DNA of 64,000 nucleotides from Planctomycetes bacterium MalM25 (lineage in GTDB: Bacteria; Planctomycetota; Planctomycetia; Pirellulales; Lacipirellulaceae), in the NCBI GenBank assembly GCA_007745835.1, contig CP036424.1, forward strand, positions 3,459,968 to 3,523,967. Reading direction: 5' to 3'. Shown here piece after piece: positions 1 to 64,000 of this stretch. The notes under the pieces are model-generated. The model was not told where the DNA came from. It did not search any database and was given only the letters and a program-made list of their open reading frames with translations. How positions within the stretch are numbered: position 1 is the first letter of the stretch; each line of letters starts with the position of its first letter. Position numbers and translations under genes: made by a program.

Positions 1-674
1 AAGCTGTAGTAGTACGCCAGCGGGATGCAGACGAGCGTCGAGCAGACGATGAATACGGCGAACGGCGGGTGCTTCAGCAGACCGAACGCGTCGACCATCA
101 GCAGGCTGCCGAGGTCCATCGGCTTGCCCTTGGCGGGCGGGGGTGTGTGGGGCAGCGTGAAGCTGTACAGACCGAACGCCAAGGTCGAGTAGGTCGCCAG
201 CCGTAGGATGTTCACGTCGGCCGACCAGCCGAGCCCGCCCACCAGCAGCCCGGCGGCGATCCACCCGATCGTACCCCACACGCGGATCGCGGGGAACTTG
301 TTCTGGTCGTCCACGTTCGCGAAAGCGATCGAGTTGCCCAGCCCGAGCGTCGGCATGTAGCAGAGCATGTACGCGGTGAAGAGCCACACCGCGCGCGGGC
401 CGTCGCCCGCTTCGACGGCGGCGGTCGCCATCCACATGAGCCCCGCGCCGATGAGCATCAGCACGCCCTGCACGATCTGCGATGGGAACAACCGGTCGGC
501 GATCAGCCCCAGGAAGAGCGGCGCGAGAATCGCAGCGATCGGCGCGCTCTGGTACGCCCCGCCGATCGAATCGTCGAGGCCCTTCGCCCCCAAGCAGAGC
601 GCGAGCGTCACGAACCACGCCCCCCAGGCGAAGAACTGGAGGAACATCATCACCGACAGGCGGGTCTGGATCAT
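1..674 (-). CDS. Nucleoside:H+ symporter (MFS, NHS family), 3' part cut by window edge
   Basis: Inner-membrane permease, most likely importing nucleosides with protons. Reading leftwards from an ATG at 674, the protein begins MIQTRLSVMMFLQFFAWGAW and continues with hydrophobic helices. The stretch MPTLGLGNSIAF followed by FPAIRVWGTIGWIAAG is characteristic of the NHS branch of the major facilitator superfamily. About 224 residues are visible, roughly half of the usual 400-420, and the frame is still open at base 1. It lies 30 bp downstream of the antiporter gene on the same strand, so the two may be co-transcribed. The exact substrate cannot be read from the sequence. Confidence 0.85.
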   Translation of the reverse strand, partial: MIQTRLSVMMFLQFFAWGAWFVTLALCLGAKGLDDSIGGAYQSAPIAAILAPLFLGLIADRLFPSQIVQGVLMLIGAGLMWMATAAVEAGDGPRAVWLFTAYMLCYMPTLGLGNSIAFANVDDQNKFPAIRVWGTIGWIAAGLLVGGLGWSADVNILRLATYSTLAFGLYSFTLPHTPPPAKGKPMDLGSLLMVDAFGLLKHPPFAVFIVCSTLVCIPLAYYYS

Positions 675-704
675 TGGGCCGTCGTGGCTGGGGTCGCGGG
701 GGGC

Positions 705-1796
705 CTACGCGGCCGGCGGGCTCTCCCCGTCGGCGCGGCGCCGCGTCGCGGCAAGCAGCACCATAGCCACGGCGAGCGGCACAAGGAATCCCACGAGTGA
801 CCCGTAGCCGGGCGGCTGCTTCACCACCACGAACGAGTAGACCAGCCACGCCAGGTAGGCGAGGTAGTAGAGCAGCATCCCGCAGCCCTCGACCCGGCTC
901 ACCTGCTTGCCGCTCAGAAAGATCGGGAAGCAGGCGACCGAGACAGCGACCATCAGCGGGATGTCGAACCGGAGGGATTGGGCGTGCACGTTGACCCCCT
1001 CCGGGGCGACCGCCGCCGAGACGCCGAGCACCGCCAGGACGTTCAAGATATTGCTCCCCACCACGTTGCCAACCGCCAGATCGCGCTTGCCGCGGAGGCT
1101 CGCCAGCACGGAGATCACCAGCTCGGGGAGCGAGGTGCCGATCGCCACGATCGTGAGCCCGACGACCAGTTCGCTCACGCCCCACGCGGTCGCCAGCTTC
1201 ACGCAGCCATCGACCAAGTAGTTCGCTCCGCCGATCAGCAGCACGAGACCGACGGCGACCAGGGCGAGGTTCGACCCGATCGCCTTGCCCGCCTCGTCGC
1301 TGGGCATGATGTCTTCGAGTTCGTCTTCGAGGTGCTTCGCGTCCCGTTTCCCCTCGACGATGGTCCACGAGAGGTAGAGCACCGTCAGGATCGCGAGCGT
1401 GATCCCTTCGCCCCGCGACAGCGAGCCGTCCATCCCCAGGGCGTAGAGCAGCATCGCGGCGACGATCATCACGGGGATGTCGAGCCGGAAGAGCTGCTTG
1501 CTGACCGCCAGCGGCCCGACGAGCGCCGCGGCGCCGAGGATGAACAGCAGGTTCGACAGGTTGCTGCCCACCACGTTGCCGACCGCCAGGTCGGTCTTGC
1601 CGACGTAGCACGACTGCACGCTGACCGCCATCTCCGGCGCGCTGGTGCCGATCGCCACCACCGTGAGCCCGATGATCAGCGGCGGCACCTTGAACGCGGC
1701 CGCCAGGTTCGACGCCCCCCGCACAAGCAGCTCGCCGCCGGCAATCAGCGCGACGAACCCGCCGAGGATCGAGAGGGTGATGGTCAGGGCGTCCAT
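705..1796 (-). CDS. Calcium/sodium antiporter, CaCA family (YrbG-like)
   Basis: Inner-membrane cation/Ca2+ exchanger of 363 residues, a normal length for the bacterial family. Both alpha-repeats that form the ion site are present. The first spans residues ~42-88 with GTSAPE and GNVVGSNLSN, the second ~212-258 with GTSLPE and GNVVGSNILN. The acidic residues of GTSxPE are the family's cation ligands. About ten hydrophobic helices surround the repeats, and a charged cytoplasmic loop (KRDAKHLEDELEDIMPSDE) separates the two halves. The start ATG lies just beyond a GA-rich inverted repeat (1818-2035), so its promoter must be inside or beyond that element. Ion specificity is inferred from family only. 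Confidence 0.92.
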   Translation of the reverse strand: MDALTITLSILGGFVALIAGGELLVRGASNLAAAFKVPPLIIGLTVVAIGTSAPEMAVSVQSCYVGKTDLAVGNVVGSNLSNLLFILGAAALVGPLAVSKQLFRLDIPVMIVAAMLLYALGMDGSLSRGEGITLAILTVLYLSWTIVEGKRDAKHLEDELEDIMPSDEAGKAIGSNLALVAVGLVLLIGGANYLVDGCVKLATAWGVSELVVGLTIVAIGTSLPELVISVLASLRGKRDLAVGNVVGSNILNVLAVLGVSAAVAPEGVNVHAQSLRFDIPLMVAVSVACFPIFLSGKQVSRVEGCGMLLYYLAYLAWLVYSFVVVKQPPGYGSLVGFLVPLAVAMVLLAATRRRADGESPPAA

Positions 1797-1817
1797 GCGT
1801 TTACCGGCTGGCGAGCG

Positions 1818-2035
1818 TTAGGAAGGGAGATGGGGGGATGAAGGGGGATAAGGGGATGGTCGCTTGGTGACGAAGAGTCTAACGGCTTGTGAACGAAATA
1901 AGGGAGAGCTTTGATTGGCAGTCGAGTCATTCATCCAGACCTATCTGTAGAGAACGACTACCCTCTGCCGTGCCGCTCATACCCATCTAGCCGCCATCCC
2001 CATATCTCCCCTCATCCCCACATCTCCCTTCAGAA
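1818..2035. repeat. GA-rich inverted-arm element, copy A
   Basis: Fills the gap between the antiporter start and the leuA end. The left arm (about 1821-1860) is four 9-nt words such as GGGAGATGG, GGGGATGAA and GGGGATGGT. The right arm (about 1994-2032) is the reverse complement of similar words, giving an imperfect inverted repeat around ~130 nt of unique DNA. Copy B lies at 22136-22387. On the antiporter side, the sequence between arm and start codon (CCTAAC, then CGCCAGCCG) is also found between arm and start codon in copy B. Confidence 0.75.
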
Positions 2036-2061
2036 GGCCACCACCCGCGTAGGTCACGTTG

Positions 2062-3612
2062 CTAAACGGCCTGCCGGCGCACGTCGGCGGGGGGGCCGCC
2101 GCCGGCTTGGGCCTGGTTCACCGCGGCGACGAACGCCCGGGTGCTCGCCTCGACCGTGTCGGTGCTCACGCCCCGGCCGCGGTACAGGCGGCCGTCGGCG
2201 ACCGCCTCGAGGTTCGCCTCGCCCTGGGCGTCTTTGCCCTTGGAGACGCTGTGCACGCGGTAGTCGCGCACCTCGAGTTGCACGCCGGTGACTTTCTCCA
2301 CCGCGCGAAACAACGCGTCGAGCGGGCCGTCGCCGCCGAAGAAGGTCTCGGTCGTCTCCTCGCCGCCCCGCGACAGGGTGATCGAAGCGCCCGGAACGCC
2401 GTCGGAGCGGGTCATGATCTCGTAGGAGATGAACGCCCAGTCGTCGTCGGTCGCGTCGCGTGTCTCGACCAAGGCGATGAGGTCGGCGTCGTAGACCTCC
2501 TTCTTCTTGTCGGCGAGGCGCTTGAACTCCTCGAAGACCTTCATCAACCGATCGCCCTCGACCGGGTGGCCGAGCGCCTTCAGCCGGTCGGCGAGCGCGG
2601 CGCGGCCCGAGTGCTTGCCGAGAACCAAGTCGGTCTTCGTGAAGCCGACGTCCTCGGGGCGCATGATCTCGTAGGTCGTCGGCTCCTTGAGCATGCCGTC
2701 CTGGTGGATGCCCGACTCGTGCGCGAACGCGTTGCGGCCGACGATCGCCTTGTTGCGCTGCACCTCGTTGCCGGTAACGGCCGACAGCAAGCGGCTGGTC
2801 GGGACGAGGCGCGTGGCGTCGATCCGCGTGTCGGCGCCGTAGTAGTCGCCCCGCGTGCGGAGCGCCATGACGACCTCCTCCAAGGAGCAGTTGCCCGCCC
2901 GCTCGCCGATGCCGTTGACCGTGCACTCGATCTGCCCGGCGCCGTTCTCGACGGCGGCCAAACTATTCGCCACGGCCATGCCGAGGTCGTCGTGGCAGTG
3001 AGCGCTGAGGACCGCCCGGTCGATGTTCGGCACGCGATCGACCAGCGTCTTGAAGACGCGGCCCATGTGCGCGGGCGTGGCGTAGCCGACCGTGTCAGGG
3101 ATGTTGAGCGTCGTCGCGCCGGCTTCGATGGCCGCCTCGACGATCTCGCACAAGAAGTCGGGCTCGGTGCGCGCTGCATCCTCGGGCGAGAACTCGATGT
3201 TGTCGCACAGGTTGCGGGCCCGCTTCACGCCCTCGACGGCGCGGCGGAGGATCTCCGCCTTGTCCATCTTGAGCTTGAACTCGCGGTGGATCGCGCTGGT
3301 GGCGAGGAAGACGTGGATCCGCGGCGCCTCGGCGTTCTTGATCGCTTCGCCGGCGCGGTCGATGTCCTTGTCGTTGCAGCGGGCGAGGCCGCAGACCTGC
3401 ACACCCTTCACCGCTTCGGCGATCTGCTTGACGCTCTCGAAGTCGCCCGGCGAGGCGATCGGGAAGCCGGCCTCAATCACATCGACCCGCAAATCGGCCA
3501 GCGCCTGGGCCATCTCCAGCTTCTCCGCGAGGTTCATGCTGCAGCCGGGGGACTGCTCGCCGTCGCGGAGCGTGGTGTCGAAGATCGTGATCGGTCGCGG
3601 TTGGTCGGCCAT
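2062..3612 (-). CDS. leuA: 2-isopropylmalate synthase
   Basis: First committed enzyme of leucine synthesis: condenses acetyl-CoA with 2-oxoisovalerate in the cytoplasm. At 516 residues it matches the usual LeuA length. The N-terminal TIM barrel carries [13 protein letters not shown] (residues 11-23), HCHDDLG (205-211) and NGIGERAGN (233-241), which are the substrate and metal motifs. The C-terminal ~130 residues form the LeuA dimerisation domain that binds leucine for feedback inhibition. The start [18 protein letters not shown] fits the family. It stands alone, not in a leu operon. A leader peptide rich in Leu codons and a terminator lie between its promoter and start, so expression is very probably controlled by attenuation as well as feedback. 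Confidence 0.97.
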
Positions 3613-3660
3613 CGCCGGATTCGCCTGGGTGGGAGTGGAAACGAGAAGGATAAGGATACG

Positions 3661-3693
3661 AAAAAACCCCGCGGCCGTATGGCCCCGGGGTTT
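3661..3693 (-). terminator. leuA attenuator: intrinsic terminator upstream of leuA
   Basis: On the minus strand AAACCCCGGGGCC pairs with GGCCGCGGGGTTT in 12 of 13 positions around a 4-nt loop (ATAC), followed by TTTTTT. It lies 48 nt before the leuA ATG and ~38 nt after the leader peptide stop. No complete upstream gene would need a terminator here, which points to attenuation. Confidence 0.9.
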
Positions 3694-3731
3694 GGCAGTT
3701 TCTGAGCTTTCGCTGAACTCGTACGCCGTCC

Positions 3732-3788
3732 CTAGGACCCGTTCGGGGCCAGTAGTAGGAGCGGCAGTAGGAGGTTGGTCGCGGTCAT
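3732..3788 (-). CDS. leuL: Leucine leader peptide of the leuA attenuator
   Basis: An 18-codon frame, MTATNLLLPLLLLAPNGS, with seven Leu codons in eight positions (CTC CTA CTG, Pro, CTC CTA CTA CTG). CTA is scarce in the surrounding high-GC genes, yet it supplies three of the seven. The frame sits between a good promoter and an intrinsic terminator ahead of leuA, the arrangement of a ribosome-mediated attenuator as known for enterobacterial leuABCD. Directly after the last Leu codon, TGGCCCCG is complementary to CGGGGCCA in the 5' arm of the terminator stem, so it could act as an antiterminator when ribosomes stall earlier. No clear Shine-Dalgarno is visible; the start is ~8 nt from the predicted transcript end. 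The symbol is used by analogy. Confidence 0.85.
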   Translation of the reverse strand: MTATNLLLPLLLLAPNGS

Positions 3789-3803
3789 GATTTTGCTCTG
3801 GGA

Positions 3804-3832
3804 ACTATGACTCGACAGGCGGGGCGGGTCAA
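3804..3832 (-). promoter_or_regulatory. Sigma-70-type promoter of leader-leuA
   Basis: On the minus strand: -35 TTGACC (3832-3827), 17-nt spacer, -10 CATAGT (3809-3804), then the leader ATG 15 nt further on. The spacing is ideal and the hexamers match 5/6 and 4/6. Confidence 0.65.
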
Positions 3833-3846
3833 GGTTCGCGAGGAAT

Positions 3847-3900
3847 GGCGAGCCGACGAGGCTCCAAAGGTGAGCCGACGAGGCGAGTCGTCGGCTCGTC
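3847..3900. repeat. REP-like hairpin with GAGCCGACGAGGC units
   Basis: Two direct copies of GAGCCGACGAGGC (about 3850-3862 and 3872-3884) are followed at once by the inverse GTCGTCGGCTCGTC, so the RNA can fold into a strong hairpin. It is 12 bp beyond the end of the Gly-rich gene on the minus strand and could end that transcript. Confidence 0.6.
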
Positions 3901-3911
3901 ATCGTTTGAGA

Positions 3912-4664
3912 TCAGCCGCCGCAGCCTCCACAGCCCCCTCCTCCGCAGCCTCCGCCACCACAGCCGCTGCTCCCTCCGCCGTCGCCTCCACAGCCGCCGC
4001 CGAAAAAGGCGCCGCAGCCTCCGCCGGATCCTCCACCCCCTTTCAGAAGGCGAGCGATCACCATCACGCCGATCACAGCGATCACGATCCAGAGGAAGAT
4101 CGCGTCGTCGCTCATCGCGAGGGGCGGCAGCAAAGCCAGGCCGCCGGCGGCCAACAGCGCCGCGGTGCGCCGGCTGCGCCACGGCTTGGGCGCGAGCCAG
4201 ACACGCTGCCGGTTCACCCGCACGAAGTCAGGCGCTTCGCCGAAGCGGACCGCGCTGGGCGGCCAGACTTCCGCGGGGGGCTCTTCGCAGAACGCGGCGC
4301 GGTAGCTCGCCAGGGTCCGCTCGTACTGGTCCTCGAAGCGGACGCCCTCGGACTGGCCCCCCTTCGTCGGACCGTGGTGCAACGGTTGGCCGAGCACCCC
4401 GCCGCACAGGTCGTCCCAGTAGCTGCGGGTGTAGGTCAGGTGGAGGTGCCACGCTTGGTCGACCTCGTCGGAAGGGGTCACCTCGTGGCCGGCGGTCATC
4501 GCCAGGTAGACAAACCGCTTGTACTCCTCAACCACTCGGCGGGCGAAGGCGTGGTCCCAGCCATTCTCGCGGGCGAGTCGGCGGGTGAACGTGAGCGAGG
4601 CGGCCGGGTCGTCCAGATCGAAATCTTGAAGCCGACTCCAGAGCGTTTGGTCCGTGATCGCCAT
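3912..4664 (-). CDS. Glycine-rich domain membrane protein with Gly/Cys tail
   Basis: A 250-residue protein of a family known mainly from planctomycetes and related bacteria; no function is established. The N-terminal ~150 residues are soluble and carry DEVDQAWHLHLTYTRSYWDDLC and PLHHGPTKGG, resembling the conserved W-H-Y core of glycine-rich-domain (GRDP/DUF1399-like) proteins. Two hydrophobic segments follow (LLAAGGLALLPPLAM and AIFLWIVIAVIGVMVIARLL). The last ~45 residues are almost only Gly with regularly spaced Cys. The ATG at 4664 was chosen because the longer frame upstream lacks the family start. The tail might bind metal or form disulfides, which is speculation. The REP-like hairpin lies just downstream. 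Confidence 0.75.
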   Translation of the reverse strand: MAITDQTLWSRLQDFDLDDPAASLTFTRRLARENGWDHAFARRVVEEYKRFVYLAMTAGHEVTPSDEVDQAWHLHLTYTRSYWDDLCGGVLGQPLHHGPTKGGQSEGVRFEDQYERTLASYRAAFCEEPPAEVWPPSAVRFGEAPDFVRVNRQRVWLAPKPWRSRRTAALLAAGGLALLPPLAMSDDAIFLWIVIAVIGVMVIARLLKGGGGSGGGCGAFFGGGCGGDGGGSSGCGGGGCGGGGCGGCGG

Positions 4665-4799
4665 CGTCGCACCTCTCGTGAAAGGGTTCGCGTCGGGGGG
4701 AACGGTGGTTGGCGATGATTCGTGTCTCACGAGCCGATCTTGCCGAAAATCGGCGTCGTGCGGTAAGCCTAACGGGACTCGGTTAGCAGGAGTTTTGCC

Positions 4800-5042
4800 A
4801 TGAACGACCCCGGAAGCCAACTCGACCTCTCCAGCGACGCCAAGCCGACGCCCCCGGGCGGCGAGGCGGAACGCCAAGGGCGTTTTCTCGGCGTCACCTT
4901 CGAGTGCTGTGGCGTCTACGCCCGCATCTACCCGAACGCCGCCGGCGACGCGTACGAGGGCCGCTGCCCTCGATGCATGAAGTCGGTGCGGGTCGGCATC
5001 GGCCCAGGCGGCGGATCGGCGCGGTTCTACACGGCCAGCTAG
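4800..5042 (+). CDS. Small zinc-ribbon hypothetical protein
   Basis: An 80-residue protein with a good ribosome site (AGGAG 7-8 nt before ATG). The C-terminal half has FECCGVYARIY and, 16 residues on, RCPRCMKSVRVGIGPGG. The two Cys pairs look like a single zinc ribbon. The N-terminal ~30 residues are polar and low in complexity. Comparable short proteins recur in planctomycete genomes, but I know no assigned role. It is divergent from the Gly-rich membrane protein and precedes another small hypothetical on the same strand. Confidence 0.7.
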   Translation: MNDPGSQLDLSSDAKPTPPGGEAERQGRFLGVTFECCGVYARIYPNAAGDAYEGRCPRCMKSVRVGIGPGGGSARFYTAS

Positions 5043-5139
5043 CACCGCACGGTCTGGTCTAGGCCGGGGTTGCCGATTCCCGTACCGTCGCGCGCGTTAC
5101 GGTCCCCTGCCCCACAAGAATCGGTTCCCGCCCCGCCCC

Positions 5140-5643
5140 ATGGCGATCGATTACCCCGTCCGCCGCCCGACGCGCCGCTGCGAAGCGTCGGACCGCGACC
5201 TGAAGCCGGGCGAGCGGTTCGTCTCCGTGCTGATGAACGAGGCGGGCGAAGTCACGCGGCGAGACTACGCGGCCGAGCGTTGGACCGCCCCGCCCGAGGG
5301 CGCGATCGCCTGGTGGCGCTCGCAGATGCCCGCCCGCGGCGACGCCGAGCCCGCGCCGCGCGAGGCGCTACTCGGTTTGCTCGACGAGTGGGCCGACCAC
5401 CCGGAACAGACCTCGGCGCGGTACGTGCTCGCGCTGCTGCTCGTTCGACGCCGCGTGCTGAGCGTGCAGGCCGACAGCTTCCTCTCGGGGCTGCGTGGGG
5501 AGGAGCAAGACAAACCGTCCGACGTGCTGCAACTGGTTTGCCGCGAGCGCGACGACCCGTTCGAGATCGCGGTTGCTCCCCCAAGCGCCGAAGAGGCCCC
5601 CGAAATCCAACAGCGGCTGAGCGAACTGCTCGGCGCCGCCTGA
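5140..5643 (+). CDS. Conserved planctomycete hypothetical protein
   Basis: A 167-residue soluble protein starting MAIDYPVRRPTRRCEASDRDL, then LKPGERFVSVLMNEAGEV. The opening pattern (YPV.RPTR.C..S.R.L.PGE) looks like a short zinc-ribbon or beta domain with one conserved Cys. It is followed by a Trp-containing stretch (ERWTAPPEGAIAWWRSQMP) and a helical segment (ARYVLALLLVRRRVL). No catalytic motif is recognised and no function is proposed. Base composition and codon use fit the neighbours. It lies 14 bp before the lipoprotein-like gene on the same strand and may share a transcript with it. Confidence 0.72.
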   Translation: MAIDYPVRRPTRRCEASDRDLKPGERFVSVLMNEAGEVTRRDYAAERWTAPPEGAIAWWRSQMPARGDAEPAPREALLGLLDEWADHPEQTSARYVLALLLVRRRVLSVQADSFLSGLRGEEQDKPSDVLQLVCRERDDPFEIAVAPPSAEEAPEIQQRLSELLGAA

Positions 5644-5657
5644 ACGATCGAGTTGTG

Positions 5658-6857
5658 ATGAGAATGAAACCAAGCGCTTCGCAACTTGACTGTGTGGTAA
5701 CCCCGACCAAGCTTGGTCGGGGCTATCGGCTTGGTCGGGGCTATTCGGGGTTGCTCTACTCGATCGCGGTTGGGTTTGTGGTCGTTAGCTCCATGGGAGC
5801 GAGTTGTACACCGCGCGCCGGGTCGCCCTTCAACCTGATGGGGCCGCCCGCTCCGGTCGTGTTGGCTCCGACCGCGACGGCCGCCGACGTCGTCGCCGCA
5901 GTGAACGCGAACACGGACCGCGTGCAGTCGTACCAAGCCTCGTCGGCGTCGATCTCGATGCCCGAGTCGATGGGACTGCCGCTCGTGCAGGCGAGCCTCG
6001 CCGCCCAGCGGCCCCGTCAGTTCCGCCTGCGCGCGACGACCGCCATCACCGGGCCGGAGATCGACCTGGGGAGCAACAACGAGCGCTTCTGGATCTGGGC
6101 TCGTCGCAACGAGCCCCCGGCGGTTTACACCGCGCGGCACGACCAGTGGGCGACCAGCCCGGCGCGGGGGCAGGTGGCGATCGAGCCCGATTGGCTCATC
6201 GACGCGATCGGCCTCGTGCGGCTCGACCCGGCGGCGACCTACATTGGCCCCCTGCCCCGCGGCGACGGCACGTTCGAGCTGCGGACGCAGATCAATGGCC
6301 CCGGCGGGCCGCAGCAGCGCGCGTACCTCATCGACGCCCAGTCGGCGTACGTCCGCGAGCAGCACGTGTACGACGCCGGCGGCTCGCTCACGGCGAGCGT
6401 CTTCGCGGACAACTTCCGCCACGACGCGGCGACCAACATCTCGCTGCCCGAGCGGGTCCGCCTGAGCCTGCCCGCGGCGGGGCTCGACCTGACGATCAAC
6501 ACGGGCCCGATCGTGACCAACGTGCCGATCGCCGATGGGGGTCAGCTGTGGACGATGCCGCAGCTCGGCTCGCCCGCGGTCGATCTGGCAGCCGCGGGGA
6601 ATGCGGCGCCGGCGAGTGCTTGGGATCTGGCGGGCGTGAACTCGGTCTACGGACGGACGCCCGAAGTGGTGACCCCCTTCGCCGAACCGCCCGCGCCGAG
6701 TTGGCAATCGGCTTCGGCGCCGCCGCAGGTTGCGCCCGCCGCTGCGCCGTCGCCGACGATCGGGGTCGCTCGCACGGCCGAGAATCAGCCCTCCTCGCCG
6801 CCAACCCCCCGGGCGGGCTTTGTCGGCATCCCGGCGGGTGGGCAGGTGTTGCCCTAG
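5658..6857 (+). CDS. Exported lipoprotein-like protein with repeat-derived N-terminus
   Basis: Up to 399 residues. The hydrophobic segment LLYSIAVGFVVVSSMGASC looks like a lipoprotein signal with the lipid cysteine in MGASC. After it comes a domain (~residues 70-290) starting DVVAAVNANTDRVQSYQASSASI and containing FRLRATTAITGPEIDLGSNNERFWIWARR, a pattern recalling LolA/LolB-like outer-membrane lipoprotein folds. The C-terminal ~110 residues are Pro/Ala-rich. The first ATG (5658) puts about 30 residues before the signal, some encoded by a repeat (TPTKLGRGYRLGRGYSG). A TTG at 5751 would remove the repeat and give a normal signal peptide, and may be the true start. Function is unknown; the gene converges on the sigma factor gene. 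Confidence 0.7.
   Translation: MRMKPSASQLDCVVTPTKLGRGYRLGRGYSGLLYSIAVGFVVVSSMGASCTPRAGSPFNLMGPPAPVVLAPTATAADVVAAVNANTDRVQSYQASSASISMPESMGLPLVQASLAAQRPRQFRLRATTAITGPEIDLGSNNERFWIWARRNEPPAVYTARHDQWATSPARGQVAIEPDWLIDAIGLVRLDPAATYIGPLPRGDGTFELRTQINGPGGPQQRAYLIDAQSAYVREQHVYDAGGSLTASVFADNFRHDAATNISLPERVRLSLPAAGLDLTINTGPIVTNVPIADGGQLWTMPQLGSPAVDLAAAGNAAPASAWDLAGVNSVYGRTPEVVTPFAEPPAPSWQSASAPPQVAPAAAPSPTIGVARTAENQPSSPPTPRAGFVGIPAGGQVLP
5701..5750. repeat. GGTCGGGGCTA repeat with a perfect 22-nt palindrome
   Basis: Positions 5701-5722 form a perfect palindrome (CCCCGACCAAG and its complement), followed by a second CTTGGTCGGGGCTA and a partial third. It lies in the N-terminal coding part or the 5' leader of the lipoprotein-like gene, depending on which start is used. 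Confidence 0.65.
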
Positions 6858-6869
6858 CTGCGAGCCGGG

Positions 6870-7439
6870 TCAGCCCGCGTTGCCCTGGCGGCGCAGTCGC
6901 GAGCGGGCGCGGCTGAGGACCGGGCCGATCGAGTTCTCGGGCACGCCGGTGCTGAGACTGATCTCGTGGTAGGTCCGGCCCTCGAGATGGAACAGCCGCA
7001 CGACCTGCGCCTCCGATTCGGCCAAACCGCCGAGCATCTCGGCAACCTGCTCGCTGTCGGCGACCCGTTGCTCGACGGACGCCTCGCCGTTGGGAACCGT
7101 CTCCGGAAAGCCGGGTGGGTTCTCAGGGCTCTGCCCGGCGCGCTGCATCAGCCGACGCACGGCGACACGTCGGGCGATCACTGCCAAGTAGGTCGCGAGC
7201 GAACTGCGGCGTTGGAAGCGGCGGAGGACCGCCATGTCGCGGTCGAGCAGCGTGACAAAGACGTCCGCTACCAAGTCCTCGCGGTCGGCCGAGGAGAGCA
7301 GCACGCCCCGGCAATCGGCGGCGTGGCCGACCGTGGTAGAGACCAAGCCCAAGAACCGATCAACAAAGAGCGGCCAGGCGTCGGGCTGTCCCGCCAGCAG
7401 GCGTTCGAGCAAATCGCGATCGAGGGTGGAAAGGGCCAC
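6870..7439 (-). CDS. ECF-type RNA polymerase sigma factor
   Basis: A 189-residue sigma-70 family protein of the extracytoplasmic-function type. Region 2 lies at residues ~20-95 (DREDLVADVFVTLL, then RFQRRSSLATYLAVIARRVAVRRL), which binds core polymerase and the -10 element. Region 4 lies at ~130-185 (LGGLAESEAQVVRLFHLEGRTYHEISLSTGVPENSIGPVLSRARSRLRR), with a helix-turn-helix for the -35 element. No anti-sigma gene is adjacent on this strand; the neighbour at 5658 converges on it. The target regulon is unknown. The start fits the family and the ATG follows a polar upstream stretch without a clear ribosome site. Confidence 0.88.
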   Translation of the reverse strand: MALSTLDRDLLERLLAGQPDAWPLFVDRFLGLVSTTVGHAADCRGVLLSSADREDLVADVFVTLLDRDMAVLRRFQRRSSLATYLAVIARRVAVRRLMQRAGQSPENPPGFPETVPNGEASVEQRVADSEQVAEMLGGLAESEAQVVRLFHLEGRTYHEISLSTGVPENSIGPVLSRARSRLRRQGNAG

Positions 7440-8061
7440 CGCGGTCCCCTGAAGTCAGTGGATCGTACCCACGGTCCGTCATGGCGGGGTCCCGTCATAA
7501 CGCCTCGTGGTTGGCGCCCCTCAGCTCTGGTCCGTCACGCAGCTAATCTTAGGAAGCCGATCTGGTTGCAGCTTGGCCCGCGTGTCCCGCTAGTCCTCCC
7601 CTGTGGAAAGGGCCCCAGGCCTTACAAGCCAGAGAGCCCGCCACCGGATAGGTTCGCCGGATGTCGCGCTGAATATCGCACGCGGGGGCCGCTGCCGTCG
7701 GGGGCGTGGTTCGAGCGGGCCTGCCGAGCCCGCCCTACCCCCTGTTTCGGCCAAAGGCCCACACAAGCGATACTATGAATACTACGTAGGACTTGCGTCA
7801 GCAGCAACTCGATCGTTCGAGTCGTTGACAGCCCCTCGCAGGGGGCCTACGGTTGCCGAGAGATGGCGTCCGGGTAGGATGCGTAATCGGTTACGGCATA
7901 AGGGTTTGCCGCCCGCTTATCGATACCCAGTCGCAACAAGCCGACGCCCCTCAAGCCGCCCCCCCGGCGGCGCCGATGGGCCCACAAGCGACACCCCGCC
8001 CCCCAAACCAACCACCCGCCGCGGCCCCGGCCGCGAGGAAGTAAAGAGGAGAGCCACTCCG
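7440..8061. other. Long intergenic region between sigma factor and ferredoxin genes
   Basis: About 620 bp between divergent genes. A frame runs through it into the ferredoxin, but its residues are Arg/Pro-rich without family features, so it is not taken as coding. It holds a plausible ferredoxin promoter (7825-7853). No RNA gene or repeat pair is recognised. Confidence 0.5.
7825..7853 (+). promoter_or_regulatory. Possible sigma-70 promoter of the ferredoxin gene
   Basis: Perfect -35 TTGACA (7825-7830), 17-nt spacer, weak -10 TACGGT (7848-7853). It would give a ~200-nt 5' leader before the ferredoxin. The spacer contains CCCCTCGCAGGGG, a small hairpin. Confidence 0.4.
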
Positions 8062-8340
8062 ATGCCGCACGTCGTCACCCAACCCTGCTTCGATTGCAAG
8101 TACACCGATTGCGTGGTCGTCTGCCCGGTCGAGTGCTTCTACGAAGGCGAGAAGATGCTCTACATCCACCCGGATGAGTGCATCGACTGCGAGGCGTGTG
8201 TCCCCGAGTGCCCGGTCGAGGCGATCTTCCACGAGGACAACCTCCCCGACGACCAGCAAGAGTACATCGCCCTGAACGCCGAGAAGGCCGCCGAGTGCGA
8301 AGTGATCACCGAGAAGAAAGAGCCGCTCGCCGACGATTGA
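8062..8340 (+). CDS. Ferredoxin, two-cluster bacterial type (FdxA-like)
   Basis: A 92-residue soluble electron carrier. Cys 9, 12, 17, 21 and 25 lie in [18 protein letters not shown] and Cys 40, 43, 46 and 50 in [14 protein letters not shown], enough for a [3Fe-4S] and a [4Fe-4S] cluster or for two [4Fe-4S] clusters. The acidic C-terminal tail (residues ~58-92) is usual for FdxA. The start at 8062 is set by GAGGAGA about 8 nt upstream; the frame continues further 5', but that part looks non-coding. A strong terminator follows at 8371-8405, so it is probably monocistronic. The redox partner cannot be told from context. Confidence 0.93.
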
Positions 8341-8370
8341 GTCGGTTCGACCAAGTCGCAAGAACAACGA

Positions 8371-8405
8371 AAGGCCGCCGCTGAGGTTTCAGCGGCGGCC
8401 TTTTT
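8371..8405 (+). terminator. Intrinsic terminator of the ferredoxin gene
   Basis: AAGGCCGCCGCTGA pairs with TCAGCGGCGGCCTT around a short GGTT loop and is followed by a T tract, 30 nt after the stop codon. Confidence 0.92.
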
Positions 8406-8506
8406 CGTTGGATCGAGGACAGGCCGTGTTTATCAGCCGAGACGCGCTAACGTTCCGTTCCTCAAGAATCAGCTAGCCGAGGGCTAACGCCCTGCGACGA
8501 AACACT

Positions 8507-9187
8507 TCACTTCAAATCCACCGACCAGTACGCCGCGTTCACGAACGACTTCCAGCTGACGTACTTCGGCTCGCTCAGCTTGACCGCGAGCAGGGGGCTC
8601 CGCTTGGGGCGGACCGGTTTCTTGGCGAGCTTCATCCCGGCCTGCTCGGGGGTGCGGCCCCCTTTGCGGACGTTGCATTTCACGCACGCACAGACGACGT
8701 TCTCCCAGGTGGTCTCGCCCCCGTTGCAGCTGGGCACCACGTGGTCGATCGACAGCTCGCTGGTCGGGAAGGTCTTGCCGCAGTACTGGCACTTGCCTCC
8801 GTCGCGGGCGAACAGGTTGCGGCGGTTGAGGCGCACGCGTTGACGCGGCACGCGATCGAAGTGCAACAAACGCAGGATGCGGGGCGCCTGGATCTGGAAG
8901 TTGATCGCCTGGACCCAATCGACGTGCTCGTTCTCGGCCGGGTCCTCCTCGGTGAAGGCGGCGCGCAGCTCGCTCAGGTCGCGCCACGACGCGAAGTCGT
9001 AGTTGGCGTATTGGCCGTCCTCGATGTGGATCACCTCGGCCAGCTCGCGCATGAGCAAGCCGAACGCCCGCCGCACGTCGATCACGTGGATCGCCATGTA
9101 CTGGCGGTTAAGGACCAGCACGCTGGAGGAGAGGGCCGAGGGCCCGCCGCCGCGTGCGGTGCTGGAAAAAGCCGCTGCCGTCGCCAT
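8507..9187 (-). CDS. HNH endonuclease family protein
   Basis: A 226-residue protein with a C-terminal HNH nuclease fold (residues ~135-195). CQYCGKTF and CVKCNVRKGG supply the structural zinc cysteines, and SIDHVVPSCNGG holds the catalytic His with the following Asn. The N-terminal half (SSSVLVLNRQYMAIHVIDVRRAF) is the conserved start of the widespread chromosomal HNH family found across planctomycetes and cyanobacteria, whose role is unsettled. No partner genes for restriction or toxin activity lie beside it. The ATG at 9187 was preferred because the longer frame adds residues without family character. Confidence 0.85.
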   Translation of the reverse strand: MATAAAFSSTARGGGPSALSSSVLVLNRQYMAIHVIDVRRAFGLLMRELAEVIHIEDGQYANYDFASWRDLSELRAAFTEEDPAENEHVDWVQAINFQIQAPRILRLLHFDRVPRQRVRLNRRNLFARDGGKCQYCGKTFPTSELSIDHVVPSCNGGETTWENVVCACVKCNVRKGGRTPEQAGMKLAKKPVRPKRSPLLAVKLSEPKYVSWKSFVNAAYWSVDLK

Positions 9188-9432
9188 ACCGTCGTCACTC
9201 CTCGCTCCTAGGGACGCGAAAACCGCCGGGCGTCGTGCGCCGGCGTCGTGATCAGTCGGACTCGCTGCGGGGCGGACGAGTTCGCGCGAGGAGGCAGCTT
9301 GGAGAAAGAGGCTCCTCGACGAATTATCCACCGGGTACTCTCCATACTACTGGCCCGGCCGCACGCCAGCCACCCAAGTGCGCCCCGTTTGCCCACCCTT
9401 CACGGATTCTTCAGACATCCCCTGGCTTCATC

Positions 9433-9462
9433 TTGCCTGTCGCCTCACCTTGTAATTACGAT
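9433..9462 (+). promoter_or_regulatory. Possible promoter in the 9188-9550 intergenic region
   Basis: TTGCCT (9433-9438), 18-nt spacer, TACGAT (9457-9462), upstream of the gene at 9551. The match is modest. Nothing else is recognised in this 363-bp divergent gap. Confidence 0.3.
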
Positions 9463-9550
9463 GCGAGGCAGGCACAGAGAATCGGCGAGGGGCGACGCCC
9501 CTTCGCCGGAGAGCAGGGCGGACAATTGATCCAACCGACAGGGCCTCCTG

Positions 9551-9856
9551 ATGATTCACTTCACGTGCGACTGCTGCGGTCGAGTGATCGAGCAGACGAC
9601 CGAAACGCGATACGTTGTCCGCATGGAAGTCTACGCGGCGATCGAAGACGACCCGGCGCACGCCACGGACGAGAACGACCACCTCGAAGAGATCGAAGAC
9701 CTGCTCGAGCGGATCGACGACCTCGAAGACCTCGACGACGAGGACCAGCACCTCTACAAGCAGGTACGCTACGACCTGTGCGTTGATTGCCGCGAACGCT
9801 TCTTGCAGAACCCGCTGGGGCGGGGCGTCTCGCGGATGGGGTACAGCGACAACTGA
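9551..9856 (+). CDS. Conserved planctomycete hypothetical protein with two Cys pairs
   Basis: A 101-residue acidic protein. MIHFTCDCCGRVIE at the start and LCVDCRERFLQNPLG near the end provide CxxC pairs that could form one zinc ribbon. Between them lies a strongly acidic segment rich in Asp and Glu (residues ~35-70, with LEEIEDLLERIDDLEDLDDED). Short proteins of this design are common in planctomycetes, but no function is known to me. It precedes the secretion F-like gene by ~90 bp on the same strand. Confidence 0.72.
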   Translation: MIHFTCDCCGRVIEQTTETRYVVRMEVYAAIEDDPAHATDENDHLEEIEDLLERIDDLEDLDDEDQHLYKQVRYDLCVDCRERFLQNPLGRGVSRMGYSDN

Positions 9857-9948
9857 CCCGCGCGTCAATCGCCTCGCACCGTGTAAGATGCCGGGGAAGC
9901 GGTCGGACCGTTCGACGGCGACTCCCCTGCCCCAGCCAACCCATCATC

Positions 9949-11001
9949 GTGTTCGATTCGATCAGCGCCGGATCGCCGGCCTCGGCTCGGACTTTGGCCG
10001 CGCTGTGCGACCGACTCGCGATCTCGCTCGAGGCGGGCATCGACGTGCGCCGCGTCTGGCGGAGCGAGGCGTCTCGCAACCGGGGCCGCGCCGCGCGGGT
10101 CTGCGCCGAAGTCGCCGACGACCTCGAACAGGGCGTCGGCCTCGATCAAGCGATCGCCGACGCCGGGGCCTTCTTCCCCCCGCTGTTCGTCGAGATGACG
10201 CGCGTCGGCGAGCAGACCGGCTCGTCCGTCGAGGTCTTCCGGCGGTTGGCAAAGCACTACCAGAACCAGGTCGCCCACGCCCGCAACTTCCGCTCCGCAA
10301 TCGCGTGGCCCGTGTTGCAACTGCTTGCGGCGCTGGCGATCGTCGCCGTGCTGATCGCGATCGGTGGCGTCTTGAAGAACGCCCGGGGCGAACCGCTCGA
10401 CATGCTGGGCCTCGGTCTGGTCGGCACGCGCGGTTTGATGATCTACCTCAACTCGCTGATGGGCGTCGCCCTGCTGCTGGGCCTGGCTTGGACCGTGATC
10501 CGCCGCCAACCCGAATGGGGCGCACGGCTGCGGGGGTTCGCGAGCCGCGTCCCCGGGATCGGCTCGGTGTTTCAGAAGCTCTCGCTCGCCCGCATCGCGT
10601 GGGCGTTGCGTCTGATGCTGAACGTCGAGATGGACCTGCGGGGAGTTGGCCCGATCGCGCTGCGGGCCTCGGACAACGCGTTCTACGCCCAGCACGGCGA
10701 GGCGGTCGCCGGATGGATCTCGCGGGGTCTGCCCCTCTCCGAGAGCTTCGGGCAGACGCGCGTCTTCCCGCGGGAGTTCCTCGACACGCTCGAGGTCGCC
10801 GAGCAGGCGGGCACGATCGTCGAGTCGATGGACCGCCTCACCCGGCAGTACGAGGAGGAGGCCGAGTCGGCCATCCACAAGCTCAGCATCGTTCTGGCGA
10901 CCGTCGTGTGGGCCGGGGTGGCGTGCCTGGTGATCCTGCTGATCTTCCGCGTCTTCAGCTTCTACACGGGCATCCTAGAGGACGCCCTGGAAGGCCTTTG
11001 A
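9949..11001 (+). CDS. Type II secretion system F family protein
   Basis: A 350-residue inner-membrane protein of the GspF/PilC type, the platform that works with the assembly ATPase in type II secretion or pilus systems. Two T2SSF repeats are visible. The first (~residues 12-125) has ALCDRLAISLEAGIDVRRVW and EVFRRLAKHYQNQ; the second (~205-325) has SLARIAWALRLMLNVEMDLRG and LEVAEQAGTIVESMDRLTRQY. Hydrophobic segments lie between them and at the C-terminus (VVWAGVACLVILLIFRVFSF). GTG at 9949 is the likely start. No other secretion genes are adjacent, so it acts in trans, perhaps with prepilin-like proteins such as the DUF1559 protein nearby. Confidence 0.85.
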   Translation: MFDSISAGSPASARTLAALCDRLAISLEAGIDVRRVWRSEASRNRGRAARVCAEVADDLEQGVGLDQAIADAGAFFPPLFVEMTRVGEQTGSSVEVFRRLAKHYQNQVAHARNFRSAIAWPVLQLLAALAIVAVLIAIGGVLKNARGEPLDMLGLGLVGTRGLMIYLNSLMGVALLLGLAWTVIRRQPEWGARLRGFASRVPGIGSVFQKLSLARIAWALRLMLNVEMDLRGVGPIALRASDNAFYAQHGEAVAGWISRGLPLSESFGQTRVFPREFLDTLEVAEQAGTIVESMDRLTRQYEEEAESAIHKLSIVLATVVWAGVACLVILLIFRVFSFYTGILEDALEGL

Positions 11002-11011
11002 GCCGTGCCGG

Positions 11012-11461
11012 TCACTCGTCGGCTTCGATCAACACGAAGTCGATCGTGTTGTCACCCGCTTCGACGACGGCTTGGATCCCCGACTGCTGCGGCCGCGAGA
11101 AACGGTCGGGCACGACGCCTGTCCGCACTTCGACACCGTCGTGCTCCTCGTCGATGTGCTCCTGAGGGGCCTCTCGCATCAGGTAGGTGAAGAGCTGCGG
11201 TTGCGAGACAATCACCGTGTACTCGCCCGCCTGGGCGCCGTCTCCGTCGCCGAAGGTGCTCAACCGGTAGACGCCCCCGTGGCCGATCTGCCCACGCGCT
11301 GTGGGTCCTGTCTCACGCGGGACGAACTCGATCATCCCGACGTGAACCGGCTCGCCCGGTCGGATCTCGACGCGGCCGCTCACCGGGTGCGTGACCGGGC
11401 CTCGCGAGCAACCGGCAGCGAGCAGCAAGGCCACGGCCCAACTAGCAAAGAGCGTCTTCAT
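11012..11461 (-). CDS. Lipoprotein with carboxypeptidase-regulatory-like fold
   Basis: A 149-residue exported lipoprotein. The signal MKTLFASWAVALLLAAGC ends in the lipobox LAAGC. The mature part starts VTHPVSGRVEIRPGEPVHVGMIEFVP and has GVYRLSTFGDGDGAQAGEYTVIVSQP, a pattern often found in planctomycete proteins encoded beside DUF1559 genes and resembling a small beta-sandwich. Its ATG overlaps the stop of the DUF1559 gene by one base (TGATG), so translation is probably coupled. A surface role with the prepilin-like partner is an inference from that constant pairing. Confidence 0.82.
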   Translation of the reverse strand: MKTLFASWAVALLLAAGCSRGPVTHPVSGRVEIRPGEPVHVGMIEFVPRETGPTARGQIGHGGVYRLSTFGDGDGAQAGEYTVIVSQPQLFTYLMREAPQEHIDEEHDGVEVRTGVVPDRFSRPQQSGIQAVVEAGDNTIDFVLIEADE

Positions 11462-12468
11462 CAGAGCGGCAACTTGCTCACGGGTTCCTGGGGTTCGCCG
11501 CCGTCGCTGCGGTTCATCATCATCGAGTAAGTCGCATCGTCGATGAGAACATCAACGGGGCGAACCGAGCCATCCGCCCACACGAAGGGGCAGTAGCCGG
11601 GGTGCCAGCTGCCGAAGCTCTGAGCGACGCCGTTCGGGATCGAATCGTCGTTGGGACGACGAGCCAACGGAGCGCCAGCGGGGCCGCCTTGGCGAGCGAA
11701 TGCGGCCAGATCCTTGCCGTTGTACATCGGACCATCGTAGGGGCCGCTGAGCAATTTATCGGGTGGAATGTACTTCTCGCCGGCCAGCACGGTCTTGCTC
11801 GATCCGTCGGTGATGTTCTCATAGCCGATGCGGTCGATCCAAGTGGTTGGCTTGCCCTCTTGGCACTTGGGTCGGCTGGAGATAATCACGCCGGTGCCAG
11901 AACCGCCGTAGTACCAGGCCTCATCGGCGTCCCAGCGGGAAGGTGGTGAGGTGTCACCGTGATTCGCGGCGTAGTCTCCCGCCACGCCGGACGCCACCTC
12001 TATGACGGTCGTGCTGAGACAACCGCACGGGTACTGCACGTCCTGGAAGGCTTCGCTGGGGGGGATCTGTGCCCCCTCGCTTCCACGGCGAGTGGGACAG
12101 ATAAATGAATTCGGCAAGACGAACAACGCCCGCTCATCCTGATCGTAGTAGCTCTCCTCGAGGCTCCAGAGTTCGTAGCCATTCGCTTCCTCGAGGAACG
12201 GCAGAATCCTGACGAACCAGGATGGCTGCTCCAGGGCGCACCCCGGATTCGTGTAGTTCCCCATCAAACGCGCTGGGGGGAAGGCCTCGTGGGCGTCGTG
12301 GAAGAGCGTGCTGGCGAGGCCGACCTGCTTCAGGCGGTTCTTGCAGTCGTTCGCGCGAGCCGCTTCGCGAGCGGCTTGGACGGCCGGCAGCAGCAGGGCG
12401 ACCAGCACGCCAACGATGGCGATTACCACGAGCAGCTCGACGAGCGTGAATCCGCGTCGGGAAGGCAT
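11461..12468 (-). CDS. DUF1559 protein with prepilin-type N-terminus
   Basis: A 335-residue protein from a family strongly expanded in planctomycetes. The N-terminus MPSRRGFTLVELLVVIAIVGVLVALLLP is a type IV pilin-like signal, cleaved after RRG with the following Phe methylated in known prepilins. The DUF1559 region (~residues 35-330) includes VQAAREAARANDCKNRLKQVGLA, the conserved start after the helix, and ends with the H-type motif (WHPGYCPFVWADGSVRPV) near residue 300. It probably sits at the cell surface as a pseudopilin. It forms a coupled pair with the following lipoprotein. Its individual role is unknown. Confidence 0.9.
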   Translation of the reverse strand: MPSRRGFTLVELLVVIAIVGVLVALLLPAVQAAREAARANDCKNRLKQVGLASTLFHDAHEAFPPARLMGNYTNPGCALEQPSWFVRILPFLEEANGYELWSLEESYYDQDERALFVLPNSFICPTRRGSEGAQIPPSEAFQDVQYPCGCLSTTVIEVASGVAGDYAANHGDTSPPSRWDADEAWYYGGSGTGVIISSRPKCQEGKPTTWIDRIGYENITDGSSKTVLAGEKYIPPDKLLSGPYDGPMYNGKDLAAFARQGGPAGAPLARRPNDDSIPNGVAQSFGSWHPGYCPFVWADGSVRPVDVLIDDATYSMMMNRSDGGEPQEPVSKLPL

Positions 12469-12749
12469 AGGTCGCGGGGGTTGGGAGGCGAATCAGCAGC
12501 CGGGGGCATCCGAACCACTATACCCCACAATCCCCAGCACTAAGAGCGCACGAACCTTGTCGTTTTCCCGTCCAAGGCCGTCAAATGAGCCCCGGCTTCC
12601 CGCCCCCCGTCAGACACGGGCCAGGACGAGGCGAATCCCAAAAAGACCGCCTGCGAGGGGAAACCGATTGCTAGCGGCGTGGCGAGGTCGAAGCGAGACC
12701 GCCTGGCGCGCGTGGCGAGGTCTTGGTAAAGCTCGCCGAAGACCAAGCC

Positions 12750-12782
12750 AAGAATGCCAGAAAAACAAGAATGCCAGAAAAA
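12750..12782. repeat. Tandem 17-bp repeat downstream of tRNA-Leu
   Basis: Two copies of AAGAATGCCAGAAAAA (12750-12765 and 12767-12782), period 17. On the tRNA strand they read as T-rich runs just after the tRNA 3' end and could serve as its terminator. The rest of the gap back to 12469 shows nothing recognised. Confidence 0.65.
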
Positions 12783-12786
12783 GTAG

Positions 12787-12870
12787 TACCGGTGGTGGGA
12801 CTCGAACCCACACGAGGTTGCCCTCAATGGATTTTGAATCCATCGCGTCTGCCAATTCCGCCACACCGGC
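12787..12870 (-). tRNA. tRNA-Leu (anticodon CAA)
   Basis: An 84-nt class II tRNA. The acceptor stem GCCGGTG pairs with CACCGGT (first pair G-U), with discriminator A. The anticodon stem-loop is ATGGA, loop TTCAAAA, TCCAT, giving anticodon CAA for UUG codons. The T arm contains GGTTCGAGTCCC and the long variable arm typical of tRNA-Leu is present. CCA is not encoded. Confidence 0.95.
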
Positions 12871-13051
12871 AACGTGTTGCTACGCCACAGGTTAAGCCAC
12901 CCTGGGCTGGCGTCAATCGGGGGGCGTGCGGTTCGGGGCGAATCGGGCTGTCGGGCGGGGGGTGGGGTCGCTGATTAGGGGGGCGAATCGCGTGGCCAAG
13001 CCGGCCCGCGAGCCTCGCCTCACCCCTATTCTTTCGCCTGGAGGGACCGCC

Positions 13052-14428
13052 ATGCGACGCCTCAACGCACGGCCCACGCGTCACACGCTGGGATTCGCCT
13101 TATCCACCCTCGCCGCGGCGACGGCCGCCGCCACGCCGATCGTCACCCTCAACGACGAGGACGATTTCCTCCCCGGTGAGGACTTCTACGCCGCCAACCC
13201 GGCGGCGGTCACCAACGTCGTGAGTGGCGGCTTCTTCGCCGTCGGCGGGATGACCGAGCCCTTCGACTTCAATGGGACCACGGTCAACCTCGGAGCCGGC
13301 GGCCAGGTCGGCAGCCGGTTCACCAAGTCGTACCTCGATCACGTCGATCTGAACGTCACGGGCGGCAAGCTCGAAGACGGCACCACCTTCGCCGGCACGA
13401 CCGGCCAATCGAACGTCACCATGTCCGCGGGCACGTCGATCCTGAGGCTCACGATGCAAGGCAACACGAACTTCAACGCGACCGGCGGGCAGATCGGTGT
13501 GAACCCGCCGGGGGGGGTGCCGTCGCTCATCGCGGAGGGGAGTTCGATCGTCACGGTCGACGGCGCCTCGGTCGATAACAACGTGCAGGTGATCGAGTCC
13601 GCGACGCTGTTGCTCAACAGCGGCTCGATCGATGACTTCATGAGCGTCCGCGACGACGCGGTCGTCACCGTCGCCGGCGGCGTCACCGGCCGGGCGATGC
13701 ACACGTTCGACGACTCAACGCTCAACGTCATCGGCGGCGTGGTCGGCCGCGAGTTCGCCGCGACCGAGCGGAGCGTCGTCAACATGTCGGGGGGCGGCAT
13801 GGAGCAGGACGCGGGCGTCTTCGACGACGCGGTCTTCAACCTCCGCGGCGGCGCGCTCGAGCCCGGCTTCCGCGCCTACGGCGGCAAGATGAACATCCTG
13901 GGGGGCGTCGTCGGCGACTTCTTCCGTCTGGGCGCCCCGGGCAAGAACGGACGCGACGGGAACGCCGAGATCTTCGCCACGAGCGCGGCGATCGACGGTC
14001 TCGACATTGAGGGCTCGCGGATCCTCACCGAACGCGAAGGCCAATTCCTCACGGCCGACCTCGCCCTCGGCGGCACGATCGGCCTGGAGCTCGCGCCCTC
14101 GGGCGTCGACCGGATCCTCGAGGAGGCCGTCCTCACCCTGACGATCGTCAACGACCCGGGCGACTTCAACGGCGACGACGTGATCGACGCCGCCGATTAC
14201 ACCGTGTGGCGCGACAACCTGGGCGCCGAAGTCCCGCTGTTCACGCTCGGCGACGGCGACGGCAGCGGCGTCGTGGACAACGCCGACTACGCCCTGTGGG
14301 CGGCGAACTACGGCGGCTCGGTCCCGCCGACGGCGACAGCGATGGGGATGGCCGTCCCCGAGCCGACCGCCGCGGGCCTGACGCTGCTGTGCCTGGCCGG
14401 CTCGCTGGGCGGCCGCCGCCGCGACTGA
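13052..14428 (+). CDS. Exported PEP-CTERM protein with dockerin-like repeats
   Basis: A 458-residue secreted protein. A signal peptide (about residues 1-28, ending AAATPIV) follows a good ribosome site (GGAGGG). The middle is a repetitive beta-rich stretch of Gly/Thr/Val motifs (residues ~60-330), probably a beta-helix. Near residues 370-425 two Asp-rich calcium loops, DFNGDDVIDAADYTVWRDNLG and DGDGSGVVDNADYALWAANYG, match planctomycete dockerin-type repeats. The C-terminus is VPEPTAAGLTLLCLAGSLGG followed by basic residues, a PEP-CTERM sorting signal read by an exosortase. It is probably an envelope or matrix protein; any binding partner is unknown. Confidence 0.85.
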   Translation: MRRLNARPTRHTLGFALSTLAAATAAATPIVTLNDEDDFLPGEDFYAANPAAVTNVVSGGFFAVGGMTEPFDFNGTTVNLGAGGQVGSRFTKSYLDHVDLNVTGGKLEDGTTFAGTTGQSNVTMSAGTSILRLTMQGNTNFNATGGQIGVNPPGGVPSLIAEGSSIVTVDGASVDNNVQVIESATLLLNSGSIDDFMSVRDDAVVTVAGGVTGRAMHTFDDSTLNVIGGVVGREFAATERSVVNMSGGGMEQDAGVFDDAVFNLRGGALEPGFRAYGGKMNILGGVVGDFFRLGAPGKNGRDGNAEIFATSAAIDGLDIEGSRILTEREGQFLTADLALGGTIGLELAPSGVDRILEEAVLTLTIVNDPGDFNGDDVIDAADYTVWRDNLGAEVPLFTLGDGDGSGVVDNADYALWAANYGGSVPPTATAMGMAVPEPTAAGLTLLCLAGSLGGRRRD

Positions 14429-14466
14429 AGTTTGCGTCCCCGGGGGCTGTCGGCGATAAACGGGGC

Positions 14467-14979
14467 ATGCCGTCGACGCCCCCACAGCCCGCAGAGCACT
14501 GGTCGACCGAGACCCACTCGGTGCGTGAGCGGTTCAGCCTGGGCGTGCTGCTGCTGGCGATCGTTTACGCCTCGTTGCTGTTCGCGGCTTTCGGGGCTTA
14601 CGACGCCCCGTGGCAAGTCCCGGTCTTCTTCGCGGCGTTGCTGGTGCTCGTGGCGGTCGCGCAGTTGTTGCTCCGCAAACTCAGCATGCCCCGAGGCGTC
14701 TCCTTTCTAGCTGGTGGCGTTTACTTGGGGTTCTGGGCGATCATTTGGTCGATACAGTTTGGCGCTCCCCTGTGGAAGCTAGTGGTCGGCATCCTCTTCG
14801 GCGCGCCAATCCTCCTCCTCTTCGGCGGCCTGCTCGGCTACGTGGCCGGCGTCCTCGACAGTTCTCTGTTCCTCTTCCACGACGCGATCCGCGATTCGCT
14901 GCGGGCGAAACGGGTTGAGAGAGAGGCCCTGCTCTTGGCGAACGGCCAGAAGCCGCGCGAATCGCCCTTCGACGACTGA
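14467..14979 (+). CDS. Small multi-pass membrane protein, unknown function
   Basis: A 170-residue protein with four predicted membrane segments (about FSLGVLLLAIVYASLLFAAF, VPVFFAALLVLVAVAQLLL, FLAGGVYLGFWAIIW, and LVVGILFGAPILLLFGGLLGY). A charged C-terminal tail follows (DSLRAKRVEREALLLANGQKP). No transporter or enzyme motif is visible. The ATG at 14467 follows the dockerin gene by 38 bp. Codon use is normal for the window. Confidence 0.7.
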   Translation: MPSTPPQPAEHWSTETHSVRERFSLGVLLLAIVYASLLFAAFGAYDAPWQVPVFFAALLVLVAVAQLLLRKLSMPRGVSFLAGGVYLGFWAIIWSIQFGAPLWKLVVGILFGAPILLLFGGLLGYVAGVLDSSLFLFHDAIRDSLRAKRVEREALLLANGQKPRESPFDD

Positions 14980-15085
14980 TGATTCAGCAATCAGAACACC
15001 CCGCCGCCCCGGGAGCACGGGAGGGACGGCGGGGCGACGAAGTGATGGCGTCGCGCGGGAGGCCCGAATTGCACGACGCCAGCGC

Positions 15086-15736
15086 TCACTCCTGCATGCT
15101 CAGGCCCAGGTTGGCGGCGATCGGCTTCATCGGCGCGTCGAGTTCCGTCTTCGCCAGGGCGTTCGTGTAGTTGCTCATCACCTTCGCGGCGACGCACGCC
15201 ACCACGTCGAGCGCCTGACCCCGCGTGTAGCCGGCGTCCAGGAAGGCCTGCATCCGCTCGTCGCTCACCTGCCCACGGCTCCCGTAGACCGAGACCGCGA
15301 AGCGTTGCAGCTCGCGCAGCTTCGGGTCGCTGATCGGCTGACGCTTGCAGACGGCCTGCATGTGCTCTTCGGGGGTCTTCAGGAAGCCCCGCCCGACCAT
15401 CGTGTGCCCCGCCATGCAGTAGGTGCACTCGTTTTCGACCGCGATCGCCATCTGGGCGATGTTGATCTCCGCCGGCGAGAGGCCGCCCTGCTGCTGCAGG
15501 TTCTCCTGCGTGTCCATGTACGAGTTGAGCAACGCCGGCGAGTTCGCCATGACCTTGGCGAGGTTCGGCACCATGCCGATCTTCTGCTGGTACTTGTCGT
15601 ACGTCTCCTGGGTCTCCGCGGTCGCGGCGTTGTGCATCACGAAGCCGGTCTTGGTCGTCATGCCCCCGTGCTGGGCGAGGGTGGTGCTCGCGGTGGCGAG
15701 CGTAAGCAGCGTGGCGGAAAGCGTGGGCAGTTTCAT
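15086..15736 (-). CDS. Exported AhpD-like carboxymuconolactone decarboxylase family protein
   Basis: A 216-residue protein with a signal peptide (MKLPTLSATLLTLATASTTLAQ). The mature part is an AhpD-like helical domain with the redox motif ENECTYCMAGHTMVGRG (residues ~100-116): the CxxC pair and following His match the active site of alkylhydroperoxidase D. It may act on peroxides or disulfides in the periplasm. It is last in a three-gene minus-strand group after the TetR gene and the SRPBCC lipoprotein, 80 bp after the latter, so control by that TetR protein is likely. The substrate is unknown. Confidence 0.82.
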   Translation of the reverse strand: MKLPTLSATLLTLATASTTLAQHGGMTTKTGFVMHNAATAETQETYDKYQQKIGMVPNLAKVMANSPALLNSYMDTQENLQQQGGLSPAEINIAQMAIAVENECTYCMAGHTMVGRGFLKTPEEHMQAVCKRQPISDPKLRELQRFAVSVYGSRGQVSDERMQAFLDAGYTRGQALDVVACVAAKVMSNYTNALAKTELDAPMKPIAANLGLSMQE

Positions 15737-15816
15737 GTCTCGTGTCTCCAGATTCAGAGTGCGATAGAAAAAGTACGGGAGGGGCGACGCGCCCCAAGCG
15801 AGTGTTTGCGTGGGCC

Positions 15817-16485
15817 TCACCGCGCCGCGAGGGCGGGAAGGCCGGGCGCCTGGCCGTTGAGCCGCATCGACGAGGCGTCGAGGTCCACCAAGAAGTTGTC
15901 CATCGAGCGGCTCATGAACGACCGCATCATCAGGGCATCCATCGCCTGACCAACGACCCAACCCTTCGTGCTGTAGCGGGCCGTCATGCGGACCTTGGTC
16001 CGCTCGCCCACGGGCTCGAGCTCGATCGTTGCGTAGTGCTCCTTCGTGGGCATCTGCGAGTCGATCTTGACCGTCAGCGATCGGCCCTCCTGCCAATCGA
16101 CGATCTCCTCGCGGAGCTTCATGCCCATCATCACGTCGCACTGCCGCACCGCCCCGACGCCGCACGCGGGCCCCTCCGTGTGCTTGGAGTGCTTCACGAC
16201 CGAGGTGTACTGGTGCACGTTGCCGTAATCAGCGAGCAGGCGCCAAACCTCCTCGGGCGGGGCGTCGAACAGGCGTTCTCGGGTAACCTCGGTCATCTTC
16301 GGCGTCTCGCTCTGGTGGGTGACTTGCTGGATGGTTGGATCGGGCAGGCGGGGCTCAGAAGAGACCTGGGGCATGCCCATGCCGTGCCCGCCGGCCGGGT
16401 CCCTCAGGAAGGACGCGCCCTGCTGGCATCCGGTCGAGAGCGTCGCCGCGGCGGCGACAGCGATAGCAGCGAGTGGGGTTCTCAT
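15817..16485 (-). CDS. SRPBCC (polyketide cyclase/START-like) lipoprotein
   Basis: A 222-residue exported lipoprotein: the signal MRTPLAAIAVAAAATLSTGC ends in lipobox LSTGC, and AAGGAGG lies just upstream of the ATG. Residues ~75-210 form an SRPBCC fold beginning TRERLFDAPPEEVWRLLADYGNVHQYTSVV, a helix-grip domain that binds hydrophobic ligands. MGMKLREEIVDWQEGRSLTVKI and YSTKGWVVGQAMDALMM follow in the usual order. It lies between the TetR regulator and the AhpD-like gene. A shared 15-nt motif near its promoter and the tetR promoter suggests direct control. The ligand is unknown. Confidence 0.8.
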   Translation of the reverse strand: MRTPLAAIAVAAAATLSTGCQQGASFLRDPAGGHGMGMPQVSSEPRLPDPTIQQVTHQSETPKMTEVTRERLFDAPPEEVWRLLADYGNVHQYTSVVKHSKHTEGPACGVGAVRQCDVMMGMKLREEIVDWQEGRSLTVKIDSQMPTKEHYATIELEPVGERTKVRMTARYSTKGWVVGQAMDALMMRSFMSRSMDNFLVDLDASSMRLNGQAPGLPALAAR

Positions 16486-16561
16486 GCGGCCCTCCTTGGC
16501 CAACGAGTCCGGGATCACGGGCCGCCGAGAGCGGCCCGCCGGCTAGCGGTACGCAGTTTTT

Positions 16562-16576
16562 GATTGAGTGTTCAAC
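16562..16576. promoter_or_regulatory. Candidate TetR operator upstream of the SRPBCC gene
   Basis: GATTGAGTGTTCAAC, the reverse complement of GTTGAAC-N3-CAATC, which also occurs at the tetR promoter. It lies between a possible -35 (TTGCCA) and -10 (TCAAAA) spaced 17 nt on the minus strand, 77 nt before the SRPBCC ATG. Confidence 0.55.
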
Positions 16577-16586
16577 TATTTGGCAA

Positions 16587-16618
16587 AAAAGAACGCGGCG
16601 GTCCCTCCGCGGCTCCCT
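16587..16618 (-). terminator. Possible terminator after the tetR gene
   Basis: On the minus strand a GC-rich imperfect stem (CGCGG, loop AGGGA, CCGCCG) is followed by TTCTTTTTT, about 40 nt after the tetR stop. It would separate tetR from the SRPBCC promoter. Confidence 0.45.
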
Positions 16619-16654
16619 CATCCACGCACCCTATCGGCTTCGCGGGACGGATGT

Positions 16655-17242
16655 CTACTCAAGAACGGCGACGATCGTCCGTACCGTGTGACGGATCACA
16701 CTCGCGTCGACGCCGCTGCGTCCGAGGACCGAGAGGCCCTGTACCGAGCTCACCAAAAACGAGGCCAAGGCCTTGGGATCGGCCGATTCGTCCAGCTCGC
16801 CGAGCGACTTGGCTTCTTTCAGCCGCTTCTCGAACACCCGGATCATGTGCGTCATGATCGCCCGAGCCTTCTCGGCGAGCTCGTCGTCCTCGCCGCCGCC
16901 GAACTCGATCAGCGTGTTGGTGATCAGGCAGCCCTTGCAATCTTCCTGCTTCGCGAAGTTCTCGGCGTTGCGGAGGAACTTCTTGATCGCCGCTAGCGGG
17001 CTCCCCGGCGCGTTGACCGTCGCCTCGACGCCGCCCAGAACGGCCTCGGCGTAGTGATCGAGTGCCTGGCTGTAGAGCGCCTTCTTATCGCCGAAAGCGG
17101 AGTACATGCTCCCGCTATTGATGTCCATCGCGTCGAGCAATCGGTCGCACGACGCGCCCTCGTACCCCTCGCTCCAGAAGACCAGCATGGCGGCTTCGAG
17201 CGCTTGCTTGAGGTCAAACTGTCGGGGGCGTCCGCGGGGCAT
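16655..17242 (-). CDS. TetR family transcriptional repressor
   Basis: A 195-residue regulator. The N-terminal helix-turn-helix (residues ~10-55) contains FDLKQALEAAMLVFWSEGYEGASCDRLLDAMDINSGSMYSAFGDKKALY, typical of the TetR/AcrR group. The C-terminal ligand and dimer domain (60-190) contains EDCKGCLITNTLIEFGG, as in the subgroup with a YsiA/TetR_C-like domain. Its own promoter overlaps a motif repeated upstream of the SRPBCC gene, so it probably represses itself and the two genes that follow. The -10 is only 6 nt before the ATG, so the transcript may be leaderless. The inducer is unknown. Confidence 0.9.
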   Translation of the reverse strand: MPRGRPRQFDLKQALEAAMLVFWSEGYEGASCDRLLDAMDINSGSMYSAFGDKKALYSQALDHYAEAVLGGVEATVNAPGSPLAAIKKFLRNAENFAKQEDCKGCLITNTLIEFGGGEDDELAEKARAIMTHMIRVFEKRLKEAKSLGELDESADPKALASFLVSSVQGLSVLGRSGVDASVIRHTVRTIVAVLE

Positions 17243-17248
17243 GTCGGT

Positions 17249-17278
17249 TCTATAGAAGCAATTGTTGAACTGACAATC
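17249..17278 (-). promoter_or_regulatory. tetR promoter overlapped by candidate operator
   Basis: On the minus strand: -35 TTGTCA (17276-17271), 16-nt spacer, -10 TATAGA (17254-17249), 6 nt before the ATG. The + strand motif GTTGAACTGACAATC (17264-17278) covers the -35 and half of the spacer and matches the site at 16562-16576 outside the central 3 nt. Confidence 0.65.
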
Positions 17279-17362
17279 ACCTTACCCCAGCCCCCCACTC
17301 GGAGGCCAGACATTCGGCGATGTGGGGAACCGCCAAGGGGGTTTCTGCGGACTCGGACGGGG

Positions 17363-19081
<1,719 letters not shown>

Positions 19082-19201
19082 CGTCGTAGCGGGAGGGCTG
19101 GCGGGGGCGGGGATCGCAATCAAGGGGACGACACTCTACCAAGCCGCCGGTTCACCGCGGAGGGCAGTCTCCGTTGAGCCACGCAGCCGCGATCGACATC
19201 A

Positions 19202-19290
19202 GACGGCGAGCCGTAAGCGTCAGCGTCCGGAGGTTCTCAAGAGATAGTCGGCTCGATTACTCCGGGCGCTGACGCTTTCGGCTCGCCGTT
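19202..19290. repeat. 31-bp inverted repeat (REP-like) upstream of the RAYT remnant
   Basis: The left arm 19202-19232 (GACGGCGAGCCGTAAGCG...) and right arm 19260-19290 match in all but a few of 31 positions, with 27 nt between. It ends 16 bp before the RAYT start codon. REP palindromes flanking a RAYT gene are the expected source and substrate of these transposases. Confidence 0.8.
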
Positions 19291-19306
19291 GAACTAAAGT
19301 GCTCGC

Positions 19307-19863
19307 ATGCGTCACTGGTTGCTTACTAACACGACCTACGGGACCTGGCTGCCTGGAGATCGCCGGGGCAGCGTGACCTAAGTACGCGAGCGCCGGCCGG
19401 GGGACCCGATCTCCCGGTCGCGCATCGAGCACGACACGCCCGGGACCCCCTGGGAGCCGCCGCTCCCGACGCTACGCCAATCCTGCTGAAAGGCCCACCG
19501 ATCCTGCTATCCGAACGGCACGCCGTCGTCCTGCTCGCCCAGTTCCAAGAAACGGCCGCCTACCGTGGTTGGATCCTTCATGCGGTTTCGGTCATGCCGA
19601 ACCACTTCCACACGGTGCTTTCCGTGCCGGGCGACCCCGAACCTCGACGGCTGCTAATCGACCTGAAGGCGTACGGCAGCCGAGCATTGAACCGCGAGTT
19701 TGGCGAGCCCAACTCGGGCAGGTGGTGGACCGCAAACGGATCGAAACGCAAATTGCCCGACCAGCAGGCTGTTGCCACGGCGGTGAACTACGCTCTCCAC
19801 AAACAGCCCAACCCGCTTATCGTCTGGCCCTCCAAGCGACCCGGCGGCGAGCCGAAAACGTAG
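19307..19863 (+). pseudogene. Broken RAYT (REP-associated Y1 transposase) gene
   Basis: A Y1 transposase of the REP-associated type, no longer intact. The first piece reads MRHWLLTNTTYGTWLPGD, the usual RAYT start, and meets a TAA at 19379. The same frame goes on with RERRPGDP and HDTPGTPWEP to a second stop near 19487. There the reading shifts frame and continues LKGPPILLSERHAVVLL to the end at 19863. This second piece holds the HxH metal motif (MPNHFHTVL), GRWWTANGSKRKLPD, and the likely catalytic Tyr in AVNYALHKQ. At least one nonsense mutation and one frameshift are therefore present. Ancestral RAYTs process REP single strands; the inverted repeat at 19202-19290 is its probable partner. 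Confidence 0.85.
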
Positions 19864-20029
19864 GCGCCCCGATCAGCCGCGCCGGCGTGTCGGGACGACA
19901 AGCCACGCTTCAACCGGGTTCGCCTCGAAAAAGATCGGGGGCGAACCGAATTCTCGGCGCCCCAAGGGCTGGAGCGGGTTGGGGTAAGATTGGTAGACAC
20001 CCAACCCCCTTTCCACGGAGGACCACAAG

Positions 20030-20779
20030 ATGCCATTCTGCCCCCAACGAGTCATCCCTCGCCGCGGCTTCTTGTCCCTCACCGCCCAGACGGGCGTCAC
20101 GGCGGCGGCTCTGGCCGCCCTGCCCGCCCACGCGCTGGCCGACTTGATGGCCACCCCCACAGCGACCGAAGGGCCCTTTTACCCCGATCGCCTGCCGCTC
20201 GACACCGACAACGACCTGCTGATCGTTAACGAGAAGACCGCCCAGGCCGTCGGCGACGTCACGCACCTCAGCGGCCGCGTGCTCAGCCGGGCGGGCGAGC
20301 CCATCCGCAGCGCGGTGGTCGAGATCTGGCAGGTCGACAGCCAAGGCGCCTACCTGCACTCCCAGGGCGAATCGGGCAGCGGACGCGACAGCGGGTTCCA
20401 GGGCTACGGCCGCTTCCTCACCGACTCGAGCGGCGCCTACTACTTCCGCACAATCCGACCGGTCCCCTACCCGGGCCGCACGCCGCACATCCACTTCGCG
20501 GTGAGCCAGAACGGTCACCGGGTGCTGACCACTCAGCTGTTCATCGCCGGGCACAAGCAGAACGCAGGCGACGGGCTCTACCGGGCGGTCGGGGGCGAGG
20601 CGGAACGCGCCGCGGTCACCCGGGAGTGGCGGCCGATCCCCGACTCGCCGCTCGGCGAGTACGAAGTCGGCTTCGACCTCGTGCTGGGCGTCACCCCCGC
20701 CGAAGGCGACGACGGCAAGTTCCCCGGTGTGGTCGCACCCTCGAGCTGGGGGCGATCACGCCGCGGCCGTCGCGGATGA
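20030..20779 (+). CDS. Tat-exported intradiol ring-cleavage dioxygenase family protein
   Basis: A 249-residue protein with a twin-arginine signal (PRRGFLSLTAQTGVTAAALAALPAHA). The mature part is an intradiol dioxygenase beta-sandwich using a non-haem Fe(III) held by two Tyr and two His. ATEGPFYP marks the N-terminal motif and FRTIRPVPYPGRTPHIHFAVS carries an iron-binding Tyr and the HxH pair. The LSGRVLSRAGEPIRSAVVEIWQVDSQGAY strand is the family core. Such exported forms occur widely in planctomycetes; the aromatic substrate is unknown. It is next to argG but separated by ~135 bp, with no pathway link. Confidence 0.87.
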   Translation: MPFCPQRVIPRRGFLSLTAQTGVTAAALAALPAHALADLMATPTATEGPFYPDRLPLDTDNDLLIVNEKTAQAVGDVTHLSGRVLSRAGEPIRSAVVEIWQVDSQGAYLHSQGESGSGRDSGFQGYGRFLTDSSGAYYFRTIRPVPYPGRTPHIHFAVSQNGHRVLTTQLFIAGHKQNAGDGLYRAVGGEAERAAVTREWRPIPDSPLGEYEVGFDLVLGVTPAEGDDGKFPGVVAPSSWGRSRRGRRG

Positions 20780-20915
20780 GGGGCAGGCGCCCGATCGAGG
20801 GGCTCAGAAGATATGAGTTCTTGCAGGCCCCCTGACCAGCTTGCCAGCGGGGCCTCCGCTGCGGACAATCGGGCCTTCGATCCCGGTTCCCGCTCCCCCC
20901 TGCCCCGCTCCCCCC

Positions 20916-22130
20916 ATGCCAAGCTGCGTCCTCGCCTACTCCGGCGGCCTCGACACGTCCGTCATTCTCGGTTGGCTCCAAGACGAGGGGTACGACTGCC
21001 ACTGCGTCTACGTCGACGTCGGTCAGCCGTGCGAGGATCGTGAGGCGATCATGCAGAAGGCGCACGACTGCGGCGCCAAGTCGGCCCGCATCGTCGACGT
21101 GCAGGAGGAGATGTGCCGCGACTTCGCCTTCCCCACCCTCCAGTTCCAGGCGAAGTACGAGGGGATCTACCTGCTGGGCACCTCGATCGCCCGGCCGATC
21201 ATCTCCAAGGCGTGCCTGCAGGTCGCCAAGGAAGTGGGCGCCGTGGCGTACGCGCACGGGGCGACCGGCAAGGGGAACGACCAGTGCCGTTTTCAGCTCG
21301 CCGCCGAAGCGCTCGACCCGAACGTGAAGATCATCGCGCCGTGGCGGATGAAGTCGTTCCGCGACAAGTTCCCCGGCCGGACCGAGCTGATCGATTACTG
21401 CGACATCAAGAAGATCCCGGTCAAGGCGTCCGCCGCCAAGCCGTACAGCTCGGACGAGAACTGCCTGCACATCAGCTACGAGGCGGGCGAACTCGAGGAG
21501 ATCGACAACAACGGCGTCGCCATCCCCGACTTCGGCATGGGCGTCTCGCCGCAGGAAGCTCCGGACAAGACCGAGGAGGTCTCAATCGGCTTCGAGTCGG
21601 GCGTGCCGGTTAGCGTGAACGGCCAGAAGCTCTCGGCGCTCAAAGTGATCGAAGAGCTGAACACGATCGCCGGCCGCAACGGCGTCGGGCGGATCGACAT
21701 CGTCGAGAACCGCTTCGTCGGCATGAAGAGCCGCGGCGTCTACGAGGCGCCCGCCATGACAGCCCTGTACGCCGCCCACCTGCAGCTCGAGCAGCTCACG
21801 CTCGACCGCGATCTGGTGAACCTGCGTGACCGGCTGGCGCCCGAGTTCGCCCAGATGGTGTACTACGGCTTCTGGTACACGCCGAAGATGGACGCCCTGC
21901 TGGCGTTCATCAAAGAGGCCCAGAAACCAGTCACCGGCGAGATCACGCTCGGCCTGTACAAGGGCAACGTCGAGGTCCACGGCCGCCAGGCGGAGAAGAG
22001 CCTGTACGACGCCGAGATCGCCAGCATGGAAGGGGGCGGCTCCTACGACCAGACCGACGCCGAAGGCTTCCTCCGCCTGCAAGGCCTGCCGAGCCGCGTT
22101 CAGGGCATCGTCCGACCTCGTTCGTATTGA
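20916..22130 (+). CDS. argG: Argininosuccinate synthase
   Basis: Joins citrulline and aspartate with ATP in arginine synthesis. The 404-residue length is standard. LAYSGGLDTSVILGWL (residues 5-20) is the N-type ATP pyrophosphatase loop. HGATGKGNDQCRFQL, YSSDENCLHISYE and FESGVPVSVNGQ follow in the expected order. I start at 20916 (MPSCVLAYSGG), since bacterial ArgG begins a few residues before AYSGG; the 25 residues upstream are Pro-rich and not conserved. No other arg gene is nearby. A hairpin with a following T tract lies in the repeat element 120 bp downstream. Confidence 0.97.
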   Translation: MPSCVLAYSGGLDTSVILGWLQDEGYDCHCVYVDVGQPCEDREAIMQKAHDCGAKSARIVDVQEEMCRDFAFPTLQFQAKYEGIYLLGTSIARPIISKACLQVAKEVGAVAYAHGATGKGNDQCRFQLAAEALDPNVKIIAPWRMKSFRDKFPGRTELIDYCDIKKIPVKASAAKPYSSDENCLHISYEAGELEEIDNNGVAIPDFGMGVSPQEAPDKTEEVSIGFESGVPVSVNGQKLSALKVIEELNTIAGRNGVGRIDIVENRFVGMKSRGVYEAPAMTALYAAHLQLEQLTLDRDLVNLRDRLAPEFAQMVYYGFWYTPKMDALLAFIKEAQKPVTGEITLGLYKGNVEVHGRQAEKSLYDAEIASMEGGGSYDQTDAEGFLRLQGLPSRVQGIVRPRSY

Positions 22131-22135
22131 ACGCG

Positions 22136-22387
22136 GAGGAAGGGAGATGCGGAGATAGGGGGAGATAAGGGGATGGTCTTTTGACCCTGATCATCCAACG
22201 GTTTCCCCACCACACGGGGAGTGATCCCCGTTGACTAGATTTATTGGTGGGCAGTCGCGTAGCGACTGCCCACTTTTATTATCATCTTCCTTAATCGCAC
22301 ACACGAACCACCGCTGATCTAGCCGTCAGTCGCTCAGCATCGAGACGCCATCCCCACATCCCTCTTCATCCCCACATCCCCCTTCCT
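22136..22387. repeat. GA-rich inverted-arm element, copy B
   Basis: Fills the gap between argG and the ABC permease. The left arm (about 22138-22177) has 9-nt words such as GGGAGATGC and GGGGATGGT, and the right arm (about 22350-22387) the reverse complement of similar words. The centre carries a perfect 12-bp hairpin (22247-22273). It is a relative of copy A at 1818-2035, including TTCCTAA and CGCCAGCCG between arm and start codon. Confidence 0.75.
22247..22277 (+). terminator. Hairpin with T tract inside element B, likely argG terminator
   Basis: GTGGGCAGTCGC pairs perfectly with GCGACTGCCCAC around a 3-nt GTA loop and is followed by TTTTATT. It lies ~117 nt after the argG stop. Confidence 0.7.
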
Positions 22388-22407
22388 AAAGTCCGCCAGC
22401 CGCCAAG

Positions 22408-24060
22408 ATGTACCTCACGCAGAACCCCGTCTTGCAGCACGAGCTGCTCGCCAACTTGCGGCGGCCGCGGGCGTTTCTGTTGTTGTTGGCTTACGTGGCG
22501 CTGCTGGGCGGGATCGTGCTGCTCGCGTGGCCGCAGGAGCGTGTCATCGACATGGCGCGGCCCGAGGCGGCGCAGCGCTTGGTCGGTCTCTTCTTCTTGG
22601 GGCAGTACCTGCTCGCGTCGCTCATGGCGCCCAGCTTCGCCGCCGGGGCGATCACGGGCGAGAAGGAGCGGCTCTCGCTCGAGCAGTTGCTCGCTTCGCC
22701 GCTGCGGCCGGGGGCGGTGGTGATCGGCAAGCTGCTGGCGTCGCTCACGCACCTGGGCGTGCTGGTGATCGCGTCGCTGCCGATCGTGATGCTCTGCCTG
22801 CCGCTGGGGGGGGTCCACCCGACCGAGGTCGCCGGCGCGTACGTCGCGATGATCTCGACGGTCGCCCTCTTCGGCATGATCAGCCTGTGGGCGAGCGGCC
22901 ACTTCGGGCGCACGGTGGCGGCGCTGGTGGTCTCGTACCTGCTGATCCTGCCGCTCGCAATGGTTGGCGTGCTCGCCTGGAACGCGCTGGAGCAGCAAGG
23001 CGAGTTGCGCCTGCTGCTGGCGGTGACGGTCTTGCCGGTCGGCTGCCTGGCGGGCTGCGTGCTGCTGTGGGACGCGACCCGCCGCCGGCTGCTCTACCCG
23101 CCCGACCTGGGCGCGGGCGGGCAGGACGCGATCGACCTGGAGACCGAAGCCGAGGAGGCGGTCGGCCTCTACATCGATCGCGACGCCTTCCCCGACCGCC
23201 TGTTCGCCCCGCCGAAGCGGACCGACTTCCTCCCCGAGGGCGCCAACCCGATCTACGACAAGGAGATGCGGAGCGAGATCTTCAGCGGCGGGACGCTGAT
23301 GCTGAGGGTGGTGATCCAGGTGTCGATGATGCTGGCGATCCCGCTGATGGCGTTCTGCATCTACATCGCGCCGCACCTGGCGCCGTGGTACATCTCGTAC
23401 GTGCTGCTGTTCAACCTGCTGTGCGGCCCCGTCTTCTCCGCGGGCAGCGTGGCGAGTGAGCGCGAGCGGCAGACGCTCGACCTGCTGCTCACGACGCTCA
23501 TCACCCCATGGCAGATCCTGTGGGGCAAGCTGCTCAGCGGGCTGCGGGTATCGACCGTTCTGACCAGCTTCCTGATGTGGCCCGTGCTGCTGGTCTGCGT
23601 GATGCCGCTCCCCTTCTGGTCCTTCGGTTTCCTGCTGACGATCGGCGGGTACTTCTTGATTGTGGCCCTCTCGTGCCTGACGACCTCGCTGACCGGCCTG
23701 GTCTGCTCGACGCTCTTCTCGAAGACCGCCACGAGCCTGATGGCGAGCTACCTGGCGATCGTGACGCTGTTCCTGGCGCCCCTCGCGGGACGGTACTTCG
23801 CCGACACGTTCTACCGCGGCACGCCCGCGGCCGACGCCGTGGTCGCCGCTTCGGCCGTGAGCCCCTTCGCGGCGGCGTTCGCGTTGCCGCTCGACATCGA
23901 TCGCAAGGACTTCTGGGACGCCCCAGCCGCCGAGGCGGCCCAAGCGACCGGCGAGCCGATCCTCTTCTTCGCCCACCTCGGTTGGTCGGTCGTTTACAAC
24001 GTGTCGCTGCTGTTCCTCCTCATGTGGCTCTTCCAAACGCGCTGGCGCGTCGCCGATTAG
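22408..24060 (+). CDS. ABC-2 type transporter permease, tandem two-domain
   Basis: A 550-residue inner-membrane protein with about twelve hydrophobic helices. It contains two copies of the ABC-2 permease signature: AGAITGEKERLSLEQLLASPLRPGAVVIGKLLASL near residue 90 and AGSVASERERQTLDLLLTTLITPWQILWGKLLSGL near residue 350. They are separated by a charged cytoplasmic stretch (LETEAEEAVGLYIDRDAFPDRLF). The protein is therefore a fused pair of permease halves, each probably six helices. No ATPase gene is adjacent, so the partner is elsewhere. Substrate is unknown. The ATG lies ~20 nt beyond the right arm of element B. Confidence 0.85.
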   Translation: MYLTQNPVLQHELLANLRRPRAFLLLLAYVALLGGIVLLAWPQERVIDMARPEAAQRLVGLFFLGQYLLASLMAPSFAAGAITGEKERLSLEQLLASPLRPGAVVIGKLLASLTHLGVLVIASLPIVMLCLPLGGVHPTEVAGAYVAMISTVALFGMISLWASGHFGRTVAALVVSYLLILPLAMVGVLAWNALEQQGELRLLLAVTVLPVGCLAGCVLLWDATRRRLLYPPDLGAGGQDAIDLETEAEEAVGLYIDRDAFPDRLFAPPKRTDFLPEGANPIYDKEMRSEIFSGGTLMLRVVIQVSMMLAIPLMAFCIYIAPHLAPWYISYVLLFNLLCGPVFSAGSVASERERQTLDLLLTTLITPWQILWGKLLSGLRVSTVLTSFLMWPVLLVCVMPLPFWSFGFLLTIGGYFLIVALSCLTTSLTGLVCSTLFSKTATSLMASYLAIVTLFLAPLAGRYFADTFYRGTPAADAVVAASAVSPFAAAFALPLDIDRKDFWDAPAAEAAQATGEPILFFAHLGWSVVYNVSLLFLLMWLFQTRWRVAD

Positions 24061-24064
24061 GAAA

Positions 24065-24214
24065 GGAACCGCGGATAAACGCCGATAGACGCGGATGCGT
24101 TCCTTGGGACCGGTTCCCGGCAGCCACCACTACTGCTTCGAGAAGAATCGGCTAGCGTATAAGAGTTGTGCCTTGATGGGCATCTGCGTTCCTCTGCGTT
24201 CCTCTGCGGTTTCC
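24065..24214. repeat. AACCRC-type inverted-arm element (word AACGCNGAK)
   Basis: The left arm 24067-24098 reads AACCGCGGATAAACGCCGAT and on. The right arm (24214-24182, reverse complement) reads AACCGCAGAGGAACGCAGAG and on. About 80 nt of unique sequence lies between. The right arm ends one base before the yaaA ATG, leaving no room for a separate ribosome site. Confidence 0.75.
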
Positions 24215-24215
24215 T

Positions 24216-24995
24216 ATGCTGATCCTTCTTTCCCCGGCAAAGACGCTCGACTTCACGCCCACCGAGCGCGACCTCCCGACGACCAAGCCCGCCCTGCACA
24301 CGCAGGCGAAGCAGCTGACCGGGGTCGCCAAGGGGCTTTCGGTCGAGGAAGTCGCGAAGCTGATGAACCTGAGCGACAACCTCGCGGCGACCGCGCACGG
24401 CTACCTGCAAGACTGGAAGGCGAAGTGGGACCCGGCCGCCGCCAAGCCGGCGGCGCTCGCCTTCCGCGGCGATGTCTACCAGGGGCTCGACGCCGACACG
24501 CTCACTGACAAGCAACTCATCCGCGCCCAAGACCAGATCCGCATCCTCTCCGGCCTGTACGGCGTGCTGCGGCCGCTCGACTTGATCCAGCCGTACCGCC
24601 TGGAGATGGGCCGCAAACTGGCCAACCCGCGTGGCAAGGACCTCTACGCTTGGTGGAGTGACCGGGTAACCGACACGCTCAATCGCGAGCTGGCAGAATC
24701 GAAGGACCGGCTGATCGTGAACCTCGCGTCGAACGAGTACGCGGCGGTGATCGACTTCAAGCGCCTCGACGCCGAGGTCGTGACGCCCGTCTTCAAGGAC
24801 AAGAAGGGCGACGCCTACAAGGTGATCAGCTTCTTCGCGAAGCGGGCGCGGGGGAGGATGGCCCGTCACTTTGTCCGCTCGCGGGCGTCGGGTCGGCGGG
24901 CGATCGAGTCGTTCGATGCCGGCGGCTACGCGCACTGCGTCGAACAATCGTCCGCGGATTCTCCGGTTTTCCTGCGTGATTCCTCGGCTGAGTGA
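24216..24995 (+). CDS. yaaA: Peroxide stress protein YaaA family (DUF328)
   Basis: A 259-residue cytoplasmic protein, the normal length of the YaaA/UPF0246 family. E. coli YaaA lowers free iron and binds DNA during peroxide stress. The sequence opens MLILLSPAKTLDF, the family hallmark, followed by ALAFRGDVYQGLDADTL, LSGLYGVLRPLDLIQPYRLEMG and KVISFFAKRARGRMARHF, all in standard order. The C-terminal ~20 residues (SADSPVFLRDSSAE) are slightly divergent. No Shine-Dalgarno is visible because the repeat arm ends directly before the ATG, so translation may start by another route. Confidence 0.94.
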   Translation: MLILLSPAKTLDFTPTERDLPTTKPALHTQAKQLTGVAKGLSVEEVAKLMNLSDNLAATAHGYLQDWKAKWDPAAAKPAALAFRGDVYQGLDADTLTDKQLIRAQDQIRILSGLYGVLRPLDLIQPYRLEMGRKLANPRGKDLYAWWSDRVTDTLNRELAESKDRLIVNLASNEYAAVIDFKRLDAEVVTPVFKDKKGDAYKVISFFAKRARGRMARHFVRSRASGRRAIESFDAGGYAHCVEQSSADSPVFLRDSSAE

Positions 24996-25122
24996 TCCAA
25001 AACACTCTCGCTGATTGACTTCGACGGCGGCTCTTCAGAGACTGGAAGGGTGGTTCGGTAATCACCGCACCCGCCCCGCTCTCGTGGGGAAGTCTATTCC
25101 TGCAGCCGCCGAGTCGACCTCC

Positions 25123-26559
25123 ATGCTTCCCCAATGCGGACTCTCTACCCAGGGTAGAGCGGTCTCGGTGTGCGCCCTGCTGGGCGTGCTCCTCTATGCA
25201 GCGGTCGTGCAGGCCGCCTGTGGCTGCTTCGGATGCCTGTCGGGCGCGCCCTGCGCTCTGAGGACCGGCCCCCCCGAGGACGACACGCTGATCGATTTCG
25301 GAGGACGCGACGCCGAACTCGGCGGGGGCATCGCGGCCTTCCGGATCCTCAACCGATGGGGACGCACCGCGAGCCACGGAGCCACCACGCCCGGCTCTCC
25401 CGTCACGCTCACTTGGGGCTTCGCTCCCGACGGCACGACGCTGCCCTCTGAACCACAGGATGACGGGACCACCCGCAATGATCCGAGCGACCTCATCTCG
25501 TTCCTAGATAACCAAGTCGGGAACCCGGCCTCGGATCCATTGATCGGTGACCTGACGGATAGATCCTGGTTCCCGATCGTGAAGCGGGCGTACGACCGTT
25601 GGTCGGAGCTGTCGGGCATCACCTTCGAGTACGAACCGAACGACGACGGTGTGCCGATCTCGGGATCGACCAGCTCCACGCGCTGGGGCGTGCGGGGCGT
25701 GCGGGCGGACATGCGTCTTTCGGGCCACTTCATCGACGGCCAGAGCGGCTCCAACACGCTCGCGTACAACTGGTTCCCGAGCGGCGGCGACATGGTGATC
25801 GATACGTCGAACACCTCGTTCTACAGCAACTCGTTCGCGGATAACCGCCGCCTGCGGAACGTGCTGATGCACGAACTGGGCCACGGTCTCGGCTTCCGGC
25901 ACCTGGAGTCGGACAACAGCAGCCAGTTGATGGAGCCCTTCATCTCGGTCGCGTTCGACGGCCCCCAGATCGACGACATCCTCGCCGCCCACCGCAACTA
26001 CGGGGACGTTCACGAGAAGAACGGCGGCAACAACGCCTTCGCCACCGCGAAGCACGCGGGCGATTTCGCCGACGGCGACACCTGGGCCATCGGGACCGAT
26101 GGCGCAACGAACGTCGTGTTGGAGACGATGACCGACTTCATCAGCATCGACGACGACAGCGATGTCGATTACTTCCGCTTCACGGTGGATCAGCCGTCGC
26201 TGGTCGATATCTCGTTGCAACAAGTCGGCCGCACCTACAACGAGGGTCCGCAGAACGGGGAGCAGTCTCCGCTCGACACGTCGATGCTCAGCGAGCTCCA
26301 GATTGCCCTCCAGGAACTGACCGGCGGCATCGGCGTGCTGACGCACGCTACGGGGGCAAGCGAGAGCCCCACGACCCGCGCCATCCGCCAGATCGAGCTC
26401 GAGCCGGGGAAGGATTACTACGTCCGCGTCACGGGGACGCAGAACAACGTGCAGCTGTACCGCCTCGACCTGGCGGTGACGGCGGTGCCCGAGCCGACAA
26501 CGCTCGCCGTGCTGGGCCTCGCCCCCCTGGCGTGCCTCTCTCGCCGGCGCGCCGCTTGA
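25123..26559 (+). CDS. Matrixin-like zinc metalloprotease with PEP-CTERM signal
   Basis: A 478-residue exported protein. The ATG at 25123 gives a signal peptide (GRAVSVCALLGVLLYAAVVQA); an upstream TTG would only add a polar extension. Residues ~250-260 contain HELGHGLGFRHLE, the HExxHxxGxxH zinc site of M10/matrixin peptidases, preceded by WFPIVKRAYDRWSELSGITFEY, the usual first helix of that fold. Downstream lies a beta-rich domain with DVDYFRFTVDQPSLVDISL, typical of pre-peptidase C-terminal modules. The C-terminus VPEPTTLAVLGLAPLACLS plus Arg residues is a PEP-CTERM anchor. It probably works at the envelope; substrate unknown. Confidence 0.88.
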   Translation: MLPQCGLSTQGRAVSVCALLGVLLYAAVVQAACGCFGCLSGAPCALRTGPPEDDTLIDFGGRDAELGGGIAAFRILNRWGRTASHGATTPGSPVTLTWGFAPDGTTLPSEPQDDGTTRNDPSDLISFLDNQVGNPASDPLIGDLTDRSWFPIVKRAYDRWSELSGITFEYEPNDDGVPISGSTSSTRWGVRGVRADMRLSGHFIDGQSGSNTLAYNWFPSGGDMVIDTSNTSFYSNSFADNRRLRNVLMHELGHGLGFRHLESDNSSQLMEPFISVAFDGPQIDDILAAHRNYGDVHEKNGGNNAFATAKHAGDFADGDTWAIGTDGATNVVLETMTDFISIDDDSDVDYFRFTVDQPSLVDISLQQVGRTYNEGPQNGEQSPLDTSMLSELQIALQELTGGIGVLTHATGASESPTTRAIRQIELEPGKDYYVRVTGTQNNVQLYRLDLAVTAVPEPTTLAVLGLAPLACLSRRRAA

Positions 26560-26643
26560 CGTTCGTTCGACCGCTGTGGCATAAAGCCCTCGGAAGTCTC
26601 GATCCGAGCGCCCGAACGATCCCCGCACGCCCGCGAGCGCCCC

Positions 26644-27891
26644 ATGGCCGACCCGTCGGTCACCCCCACCCGCGACGACCTCGACCTGGCGGCCTACGCC
26701 GGCCGGTTGCAACGCCCCGTTCGCGAGAAGGCGGCCGAGCTGCAGAGCGGCGGGCGGCTTCGCCACGTGATCTTCGCCGGGCAGCTCTGGCCCCAACTCC
26801 TCAACGACCTGGGGGAGACCGCCGACCAGATCCGCGTGATGTCAAAGTCCCGCCCCGGCCAGGACTTCCTTCGGGACCTGTGCGCCCATCGCCGGGCCAT
26901 GCTGTACTTCACGCAGCCCTCGACGCGGACCTTCCTGTCGTTCACCGCCGCGTGCCAGATCCTCGGGATCACCTGCAACGAGGTCCGCGACGCCAGCACC
27001 TCGAGCGAGGCGAAGGGGGAGACCCGGTTCGATTCGATCCGGATGTTCTCCAGCTACTTCGACCTCATCATCATGCGCTCGCCCCTCGCCCGCCTGGCGG
27101 AGTCGTGCGCCTATCTGATGAACGACCTCGACCGCCGGGGCCAGCGGAGCGTGCCGATCATCAACGCGGGCTCCGGCGCCGACGAGCACCCGACGCAAGC
27201 GCTGCTCGACATCTACACACTCCAACGGACCTTCAACTTCGAGAACCCGGGCGGGCAACGGACGCTGGCGTTCGACGCGGCCGACGGGCAACCCGGCGAT
27301 GCGGACGTGACCGCCGGCCTGGCGTACAAGACGTACGCCTTCTGCGGCGACATCGGCCGGGGGCGGACCGTCCGCTCGCTCGCCATGCTGCTGTCGGAGT
27401 ACCCGGGGGTGCGGCTCGTCTTCATCACGCCGGACCACACGAGCCTGCGGATGCGCGACGACCTCCGCCAACGGCTCACCGACCGGGGCGTCGCGGTCGT
27501 CGAGCTCGACTCGTTCGAGGCGTCCCTCGACGGACAGCCCGCGATCGAGGCGATCGACGCCCTCTACATGACACGGGTCCAGAAAGAGCACGACACGGCC
27601 GACGACGCCGCGTCGCTCGCGGAGCTCGACCTGTCACCCTACAAGCTGACGCCGCAGCTCGTCTCGCGGATGCGTCCCTACGCGCCGATCCTGCACCCCT
27701 TCCCGCGCGACCAGCACTTCGGCGAGATCCCCGCGGAGATCGACGCCGATCCGCGGGCCATGTACTTCCGCCAAGCCCGCAACGGCATGTGGGTCCGCGC
27801 GGCCCTGCTCGCCCACCTGCTGGACGCGGACGGAGCCATCGATCGCTACTTCCACCGCAAATTCAGCGAGCACCACGACTACAGCAGTTAG
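26644..27891 (+). CDS. pyrB: Aspartate carbamoyltransferase, long form
   Basis: Catalyses carbamoyl-aspartate formation in pyrimidine synthesis. Key motifs are present: QPSTRTFLSF for carbamoyl phosphate, DASTSSEAKGET, AGSGADEHPTQALLDIY (HPTQ), YMTRVQKEH and HPFPRDQHFGEI, the last normally HPLPR. At 415 residues it is ~100 longer than the usual catalytic chain (305-315). The excess lies in an N-terminal extension (~residues 1-60) and a loop around residues 200-225 (FENPGGQRTLAFDAADGQPGD). No pyrI or other pyr gene is adjacent. The assignment over ornithine carbamoyltransferase rests on the STSSEAKGE and QKEH motifs. Confidence 0.88.
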   Translation: MADPSVTPTRDDLDLAAYAGRLQRPVREKAAELQSGGRLRHVIFAGQLWPQLLNDLGETADQIRVMSKSRPGQDFLRDLCAHRRAMLYFTQPSTRTFLSFTAACQILGITCNEVRDASTSSEAKGETRFDSIRMFSSYFDLIIMRSPLARLAESCAYLMNDLDRRGQRSVPIINAGSGADEHPTQALLDIYTLQRTFNFENPGGQRTLAFDAADGQPGDADVTAGLAYKTYAFCGDIGRGRTVRSLAMLLSEYPGVRLVFITPDHTSLRMRDDLRQRLTDRGVAVVELDSFEASLDGQPAIEAIDALYMTRVQKEHDTADDAASLAELDLSPYKLTPQLVSRMRPYAPILHPFPRDQHFGEIPAEIDADPRAMYFRQARNGMWVRAALLAHLLDADGAIDRYFHRKFSEHHDYSS

Positions 27892-27904
27892 GCTGCGGCC
27901 CGCC

Positions 27905-28654
27905 ATGCGTCTGCTGATCGACGGCTACAACCTGCTGCACGCCACCGACCTGTTCGGCGCGGGCGAACTCGCGGGGACGCTGCGGGGCTCGCGCGAGGCG
28001 CTCGTCGAGTTCCTGGTCGGGCGGCTGGAGAAACGGCTGCGCGAGGGGACGCTCATCGTCTTCGACGCGGCGGACGCCCCCCCCGGCCTGCCCGATCGGT
28101 ACGAGTTCGAGGGCGTCCGCCTCCGCTTCGCCCGCGGGTACCCCGACGCCGACACCCTCATCGAGGAGATCCTCGAACCGCTCCACGGCGCCAAGCACCT
28201 CACGGTCGTGTCGGGCGATCGCCGCGTGCAACGAGCGGCCCGTTCCAGCGGGGCCAAGTGGGTCGACAGCGGGCCGTGGTTCGCGGGGCTCTGCCGCCGG
28301 GACCCCGCCGCCGAGCCGGCCGAGCGCAAGTCGCCCCCCGCGGGCCCCGTCGGCACGACAGCCGATTGGGTCGCCACGTTCTCCGGCGCGGAGGAGCTGG
28401 CTCGGATTGAGCGCGAAGCGGCCGATGCCCCCCTGCCCAAACCGCCCGAGCCGCCCCCGCAGAAGGTCTCCAAGGAACCGGCAGAAGCCCCCGCCAAGCG
28501 GGCCGCTAAACGCAAGAAGAAACGCCGCCCCCCGCTGGGCGACTCGGGCGACAAGCCACGGGGTGGTTTCGGCGAGGGCCTCAAGGACCCGTTCCCCCCC
28601 GGCTACGGGGACGACTTGCTAGACGGCGATGAGAGTTCGCGCAACGACGCCTAG
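27905..28654 (+). CDS. NYN (YacP/Rae1-like) ribonuclease domain protein
   Basis: A 249-residue protein. Residues 1-125 form a NYN/PIN-like nuclease domain: MRLLIDGYNLLH carries the first acidic residue, TLIVFDAADAPPG the second, and PDADTLIEEIL with TVVSGDRRVQRAARSSGAKW the remaining acidic motifs. Rae1/YacP of Bacillus cuts mRNA on the ribosome, a possible but unproven role here. The C-terminal half is Pro/Lys/Arg-rich with a basic run (KRAAKRKKKRR) that could bind RNA. It starts 14 bp after pyrB on the same strand. Confidence 0.82.
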   Translation: MRLLIDGYNLLHATDLFGAGELAGTLRGSREALVEFLVGRLEKRLREGTLIVFDAADAPPGLPDRYEFEGVRLRFARGYPDADTLIEEILEPLHGAKHLTVVSGDRRVQRAARSSGAKWVDSGPWFAGLCRRDPAAEPAERKSPPAGPVGTTADWVATFSGAEELARIEREAADAPLPKPPEPPPQKVSKEPAEAPAKRAAKRKKKRRPPLGDSGDKPRGGFGEGLKDPFPPGYGDDLLDGDESSRNDA

Positions 28655-28872
28655 CCGAACCGGCGCGATCCGCACCACCCGACTAGGCGGGTGAACCTTC
28701 TGGCCGATTCTCGGCCTCTCGGCAGTTTTTCTGACGGCGGCTTCCCACAGCTGAGGGGCGTGCGCCGGAGCGTGACTTACGTTTTCGCGATCCGCTCCTG
28801 CGCACAAGCGTTGGAGAGGGATGGGCAAGCCTACGCGACAACGCGATCGGTGCATCGACCTAGGAGTCACCC

Positions 28873-31635
28873 GTGGAAGACAACGAGCTGCTCAACGACT
28901 TTGTCGTCGAGGCGAACGAGCACTTAGCGGACATCGAGAACCAGTTTCTCGCGATCGAAGAGGCCGCGCCGAGTGTCGATGGCGACCTCGTCAACGAGGT
29001 CTTCCGGGCCATCCACTCGATCAAAGGGGCCGCCGGCTTCTTGGGTCTGCGGACGGTCAACGACCTGGCGCACAACCTCGAGAACGTGCTCAACATGATG
29101 CGCAACGAGGAGCTGACGCCGACGTCGGCCATCGTTGACGACATGCTGAAGGGCGCCGACGCCCTGAAGGGCCTGATCGAGGACGTCGAGAACTCGAACG
29201 GCGCCGATGTCGGCGACCACATCACGGCCCTCGAGAAGATCGCCTCGGCGGCGCTCGAACTGGGCGACGAACCGGCTCCCGAGGCGGACGCCGAGCCCGC
29301 CGCCGAAGCGCCCGCGGTCGCGGCGCCCGCACCGGTGTCCAACGGGGCGCCGACCGACGAAGACCTCGAAGCGGCGATCAACGCCAAGTTGGCGGAGAAG
29401 AAGGCGGCCCAAGCGGCCCGCGCCGCCGAGCAAGCGGCAGCCCCGACGCCCGAGCCGACCCCGTCCCCCGCGCCCGCCCCGCCGGCTCCGAAGGCCAAGG
29501 CCGACAAGGACAAGAAAGAGACCACCAAGGCGACCCCCGAGGCCCAGATCCGCGTCGCGGTGGGCGTGCTGGACAGCCTGATGAACCTGGCCGGCGAGCT
29601 GGTGCTCAGCCGCAACCAGCTGCTCCAAGCGGTCTCGACCGAAGAGAAGACCGGCATCGACGCGATCTCGGCCCGCCTGGACCAGATCACCAGCGAGCTG
29701 CAAGAAGCGATCATGCAGACGCGGATGCAGCAGATCGGCTCGGTCTTCGGCCGCTTCCCACGCGTTGTCCGCGACCTGTCGAGCAAGCTCGGCAAGCAGA
29801 TCGAGCTGGAAGTCGAGGGCAAGGAGGTCGAGGTCGACAAGACGATCGTCGAAGCGATCGGCGACCCGCTCACCCACCTTATCCGCAACTCGTGCGACCA
29901 CGGCGTCGAAATGCCCGCCGTGCGGACTGCGGCGGGCAAGCCGGCCAAGGGCACGATCTGCCTCAAGGCGTGCTACCAAGCGGGCAAGGTGCGGATCGAG
30001 ATCCAAGACGACGGCGGCGGCATCGACCCGGAGAAGCTCAAGGCGAAGGCCCTGGGCAAGGGGATCATCACGCCCGAGCAATCGGAGAGCATGAGCGATC
30101 GCGAAGCGATCCGCCTGATCTTCGCGCCGGGCTTCTCGACCGCCGCCGAGGTGACCGACGTGTCGGGCCGGGGCGTGGGGATGGACGTCGTGCGGACGAA
30201 CATCGCCAAGCTGGGCGGCACGGTCGATGTCGAATCGGAGCTGGGCAAGGGGACGAACATCGTCGTCACCCTGCCGCTGACGCTGGCGATCATCCCGTCG
30301 CTCATCGTGCAGGTGGGCCGCGACCGCTTCGCCATCCCGCAGGTCAACATCGCCGAGCTGGTCCGCGTCCGCGAGAGCGAGCGGGACGAGAAGCTCGGCC
30401 GCGTGAAGAACGCCGAGGTGCTGCGGCTCCGCGGCCAGCTGCTGCCGCTGGTGCGGCTGCGTGACACGCTCGGCTGCCAAGAGGCCGAAGGCCCGATCCA
30501 GGGCAACGCGACCGGCGCGACCAACATCATCGTGGTCGATACCGGGCAGACCCGGTTCGGCCTGGTGGTCGAGGCGTTGCACGACTCGGAAGAGATCGTC
30601 GTCAAGCCGCTCGGACGCCACCACAAGGAGTGCCGCCAGCTGGCGGGCGCCACGATCCTGGGCGACGGCCACGTCGCGCTGATCCTCGACATCGCCGGCA
30701 TCGCCGCCGACGAGGACCTGCGAGGCGAGGAGGAGCTCCGCGAGAAGGACGCCGACGCGCACAACGCCTCGGGCGAGACCTTCGACACCCAATCGATGCT
30801 CCTCTTCAAGAACAACGAGACGGACCACTTCGCGGTCCCGATGGACATCATCGCCCGCATCGAGCGGGTGAAGATCGACCAGATCGACTCGGTCGCCGGC
30901 CAGGAGGTGCTGCAGTACCGCAACACGACCCTGCCGCTGATCCGGCTCGAATCGCACGTCGCGGCCGGGGCGGGCGACTTCGCGGAGAGCGTTTACATCG
31001 TGGTTTACGAGACCCGCGGCCGCGAGGTCGGCCTGGTCGCCCCGATCCTAGAGGACATCCGCGAGGTGGCGACCGATGTCGACACAGTCACCTTCCGCGA
31101 GACGGGCGTCATCGGCTCGTTGGTCATCAACGAGAAGACGGTCCGCTTGATCGACCTGTTCGAGATGACGCAGATGTCGCACCCGGACTGGTTCCTCGAC
31201 GATTCGGCCCCCGAGTTCGACGATGGCGGACAGGCCCCCCTGATCCTCCTGGCGGAGGACTCGTCGTTCTTCCGGACGCAGGTGAAGAACATCTTCGAGG
31301 AGACCGGCTACCGCGTGGTCGACTGCGAAGACGGCCAGCTCGCCTGGGAAGCGCTCGACGCCGAGATGGATCGCTTCGACCTGCTGGTCACCGACATCGA
31401 GATGCCAAACATGAACGGGTTCGAGCTCTGTGACCGAGCGAAGAACGACCCGCGTTTCTCTTCGCTGCCCGTGATCGCGTTGACCTCGCTGGCCGGATCG
31501 GCCGACGTGCAGCGTGGCATGGAGGTCGGCATCGACGATTACCAGATCAAGATGGACCGCGACAAGCTGTTGACGGCCGTCGCCAATTTCGCGGGCCAGG
31601 CCCAATCGAATCTCACCGCCGGGAGCTACGCATGA
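28873..31635 (+). CDS. cheA: Hybrid chemotaxis histidine kinase CheA with two CheW-like domains and REC
   Basis: Central kinase of the chemotaxis array, 920 residues from a GTG with GGAG upstream. Domains in order: HPt (1-~105) with phospho-His48 in FRAIHSIKGAAGF; an Ala/Pro-rich linker (~130-220) where no P2 domain is evident; dimerisation helices (~228-290); HATPase_c (~290-430) with HLIRNSCDHGVE, DDGGG and GRGVGMDVV; a CheW-like domain (~435-580); a second CheW-like domain (~615-770); and a C-terminal receiver (~790-915) with phospho-Asp841 in LLVTDIEMPNMNG. The built-in receiver may replace or tune CheY, which is absent from the operon. The stop overlaps the cheW start (ATGA). Confidence 0.95.
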   Translation: MEDNELLNDFVVEANEHLADIENQFLAIEEAAPSVDGDLVNEVFRAIHSIKGAAGFLGLRTVNDLAHNLENVLNMMRNEELTPTSAIVDDMLKGADALKGLIEDVENSNGADVGDHITALEKIASAALELGDEPAPEADAEPAAEAPAVAAPAPVSNGAPTDEDLEAAINAKLAEKKAAQAARAAEQAAAPTPEPTPSPAPAPPAPKAKADKDKKETTKATPEAQIRVAVGVLDSLMNLAGELVLSRNQLLQAVSTEEKTGIDAISARLDQITSELQEAIMQTRMQQIGSVFGRFPRVVRDLSSKLGKQIELEVEGKEVEVDKTIVEAIGDPLTHLIRNSCDHGVEMPAVRTAAGKPAKGTICLKACYQAGKVRIEIQDDGGGIDPEKLKAKALGKGIITPEQSESMSDREAIRLIFAPGFSTAAEVTDVSGRGVGMDVVRTNIAKLGGTVDVESELGKGTNIVVTLPLTLAIIPSLIVQVGRDRFAIPQVNIAELVRVRESERDEKLGRVKNAEVLRLRGQLLPLVRLRDTLGCQEAEGPIQGNATGATNIIVVDTGQTRFGLVVEALHDSEEIVVKPLGRHHKECRQLAGATILGDGHVALILDIAGIAADEDLRGEEELREKDADAHNASGETFDTQSMLLFKNNETDHFAVPMDIIARIERVKIDQIDSVAGQEVLQYRNTTLPLIRLESHVAAGAGDFAESVYIVVYETRGREVGLVAPILEDIREVATDVDTVTFRETGVIGSLVINEKTVRLIDLFEMTQMSHPDWFLDDSAPEFDDGGQAPLILLAEDSSFFRTQVKNIFEETGYRVVDCEDGQLAWEALDAEMDRFDLLVTDIEMPNMNGFELCDRAKNDPRFSSLPVIALTSLAGSADVQRGMEVGIDDYQIKMDRDKLLTAVANFAGQAQSNLTAGSYA

Positions 31636-32087
31636 TCGCTACCGAGACGCCCACCGCGACCGAAGAGCTGCAGTTCGCGACGTTCTACGTCGGTGACTTG
31701 CTCCTCGGCGTCGATATCCGCCTGGTCCAAGAGATCAACCGCCAGGTCGATATCACGCCGGTCCCCAACGCCCCGCAGCACGTGCGCGGCGTGATCAACC
31801 TGCGTGGCGATGTCGCCACGGTGATCGACCTGCGGACCGTCCTCGGCCTGCCCCAGGCCGAAGAGAGCCGCGACAGCCGCAACCTGATCGTTCACTCGCA
31901 AGAGGAAGCGATCGGCCTGTGGGTCGACCGGATCTCGGACATCCTGACCGTCCGGCCCGACCAGATCAGCGACCCGCCCTCGAACGTCGACGGCGTGGAC
32001 GGCAAGTTCTTCCTCGGCGTGCACACGCTCGAGACCGAGATCTGCGTCCTGCTCGACATCGAACAAGTCCTGACCGACCGGAACTGA
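31632..32087 (+). CDS. cheW: Chemotaxis adaptor CheW
   Basis: A 151-residue single CheW domain that links receptors to CheA. It contains [51 protein letters not shown], the standard double beta-barrel sequence. The ATG lies inside the cheA stop (ATGA overlap), which couples their translation. The receptor gene follows 61 bp later. A third CheW-like unit alongside the two in CheA suggests an array with several coupling surfaces. Confidence 0.95.
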
Positions 32088-32148
32088 TAACCAACCTCGC
32101 TTGATAGAGCGGCTGCCCTGCCCAACACCTCTTCGGAGCCTATTCGCC

Positions 32149-34494
32149 ATGAACCTTCGCACTCGCCTCACGCTCGGATTCCTCACCTGCGGCGTGGCGC
32201 CGCTGCTGGTCGCGGGCGCGATCAGCTACAGCTCGTCGCAAAGCGGCCTCGGCCAGCTCCGCGAGCACGCCGCGGAGGACATCCGGCACCGTGCGACCGC
32301 CCTGCTGGAGCAACAGCGCGGCATCAAGACCCAGCAGATCCAGGACTACTTCGCCCGGATCCGCGATCAGGCCCTGACCTTCTCCGAGAACCGGATGGTG
32401 GTCGAGGCGATGCGTCACCTTCCCGACTTCTTCGAGGGGTACCTCGATCAGGCCGACGAGGCGGGATCGCTCGCCGAACGCCGCGAAGCGCTCCGCGAGT
32501 ACTACACGAACGAGTTCGGCGCGACCTACTCGGACGCCAACAACAACGTCCCGCCGGAGACCGACGCCTGGCTCGACCAGCTGGACGACGCCTCGATCGC
32601 GCTGCAGCACGCCTACATCCGGGCGAACGGGCACCCGCTCGGCTCGAAGCACCTGCTCGACACGGCCGACGAGCAGACCGACTACGGCAAGCTGCACGGC
32701 GTGGTCCACCCAGTGGTCCGCAGCTACCTGGAGAAGTTCGGCTACTACGACATCTTCCTGATCGACAACGCCTCGGGCGACATCGTCTACTCGGTGTTCA
32801 AGGAGCTGGACTACACGACCTCGCTGAAGGACGGTCCGTACGCCGGCACGAACTTCGGCCGCGCCTTCCGCGAGGCGACGACCCTTGAGAAGGGTGAGAT
32901 CGCCTTCGTCGACTTCGAGCAGTACGCCCCGTCGTACGAGGCCCCCGCGAGCTTCATCGCCACCCCCGTGTTCGATGGCGACGAGCGACTCGGCGTCGCG
33001 GTGTTCCAGATGCCGGTCGACCGGATCAAGGGCCTGATGGCCTTCCGCGAGGGCCTCGGCGAGACGGGCGAAGCGGTCCTCGTTGGTCCCGACTACCGGA
33101 TGCGCAGCGACTCGCACCTCGCTCCGGAGACCCACAGCCTCGACGCGAGCTTCCGCTCGGCCGACACCGGCGCCTTCCGGGGCGAAGCGATCAACGCCGC
33201 CCTGCGTGGCGAGTCGGGTTCGCTCGTGACCGAGGACTACCGCGGCGAATCCTCGCTGATCGCTTACGGCCCGGTCGAAGTGCTCGGCGTCCGCTGGGCG
33301 ATCGCGTCGAAGATCGATGAGTCCGAGGCCTTCAAGGCCGTTGCCGAGATGGAGCAATCGGCGGCCTCGATCGCGTCGGGCTTGATGTGGACCAGCTTCG
33401 CGACCCTGATCGGCGCCATCGGCGCGGTGCTCGCCCTGGCCTGGTTCATCACCCGCACCATCACCGGACCGATCCGCACCCTGGTCGATCGCCTGCGATC
33501 GATCGCCGAGGGCGAAGCCGACCTCACGCAGCGGATCGACATCAAGTCGCAAGACGAACTGGGCGAGCTCGCGAAGTGGATGAACCTCTTCATCGAGCGG
33601 ATCCAGATCATCCTGCAACAAGTCACTCAGACCAGCTCGACGCTGACCGGCGCCTCGCAACGCCTCACGTCCAACGCCACGGAGTTGGCCGCGGGCGCCG
33701 AGCAGACGGGGCAGCAATCGGCTGTGGTCTCCTCCTCGGCCGACCAGATGTCGACTAGCATCGCCTCGGTGGCGGCGACCAGCGAGCAGATGTCGGCCAA
33801 CGTCCGCTCGGTCGCCACAGCGACCGAAGAGATGAACTCGACGATCACCGAGATCGCCCGCAACGCGGAGCAGTCGGCGACCGTCGCCGACCAGGCCGCG
33901 CAGCTCGCCGAGATCAGCAACGACCGCGTCGGCGGGCTCGGCGAATCGGCCGACGAGATCGGCAAGGTCATCGAGGTGATCCAGGACATCGCCGAGCAGA
34001 CCAACCTGCTGGCCCTGAACGCCACGATCGAAGCGGCCCGCGCCGGCGAGGCCGGTAAGGGCTTCGCGGTCGTCGCCTCGGAGGTGAAGGACCTCGCCAA
34101 GCAGACCGCCTCGGCGACCGACGATATCCGCCAGCGGATCGAGGGCATCCAGGGATCGACCGGCGAGGCCGTCGACTCGATCCGCGAGATCACCTCGGTC
34201 ATCACCAACGTGAACGACGTCGCCCGCACGATCGCCGCCGCGGTCGAGGAGCAGAGCATCACGACCCGCGAGATCTCGCAGAACGTCGCGGAGGCCGCCT
34301 CGGCGACCGACGTGGTCGTGGCCGGCATCACCGAGACGGCGAACGTCAGCTCGAGCATCAGCACGAGCATGACGAGCGTCGACGAGGGCGCCAAGCAGAC
34401 GGCCACCGCCGCCACCGACACCGAGCAGGCCGGCAAGCAGGTCTCGCAGCTCGCCACCGAGCTCGATGGCCTGGTCGCCCAGTTCACGCTCTAA
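32149..34494 (+). CDS. Methyl-accepting chemotaxis protein
   Basis: A 781-residue transmembrane receptor. The first membrane segment is near residues 8-29 ([21 protein letters not shown]) and the second near 408-434 ([24 protein letters not shown]). The ~380-residue periplasmic part between them looks like a double Cache sensor, ending with [29 protein letters not shown] follows (~435-490), then the signalling helices with the conserved tip [35 protein letters not shown]. Ala/Glu-rich helices around it provide methylation sites for CheR and CheB. The ATG at 32149 is preferred to an upstream TTG because the signal segment follows directly. Its ligand is unknown. Confidence 0.94.
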
Positions 34495-34545
34495 ACGCCC
34501 CCGACGAAAAGCACCTAGAACGACCCCTTTGATACGACCCCAAGA

Positions 34546-35643
34546 ATGTCACGCAAACTGAGATGCCTGGTCGTCGATGACTCGGCGCTGTACCGCAAGA
34601 TCGTCCGCGAGGTGCTCACCTCGTTGCCGGACGTGGAGGTGGTCGGCGCGGTCAACGACGGCGTGAAGGCGCTCGAGCAGATCGAGGCCCTGAAGCCGGA
34701 CCTCGTGACCCTCGACCTGGAGATGCCCCGCCTGGACGGGATCGGGGTGCTGCGAGAGTTGCAGAAGCGGCAGCTCGGCGTGACGGCCATCATGGTGAGC
34801 GCCTTCACCAAGCACGGGGCGAAGGCGACCACCGAGGCCCTCGGGCTCGGGGCGTTCGACTTCATCCTCAAACCGACGACCGATTCCTTGGACGAGAGCA
34901 TCAAGCAGCTGCGTCACGACCTGACGCCGAAGCTCAAGGCCTGCCGGCTGCACCGCGCGGCGCACCCCGCCCCGCGGCGTGGCGCGGCTCCGGCGCGTCC
35001 GCAACGACCGGCGCCCCCCGCCGCCCGGCGCCCCGCGCCGCGTCGCGCTCCGGGCATCCGGCCGGAGGTCGTTGCGATCGGGATCTCGACCGGCGGGCCG
35101 CAGACGCTCACGAAGATCCTGCCGAAGCTGCCCAAGAACTTCCCGGCGCCGATCGTCATCGTGCAGCACATGCCGCCGATGTTCACCAAGAGCCTCGCGG
35201 ACGATCTCGATCGACGCTGCCAGCTCAGGGTGATGGAGGCCACCCAGGGCCAGCCGGTCCGGCCGGGCGAGATCCTCATCGCCCCCGGCGGACGTCAGAT
35301 GCGGATCGTCAAGCAGGCCAACGGCTCGGTCATCCAGCTCACCGACGACCCGCCCGAACGCAACTGCAAACCGGCGGCCGACTTCCTCTTCCGCTCGGTC
35401 GCCAAGAGCTTCGGCCCCCGGGCGTTGGGCGTCGTGCTCACCGGCATGGGGGACGACGGCACCGAGGGCGCCAGGCTGATGAAAGCGGCCGGCGCGCCGA
35501 TCTTCACCCAAGACGAGGCGACCTGTGTCGTCTACGGGATGCCCAAGAGCATCGTCGATAACGGCTTGGCCGACGAAGTGCTCCCGCTCGAACGGGTCCA
35601 CGATCACCTCATCGCGGCTGCGGCCGGGAGGGTTCTGGTATGA
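34546..35643 (+). CDS. cheB: Chemotaxis protein-glutamate methylesterase
   Basis: Removes methyl groups from the receptors; 365 residues. The receiver domain (1-~125) has DDSALYR and phospho-Asp57 in LVTLDLEMPRLDGI. A Pro/Arg/Ala-rich linker (~135-170) joins it to the esterase domain, whose catalytic triad is visible: Ser181 in GISTGGPQ, His in VQHMPPMF, and Asp in GMGDDGTEGA. Phosphorylation by CheA would activate it. Its stop overlaps the cheR ATG (ATGA). Confidence 0.96.
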   Translation: MSRKLRCLVVDDSALYRKIVREVLTSLPDVEVVGAVNDGVKALEQIEALKPDLVTLDLEMPRLDGIGVLRELQKRQLGVTAIMVSAFTKHGAKATTEALGLGAFDFILKPTTDSLDESIKQLRHDLTPKLKACRLHRAAHPAPRRGAAPARPQRPAPPAARRPAPRRAPGIRPEVVAIGISTGGPQTLTKILPKLPKNFPAPIVIVQHMPPMFTKSLADDLDRRCQLRVMEATQGQPVRPGEILIAPGGRQMRIVKQANGSVIQLTDDPPERNCKPAADFLFRSVAKSFGPRALGVVLTGMGDDGTEGARLMKAAGAPIFTQDEATCVVYGMPKSIVDNGLADEVLPLERVHDHLIAAAAGRVLV

Positions 35644-36491
35644 AACCCAACCCCGCTGATATCGACGCGGTCTGCAATCTGGTCAACGAGCTGTGCGGGA
35701 TCTATCTCGACAACAGCAAAGACTACCTGATCGAGGGCCGCCTCGCGAAGCTCGTCGAGGCGAGCGGATCGGAGAACTACGTCGACTTCGCCCGCAAGGC
35801 GCGCGTCACGCCCAAGCTCAAGGCGGAGGTGGTCGACGCGATCACCACGAACGAGACCCTGTGGTTCCGCGACTCCACGCCGTTCGACGCGCTGCGTTAC
35901 AAGATCATCCCCGAGCTGATCGACGCGAAGAAGGGTTCGCCCTTCTCGAAGCGATTCCGCATCTGGTCCGCCGCCAGCAGCACCGGGCAAGAGGCCTACA
36001 GCATCGCCATGGCGTTCGCCGACTGCGTGCCCGACTTCGAGTCGTGGGACCTGCAGATCTACGGCACGGACATCTCGCCAGCCGCAGTCGAGCACGCCAA
36101 ACGGGGCGTCTACTCCGACCTGGAGATCAGCCGCGGCCTCACCCAGAAACACCGCGGGGCGTACTTCGTGAAGGCGCCGGGCGGGTGGGGCGTGAACGAC
36201 GTCATCAAACGCCGCTGCAAGTTCGAGGTCCGCAACCTGCTCAAGCCGTTCACCGGCGTCGGCATGTTCGACATCATCTTCTGCCGCAACGTGGCGATCT
36301 ACTTCACCCCCGAAGACCGCCGGTCGCTGTTCCAGCGGCTCGGCAAGACGCTCAACCAGGGCGGCTGGTTCTTCACCGGCTCGGGCGAGTCGCTCGTCGA
36401 CCTGGGATCGCACTGGGCGCCCAAGCAGCACTGCCGCGCCGTCTGCTACCAGCCGAACGGCTGCAACGGCGTCGCCACGCTGGCGACTTAG
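35640..36491 (+). CDS. cheR: Chemotaxis receptor methyltransferase
   Basis: SAM-dependent methylation of receptor glutamates; 283 residues. The N-terminal helical domain (1-~75) precedes the Rossmann methyltransferase. ITTNETLWFRD is the family motif, RIWSAASSTGQEAYSIAM binds SAM, YGTDISPAAVEHAK follows, and FDIIFCRNVAIYF is the conserved late motif. It is the last gene of the operon and its end overlaps the convergent gene at 36488 by 4 bp. Confidence 0.96.
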   Translation: MKPNPADIDAVCNLVNELCGIYLDNSKDYLIEGRLAKLVEASGSENYVDFARKARVTPKLKAEVVDAITTNETLWFRDSTPFDALRYKIIPELIDAKKGSPFSKRFRIWSAASSTGQEAYSIAMAFADCVPDFESWDLQIYGTDISPAAVEHAKRGVYSDLEISRGLTQKHRGAYFVKAPGGWGVNDVIKRRCKFEVRNLLKPFTGVGMFDIIFCRNVAIYFTPEDRRSLFQRLGKTLNQGGWFFTGSGESLVDLGSHWAPKQHCRAVCYQPNGCNGVATLAT

Positions 36492-37039
36492 AGCAACGCC
36501 GCGAGCGCCTCGGCGACCGCGGCGCCGACCTCGGCTTCGGGCTCTCGCCCAGTGCCTCGCATGAGCTTGCCGAGCCACCGCCCCGCCTGCCGGGCCGCTG
36601 TCGGTCGGGCCGCTGAGGGGGGCGTTGAGCCCGCCTGCGTCACCGCGCCAAGCAACTCCGCCTCGGCGGCGAGTTCGTCGGACGCCTCGGCCGCCGCTTC
36701 GCTCCATCGGGCTAACAACCCGGGCGTCGTGGTGAGGTCCACCACGCTCCCCGGCGCCAATCCGGAGTCCCCCACCGCCGCCGGGCCGACGATCGCCAGC
36801 CGTCGGGGGCGGTGAACGGACTGCAAGCCTTGGATCGCTTCGCGGATCGTCGGCAGCTGCGAGGCCGTCAGGCGGCGGGGCCAGCCGACCACAACCCGGG
36901 CGCCGCGCCAGTCGCCGCAGAGGGTTTCGAGCTTCGGGGCGGTGCGCCGCACGGCGCCGGTCATCTCCCGCCGCACCGCGGCGGCCAACTCGCCGTGGAG
37001 GTCCCAGACGGCGAGGTCGCAACGGTCCGCGTCAGGCAT
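36488..37039 (-). CDS. Hypothetical protein linked to a histidine kinase
   Basis: A 183-residue soluble protein of unknown function. It begins MPDADRCDLAVWDLHGELAAA and has an alternating strand/helix pattern: GDWRGARVVVGWPRRL, IQGLQSVHRPRRLAIVGPAAVG and APGSVVDLTTTPGLLARW. This could be a small alpha/beta fold, but no catalytic motif is apparent. The C-terminal ~80 residues are Ala/Glu-rich helix. Its ATG overlaps the end of the upstream histidine kinase gene by 8 bp, so the two are translationally coupled and probably act together. It may be a regulator or output partner of the kinase, which is an inference from position only. Confidence 0.62.
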   Translation of the reverse strand: MPDADRCDLAVWDLHGELAAAVRREMTGAVRRTAPKLETLCGDWRGARVVVGWPRRLTASQLPTIREAIQGLQSVHRPRRLAIVGPAAVGDSGLAPGSVVDLTTTPGLLARWSEAAAEASDELAAEAELLGAVTQAGSTPPSAARPTAARQAGRWLGKLMRGTGREPEAEVGAAVAEALAALL

Positions 37040-37763
37040 GGTCGTCCGCCACCGCGGGCAAGCGGATCGTCACGGTGACGCCGCCCGCCGGTCCGCTGTC
37101 GAGCCGCACGTCGCCGCCGTGGTCGGTGACGATCCGCCAGCACTTGGGCAGACCGAATCCGAGGCCACGGCCCGCTTCGCGTCCGCTGAAGAAGGGATCG
37201 AAAACGTGCGGCCGGATCGCCTCGGGGACGCCCGGCCCGTTGTCGTGGACGCGCAGGTAGGCGTCGCCGTTGACGCCCTCGGACTCGATCGCGACCTCGC
37301 CCCCCTGGCCGAGCGCATCGAAGCTGTTCTCGACCACCGCCCGCAGCGCGACCGCGAGCTGGTCGGGATCGGCGGAGACCGGCGCCGAAACTTTGGAGAC
37401 ACGCACCTCGATGGCGAGCTCCTCCGCCCGGGGAGCGAGCTCTTCGACGACGGTCTCCGCGACCTGAGCCAGGTCGATCGGCTGCCTCTCCAGCTTCGGC
37501 GGGCGGGCGAAGAGCATCAGGTCCGAGATCATCTCGTGGGCGCGCATCGCGGCGCGGTGCATCGCCTCGAGCGCCTTGCGTTTGTCGGCGTCGTCCTCCC
37601 GCTTGAGCATCGTCTGGGCGCGGAGGGCGATGTTCGCCAGCGGGTTGTTGATCTCGTGGCTGGCGCCGTAGGCGAGCTCCTTCATCGCGTCGAGCTTCGC
37701 GCGCTGCAGCTCTTCGGCGAACCAGCGGCGCTGCTCGTCGGTGATGGGTGGGGGAGATTCCAA
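37032..37763 (-). CDS. Soluble sensor histidine kinase
   Basis: A 243-residue kinase with no membrane segment and almost no sensor region. The dimerisation/phospho-acceptor helix has His36 in LAYGASHEINNPLANI, and the ATPase domain (~125-240) contains ALRAVVENSFDAL (N box), VHDNGPGVP (G1), FDPFFSGR and GRGLGFGLPKC (F/G2). The SHEINNPL form places it with the HisKA kinases. The start codon appears to be TTG at 37763. It sits between a response regulator upstream and the unknown gene downstream, and the regulator is the likely phospho-partner. With no sensor domain, the input probably comes through another protein. Confidence 0.86.
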   Translation of the reverse strand: MESPPPITDEQRRWFAEELQRAKLDAMKELAYGASHEINNPLANIALRAQTMLKREDDADKRKALEAMHRAAMRAHEMISDLMLFARPPKLERQPIDLAQVAETVVEELAPRAEELAIEVRVSKVSAPVSADPDQLAVALRAVVENSFDALGQGGEVAIESEGVNGDAYLRVHDNGPGVPEAIRPHVFDPFFSGREAGRGLGFGLPKCWRIVTDHGGDVRLDSGPAGGVTVTIRLPAVADDHA

Positions 37764-37784
37764 GAGCTAAACGCAGGAAGAAGG

Positions 37785-37864
37785 AACCGCCAAGACGCCA
37801 AGAACGCCAAGGATCGCCAGGAGGATTCTTGGCGAACTTGGCGCTCGTGGCGTCTTGGCGGTGA
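37785..37864. repeat. AACCRC-type inverted-arm element (word CGCCAAGA)
   Basis: The left arm starting at 37785 reads AACCGCCAAGACGCCAAGAA and on. The right arm, read as reverse complement from 37864, is CACCGCCAAGACGCCACGAG and on. The arms nearly meet, so the RNA would form one long hairpin between the response regulator and kinase genes. Confidence 0.78.
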
Positions 37865-37872
37865 ATCGTTTC

Positions 37873-38454
37873 TCAGCCGGCCGAGGCGGGTTCGACTTCG
37901 AGCAGCTGGCAGACGCGGGCCAGCAGCGTATCGACGTCGAACGGCTTCTTCATGAAGTCGTCGGCGCCCGCGTCGCGGAGCTTCTGGATGCGGTCCTCTT
38001 CGACCATGCCGCTGATGCAGATGATCTTCACGTCGTCCATCGACTTGTCGCTGCGGACGAGCTGACAGACCTCCATGCCGTTGATGTCCGGCAGCATGAC
38101 GTCGAGCACGACCAGGTCAGGCCGGAACTCCTTGATTTGCATGCCGGCGCCGAAGCCGTTGTTCACGCTGCGGACGTCAAAGCGGCCGTCGCGCTCGAAG
38201 TGATCGACCAGCAGATCGACCAAATCGACGTCGTCGTCGACGATCAACAGCTTCCGCCGACCGCTGTCCAGCGCGTCGGTCGGGATGCCGTTGTCCCGCA
38301 TGAAGGAGTACAGCTGGTCCCGCGGGATGCGGCGGAAACGGCTGCCGGGGACGCGGAAACCTTTGAGTTGGCCCGAGTCGAAGCAGCGGATAATCGTCTG
38401 CTGGCTGACCTTGCAGATCTTCGCCGCTTCGCCGGTCGTAAAGACGGTTTTCAT
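37873..38454 (-). CDS. Response regulator with N-terminal excisionase-type HTH and C-terminal receiver
   Basis: A 193-residue protein in which the DNA-binding part comes first. Residues 1-52 are a MerR/excisionase-like winged helix (FTTGEAAKICKVSQQTIIRCFDSGQLKGFRVPGSRFRRIPRDQL). Residues ~67-187 are a receiver with acidic IVDDD, phospho-Asp118 in VVLDVMLPDING and Lys in FMKKPFDVD. Most response regulators have the opposite order. The ATG at 38454 was chosen because the HTH begins there and GGAG lies upstream. A strong promoter at 38692-38719 leaves a ~230-nt leader. The kinase gene follows 110 bp downstream, after a repeat element. Confidence 0.9.
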   Translation of the reverse strand: MKTVFTTGEAAKICKVSQQTIIRCFDSGQLKGFRVPGSRFRRIPRDQLYSFMRDNGIPTDALDSGRRKLLIVDDDVDLVDLLVDHFERDGRFDVRSVNNGFGAGMQIKEFRPDLVVLDVMLPDINGMEVCQLVRSDKSMDDVKIICISGMVEEDRIQKLRDAGADDFMKKPFDVDTLLARVCQLLEVEPASAG

Positions 38455-38691
38455 GGACGAACCACCGCTCTCCGTAGTTGATGGTTGAAGCCTGTAGGAA
38501 CGGTTTCGACCCTTCGCGGCGTGGTCGCCGCGGCAGGTCAACGTGTCCGGCGTCCCGAAGGTCGCCGGTGGCCCCGCTTTACATAGCTTTGCAAAGTCGC
38601 GTGATCCTGCAAACGCCATTCGCGACGCAAACACCTCGCGTGCCGCAAAGCCCAGCGTTCGCCAGGACCACCCGTCTTACCTGGTCGTCAA

Positions 38692-38719
38692 ATTATAAGG
38701 GGGGCCCCTACCCCGTCAA
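38692..38719 (-). promoter_or_regulatory. Strong sigma-70 promoter of the response regulator operon
   Basis: On the minus strand: -35 TTGACG (38719-38714), 16-nt spacer, perfect -10 TATAAT (38697-38692). The resulting leader is ~230 nt and contains a long stem (GTCGCG with CGCGAC, extended by TTTGC with GCAAA) at about 38591-38633. No riboswitch class is recognised. The rest of 38455-38825 shows nothing clear. Confidence 0.75.
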
Positions 38720-38825
38720 CATGAGTCAGGCCGCTGTAAGCCCTTGCTGGCTGGTCACTTACACTGCAAACGCAGTACAGAAAGCATCCGCGACTTTCGC
38801 CAGGCGCAAACGGTCGGCCCCATTC

Positions 38826-40697
38826 TCAGCGTGCGTCCGCCAAACGCTGAGGATCGTCCAGGTGCGCCATCAAGAGGGCGATGTCGGCCGGCGTGACGCC
38901 GCTCACGCGGCTCGCCTGGGCCAGGTCGATCGGCCGGAGCCGCGACAGCTTCTCCCGCGCCTCGTGCCGCATCTGCGTGATCCGGTCGTAGTCGAACGAC
39001 TCCGGGATCCGCTTGTCCGCTAGCCGGCGTTGGCGGTCGATCTCGGTCTGCTGGCGCGCCACGTACCCGGCGTACTTGGTGTCGAAGAGCGCCTGCTCGG
39101 CCGCCGCCGGCGTGGCGGCTCGCAGTTCGGCAGCCTGCTCGGTGGGGGCCATCGCTAGCACCGCTTGCCAATCAACCTCGGGTCGTTTCAGGTGTTCGGC
39201 GAGCGAACGCCCCTCGACGCGGGTCTTGTTCAACAGAGTGGCGACCCGGTCCATCTGCCCCAGCTTCTCACGCAGCCGCTCTTCGCGATCCGCGGAGACC
39301 AAGCCGCACCGGGCGGCGATCGGCGTGAGCCGGCGGTCGGCGTTGTCTTGGCGGAGCAGCAGGCGGTACTCGGCCCGGCTGGTGAACATCCGGTAGGGCT
39401 CGTCGACGCCACAGGTCACCAGGTCGTCGATCAGCACGCCGACGTACGCCTCGTCGCGCGACAGGATGAGCGGCTCCCGATCGGCGAGCGCGAGGGCCGC
39501 GTTGGCGCCGGCGACCAGGCCTTGCGCGCCGGCCTCCTCGTAGCCGGTCGTCCCGTTGATCTGCCCCGCGAGATAAAGCCCCGCGACGCGCTTCGTCTCG
39601 AGCGTCGGCGTCAGCTGGTCGGGCGGCGCGTAGTCGTACTCGACCGCGTAGCCGTACCGCATGATCTGCGCGTGCTCGCAGCCGGGGATGTGCTTGAACA
39701 GCTCGTCCTGCACGTCGCGTGGCAGGCTGGTCGACACGCCGTTGACGTAGACCTCCAGCGTGTTGCGTCCCTCCGGCTCCAGGTAGAGCTGGTGCTCCTG
39801 CTTCTCCGCAAAGCGGACGACTTTATCCTCGATCGACGGGCAGTAACGCGGTCCATTGGAGTTGATCTGCCCGCTGTACATCGGCGCCCGATCGAGGTTC
39901 GCGCGGATCAGCTCATGCGCGGCGGGGGTCGTGTGGGTGATATGGCAGGGGACTTGTTCCTGGTCGAGACGCTCGGTCAGGAACGAGAAAGGCTGCGGCG
40001 TCTCGTCGCCCGGCTGCAACTCGCACCGCGAGTAATCGATCGTCCGCGCGTTGAGCCGCGGCGGGGTGCCGGTCTTGAAGCGTTCGAGCCGGAAGCCGAG
40101 ACGCTCGAGCGACCCGCTCAGCCCCGCCGAGGTCCCCTCGCCCGCGCGCCCGCCGGCGGTCTTCGCCTCGCCCGTGTGCATGAGCGCCTGCAAGAAGGTG
40201 CCCGTTGTGAGGATGACCGACCGCGCTCGGTACAGCGCCCCACCGAGCACCCGTACCCCCGTGACCCGGGATTCCGCCTTCCCCCCTCCCCCTTCCCCCT
40301 TCTCGATGACGAGGTCCTCGACCGCCTCTTGGCGGAGATCGAGGTTCGGCTGCTCCTCGACGATCCGCTTGATCTCCGCCTGATACGCCCGCTTGTCCGC
40401 CTGAGCGCGGGGGCTGTGCATCGCCGGCCCTTTGCGGCGGTTGAGCAGGCGGAACTGGATGCCGGCCGTGTCGATCGCGCGGCCCATGGCGCCGCCCAGC
40501 GCGTCGATCTCGCGGACGATCTGCCCCTTGCCCACGCCCCCGATCGCCGGGTTGCAGCTCATCTGACCGACCGTGTCGAGGTTGGTCGTCAGCAACGCCA
40601 CCCGCGCCCCGATCCGCGCAGCGGCCAGCGCCGCCTCGGTCCCGGCGTGGCCGGCCCCGACGACGACGACGTCGTAGTCGTAAGTCACTTCGCTCAT
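38826..40697 (-). CDS. mnmG: tRNA uridine-34 5-carboxymethylaminomethyl synthase subunit MnmG (GidA)
   Basis: The FAD-dependent partner of MnmE that modifies the wobble uridine of several tRNAs; 623 residues, the normal size. [21 protein letters not shown] (residues 9-29) is the FAD-binding Rossmann loop. [39 protein letters not shown] and [20 protein letters not shown] are all conserved in the family, and the C-terminal helical domain ends [11 protein letters not shown]. Near residue 135, where other MnmG proteins have a short beta-turn, it carries an in-frame Gly-rich insert ([11 protein letters not shown]) from a 7-nt tandem repeat. It is divergent from the Uma2 gene. Confidence 0.96.
40265..40305. 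repeat. In-frame 7-nt tandem repeat inside mnmG
   Basis: On the coding strand the units GGGGGAA, GGGGGAG, GGGGGAA and GGCGGAA follow one another directly (period 7, four units). They add about ten residues (EGGGGKAES region) to MnmG without breaking the frame. Confidence 0.6.
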
Positions 40698-40756
40698 GTA
40701 TGATAGAATAGCTGAAACCGACTCGATTGGCTTTCCGCCCCCGAGGGCAGCGTCTC

Positions 40757-41365
40757 ATGAGCCTCGCCAATTCTTCCACCAACCTGCACCCGGGCGACGA
40801 CGCCTTTGCCGTGCCCGAGGTTCGCGCTCAGATCCATCGTATGTCGATCGATACCTACCATCGACTCGGCGAGCAAGGAATGATTGATGAGCGAACCGAA
40901 CTCATCCGAGGCGTGGTGATCGATAAGATGAGCAAGTCCCCGCTCCACGTTTGGATTGCGACACAGCTCGCCGACTTGCTCCGCGATGTCGTTGGACCGA
41001 ACTTCTACTTACGTGCCGAACAGCCTCTCACGCTCTGTGACTCCGAGCCCGAGCCGGACATCGCGATCGTGCCGGGATCGCCCAACGACTACCGAGCGCG
41101 GCACCCGATCCAAGCGAACCTGGTGGTTGAAGTCGCCCTCTCATCGGAGAAGCTCGACCGCGAGAAGGCGTACCTGTACGCCGAGGCCGGATTCCCTGAG
41201 TACTGGCTCATCTTGCCAAACACGCGCACCGTCGAATTGCACCAAGACCCCAAGGCGGGTGTCTACAAAACGGTCGTGTCGCTCGGAGCCGATCAAACGT
41301 TGACGACGCAAGCGGCTCCAGAGCTGACGCTCCGTGTCGCCGACCTGTTCCCGCCGGACGCATGA
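40757..41365 (+). CDS. Uma2 family (DUF820) endonuclease-like protein
   Basis: A 202-residue protein of the PD-(D/E)XK-related Uma2 family, very common in planctomycetes and cyanobacteria; the function is unproven. MSIDTYHRLGEQGMIDERTELIRGVVIDKMSKSPLH gives the conserved N-terminal helix and E-L-xxG pattern. EPEPDIAIVPGS supplies the catalytic-type Asp, and NLVVEVALSSEKLDREKAYLYAEAGFPEYWLI the ExxxSS...K core. The start at 40757 was preferred over 40727. It overlaps tag by 4 bp (ATGA), so the two are co-translated. Confidence 0.88.
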   Translation: MSLANSSTNLHPGDDAFAVPEVRAQIHRMSIDTYHRLGEQGMIDERTELIRGVVIDKMSKSPLHVWIATQLADLLRDVVGPNFYLRAEQPLTLCDSEPEPDIAIVPGSPNDYRARHPIQANLVVEVALSSEKLDREKAYLYAEAGFPEYWLILPNTRTVELHQDPKAGVYKTVVSLGADQTLTTQAAPELTLRVADLFPPDA

Positions 41366-41934
41366 CCCGCTGCCCCTGGGCCGAGGCCTCCGACGCCGAA
41401 CGGGCCTACCACGACACCGAGTGGGCTGTCCCCGTCCGTGGCGACGAAGCCCGGCTGTTCGAGATGCTCACGCTCGAGGGCGCCCAGGCGGGGCTCTCCT
41501 GGAGCACCATCCTCAACAAGCGCGACGGCTACCGCCGGGCCTTCTCCGATTTCGACCCGTCCAAGGTCGCCCGGTACACGGAGAAGCGGATCGAGCGGCT
41601 CGTGGCCGATGCCTCGATTGTGCGGCACCGAGGGAAGATCGAATCGACCGTCGGCAACGCCCGCGCGGTGCTCGCGTTGCAGGAGGCGGCCGGCTCGCTG
41701 TCGGACTACCTCTGGTCGTTCGTCGAGGGAGAGACCATCACCAACCGCTGGAAGCGGATGGAGGAGATCCCGGCGGAGACGCCCCTCTCCCGCCAGATGA
41801 GCAAGGAGCTCAAACGCCACGGCTTCCGCTTCGTCGGCCCGACGACCTGCTACGCGTTCCTGCAGGCGGCGGGGCTGGTGAACGACCACCTGGTGGGCTG
41901 TTTCCGCTTCGCGGAAGTGGCCGGTGGTCGTTAG
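41362..41934 (+). CDS. tag: DNA-3-methyladenine glycosylase I
   Basis: Excises 3-methyladenine from alkylated DNA; 190 residues, standard for Tag. MTRCPWAE at the N-terminus and YHDTEWAVPVRGDEARLFEMLTLEGAQAGLSWSTILNKRDGYRRAF form the conserved core, and FRFVGPTTCYAFLQAAGLVNDHLVGCFR is the C-terminal family motif. Cys and His residues at both ends hold the structural zinc. It is translated from an ATGA overlap with the Uma2 gene, which puts a repair enzyme and a nuclease-like protein in one transcript. Confidence 0.95.
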   Translation: MTRCPWAEASDAERAYHDTEWAVPVRGDEARLFEMLTLEGAQAGLSWSTILNKRDGYRRAFSDFDPSKVARYTEKRIERLVADASIVRHRGKIESTVGNARAVLALQEAAGSLSDYLWSFVEGETITNRWKRMEEIPAETPLSRQMSKELKRHGFRFVGPTTCYAFLQAAGLVNDHLVGCFRFAEVAGGR

Positions 41935-42125
41935 CGAGTCGGCTGGCCTTCTTAGCCGCTACTTGGCGCCGAATTGTTGGAAGCGAACCACCCGTTTTGA
42001 GCCCGAAACCCGGGATCTAGCGACCCCCTCTCAAAACAATTTGGCATGCCGCACGTGGCCAAGAAACGTTGTTGACCAGCTCCTCGCTAAGGCGAGCGGA
42101 CGATCTGGTACGGTGTAGGCTGCCC

Positions 42126-42153
42126 CAAGACACCTACAGCAAGACACCTACAG
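42126..42153 (+). repeat. Perfect 14-bp tandem duplication in a 5' leader
   Basis: CAAGACACCTACAG occurs twice in direct succession (42126-42139 and 42140-42153), just before the ribosome site (GAGGAG) of the amide hydrolase gene. Confidence 0.8.
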
Positions 42154-42170
42154 ACTGAGGAGCCTTCGAG

Positions 42171-43256
42171 ATGAGCACATGGCGAAAACACTTCCGGTTG
42201 GCCGCCGTCGCTTGCGGCGTCGCGGCGATTGCCTCGTTAGGTGACGCTTGCTCCCGAGTTCTTTGGAAGCCCGCGGGGCAACCGGTCCTTGTCGGAAGGA
42301 ACATGGACTGGACCGCGAAGATGGGGACCAAGCTCTATGTCATGCCGAAGGGCATGCCGCGCAAGGGGCTGGTGGAAGAGAACGAGCTGACGTGGACTTC
42401 GAAGTACGGCAGTGTCGTGGCGACGATCTGGGACTGCGGCACAGCCGATGGACTCAACGAAGCCGGACTGAACGCCAACCTCCTCTACTTGGCGGAGACG
42501 AAGTACGGCGAGCGTGATTCCTCCCGCCCGGGCATCTCGGCCGCCCTCTGGGCGCAGTACTTCCTCGACAACTTCGCCACCGTGGCGGAGGCGGTCGAAG
42601 CCGCCGAATCGTTCCAGGTGCGTCCTTTCGGGCTGATGCACCACGGCGTGTCGGCGGACGCCCCCGTCCATCTTTCGCTCTCGGACGCGCAAGGCGACTC
42701 GGCCATCATCGAGGTCCTCGACGGCAAGACCGTCATCCATCACGGCCCGAAGTACACGGTGATGACCAACTCCCCCGTGTACGACGAGCAACTGGTCCTG
42801 CTCAAGCAGTACGAAGGCCTGGGAGGCAAGAAGCCGATCCCCGGGACCATGGAGGCCGAAGATCGTTTCGCCCGTGGCGCGTTCTATCTGACCAAGCTGC
42901 CCGCGTCCCCGGAGTCGTACCAAGAGGCGGTCGCCGGCGTGCTCAGCGTGATCCGGAACATGGCGACCCCGCTCGGCGCGAACGACCCCGATCGCCCGAA
43001 CATCTCGGCCACGCTCTGGCGTTCGATCGCCGACAGCACGAACAAGCTCTACTACTTCGAGTTCACCAACCTGCCCAACGTGGTATGGATCGATCTGGCG
43101 AAGCTCAACTTCGAGGAAGGGGCGCCCGTCCTGAGGTTCGACCTCGCAGCGGACCTCGAAGCCGCGGGGGAAGTTTCAGGGAAATTCATGCCCGCGAAAC
43201 CCATCGATTTTCAGGAAGCCGGCAAGCCCGTCACCTGGCAGCCAGACAGCGAGTAG
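42171..43256 (+). CDS. Linear amide C-N hydrolase, choloylglycine hydrolase family
   Basis: A 361-residue exported Ntn hydrolase. The signal peptide (residues 1-26, AAVACGVAAIASLGDA) is followed directly by CSRVLW, so Cys27 becomes the N-terminal nucleophile after cleavage, as in bile-salt hydrolase and penicillin V acylase. GRNMDWTAKMG carries the conserved Arg and Asp. TADGLNEAGLNANLLYL, PVHLSLSDAQGDSAIIE and YTVMTNSPVYDEQL are the remaining family signatures, including the Asn of the oxyanion hole. It could cut N-acyl amides such as acyl-homoserine lactones, but the substrate cannot be told. It stands alone. Confidence 0.92.
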   Translation: MSTWRKHFRLAAVACGVAAIASLGDACSRVLWKPAGQPVLVGRNMDWTAKMGTKLYVMPKGMPRKGLVEENELTWTSKYGSVVATIWDCGTADGLNEAGLNANLLYLAETKYGERDSSRPGISAALWAQYFLDNFATVAEAVEAAESFQVRPFGLMHHGVSADAPVHLSLSDAQGDSAIIEVLDGKTVIHHGPKYTVMTNSPVYDEQLVLLKQYEGLGGKKPIPGTMEAEDRFARGAFYLTKLPASPESYQEAVAGVLSVIRNMATPLGANDPDRPNISATLWRSIADSTNKLYYFEFTNLPNVVWIDLAKLNFEEGAPVLRFDLAADLEAAGEVSGKFMPAKPIDFQEAGKPVTWQPDSE

Positions 43257-43299
43257 TCGCCCCCTTGGGCGTGGCCGCGAGCGACAACGGAGGGTAAGC

Positions 43300-43460
43300 G
43301 ACAGGTGGCGGGGACGCTCTGCGACAAGAGGCCGACCGGTACACCTCCCGGGCTTCGCCCACGGACAATCGGCCGAACACGCTCAACAGGATGACCGAGT
43401 CGCCAGCGGCCGACTGTCCGCGCCACCCGCGGGGGCGCTCTGCGCAGCGAAGCCCACGTG
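43300..43460. repeat. GGTGGCGGGG(G/A)CGCTCTGCG repeat cluster, copy 1
   Basis: ACAGGTGGCGGGGACGCTCT lies at 43301-43320, and a second GCGGGGGCGCTCTGCGCAGCGAAGCCCACG-type unit begins near 43429. The same words, inverted, occur at 54639-54737. This accounts for most of the 284-bp gap after the amide hydrolase. Confidence 0.5.
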
Positions 43461-43540
43461 CCGAAGCAAGCGAACGGGTCAGTCGCTCCGCTGGACAAGC
43501 CAGCAGTAGCACCCGGCGCTCGTGCCACCCGACGAAAACT

Positions 43541-44083
43541 TTACGCGGCGGCCTCAGAAGCGGCGGTCGCCTGGTCGCTCGCTGACACCCCTTCCGCGTC
43601 CAGCTGCATCGCGAGTTCCTGAGCCACCCAACGCCGGAAGCTCACCGTCGGTTGGCCTGTTCGTGTCCCACCCGCCATGGCGGCCAAGTTGACCAAGATC
43701 ATCGCGGGCGTGGCGAGCATCCCGACAGGGATCCCCCACCAGCCTTGCACAAAGCAGCGGGCCGCGTCTCGCAGTTTGCGACGCCGGCCACACGCGAGGC
43801 AACCAATCGTCTGGCGAGTCTCGAAGGTCGTCCAGAAGACATAGGAGCTCACCCGGTACGACTTGTGAGCGTCCAAGGGCCCTTCTCCCCCGCAGCATGG
43901 GCAGACTCCACGATGCCGAGCCTCCACCTTCTCATTGACGAACGCCGGAGGCAGAGCTTCCAGCTGGGGCGAAGCCTTCCGCTCCTCACGGCATTCCTTC
44001 GTGCAGAAGACGACCGACATGTCCGGCGTGAACGCGGCGGGGCGATGCGTGAACTCCAACCCGCAGTGATGGCAGCAGTGCAT
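43541..44083 (-). CDS. Hypothetical protein with zinc-ribbon pairs and a membrane segment
   Basis: A 180-residue protein. MHCCHHCGLEF and FCTKECREER form one possible zinc site; HRGVCPCCGGEGPLDAHKSYRV and IGCLACGRRRKLRDAARC form a second. A hydrophobic segment follows (GIPVGMLATPAMILVNLAAMAG). This two-ribbon plus membrane layout recurs in uncharacterised planctomycete proteins. The C-terminus is Ala/Ser-rich. No enzyme motif is present and neighbours give no clue. Confidence 0.72.
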   Translation of the reverse strand: MHCCHHCGLEFTHRPAAFTPDMSVVFCTKECREERKASPQLEALPPAFVNEKVEARHRGVCPCCGGEGPLDAHKSYRVSSYVFWTTFETRQTIGCLACGRRRKLRDAARCFVQGWWGIPVGMLATPAMILVNLAAMAGGTRTGQPTVSFRRWVAQELAMQLDAEGVSASDQATAASEAAA

Positions 44084-44160
44084 AGCGATCGTATCCCCCA
44101 GAGAGAGCCTTTATGGGAGCTGCCTTCATACGACCGGCAGCTGGCCAACGCCCACGCCCC

Positions 44161-45444
44161 TTACCGCCGGTACTCGAGCCCCGCGAACCAGCCGTGCAGG
44201 AAGAGGTCGTCGTCGATCGCCTCGACGGGCGGTGGAGCGATCCAGAGGTCTTCGGCCAGCTCGACGCCGCTCAGGAACATCACCTGGTAGCCCGCCCGCA
44301 GGGCGGTGCAGTTATTGAGCTTCCACGTGCCGGCGAGGGCGGCCTCCGTGACGAAGGCGACGCGGGCGCCGTCGCCCGAGATGGTCGAGCGCGTCGTCGC
44401 CGTGCTGACGGTCGTGTTCACCTGCTCGACCGTGCCGCCGTTGCCGTCGGAGACCTCGACCAGTTGGTTGGTCGTGACGGTGTTGCTGTCTTGGAAGATC
44501 CGGTCGCGATCGACGAGGTTGCAGTAGGCGCCCGCGGAGAAGAAACCGTTGAAATGCAGCTTGCGGGTCGGCCGCCACATGTCGAGCCGCACGCCCGCCT
44601 GGAAGCCGATCAGGTTGTTCTGGATGTCGACCGCGCTGGTCGTTTGGGTCGTCGACGAGGCGATCGTGTCGCCCACGTTCACCGGGTTGGGCAGCACGCC
44701 GGTGGTGAACTGCACGTTGTCGTCGGTGACGGTCTCGTCGAGGCCGAGGTAACGCAGCCCCGCGAACGGCTTCAGGTAGCCGCGGGTCGCCCGCTGGAAG
44801 TTGATCTCCACCGCGTGGAGGTTCGACTCGTAGTTGAGCGACCGGCGTTGCAGCACGTCGACGTCGCTCGTCGGGATCGACGCGGCGGGGATCGTCTCGC
44901 GTTCGAAGTAGGCGTTCGCGAGCCACTTCTCGACGCCGACGTAGCCGACCTGCAGCTCGTACCCCGCGCACTGCGGAAACTCGCTGGTCAGCAGCGCCCG
45001 CACGCCGGCGGCGTGGTCGAAGTTGTCGCGGAACTCCAGCGGCGGGAGCGCCACGGAGGGTGCGATCGGGCCGACCTCGTTGAGCATCGCGTCGAGGTTG
45101 GCGCCGTCGCGGAAGAGCAGGACGCCGTCGACGGTGGCCCGCCACTGCGGGCCGACCTTCCAGTTGTCGCGGCGTCCGGGCCCCGTGCGGTGAGGCGATC
45201 CGCCGACCGGGCCGCCCCCCCCGTGCGAAGCGGACGAGAGCTGCTCGGCGAATGTGCCGTTCGGGTAGGCCTCCGAGGAGCCTTCGTAGGCGAGTGTCAG
45301 GGGCGTCGACGCGGGCACGGCCGTGACGACCGAAGCCGGCTCGACCGCCTCGTCGGCGCGTGCGAACGAGGGCGCCAACGCGAGGCCCAAGGCCAATGCG
45401 TACGCCGATAGTGAACGCCCCAATCGGACCGACAGGTCGGTCAT
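44161..45444 (-). CDS. BBP7-type outer-membrane beta-barrel protein
   Basis: A 427-residue exported protein. The signal peptide (SLSAYALALGLALAPSFARA) follows MTDLSVRLG. The mature protein alternates aromatic-rich strands with turns (YELQVGYVGVEKWLANAYFERET, YESNLHAVEINFQRA, GYLKPFAGLRYLGLDET, LIGFQAGVRLDMWRPTRKLHFNGFFSAGAYCN) and ends in WFAGLEYRR, an aromatic-ending barrel terminus. That pattern matches the BBP7 family known from planctomycetes. It is probably a porin-like or structural outer-membrane protein; function unproven. The ATG at 45444 was chosen because the signal follows it. Confidence 0.85.
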   Translation of the reverse strand: MTDLSVRLGRSLSAYALALGLALAPSFARADEAVEPASVVTAVPASTPLTLAYEGSSEAYPNGTFAEQLSSASHGGGGPVGGSPHRTGPGRRDNWKVGPQWRATVDGVLLFRDGANLDAMLNEVGPIAPSVALPPLEFRDNFDHAAGVRALLTSEFPQCAGYELQVGYVGVEKWLANAYFERETIPAASIPTSDVDVLQRRSLNYESNLHAVEINFQRATRGYLKPFAGLRYLGLDETVTDDNVQFTTGVLPNPVNVGDTIASSTTQTTSAVDIQNNLIGFQAGVRLDMWRPTRKLHFNGFFSAGAYCNLVDRDRIFQDSNTVTTNQLVEVSDGNGGTVEQVNTTVSTATTRSTISGDGARVAFVTEAALAGTWKLNNCTALRAGYQVMFLSGVELAEDLWIAPPPVEAIDDDLFLHGWFAGLEYRR

Positions 45445-45572
45445 GCGTGATTCCCCCCTATTGGGGCGGGCCGGCGGCTCCCTGTGAGCTGGCGCAGGCT
45501 TCCCCGCGGGTGGTATCGGCCGCCGGACGACCGTCACAGCACGCAATCTCGCCGCGAGTCGTCAAAGTCGAC

Positions 45573-46634
45573 TCAGAGCGAAGCCAGCGCCGCTAGCAGC
45601 GCGTCGGTCTGATCGGGCGAACCGACCGACACCCGGAGGCCGTCGTCCCCGCCGACCCAGCCGTCGTGGCGGATGAGCCGCACGAGCACGCCGCGTTCCT
45701 TGAGCCGCTGGTAGATCGCTTCGTGCTCGCCGGACGGGTGGATCGCCCAGACGAAGTTGGCGTGCGAGGGGGTCGTCGCGAAGCCGGCCGCTTGCAGGCC
45801 CTCGTCGAGCCGCCGGCGTTCGAGCAGCACCTTCGCGACGTTGTCGGCGAGCCACGCTTGGTCGGCGATCGCCGCGGTCGCGCCGGCCAGCGAGAGGGCG
45901 TCGCAGTTGTAGCTGTCCTTGACCTTCGCCAGCTGCGCGATGACGTGCGGCTGCGCCACCGCGTAGCCAAACCGCAGCCCGGCCAGCCCGTAGCTCTTGC
46001 TGAAGGTCCGGGTCACCAGCACCCGCTCGTTGGTCCGGACCAGGTCGAGGCAGTTGGTCTCGGCGAAATCGATGTACGCCTCGTCCACGAGCAGCGGGCA
46101 CTCCAGCGCGTCGGCGATGGCGGCCACCTCGCCCGGCGCGAGCAGCGTGCCGGAGGGGCTGTTCGGGTTCGCGAGGTAGGCGAGGCGCACGTCGGACGCC
46201 GGCGCGGTGAATTCGAAGCCGAGCGACCAGTCGGGCTCGCAAGGGACGACGTCGTGCCGCACGCCCTGGATCTCCCCGAGCGTCTTGTAGAGCGAGTAGC
46301 TGGGGCGCGCGTAGCGGATCGACTGGCCCTGATCGACGAACGTGCGCGTGGCGATCGTCAGGAGGTCGTCGCTGCCGTTGCCGCACAGGATCCAGTCGGG
46401 CGTGATCTCGGCGTTGTGCTCGCGCAGCACCTCGGCGGCCGCTTCGCGGAAAGCGGTCGCCGCCGGATCGGGGTAGCGCTGCAAACCGCTCGCCGCCGCC
46501 CGCTGGATCGCCTCGACGACGCGCGGCGAAGGGGGGTACGGGTTCTCGTTGGTGTTCAGCTTAACCAGCTTCATCCCCCGCGGCTGCTCGCCGGGGACGT
46601 AGCCGGTCATCTGCTCGATATCGCGTCGGAACAT
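45573..46634 (-). CDS. hisC: Histidinol-phosphate aminotransferase
   Basis: PLP-dependent transamination in histidine synthesis; 353 residues. LNTNENPYPPSP marks the N-terminus, LCGNGSDDLL binds PLP phosphate, YLANPNSPSG and VDEAYIDFA follow, and the Schiff-base Lys lies in TRTFSKSYGLAGLRFGY. The start at 46634 (MFRRDIEQMTG) was chosen over a frame starting at 46673, because those 13 extra codons are made by a repeat arm. It follows hisD on the same strand with ~240 bp of repeats between, so the two may or may not share a transcript. Confidence 0.95.
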   Translation of the reverse strand: MFRRDIEQMTGYVPGEQPRGMKLVKLNTNENPYPPSPRVVEAIQRAAASGLQRYPDPAATAFREAAAEVLREHNAEITPDWILCGNGSDDLLTIATRTFVDQGQSIRYARPSYSLYKTLGEIQGVRHDVVPCEPDWSLGFEFTAPASDVRLAYLANPNSPSGTLLAPGEVAAIADALECPLLVDEAYIDFAETNCLDLVRTNERVLVTRTFSKSYGLAGLRFGYAVAQPHVIAQLAKVKDSYNCDALSLAGATAAIADQAWLADNVAKVLLERRRLDEGLQAAGFATTPSHANFVWAIHPSGEHEAIYQRLKERGVLVRLIRHDGWVGGDDGLRVSVGSPDQTDALLAALASL

Positions 46635-46657
46635 GCGGTGTCGTAACTCAGTTAGGG

Positions 46658-46887
46658 AACCACCGATGAACACGGATAAACGCGGAGGTATCGGCGGTAT
46701 CTATAGGTAACCGGCTCCATCGAAGACTCCCTCCCCTTGATGGGGAGGGTCGGGGAGGGGTGAAGACCCCGGGTACCCGGTTCCCCCCCTCCCCTGGCCC
46801 CTCCCCACAAGGGGGAGGGGAATACGTTTGAGAAGCTTGTTATTTAGGCGATGATCGATCCGTGTTCATCCGTGTTCATCCGTGGTT
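46658..46887. repeat. AACCRC-type inverted-arm element (word GGATGAACAC) between hisD and hisC
   Basis: The left arm 46658-46688 reads AACCACCGATGAACACGGAT and on. The right arm 46858-46887, as reverse complement, reads AACCACGGATGAACACGGAT and on. The right arm overlaps the end of hisD and supplies its TGA stop (46878-46876). Another repeat (46727-46821) is nested inside. Confidence 0.82.
46727..46821. repeat. CTCCCC/GGGGAG palindromic repeat nested in the his element
   Basis: CTCCCCTTGATGGGGAGGG with GGGGAGGGG on the left and CCCCTCCCC with AAGGGGGAGGGG on the right can pair into nested hairpins. The same words, in the same order, occur inside metH at 61320-61435. Confidence 0.7.
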
Positions 46888-48252
46888 CCGAATCGTCACC
46901 GCCCGGGCGTGGCCGGTGAGGCCCTCGACCTCGGCGAGGCGGACGATGTCTTCGCGCTGCGCGGCGAGCGTCTCCTCGGTGAAGGCGATCACGCTGTTTG
47001 AGCGGAGGAAGTCGTTGCTCGACAGGCCGTTGGCGAACCGCGCCGTGGCGCCGGTCGGCAGCACGTGCGACGGCCCCGCCGAGTAGTCGCCCACCGGCAC
47101 GGGCCCGTGCGGGCCGAGGAACGCGGCGCCGGCGCAGCGGACCGTGTCGAGGAACGCCTCGGCGTCGTCGCACGCGACGTGCAGGTGCTCGGTCGCCAGT
47201 TCGTCGCACAGCCGGGCGGCGTGCTCGCGGTCGGCGACCGTGATGAGCGCCCCGAACGCCTCGAGCGATTGACGCGTCAGCTCGCTCCGCTCGAGCGACG
47301 CGAGTTGCTTCTCCAGCTCAGCGACGACTGCCGGGATCAACTCCTCGCGCCAAGTCACCAGCACCGCCGAGCCGGGCGAGTGCTCCGCCTGGGCGATGAG
47401 GTCGGCCGCCACGTAGGCGGGGGGCGTGGTCTCGTCGGCGACGACGATCACCTCGCTCGGTCCGGCGATCGAGTCGATGCCGACCTCGCCGAAGACGCGC
47501 CGCTTCGCGAGCGCGACGAACAGGTTGCCGGGGCCGACGATCTTGTCGACCTTTGCAACGCCGTCGCCTCCGTAGGCGAGCGCCGCGACCGCTTGCGCGC
47601 CGCCCATGCGGTAGACCTCGGTGACGCCCAGCTCGTGGCAGGTCGCCAGCAGGTCGGTGTTGTAGCTGCCGAAAGGGGTCGGCGGGGCGACCACGGCCAG
47701 CTCCTTCACGCCCGCCGCTTGCGCGGGGACGGCGGTCATCAGCACGGTCGATGGGTACGCCGCGGCGCCGCCCGGGACGCAGAGGCCGGCGCGTTCCAAG
47801 GGCAGATAGCGTTGCCGCAGGTAGCCGCCCCCCTCGATCTCGACACGCACGTCCTGGTGCAGGATCGCGGTCTGGAACCGCATCAGCCGCTCGCGGATAC
47901 GCCGGACGGTCGCCATCAGCTCCGGGTCGGCGGCGGCGTGGGCCTCGGCCAGCTCGTCGGGCGTGACCCGCAGCGTGTCAGCGGTCAGCTCGGCGCCGTC
48001 GAGCTTCGCCGTGTACTCGAGCACCGCGTCGAGGCCCCGGGTGCGGACGTCGTCGCAGATGCGCTGGACCACTTCGACCGGTGTGAGCGGCTCGCCGAAC
48101 ACCTCGATCGTCTTGCGGCGTCCCGCCTCGGAGACGACGTCCCCGTCGGGCGCCAGCTTCTGGCGGAGCGCGTCGAGGGCGGCGGCCGCCTCCGGGCGGC
48201 GGGCGTCGATCGTGGCGATCGCGAGGGGCGGATCTTGAGCGGCTTCGGTCAT
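46876..48252 (-). CDS. hisD: Histidinol dehydrogenase
   Basis: Last two oxidation steps of histidine synthesis, zinc- and NAD-dependent; 458 residues from MTEAAQDPPLA. LERAGLCVPGGAAAYPSTVLM is the hallmark loop, GPGNLFVALAKRRVFGEVGIDSIAGPSE is the catalytic region, and EHSPGSAVLVT and LHVACDDAEAFL hold further conserved acidic and His residues. A longer upstream frame (to 48351) was rejected since it adds Cys/His-rich residues outside the family. The last residues RNHG and the stop come from a repeat arm. No his leader peptide is visible upstream. Confidence 0.96.
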   Translation of the reverse strand: MTEAAQDPPLAIATIDARRPEAAAALDALRQKLAPDGDVVSEAGRRKTIEVFGEPLTPVEVVQRICDDVRTRGLDAVLEYTAKLDGAELTADTLRVTPDELAEAHAAADPELMATVRRIRERLMRFQTAILHQDVRVEIEGGGYLRQRYLPLERAGLCVPGGAAAYPSTVLMTAVPAQAAGVKELAVVAPPTPFGSYNTDLLATCHELGVTEVYRMGGAQAVAALAYGGDGVAKVDKIVGPGNLFVALAKRRVFGEVGIDSIAGPSEVIVVADETTPPAYVAADLIAQAEHSPGSAVLVTWREELIPAVVAELEKQLASLERSELTRQSLEAFGALITVADREHAARLCDELATEHLHVACDDAEAFLDTVRCAGAAFLGPHGPVPVGDYSAGPSHVLPTGATARFANGLSSNDFLRSNSVIAFTEETLAAQREDIVRLAEVEGLTGHARAVTIRNHG

Positions 48253-48399
48253 GGTTACCAGGGTACCCGTCTTGTGAAATCGGCTACAGTGGCGGTCGGC
48301 TAGGTGGGGAGCCCGGCAACCGCCCCCCGCCTGGGACGTACCCAAGGTCATCCCGATGGCTGTCCCGCCAACCTACGCCCCTACCGCAAGGAACTCGCC

Positions 48400-48975
48400 G
48401 TGTTGACCACCGCCCGCCTGCCGATGTTCACCCTCGCCGCCCTTCTCGCCCTCGTCGCCGCCCCAACCTACGCCGAGCCGGCGGTCGAACCGGTCATGGC
48501 GGGGCCCGCGATCGGATCGGTGGCGCCCGGCGTGAAGCTCCCGGGGCTCGACGGCCAGCTGGTCGATCTGGGTGAGGTTTACGAGGCGGGCGACACCGTG
48601 CTGGTCGTCCTGCGCGGCTACCCGGGTTACCAGTGCGGCATCTGCTCGCGGCAGGTGACCGCGTTCCTCACCGTCGCCCAGGAGTTCGCCAAGGCGGACG
48701 TTCAGGTTGTGATGGTCTACCCGGGCCCCACCATGGGCCTCTCCGACAAAGCCGAGGAGTTCCTCGCCGGCAAGACGCTGCCCGAGCCGATCACGATGGT
48801 GCTCGACCCCGACTACGCGTTCACCGACGCGTACAACCTGCGCTGGGACGCCCCGCGCGAGACCGCCTACCCGTCGACCTTCGTGATCGCGAAGGGGGGC
48901 AAGATCGAGTGGGCGAAGATCAGCAAGACCCACGGCGGCCGCGCCGACGTGCAAGAGGTCCTCGGGGCGCTATGA
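48400..48975 (+). CDS. Exported peroxiredoxin-like (AhpC/TSA) protein
   Basis: A 191-residue secreted thiol protein. GTG at 48400 with AAGGA upstream gives a signal peptide ending ALVAAPTYA. The thioredoxin fold carries RGYPGYQCGICSRQVTAFL, where the CxxC pair sits at the peroxiredoxin active-site position, and VQVVMVYPGPTMGLSDKAEEFL. DPDYAFTDAYNLRWDAPRETAYPSTFVI completes the redoxin domain. It could reduce peroxides or act as a thiol oxidoreductase. The stop overlaps the threonine aldolase start (ATGA), though no functional link is obvious. Confidence 0.82.
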   Translation: MLTTARLPMFTLAALLALVAAPTYAEPAVEPVMAGPAIGSVAPGVKLPGLDGQLVDLGEVYEAGDTVLVVLRGYPGYQCGICSRQVTAFLTVAQEFAKADVQVVMVYPGPTMGLSDKAEEFLAGKTLPEPITMVLDPDYAFTDAYNLRWDAPRETAYPSTFVIAKGGKIEWAKISKTHGGRADVQEVLGAL

Positions 48976-50057
48976 CCAAGCCGGCCGTCGACCTCCGCAG
49001 CGACACCCTCACGCGACCGACCGCCGCGATGCGCCAGAGCATGGCGGCGGCGGACGTGGGAGACGACGTGTTCGGCGAGGACCCGACGGTCGTCCGGCTC
49101 GAGCATACGACCGCCGAGCTGCTCGGCAAGCCGGCCGCCCTGTTCGTCCCCTCGGGGACCATGGGCAACCAGCTCGGCGTGCGGGTCGCTTGCCAGGCGG
49201 GCGACGAGCTGATCTGCGACACGCAGTGTCACGTCTACAACTACGAGCAGAGCGCCTACGCCCAGCTCTTCGGCGTGGCGGCCCGAGCGATCGACACGCC
49301 GCGGGGCGTGCCAACGCCTGAGCAGTTACGAGCGGCGATCCACCCCGACAACGTTCACTTCCCCAGGACGCGGCTGCTGTGCCTTGAGAACACCCACAAC
49401 CGCTGGGGGGGTCGGCTCGCTTCGCTCGAAGAAGTAAGAGCCGCCTGCGAGATCGCCGCCGAGCACGGCCTCGCCCGGCACCTCGACGGGGCTCGGCTGT
49501 GGAACGCCGCGGTCGCCGACGCGCGGCCCTGGCGGGAGGCGCTGCGGGCGTGGTCCGAGCCGTTCGACACGGTGAGCGTCTGCTTCAGCAAGGGCCTCGG
49601 CGCGCCGGTCGGCTCCGCCCTGGTGGGCGACACCGAGGCGATCGTCCGGGCCCGCCGTGTCCGCAAGGCGCTGGGCGGTGGCTGGCGGCAAGCGGGCGTC
49701 GTCGCAGCTGCCGCGTTGCACGCCCTGGAGCATCATGTGGAGCGCCTCGCCGACGACCACCGCCGGGCCCAGCGGCTCGCCGACGCGGTCCGAGGGATCG
49801 ACGGTCTCTCACTCGTCGACGATCGCTGCGACACCAACCTGGTCTTGATCGACGTAGACCCTGGCCTTGGAGCCGCCTCCGACTTTGCGGGTCGGCTCGC
49901 CGACCGGGGCGTTCACGTCCTGGCGATCGGTCCTCAGCGGGTGCGCGCCGTAACGCACCTTGAGATCACCGACGGCGCCCTCGACACGGCCCGCGAGGCG
50001 TTCCGCGGCGCGGCGCAATCCGACGCCCGGCCGCGGCACGCGGCCGAGAGTTACTGA
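48972..50057 (+). CDS. ltaE: Low-specificity L-threonine aldolase
   Basis: PLP enzyme splitting threonine or allo-threonine into glycine and acetaldehyde; 361 residues. VDLRSDTLTRPTAAMRQSMAAADVGDDVFGEDPTV is the standard N-terminus, FVPSGTMGNQLGVRV binds the cofactor, HLDGARLWNA carries the Asp contacting PLP, and CFSKGLGAPVGSALVG holds the Schiff-base Lys. The C-terminal domain ends VRAVTHLEIT. It is translationally coupled to the redoxin gene by ATGA. Glycine production for one-carbon metabolism is the probable role. Confidence 0.94.
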   Translation: MTKPAVDLRSDTLTRPTAAMRQSMAAADVGDDVFGEDPTVVRLEHTTAELLGKPAALFVPSGTMGNQLGVRVACQAGDELICDTQCHVYNYEQSAYAQLFGVAARAIDTPRGVPTPEQLRAAIHPDNVHFPRTRLLCLENTHNRWGGRLASLEEVRAACEIAAEHGLARHLDGARLWNAAVADARPWREALRAWSEPFDTVSVCFSKGLGAPVGSALVGDTEAIVRARRVRKALGGGWRQAGVVAAAALHALEHHVERLADDHRRAQRLADAVRGIDGLSLVDDRCDTNLVLIDVDPGLGAASDFAGRLADRGVHVLAIGPQRVRAVTHLEITDGALDTAREAFRGAAQSDARPRHAAESY

Positions 50058-50077
50058 CTCAACCTCATCCGAGCCAA

Positions 50078-51313
50078 TCACCCCAGACCCGCCAGCTCCG
50101 ACGCTCGGGCGACGCGTTCGATGCCGGCCATGAAGGCCGTCGTGCGGAGGCCGAGCTTGTTCTCCTTTGCGCGGTCCCACACCTCCTCGAAGGCGTGGGT
50201 CAGCGTCCGGTCGAGTTCGCCGCGCACGCGGTCGAGGGTCCAGCGGTAGAACTGCCGGTTCTGCGCCCACTCGAAGTAGCTGACCGTTACGCCGCCCGCG
50301 TTGGCGAGGATGTCGGGCAGGACGATCATGCCCCGCTCGAGCAGCCGCTCGTCCGCTTCGGGCGTGATCGGGGCGTTGGCCGCCTCGATGACGATCGGTG
50401 CGGTGATCTTAGCGACGTTCTCCTCGTTGATCACACCACCGATCGCCGCGGGGATGAGCACATCGACGTCCAGCTCGAGCAGCTCCTCGCCCGGGATGCG
50501 CTCGCCCCCCTCGAAGCCGTCGAGGTGCCCGCCGTGCTCGTGCGTGTGGCGGAGCGCGGCGAGGATGTCGATCCCGCTGGGGTCGCGCCACGCGCCGGTG
50601 TGGTCGCTGATGGCGACCACCTTGCAGTCCGACTCGACGAGGAACTTGGCGGCGTGCGAGCCGACGTTGCCGAAGCCCTGGATGGCGACCGTCGTGCCGG
50701 GCGCCTTGCGCCCCAGCCGGTGCAATGCCTTGAGCGTCAGCAGGCCAACGCCGCGGCCGGTCGCCTCCTCGCGTCCGGGGATGCCGTAGTGCTCCACCGG
50801 CTTACCGGTTACCACGCCCGGGTTGAAACCGTGGTACTTGGCGTACTGGTTCATAATCCACGCCATCTCTTGATGTCCGGTCCCCATGTCGGGCGCGGGG
50901 ATGTCCGTGTCGGGGCCGATGACCTGTTGGATCGAGTCAATCAGCTTGCGGGTGACCCGTTCCTTCTCGTCCTGGCTGAGGTCGCGGCTGTTGACCGTGA
51001 CGCCCCCCTTCGCCCCGCCGTAAGGGATGTTCACGACCGCCGTCTTCCAAGTCATCAGCGAGGCGAGGCCGCGCACTTCGTCGAGGTCGACGTGGTGGTG
51101 GTACCTCAGCCCCCCCTTGAGCGGCCCGCGTGCCGAGTTGTGCTGCACGCGATAGCCGACCAACGTCTCGAGCGAACCGTCGTCGCGCCGCAGGGGGATC
51201 TGCACGGTCAGCTCGCGTTCGGGCGTGATCAGCAGGGTCCGCAGATCGTCCGGCATGCCGAGCTCTTCGGCCGCTTTGTGGAAGTAGTGCTGAACGGCTT
51301 CAAACGCTTGCAT
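50078..51313 (-). CDS. gdhA: Glutamate dehydrogenase (Glu/Leu/Phe/Val family)
   Basis: Oxidative deamination of glutamate or the reverse; 411 residues, the length of the smaller hexameric NAD-type enzymes. VQHNSARGPLKGGLRYHHHVDLDEVRGLASLMTWKTAVVNIPYGGAKGGV contains the substrate Lys residues of the family, and AIQGFGNVGSHAAKF is the Rossmann dinucleotide loop. GEELLELDVDVLIPAAIGG and ANAPITPEAD follow. Leucine dehydrogenase is less likely because of the size and the RGPLKGGLRYH context. Convergent with ltaE; no attenuator or riboswitch is seen upstream. Confidence 0.92.
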   Translation of the reverse strand: MQAFEAVQHYFHKAAEELGMPDDLRTLLITPERELTVQIPLRRDDGSLETLVGYRVQHNSARGPLKGGLRYHHHVDLDEVRGLASLMTWKTAVVNIPYGGAKGGVTVNSRDLSQDEKERVTRKLIDSIQQVIGPDTDIPAPDMGTGHQEMAWIMNQYAKYHGFNPGVVTGKPVEHYGIPGREEATGRGVGLLTLKALHRLGRKAPGTTVAIQGFGNVGSHAAKFLVESDCKVVAISDHTGAWRDPSGIDILAALRHTHEHGGHLDGFEGGERIPGEELLELDVDVLIPAAIGGVINEENVAKITAPIVIEAANAPITPEADERLLERGMIVLPDILANAGGVTVSYFEWAQNRQFYRWTLDRVRGELDRTLTHAFEEVWDRAKENKLGLRTTAFMAGIERVARASELAGLG

Positions 51314-51441
51314 GCTGATGACCGCGGACGTGGGGAAGGGCCTATAAGAGCTATCGAACTGTAGCGCAGCCCCGCCCCGCCCGCAACGCGGGCGAGCACG
51401 GATCGATAGCGGGGTGGGGCGTGGGGCCGTAGACTGGGGGG

Positions 51442-52842
51442 ATGATCGTCACACACATTCCCCGGGCCCGCGGCGGCCTCGCCGCCCTGGTGGTTCTTGC
51501 GATCGGCTGCGATTCGGCCCCGCCCGCCCCGGCCCCCGTCATCGTCGAACCGCCGGCGGCGACGCCCCCCGTCTCGGCGCCCCCCGTCCCCACTCCCCCC
51601 TCCGACGGTCTGGTCGCCGACAACGGCCGCACGCTCTGGGCGTCGCCCACCGCCGGCGAGGCGATCGACCTGTCGGTCGTGCCGTCGGGCAGCGACCTGA
51701 TCGTCTGGCTCCGACCGAAGCCACTGCTAGCAAGCGAAGAGGGCCGCCGCGTCTGGCGGGCGCTCGGGCCCGCGGGCGAAGCGGCGACGGCCGCCATCGA
51801 AGCCCGCGCGGGCGAGCGGCTCGACGCGATCGACTCGCTGGTCGTCAGCGTCACCTCGGGCGAATCGTACGAGTCAGTCGAGGCGACGCTCTCCATCGAT
51901 CCGCAACCGACCGACGACCTGCCGCTGTTGCAGCGCGAGATCGAGTCGTTGCTCGAATCGAGCGACGCCGAACGGCACCTTACGCTGATCTTCTCGCCCC
52001 GCTTCGTGCTGGGCGGGGGCGGGTCGATGCTCCAGGGCCCTTGGGAACCGCTACGCGACCTGTTGCTCGCGCAAACGCGCGACGCGTGGTCCGCCGCCGC
52101 GTTGAGCGCTCATGTCGATGACCAAGCGCGTCTGTACTGGGAGCTACGCCTCCTGACCGGCGCCGATCTGCCGGAGACCCGCGCCGCGCTCGGCCTCGCC
52201 AAGCAGGCCAGCGGTTGGCAGGCGGACACGTCGTCGGTTGTTGATCAGACCGACTGGTCGCCCTACAGCGCGGAGGTCATCGAGCGCTCGCCCGCCATGA
52301 TGGAGGTCCTGGGCCGCTACGCGCGGCGCGGGGTCGACGGACGCCAAGCGGTGCTGAACGGTTACGCCCCGCCCGGCGCGGCGCATCAATTGCTTTTAGT
52401 CGCCGAGCGGATCGTCGCCGAGCTGGCGGCGCCCCCCGCGCTGCCGATCGCTTCGACCGCCAAAGAGACGCCGCTGGCGGACCTGCCGCTCGCCGAGCGG
52501 CTGCGGCGGCCCGTTTCGATCTCGTTCCCGCGTGAGTCGCTCGAAGCGGCTGTAGCGATCCTATCGGAAACGATCGCCACGCCGATCACGATCGTCGGCC
52601 GCGACCTACAGTTGGAGGGGATCACCCGCAACCAGATGCTGGGGCTCGACGAGACCGACCGGCCCGCGGCCGACGTGCTCGTGGAGATGCTCCGCCGAGC
52701 GAACCCGGACACCGAAGCGACCGGCCCCGCCGACCCGCGTCAGCGGCTGGTCTACATCGTCCGCGACGGCAAGATCGCCATCACCACCCGAACCGCCGCC
52801 ACCAAACGGGGCGACACGATCCCCGCCCCCTTCGCCGAATAA
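51442..52842 (+). CDS. Lipoprotein with C-terminal STN-like domain, unknown function
   Basis: A 466-residue exported lipoprotein: GGLAALVVLAIGC ends in a lipobox (AIGC), followed by a Pro-rich stretch (~residues 25-55). The central ~250 residues form an alpha/beta region without known motifs. Residues ~355-460 contain VSISFPRESLEAAVAILSETIATPITIVGRDLQLEGITRN, then PAADVLVEMLRRANPD and LVYIVRDGKIAITTR, resembling the short N-terminal (STN) domain of secretins and TonB receptors, though no secretin part exists. A second STN-like protein follows 16 bp downstream, so they likely work together at the cell envelope. Confidence 0.68.
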   Translation: MIVTHIPRARGGLAALVVLAIGCDSAPPAPAPVIVEPPAATPPVSAPPVPTPPSDGLVADNGRTLWASPTAGEAIDLSVVPSGSDLIVWLRPKPLLASEEGRRVWRALGPAGEAATAAIEARAGERLDAIDSLVVSVTSGESYESVEATLSIDPQPTDDLPLLQREIESLLESSDAERHLTLIFSPRFVLGGGGSMLQGPWEPLRDLLLAQTRDAWSAAALSAHVDDQARLYWELRLLTGADLPETRAALGLAKQASGWQADTSSVVDQTDWSPYSAEVIERSPAMMEVLGRYARRGVDGRQAVLNGYAPPGAAHQLLLVAERIVAELAAPPALPIASTAKETPLADLPLAERLRRPVSISFPRESLEAAVAILSETIATPITIVGRDLQLEGITRNQMLGLDETDRPAADVLVEMLRRANPDTEATGPADPRQRLVYIVRDGKIAITTRTAATKRGDTIPAPFAE

Positions 52843-52858
52843 ACAACGACGCCGCCCT

Positions 52859-54631
52859 GTGGACCTCATCCGCGTTCAATGCGAAACGTGCCAAACGTGG
52901 CTACGGGTGCGCGGCGAGGGGTTCGTCGGCGAGGTTCACGCCTGCCCGCGCTGCGGCAGCATGGTGCTCATCGCGTCGACGCCCGCGGCCCTACCCGAAA
53001 CGGCCGAGGCCGCCACGCCGGCGCCGACACTCGGCTTGAGCGACACGCTCGAGACGTTCGAGCCCCCGCCCGAACCAGAGACCACCGAACCGGAACCGCT
53101 CGCCGAGACGCCGGAACCGGTCGAAGCGCTCGCCGAACCGACGGCGAGCCTGGGCAGCTGGGCGCCGATCGCGACAACCGCCGCCGCGTTGATGGCGACC
53201 AGCGCGTTGGTCGGGGCTTGGTGGGTCGCGGGGTCGCCAACCGGGGAGGTTGCCCAGACCGAGAGAGCGCAGACTGAGGGGGCGTCGTCCGTCGCCCTTC
53301 CGGGCGAGGCTGAGGGGGGACGGTCGGCTGCGGTGGAGCCGTCGGTTGTGAAATCGGTCGTCGAACCTGTCGAGCCGGTTGTTGCGGTTGAGGAGCCGGA
53401 GCCCGTTGTTGAAGCCGATGGGGCAGCCGAGCCGAACGCCTTCGAACTGCCGCCCACGCCGGAAGTCGAACCGGTACCACCAGCGTCGGCCCCCGCCGCC
53501 GCGACACCCCCCACGTCGGTCGCCCCATTGAGTGATGGACCGCCGACCGCGATCGACCCGCTCGCGATCGATCCGACCGAGATCGAACTCGTCCTCCGCC
53601 GCGGCGACGGCTCGGCGTCCTCGCCGGGCGCCGAGCCGTCCGAACCGGCCTCGCCGCCGACGCCCGCCGAAACACCGCCGCCCGCGGAGCCCTCGCTCGA
53701 CGAGCGTCTGGCGCAGGCGGGCGCGCAGGCCGGGATCTTCGTGCGGCTCGGGCCGACCGACGCCTCGACCGGCCCGCCGAACGCGTCGGCCGACAAGGCG
53801 CTTACCCAAGTCGTGCCGTCGATCGAGCTGCGGGCGATCCCGCTCGACGAAGCGGTCCGGCTGCTCGGCGAGCTGGCCGGCACGCCGATCACGCTCGACC
53901 CGGCCGCCCTGCGGCGCGCCGGCGTGCGGCCCAACAAGCCGATCGACCTGATCGCCGAAGACCAGACCCTCGGCCAGATCCTCGCCGCCGGGCTCAAGCA
54001 GGCGCGGCTGCGCTACGCGACCGACGGCGCCCACGTCCTCGTGGAACGCGTCGGCGACAGCCAGACACGCGAGATCACGCACCGGCTCGGCGACCTTGTC
54101 GGCGGGGACCCTCAGGCGTTGGCGAGTGAGCTGGCCCGCCGGCTGCCTCACGAGATCGACCTCACGATCGGCGCCGACGGCGCGCTGCCACTCAACGCGC
54201 TGGGGCGGGTTCACTTCGACCTGCTGGTCGCGTGCGAGACGCTCCGCGCCGAGCGGGGCCTCCCCGCCACCAGCAAGTACCCGCGGGCGCTGCTCGCGAC
54301 CGAGCCTTACGAGACGGCGATCGCTCCGACTCTGGACCGCCGCACGACGTTCAGCTTCGTCTCACCGACGCCGCTCACGGAGGTCTTCGATCATTGGCGG
54401 CGCGTGACCGAGCGTCCGATCCTCGTCGACTGGCCGGCGCTGGCGAGCGTCGGCATCGGTCCGAGGACGACGGTCGAGTGCTCGGTCACCAACCGCCCCT
54501 GGCGCGCGGCCCTCGACGGCGTCCTCACGCCGCTCGGGCTCACCTGGCGGGCCGACTTCGCCGGCTCGATCTGGATCACCGCCGCCGCAGAATCACCCGG
54601 CGACGAACTACGGATCTCCGTTCGCCGTTAA
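52859..54631 (+). CDS. Zinc-ribbon, single-pass protein with two STN-like domains
   Basis: A 590-residue protein starting with GTG. Residues 1-40 form a zinc ribbon (VQCETCQTWLRV and VHACPRCGSMVL), and one membrane segment lies at ~105-125 (APIATTAAALMATSALVGAWWVAG). A long Pro/Glu/Ala-rich periplasmic stretch (~130-290) leads to a first STN-like domain (~325-405: IELRAIPLDEAVRLLGELAGTPITLDPAALRRAG, VLVERVGD) and a second (~490-580: FSFVSPTPLTEVFDHWRRVTERPILVDWPAL, GSIWITAAA). It follows the STN-like lipoprotein by 16 bp in the same direction. A sensing or scaffold role across the membrane is a guess. Confidence 0.68.
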   Translation: MDLIRVQCETCQTWLRVRGEGFVGEVHACPRCGSMVLIASTPAALPETAEAATPAPTLGLSDTLETFEPPPEPETTEPEPLAETPEPVEALAEPTASLGSWAPIATTAAALMATSALVGAWWVAGSPTGEVAQTERAQTEGASSVALPGEAEGGRSAAVEPSVVKSVVEPVEPVVAVEEPEPVVEADGAAEPNAFELPPTPEVEPVPPASAPAAATPPTSVAPLSDGPPTAIDPLAIDPTEIELVLRRGDGSASSPGAEPSEPASPPTPAETPPPAEPSLDERLAQAGAQAGIFVRLGPTDASTGPPNASADKALTQVVPSIELRAIPLDEAVRLLGELAGTPITLDPAALRRAGVRPNKPIDLIAEDQTLGQILAAGLKQARLRYATDGAHVLVERVGDSQTREITHRLGDLVGGDPQALASELARRLPHEIDLTIGADGALPLNALGRVHFDLLVACETLRAERGLPATSKYPRALLATEPYETAIAPTLDRRTTFSFVSPTPLTEVFDHWRRVTERPILVDWPALASVGIGPRTTVECSVTNRPWRAALDGVLTPLGLTWRADFAGSIWITAAAESPGDELRISVRR

Positions 54632-54638
54632 TCCGTCG

Positions 54639-54737
54639 GGTGGCGGGGGAGCTCCCGCCAGGGAAGCCCCCGGGCCCACTCAAGAATTCCCCCAACGCAC
54701 GGGGGCTTCTGCTACGCAGAGCGCCCCCGCCACCTGT
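54639..54737. repeat. GGTGGCGGGGG inverted repeat, copy 2
   Basis: GGTGGCGGGGGAGCT at the left and, inverted, GGTGGCGGGGGCGCTCTGCG at the right, with GGGGGCTTC and GAAGCCCCCG words between. It shares words with 43300-43460. Confidence 0.6.
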
Positions 54738-54742
54738 CAAAG

Positions 54743-55078
54743 TCAGTCTGGCTCGGCACCTCTATCGAGACACCGTGTCAATGCTTCCGTGGTCGCCTTC
54801 GCATACCGTGGCGGCCAACAATCTACGTCGTGAATCAGAAGGTTATGAAGCTGCAAGACTCCGCATAGTCCCTTCGGTCGTAGAACCTCTTCAGCAGCTC
54901 GGCGGATATGCTCGACCGTGTCACGCAATAGGTCAGGGTCAGCACCTACAGGCAGTGTACTCGCGACAACAACCTCTACTTCACCGTTCCCTGATTGAAC
55001 CTCCATGGCGCATTCGTACTTGACCTGATAGCTGCCGCTACTCGCAGTTAGGCACTTATCGTCAACTCTGAATTCCAT
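54743..55078 (-). CDS. Small hypothetical protein in a lower-GC island
   Basis: A 111-residue frame (MEFRVDDKCLTASSGSYQVK...) with a sensible mix of strands and helices, for example LLRDTVEHIRRAAEEVL and IHDVDCWPPRYAKATTEAL. Base composition is visibly lower in GC than the neighbours and codons ending in A or T are more common. The residue pattern looks like a real protein, but I recognise no family. It sits between the STN-like operon and DAHP synthase, both on other transcripts. It may be a recently acquired gene; a chance frame cannot be excluded. Confidence 0.5.
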   Translation of the reverse strand: MEFRVDDKCLTASSGSYQVKYECAMEVQSGNGEVEVVVASTLPVGADPDLLRDTVEHIRRAAEEVLRPKGLCGVLQLHNLLIHDVDCWPPRYAKATTEALTRCLDRGAEPD

Positions 55079-55138
55079 GGACCATCATCCATTGAAAGAA
55101 ACAGTGCTTCTCGTTCTAAGATGCACTCTAACTGCCAC

Positions 55139-56152
55139 TCACAGCGTCCGATCCACCGCCTCGGCGATCTTGCGGCACTGGGCCATCATCTGCTCGAACG
55201 CCTCGCAGCTGAGCGTCTGGAAGCCGTCGCTCTTGGCGTTCTCCGGGTCGGGGTGGACCTCGACGATCACGCCGTCGGCGCCCGCGGCGATGGCGCCCTT
55301 CGCCAGCGACGGGACCATGTAGGTGTGGCCCGTGCCGTGGCTCGGGTCGATCACCACCGGCAGGTGCGTCTTCTGCTGCAGGTAGGGGACGCTCGCCAGC
55401 GGCAGCGTGAAGCGGGTGTGGGCCTCGAACGTGCGGACGCCGCGCTCGCAGAGCATCACGCGCGGGTTGCCCCCGTCGAGGATGTACTCAGCGGCGAGCA
55501 GGAGCTCGTCCATCGTGGCGCTCGGGCCGCGCTTCAGCAGGACGGCGGCGTCGGCGCGGCCGCACGCCTCGAGCAGGCGGTAGTTCTGCATGTTGCGGGC
55601 GCCGATCTGCATGACGTCGGCGTAGCCGGCGACGAGGTCGACGTCCTCGGGCGAGACGACCTCCGTCACGATCGCTAGGCCGGTCTCTTCCTTGGCGGTC
55701 TGCAGGAGCTTGAGGCCGTCCTCCTTCATGCCCTGGAAGCTGTACGGGCTGGTGCGTGGCTTGAACGCCCCGCCGCGCAGCGCCGTAGCGCCGGCCGCCT
55801 TCACCGCCTTGGCGGTGGCGACGATCTGCTCCTCGCTCTCGACGCTGCACGGCCCGGCGATCATGCCGATCGCCTTGCCGCCCACCTCGAGCGAGCCCGC
55901 GCGGATGACGGAGGTCGCCTCGTGCGCTTCGCGGCTGGCCATCTTGTAGGGGGCGACCACGGCCATCACGTTGTCGACGCCCGGCGCGCTCTCCAGCGAC
56001 CGCACGCCCTCGACGCGCTCGTCGCCGATCGCGGCGACCACGGTCCGCTCCGTCCCGCGGAGGACGTTCGCCTTGAGGCCGAGCGCCTCGACGTGCTCGA
56101 CCAGGTGCTGGAGGTTCTCCTCGGTGGCGGAGGATTTCATCACGACAATCAT
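55139..56152 (-). CDS. aroF: 3-Deoxy-7-phosphoheptulonate (DAHP) synthase, type I-beta
   Basis: First enzyme of the shikimate pathway, joining PEP and erythrose 4-phosphate; 337 residues. The N-terminal ~70 residues ([31 protein letters not shown]) form the ferredoxin-like regulatory domain of the type I-beta group, used for feedback by Tyr or Phe in Thermotoga. [15 protein letters not shown] begins the TIM barrel. [38 protein letters not shown] and [11 protein letters not shown] hold substrate and metal residues. A leader peptide rich in Phe, Tyr and Trp codons and a terminator lie upstream, so both attenuation and feedback probably act on it. Confidence 0.96.
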
Positions 56153-56231
56153 GGCTATTGAGGGAGCTGGGGTTCCGCCGGTGGAGGGCGTTGGAGTGGG
56201 AGGTGGGAGCGGGAAATTAGAGCGGCGTACG

Positions 56232-56268
56232 AAAAAAGCCCCGAGGGCCGGCTGGCCTTCGGGGCTCG
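56232..56268 (-). terminator. aroF attenuator: intrinsic terminator upstream of DAHP synthase
   Basis: On the minus strand AGCCCCGAAGGCC pairs with GGCCCTCGGGGCT in 12 of 13 positions, with a 4-nt loop (AGCC), followed by TTTTTT. It is 79 nt before the aroF ATG and ~27 nt after the leader stop. Size and form are nearly the same as the leuA terminator. Confidence 0.9.
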
Positions 56269-56294
56269 GTGTTCTAGGTCACACTCTGGCGCGG

Positions 56295-56378
56295 TTACGC
56301 ATGACCTCCGGCCCCGTGGCTTCCGTACCAGAAGCCATAGGTAAAGCTAAACCGAAAGTTGTCGGCGAAGGACCGCAT
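56295..56378 (-). CDS. Aromatic amino-acid leader peptide of the DAHP synthase attenuator
   Basis: A 27-codon frame with eight aromatic codons (Phe at 4, 8, 10, 12, 16; Tyr at 14, 18; Trp at 17), including the run YGFWYG; it begins MRSFADNFRF and ends GAGGHA. Three of the Phe codons are TTT and one Tyr is TAT, which are uncommon in the high-GC neighbours. It is followed by an intrinsic terminator and the gene for the first aromatic-pathway enzyme. After the control codons, CGGGGC can pair with GCCCCG in the 5' stem arm, and GGGCCGG with CCGGCCC in the 3' arm, so alternative folding is possible. A weak -10 (AATACT) lies 6 nt before the ATG with TTGCGT 17 nt further up, so the transcript may be leaderless. 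Confidence 0.85.
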   Translation of the reverse strand: MRSFADNFRFSFTYGFWYGSHGAGGHA

Positions 56379-56433
56379 AGCCTGAGTATTAGCTCGACCG
56401 ACCGAAGACGCAAGCACAAAGCGAAGAGCTCCT

Positions 56434-56519
56434 TGTAGGAGGCGTCTCCGACGCCGATTTGGCGCTTCCAGCCTTTGCGGCTGAATTACCGTCATCGGCG
56501 TCGGGAGACGCCTCCTACA
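56434..56519. repeat. TGTAGGAG-type paired hairpin repeat, copy 1
   Basis: The left arm 56434-56458 starts TGTAGGAGGCGTCTCCGAC; the right arm 56494-56519 is its inverse with one extra base. Each arm can itself fold (GGCGTC with GACGCC). It sits between the divergent aroF leader and msrA. Copy 2 is at 60299-60387. Confidence 0.82.
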
Positions 56520-56604
56520 GACGGGCCGAACGGGCCGGGGCGGCCAATCGGGGCACTCTGGCCTAGACTGTTGAAGAATCCCCCCCCAAGCGAGCCAACC
56601 CCCG

Positions 56605-57276
56605 ATGACCCGACGCCTCGCCCTGCCGATCACCACCCTGGCGGCGGCCGCCACCCTCGGAGCCCTGCTGACGATGAGCGAACCGGTCCCCGCTGAGCCC
56701 TTCAAGCCCGACCCCCCCGCCTCACGCTCTTCAGAGAATGGCCAACAACTCGCCACCTTCGGCGGGGGCTGCTTCTGGTGCACCGAGGCGGTGTTCGACG
56801 CGACCGAGGGCGTCCACGCGGCGGTCTCGGGCTACGCGGGTGGGCGGGTGATCAATCCGACCTACGAGGCGGTCTGCTCCGGCACGACCGGCCACGCCGA
56901 GGTGATCCAGGTGACTTACGACCCGGCGGTCATCTCTTACAAGGACTTGCTGCAGATCTTCTTCCGCACGCACGACCCGACCACGCTCAACCAGCAAGGC
57001 GCCGACCGCGGCACGCAATACCGCTCGGTCATCTACTTCCACGACGACGCGCAGCGGGCGGTCGCGGAGGAGGTCAAAGCGGCGCTCGATGCGTCCGGCG
57101 CGTTCCGCGGGCCGATCGTCACCGAGCTCTCGCCGCTCGACATTTTCTACCCGGCCGAGGCGTACCACCAGGATTACTTCGCCCGCAACCCGGCGCAGGG
57201 CTACTGCCGGGCGGTAATCGCCCCGAAGATGGAGAAGTACCGCAAGGCGTTCGCGGATAAGCTGAAGAGTGAGTGA
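56605..57276 (+). CDS. msrA: Exported peptide methionine-S-oxide reductase
   Basis: Repairs S-oxidised methionine in envelope proteins; 223 residues. A signal peptide (RLALPITTLAAAATLGALLTMSEPVPAEP) precedes the MsrA domain. FGGGCFWCTEAVFDATEGVHAAVSGYAGG contains the catalytic Cys of GCFWC, followed by YEAVCSGTTGHAEVIQVTYDP and THDPTTLNQQGADRGTQYRS, the standard MsrA order. C-terminal YFARNPAQGYCRAVIAPK carries the resolving Cys. msrB follows ~95 bp later on the same strand after a repeat element, making an exported MsrA-MsrB pair. Confidence 0.95.
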   Translation: MTRRLALPITTLAAAATLGALLTMSEPVPAEPFKPDPPASRSSENGQQLATFGGGCFWCTEAVFDATEGVHAAVSGYAGGRVINPTYEAVCSGTTGHAEVIQVTYDPAVISYKDLLQIFFRTHDPTTLNQQGADRGTQYRSVIYFHDDAQRAVAEEVKAALDASGAFRGPIVTELSPLDIFYPAEAYHQDYFARNPAQGYCRAVIAPKMEKYRKAFADKLKSE

Positions 57277-57278
57277 TG

Positions 57279-57353
57279 AACCACAAAGGAACGAAGGAAC
57301 AAAGAGAGACAAGTGCTCTGCTTCCTTCGTTCCTTGGTTCCTTCGTGGTTAAA
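57279..57353. repeat. AACCRC-type inverted-arm element (word GGAACGAAG)
   Basis: The left arm 57279-57308 reads AACCACAAAGGAACGAAGGA and on. The right arm, as reverse complement from 57351, reads AACCACGAAGGAACCAAGGA and on. A 12-nt spacer makes one long hairpin. It begins 2 nt after the msrA stop and lies between msrA and msrB. Confidence 0.82.
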
Positions 57354-57370
57354 CCGCAGTAGGTAGAACG

Positions 57371-57901
57371 ATGATCCGGCTGATAACGACTCTTGCTTTA
57401 CTTGCTTTACTTGGCGCCACCGTAACCTACGCGGATGAGCCCAAGCCGCTGCCCGCCGACACGGACTGGAAGAGCGTCGATTGGAAAGCGCGGCTCACGG
57501 CCGAGCAGTTCCGCGTTGCCCGGCAAGCGGGGACCGAGCGGCCCTTCACGAACCCGTACTGGGACAACAAGAAGGCGGGCGAGTACCGCTGCGTCTGCTG
57601 CGACCTGCCGCTGTACTCGTCGGAGGCGAAGTACAAGTCGGGCACCGGCTGGCCGAGCTTCTTCCAACCGATCAAGAAGGACGCGGTCGCCGAGCACGAG
57701 GACAAGGGCTGGTTCACCACCCGCACCGAGATCCGCTGCGCCCGCTGCGACGCGCACCTCGGCCACGTCTTCCCCGACGGTCCGCGGCCGACCGGCATGC
57801 GCTACTGCATGAACTCGGCGGCGATGCGGTTTGTGGAAGCAAAAAAAGCGGATCAGGCCGCTAGCGAAGTGTCGCCGGCCGTCACTTCAGAACGAAAGTG
57901 A
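57371..57901 (+). CDS. msrB: Exported peptide methionine-R-oxide reductase
   Basis: Repairs R-oxidised methionine; 176 residues with a signal peptide ([18 protein letters not shown]). Two CxxC pairs ([10 protein letters not shown] and [14 protein letters not shown]) bind zinc; [12 protein letters not shown] and [11 protein letters not shown] follow, the latter with the catalytic Cys. It pairs with msrA upstream. The 3' end overlaps by 20 bp the convergent dodecin gene fragment, so the last ~6 codons (TSERK) are antisense to the dodecin C-terminus. Confidence 0.95.
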
Positions 57902-58028
57902 CCATCAGCGTCACGCGGTAGTCGGTGATCTTGCCGTCCTGGATGTCGACCTTCTGGTCCTTGATCCAAGCGCCCTTCACGTTGTCGAGCGTCTTGCACG
58001 CCCGATCGACGCCGACGTCCAACGCGTC
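57882..58028 (-). pseudogene. Dodecin, C-terminal fragment (split by IS3 element)
   Basis: Codes for ALDVGVDRACKTLDNVKG followed by AWIKDQKVDIQDGKITDYRV and ending VTFVLK, the C-terminal ~48 residues of dodecin, a small flavin-binding dodecameric protein. The Trp that stacks on the flavin (GAWIKDQ) is present. The reading frame is cut at base 58028 by the IS; the rest of the gene is at 59319-59376. Joining both parts with one CGTC target copy gives an uninterrupted 66-residue dodecin. Confidence 0.9.
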
Positions 58029-59318
58029 TGGCCTGCTATCGAAAACCTGGTCCACGGTTTATGAAGGTCTCAATCAGGAGACCGAAAGATGAGCACGAAG
58101 CGTAGGAAGCGGCACACGCCGGAACAGATCGTGAAGAAGCTCCGCGACGCGGACGCGATGCTCGCGGCCGGCAAGGACCAAGCCGCGGTGCTGCAGGCGT
58201 TGGAGGTAAGCGAATCGACGCTCGAGCGTTGGCGGAAGCAGTACGGCGGGATGAAGTCCGAGGAGGCGGTGCGGTTGAAGAAGCTGGAGGACGAGAACAA
58301 GCGGCTGAAGCAACTGGTGGCGGACCTCTCGCTGGACAATCAAGCGTTGAAGATCGTCGCGGAGGGAAACTTCTGAGCCCTCTCCGGAAGCGAGCGGCGG
58401 TGACCCTAGTGCGATCGCAGTTGGGTCTCTCCGAGCGGAGGGCGTGCCGAGCGATCGGCCAGCCGCGATCGAGCCAGCGATACCGATCGAAGCCACGTGG
58501 CGACGAGCCACGCCTGATCAAACGGATGCTGCAGTTGGTGCGTCGGCGGCCACGGTTCGGCTACCGGCGGATCGCGGCGTTGCTCAGGGCCGACGGCTTC
58601 CGGGCGAGCGAGTCGCGGGTGCTGCGTCTGTGGCGGAAGGAGGGCCTGAAAGTGCCTCGAAAGAAGCGGAAACGACGCCGATTGGGCGTGAAGGAGAACG
58701 GTTGCGATCGTCGTCGAGCCACACACAAGAACCACGTGTGGGCGTGGGACTTCGTGTTCGACAAGACCTCGAAGGGGACTCAGCTGAAGTGGCTCTCGAT
58801 CGTCGATGAGCACACGCGCGAGTGCCTGGCCTTGAAATGCGATCGGGGCATCACGAGCGAGGACGTGATCGACACGCTGGCGGAACTCTTCGCGATGCAC
58901 GGCGTGCCGGAGCACATCCGCAGCGACAACGGCCCAGAATTCACGGCGGGGACGATCCGGCGTTGGCTGGAACAACTCGACGTCGGCGCGCTGTACATCG
59001 AGCCGGGCAGCCCGTGGCAGAACGGCTACGCGGAGAGCTTCCACAGCCGCTTCCGCGACGAGTTCCTGGCGGTCGAAGAGTTCGAGTCGCTCGCCGCGGC
59101 TCGTCGGCTCACGGCCGCTTGGCGAGACGACTACAACCACCACCGGCCGCACAGCTCGCTGGGGTACGTCGCCCCGGCCGAGTTCGCGACCCGCTGCCCC
59201 GCTTCCGCTCCGGAGTCGCTTTCGGCTACGCCTCAAGCACGCCTCCGCTCCAGCAGGGCAGCGGCCTTACCCAACCCGTACCTTCATAACGCGTGGTACA
59301 GGAATTCGATGCTGGTCA
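58029..59318 (+). mobile_element. IS3-family insertion sequence, 1290 bp, complete
   Basis: Bounded by imperfect inverted repeats of ~39-40 bp: left 58029-58068 (starts TGGCCTGC, ends TTTATGAAGGT) and right 59280-59318, whose reverse complement starts TGACCAGC and ends GTTATGAAGGT. The 4-bp direct repeat CGTC flanks it at 58025-58028 and 59319-59322. It carries overlapping orfA and orfB. TG...CA ends, size and the 4-bp duplication fit IS3. It interrupts a dodecin gene. Named subgroup not determined. Confidence 0.93.
58089..58376 (+). CDS. IS3-family transposase OrfA
   Basis: A 95-residue protein with an N-terminal helix-turn-helix (RKRHTPEQIVKKLRDADAMLAAGKDQAAVLQALEVSESTLERWRKQYGG) that binds the IS ends, and a C-terminal leucine-zipper-like helix (VRLKKLEDENKRLKQLVADLSLDNQALK) for multimerisation. 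It has a good ribosome site (AGGAG). It ends GNF at 58376. The in-frame heptamer GGGAAAC (58364-58370) six bases before the stop allows a -1 slip into orfB. Confidence 0.92.
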   Translation: MSTKRRKRHTPEQIVKKLRDADAMLAAGKDQAAVLQALEVSESTLERWRKQYGGMKSEEAVRLKKLEDENKRLKQLVADLSLDNQALKIVAEGNF

Positions 59319-59407
59319 CGTCGTCGAAGCTCTTGGGGCTGCTGGCGATGATCTCGGTGACGCGGGCGACAGACATTTTTAGGGCCGTAAGTTTGAGAGG
59401 CGATTGA
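58373..59407 (+). CDS. IS3-family transposase OrfB (DDE integrase)
   Basis: The catalytic part, in the -1 frame relative to OrfA, reached by frameshift or from a weak CTG-type start. It opens SPLRKRAAVTLVRSQLGLSERRACRAIG, then HTH_21 (LIKRMLQLVRRRPRFGYRRIAALLR), and the rve core: first Asp in VWAWDFVFD, second in IRSDNGPEF, Glu in NGYAESFHSRFRDEFL, with the usual spacing. HHRPHSSLGY closes the core. The frame has no stop inside the IS: it passes the right end at 59318 and ends at 59407, adding ~30 residues antisense to the dodecin start. Confidence 0.88.
   Translation: MSPLRKRAAVTLVRSQLGLSERRACRAIGQPRSSQRYRSKPRGDEPRLIKRMLQLVRRRPRFGYRRIAALLRADGFRASESRVLRLWRKEGLKVPRKKRKRRRLGVKENGCDRRRATHKNHVWAWDFVFDKTSKGTQLKWLSIVDEHTRECLALKCDRGITSEDVIDTLAELFAMHGVPEHIRSDNGPEFTAGTIRRWLEQLDVGALYIEPGSPWQNGYAESFHSRFRDEFLAVEEFESLAAARRLTAAWRDDYNHHRPHSSLGYVAPAEFATRCPASAPESLSATPQARLRSSRAAALPNPYLHNAWYRNSMLVTSSKLLGLLAMISVTRATDIFRAVSLRGD
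59319..59376 (-). pseudogene. Dodecin, N-terminal fragment (split by IS3 element)
   Basis: Starts at ATG 59376 and codes for MSVARVTEIIASSPKSFDD, the first 19 residues of dodecin, before running into the IS at 59318. It includes the CGTC target copy (59319-59322). As it stands, translation would continue ~11 codons into the IS terminal repeat and stop. Confidence 0.9.
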
Positions 59408-59465
59408 GAAGGGCTATCGCGTGGGAGCGTACCCCATCCTCACCTTTCGTGCGACCAAATGGTCG

Positions 59466-60179
59466 TCACTCGACCCGCTCGATTACGACCTGGGCCTCCC
59501 AGTACTTGTTCGCGTCGCGGACCATCGGGCTGCTGTAGCCGAACAGGCGGTAGGGCTCGTCGCCGGCGGGGCGGTAGTCGGACTGATCGGCGAGCCACTT
59601 CTCAAGGCGGGCTTTCGCCTGCTCGGCGAGCGTTTCGCTCATCCGCCCCCGCACGCCGAGCGAGGCGACCGTGGTCGCCGGCGTGTCGGTCACCTCGACA
59701 CCATCGATCGGGCCGGGCTCACCGACCGACGTGTTCTGGTAGAGGAACGCCATGCGGCCGTCGCCGCGGCGGGAGGGCGCCTCGGTCATCTCGACCGGCG
59801 CGGTCATCGGGATGTCCTGCGTCTGGATGTGGTTGAACAGGGGCCAGAACGCCGGGCCGACCGCCTTGCGATAAGCCGGGTACTGTTTGACCTCAATCAC
59901 GCCAACCGGGGTGAACGCAGGGAAGCCCTCGGGCAGGGGCGCCTCATCGTAGGGACGGAACGAGAGCATCTCGCGAGCCGCTTCGAGGTCGCCCGCGAGA
60001 ATCGCCTCGCGCGCCGGGCTGTGCGGCTCGAGCTTCTCGGCCGCCGCCGGCAGGTCGGCGAGCAGAGCCTCGACATGCTCCGGCGAAGCCATCCGCTCCC
60101 CCCGCCCCGCGGCGTACGCGACGCCGGCGATGAGGGCCGCGGCCACGGCGGAGAGGCGTTTCCAGTTGAACCAGCGCAT
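59466..60179 (-). CDS. SOUL haem-binding family protein, exported
   Basis: A 237-residue protein with a signal peptide or N-terminal anchor (RLSAVAAALIAGVAYAAG). The domain (~residues 88-237) has VGVIEVKQYPAYRKAVG, HIQTQDIPMTAPVEMTEAP (the IPMTAPV hallmark of SOUL/HBP proteins), a VASLGVRGRMSET stretch and YSSPMVRDANKYWEAQVVIE at the end. SOUL proteins bind haem or other tetrapyrroles; a role in haem handling at the envelope is possible. It is alone on its strand, with a repeat pair between it and metH. Confidence 0.88.
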   Translation of the reverse strand: MRWFNWKRLSAVAAALIAGVAYAAGRGERMASPEHVEALLADLPAAAEKLEPHSPAREAILAGDLEAAREMLSFRPYDEAPLPEGFPAFTPVGVIEVKQYPAYRKAVGPAFWPLFNHIQTQDIPMTAPVEMTEAPSRRGDGRMAFLYQNTSVGEPGPIDGVEVTDTPATTVASLGVRGRMSETLAEQAKARLEKWLADQSDYRPAGDEPYRLFGYSSPMVRDANKYWEAQVVIERVE

Positions 60180-60298
60180 GCGATCGCTCCCGAGGGGGTC
60201 AAAGCTTCCTAGCGGAGCTTAGGAGGCTTCGGCAGGAATGACCCGTCGGATGCGAATCGATCGATAGCGAGCCCCTGCAGGAGGCACGATCGATCCGA

Positions 60299-60387
60299 CT
60301 GTGGGAGGGGTCTCCAGACCCCGATAGCGGTGTCTGAGCCGAGTCGGCTGGCGGCGCGTCATCGGGGTCGAGAGACCCCTCCTACAG
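60299..60387. repeat. TGTAGGAG-type paired hairpin repeat, copy 2
   Basis: The left arm 60299-60325 contains GTGGGAGGGGTCTCCAGACC; the right arm 60361-60387 is its near-inverse (ATCGGGGTCGAGAGACCCCT). Each arm can fold alone (GGGGTCT with AGACCCC). It shows the same layout as 56434-56519 but with GGCGTC/GACGCC replaced by GGGGTCT/AGACCCC. Confidence 0.8.
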
Positions 60388-60437
60388 GATGCCTTTCCCA
60401 CAGGAGGTCTTTACACGGGAACCCATGCCCTGCTGAT

Positions 60438-64000
<3,563 letters not shown>

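Follow-up and report, generated by a model that had tools for sequence, protein, structure and literature searches.

The window analysed here, i.e., the whole stretch of 64,000 nt from the Planctomycetes bacterium MalM25, carries on its minus strand an aroF-type gene for a type I-beta DAHP synthase of 337 aa (56152-55139). The assignment is based on the NCBIfam families NF006421 (475 bits, cut-off 335) and TIGR01361 (DAHP_synth_Bsub; 365 bits, cut-off 268), and two Botrimarina records match the gene at 88-91% identity. Together with the same-genus assignment of a genome that shares its contig stretch with B. colliarenosi (identical over the 600 nt compared), this makes the genome very probably that of a Botrimarina (Lacipirellulaceae, order Pirellulales). 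Upstream of aroF and on the same strand we find a promoter-like motif, a short leader ORF rich in aromatic codons and an intrinsic terminator; the gene begins 79 nt beyond the terminator's T run. The downstream gene thus matches the codon content of the leader, since the aroF product, DAHP synthase, makes the precursor of exactly Phe, Tyr and Trp. The upstream neighbour of the leader, msrA, is divergent, such that there is no coding transcription on the leader strand that would need an insulating terminator.

Two further features were noted in the surroundings. Just upstream of the leader promoter lies a palindromic element (56436-56517) with TAGGAGGCGTCTCC inverted at both ends, a sequence with 2 matches in the window compared to 0.04 expected. 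Stretches resembling this element are present before trpE of the same genome and in one further locus (L132), and it may be a REP-like repeat. An IS3 family transposase gene is located at 58089-59407, near the msrA and msrB genes.

The leader ORF (MRSFADNFRFSFTYGFWYGSHGAGGHA), which is kept in relatives, extends on the minus strand from the ATG at 56378 to the end of its stop codon at 56295. It comprises 27 codons, 8 of which are aromatic (F4, F8, F10, F12, Y14, F16, W17 and Y18), i.e., it is the 27-codon frame with eight aromatic codons including a GFWYG run that the earlier note had described. GFWYG forms the second aromatic cluster of the window leader and lies within a local hairpin (56337-56317). 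The more conserved aromatic core reads FWFSFT in many relatives and FRFSFT in the window leader. With at least 8 F/W/Y codons, the leader stands alone among the 486 window ORFs of 12-30 codons (240 on the plus and 246 on the minus strand), and dinucleotide shuffling of the 400 nt that precede aroF never produced such an ORF (0/3000, shuffle maximum 7). The Phe codons of the window leader (TTT 3, TTC 2) also differ in usage from those of four window genes (TTT 1, TTC 66; Fisher 0.0007), and TTT outnumbers TTC (186 vs. 73) when summed across the aroF leaders. Within the aligned ORF, all internal gap runs are multiples of three (20/20), compared to 19/50 past the stop codon. An excess of third-position changes was not seen in the aligned leaders (0.36, 0.32 and 0.36 by codon position).

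Directly upstream of the ATG we identified a promoter-like motif (56410-56379, minus strand), i.e., CTTGC, a spacer of 17 nt and AATACT, followed by 6 nt to the start codon. A plain sigma-70 consensus scan reports no promoter at the leader; the motif pair came from the comparison of relatives, that is, from their alignment and a best-fit scan over 61 aroF loci. In these loci CTTGC is followed by a spacer, 17 nt long in 49/61, and by xATACT or xACAAT, and the start codon lies 6-7 nt past the -10 hexamer in 48/61; since the scan searched for the very motifs derived from the comparison, its scores are partly circular. Shine-Dalgarno-like 4-mers are found in 2/61 loci. The usual distance from the -10 element to the transcription start would place the 5' end of the mRNA at the leader ATG. 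Given this spacing, the leader mRNA is probably leaderless.

The RNA between the leader start and aroF can form three structures. First, the 5' part folds into a protector hairpin (regions 1 and 2; 56358-56305, minus strand; -24.2 kcal/mol, 0/200 shuffles as good), in which an outer stem (56358-56351 with 56312-56305) encloses the inner hairpin 56337-56317 with the GFWYG codons. In most relatives the outer 5' arm covers TTC TGG, i.e., Phe-Trp codons, which read TTT CGG in the window. Among 26 relatives, 92.6% of the protector cells are paired and 12 cells are changed on both sides, each of which was reached in 0/500 shuffles. All 12 double changes fall into the inner helix; in the outer stem just one side varies, and 62/500 shuffles had at least as many doubly changed pairs (3). 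Second, the intrinsic terminator (56267-56232, minus strand) consists of a stem-loop at 56267-56236 (-25.7 kcal/mol, 0/200 shuffles as good) and a T run to 56232. It covaries in relatives: 95.1% of its cells are paired and 19 cells are changed on both sides (0/500 shuffles), where the 4 pairs that carry double changes were equalled in 112/500 shuffles. The folding and the family matches of the downstream gene thereby bear out what had been claimed before, namely that the leader is followed by a strong terminator and then aroF.

Third, the strand CGGGGC (56316-56311, minus strand), located inside the last leader codons, is complementary to GCCCCG (56265-56260) in the 5' arm of the terminator and would serve as the 5' strand of an antiterminator. 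The six-pair core is paired in 91% of the cells of the 26 relatives. Over the 8 pairs of the antiterminator stem covariation is absent (76.0% paired vs. 76.2% in shuffles). When antiterminator strands and terminator arms are permuted among loci, a locus's own combination pairs better than the permuted partners in both groups studied (34 and 25 loci; 0/5000 each), although relatedness among loci partly remains in this comparison. A mutually exclusive antiterminator may exist; the kept complementary strand and the positive partner-swap test speak for it, and the absent covariation does not.

We also computed for 59 leaders to what degree upstream RNA sequesters the terminator's 5' arm (the tie-up) if a ribosome is placed at each codon. 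No terminator could be assigned for L024, and L106 and L039 were dropped due to mis-assigned terminators. The tie-up is about 0.70 for ribosomes at codons -24 to -13 from the stop, 0.51 at -11 and 0.27 at -8; that is, values range from 0.46 to 0.70 across -19 to -10 and from 0.23 to 0.27 from -8 on. Aromatic codons follow the same pattern, i.e., they occupy the positions -19 to -10 in 34-73% of the leaders, -9 in 17% and later positions in 0-8%. The mean tie-up is 0.67 for stalls at aromatic codons and 0.46 for stalls at others. Placement and tie-up together argue that a ribosome halted among the aromatic codons leaves the antiterminator strand free, and that a ribosome beyond them does not. 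Base composition does part of this work, since the tie-up is still 0.57 (vs. 0.69) when the freed ORF tail is shuffled. The tie-up is also about 0.6-0.7 when the ribosome stands at the very first codons, such that equilibrium folding alone predicts no termination of an untranslated leader. Equilibrium folding being insufficient, the order of synthesis, with the protector forming first, has to be invoked.

The arrangement is conserved in relatives, a check that the earlier note had proposed for the short frame. We took 80 aroF loci from contig records and further ones from whole genomes. Among 43 Lacipirellulaceae genomes searched, 38 have an aroF orthologue at 67-100% identity whose match begins at residue 1, and the remaining ones gave only aroF fragments, the paralogue or nothing. 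A leader precedes aroF in 37 of these 38 loci. In 35 of the 38 it lies within the first upstream stretch read, and in L102 (MQATYGYFWFSSTRSFFFTRGGGAGGNA) and L117 (MSHCCWYYYWFAFTRLGSGTGG) it is located further upstream; at L104 no leader was seen upstream of aroF. MSGKYWQFFWFSFTGFFYGNLGAGGCA (L087) and MANKFWYYFWFSFTRPGSGAGGCA (L092) are typical leaders of relatives.

Outside of Lacipirellulaceae, we scored planctomycete aroF loci by two criteria, namely a match with E up to 0.01 to an RNA model derived from 26 aroF leaders, or an ORF chance test (p up to 0.05; with 100 shuffles for each locus, the lowest attainable p is 0.01) combined with a score floor. At least one of the two is passed by 34/56 loci, where L010, one of 27 model-positives, contributes with the terminator half only at a contig end and L047, L049, L052 and L055 were scored without the RNA model. 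The other 22 loci fail both. Four of these (L057, L058, L060 and L063) have a peptide that nevertheless resembles that of the passing L050, and many others belong to Rhodopirellula, Rubripirellula, Stieleria and neighbours, a clade in which the leader seems to have been lost (e.g., L041, L045, L054). In a phylum sample, 14/29 aroF loci pass the same criteria (L162 and L164 unscored and counted as misses). On its own, the ORF chance test gives p up to 0.05 at 78 of 141 loci, which include other phyla. Inspection by eye of five further families of the class shows an aromatic ORF with a hairpin behind it in 14/20 upstream regions, with a T run that is short or not seen in L223, L229 and L234; in the family f85, both ORF and hairpin are present in 11/12 upstream regions, with Trp-rich peptides such as FGYWWWARSF. 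Of 196 genomes of the order scanned with the RNA model, 126 contain hits with E up to 0.01, although these hits include other leaders and bare terminators.

Given the terminator, the complementary strand, the codon placement and the conservation, we read the element as a ribosome-mediated transcription attenuator controlling aroF, to which we assign a probability of roughly 0.88 based on the sequence evidence; the earlier note's claim of an attenuator upstream of DAHP synthase is supported to that extent. The mechanism would be as follows. RNA polymerase would start at or next to the leader ATG with a ribosome translating the leader behind it. A shortage of charged Phe-, Tyr- or Trp-tRNA would stall this ribosome in the aromatic block, which would leave CGGGGC free to pair with the terminator's 5' arm, such that no terminator forms and transcription continues into aroF. 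With charged tRNAs at hand, the ribosome would cover CGGGGC, or the protector would re-form behind it; the terminator could then form and transcription would end before aroF.

Which amino acids the leader responds to is a separate question. The peptide composition suggests that all three aromatic amino acids are sensed: F, W and Y occur together in 48/61 aroF leaders, Y in 59/61 and W in 50/61, and some families carry runs such as GYWWWARSF. The same counts can be read for a genuine attenuator that responds to a single amino acid, most likely Phe, with the Tyr and Trp codons as bystanders or fine tuning. Phe is the commonest residue (per-leader means of 4.25 F, 2.20 Y and 1.08 W over 61 leaders) and W is missing from 11/61; furthermore, the aroR leader of Corynebacterium glutamicum is reported to contain Tyr yet to respond to limitation of Phe and not of Tyr (PMC11802643). 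Since Y and W are kept in most leaders at the frequencies given above, we regard this single-amino-acid response as the less probable version, albeit the likeliest of the alternatives considered here.

An additional role of the terminated leader RNA or of the peptide in trans, like that of rnTrpL and peTrpL in Sinorhizobium meliloti, is in our view improbable. Such roles are described for the leaderless, attenuated S. meliloti trpL transcript (PMC7298713), but the RNA-level constraint on the peptide tail explains its conservation here without any function in trans.

Plain terminators are common, and four other matches of the RNA model that were read in the MalM25 genome look like terminators only, but an ORF that arose by chance in front of an ordinary insulating terminator is hardly credible in view of the ORF chance tests, the conservation and the divergent msrA, and the same low probability holds for a T-box or riboswitch, for which the leader region has no Rfam match at gathering score. 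The Rfam scan of the window returned at gathering score only a tRNA elsewhere; the best sub-threshold hit at the leader was sX13 with 23.6 bits (vs. 50). Covariance model matches hence lend no support to a T-box, a riboswitch or a known Rfam leader at aroF. The four matches in the MalM25 genome (3167055, 3165072, 3640302 and 1845312), which is one contig of 4.72 Mb, were dropped from further consideration as plain terminators.

Leaders of the same layout occur before other amino acid biosynthesis genes, which we count in support of the attenuator reading of the aroF element. We read 18 secondary matches of the RNA model. Ten of them are Leu-rich ORFs before leuA and two are Ile-rich ORFs before citramalate synthase; the rest comprise one aroF leader and five plain terminators. 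Within the window itself, a Leu leader (MTATNLLLPLLLLAPNGS, 3788-3732; 3788-3661 with its terminator, minus strand) precedes leuA for 2-isopropylmalate synthase (3612-2062). Here, CTA provides 3 of the 7 Leu codons, compared to 2/141 in four window genes. The Ile-rich leaders with terminators are found in L149 and L141 (MTRRVIIIPIPHARRS; IIGIIGIIIGSQGP) before citramalate synthase-like genes, both of which are partial and stay below the full-length cut-off, with TIGR00977 as best family.

The layout has well-known counterparts. In Escherichia coli, trpL and pheL each respond to one amino acid and control genes of the respective branch. The aroF leader shares with them a leader ORF with codons for the product, predicted alternative hairpins and an intrinsic terminator. 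It differs by its mixed codons, by its position at the common first enzyme and by a putative antiterminator strand that lies inside the ORF tail. The closest precedent by gene is aroR of C. glutamicum, where a DAHP synthase gene (aroF) is likewise preceded by a short leader containing aromatic codons and ribosome-stalling attenuation is reported (Neshat 2014, as cited in PMC11802643 and PMC4046766). Compared by description, aroR of this actinobacterium has Phe-Tyr-Phe only, in contrast to the 8 aromatic codons including Trp of the Planctomycetota leader. Attenuation was also suggested for the DAHP synthase gene of E. coli and Shewanella, i.e., a Tyr-tRNA attenuator of aroF (PMC2659441, in a table citing Camakaris 1980); unlike the present case, this concerns the Tyr-sensitive enzyme and a single amino acid, and the Shewanella case is a prediction. 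Leaderless leader peptides are described for S. meliloti trpL (PMC7298713) and for leuL, trpL and others of Streptomyces lividans (PMC8079986). In these other phyla the 5' end of the leader mRNA was mapped to the start codon or its immediate vicinity, which is what we deduce for the planctomycete leader.

With regard to novelty, an earlier survey of Actinobacteria states that no conserved RNA structures were found before phenylalanine or tyrosine operons (PMC1262725). A 2010 paper notes that, as far as its authors knew, its Firmicutes case was the first leader-peptide attenuator shown outside Proteobacteria and Actinobacteria (PMC2965389). In PMC4833913, Planctomycetes are among the groups for which leader genes close to gene starts were counted, and these genes are connected with reinitiation. 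We found no example of a planctomycete attenuator in the open-licence literature, which is weak evidence of absence. The earlier statement that no attenuator of this type is described in planctomycetes therefore stands within this literature; as a type, C. glutamicum aroR already provides a precedent for attenuation at a DAHP synthase gene. What is new here are the occurrence in planctomycetes, the mixed F/W/Y codons, the wide spread and the sister Leu and Ile leaders.

Taken as a whole, we lean slightly towards the view that leaderless attenuators of the ribosome-mediated kind, not described before as a set, occur across Planctomycetota (F/W/Y at aroF, Leu at leuA, Ile at citramalate synthase), that the aroF leader combines the signals of Phe, Tyr and Trp at the common first step, and that the set gives evidence of transcription-translation coupling. 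This coupling has been questioned for a planctomycete (PMC5394234). Attenuation works only if a ribosome follows RNA polymerase closely, so its upkeep would, if true, be genomic evidence for coupling, large-genome families included. Leader-peptide attenuators would thereby be extended to another phylum, and the aromatic pathway may have at its entry a single sensor for three amino acids; phylum spread, mixed codons and the bearing on coupling set the leader above an ordinary annotation.

Other aromatic genes of the same genome were inspected as well. By eye, no aromatic leader was seen in the 258-300 nt upstream of trpE and of the pheA-aroF2 pair, hence control may sit at the common step. The second DAHP synthase (aroF2; G000:C1:1239826-1240848) is 52% identical to the window aroF and lies directly behind a pheA-like gene, without a leader of its own. 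Beyond the phylum, 6/31 DAHP synthase loci of Acidobacteriota look alike by eye (L193 unscored and counted as a miss), e.g., MNRAARYFSYWFWSPTP. Their aromatic-rich short ORFs are found in L183, L184, L195, L196, L203 and L206, one of which ends in SYYWYSWYWFSPRG.
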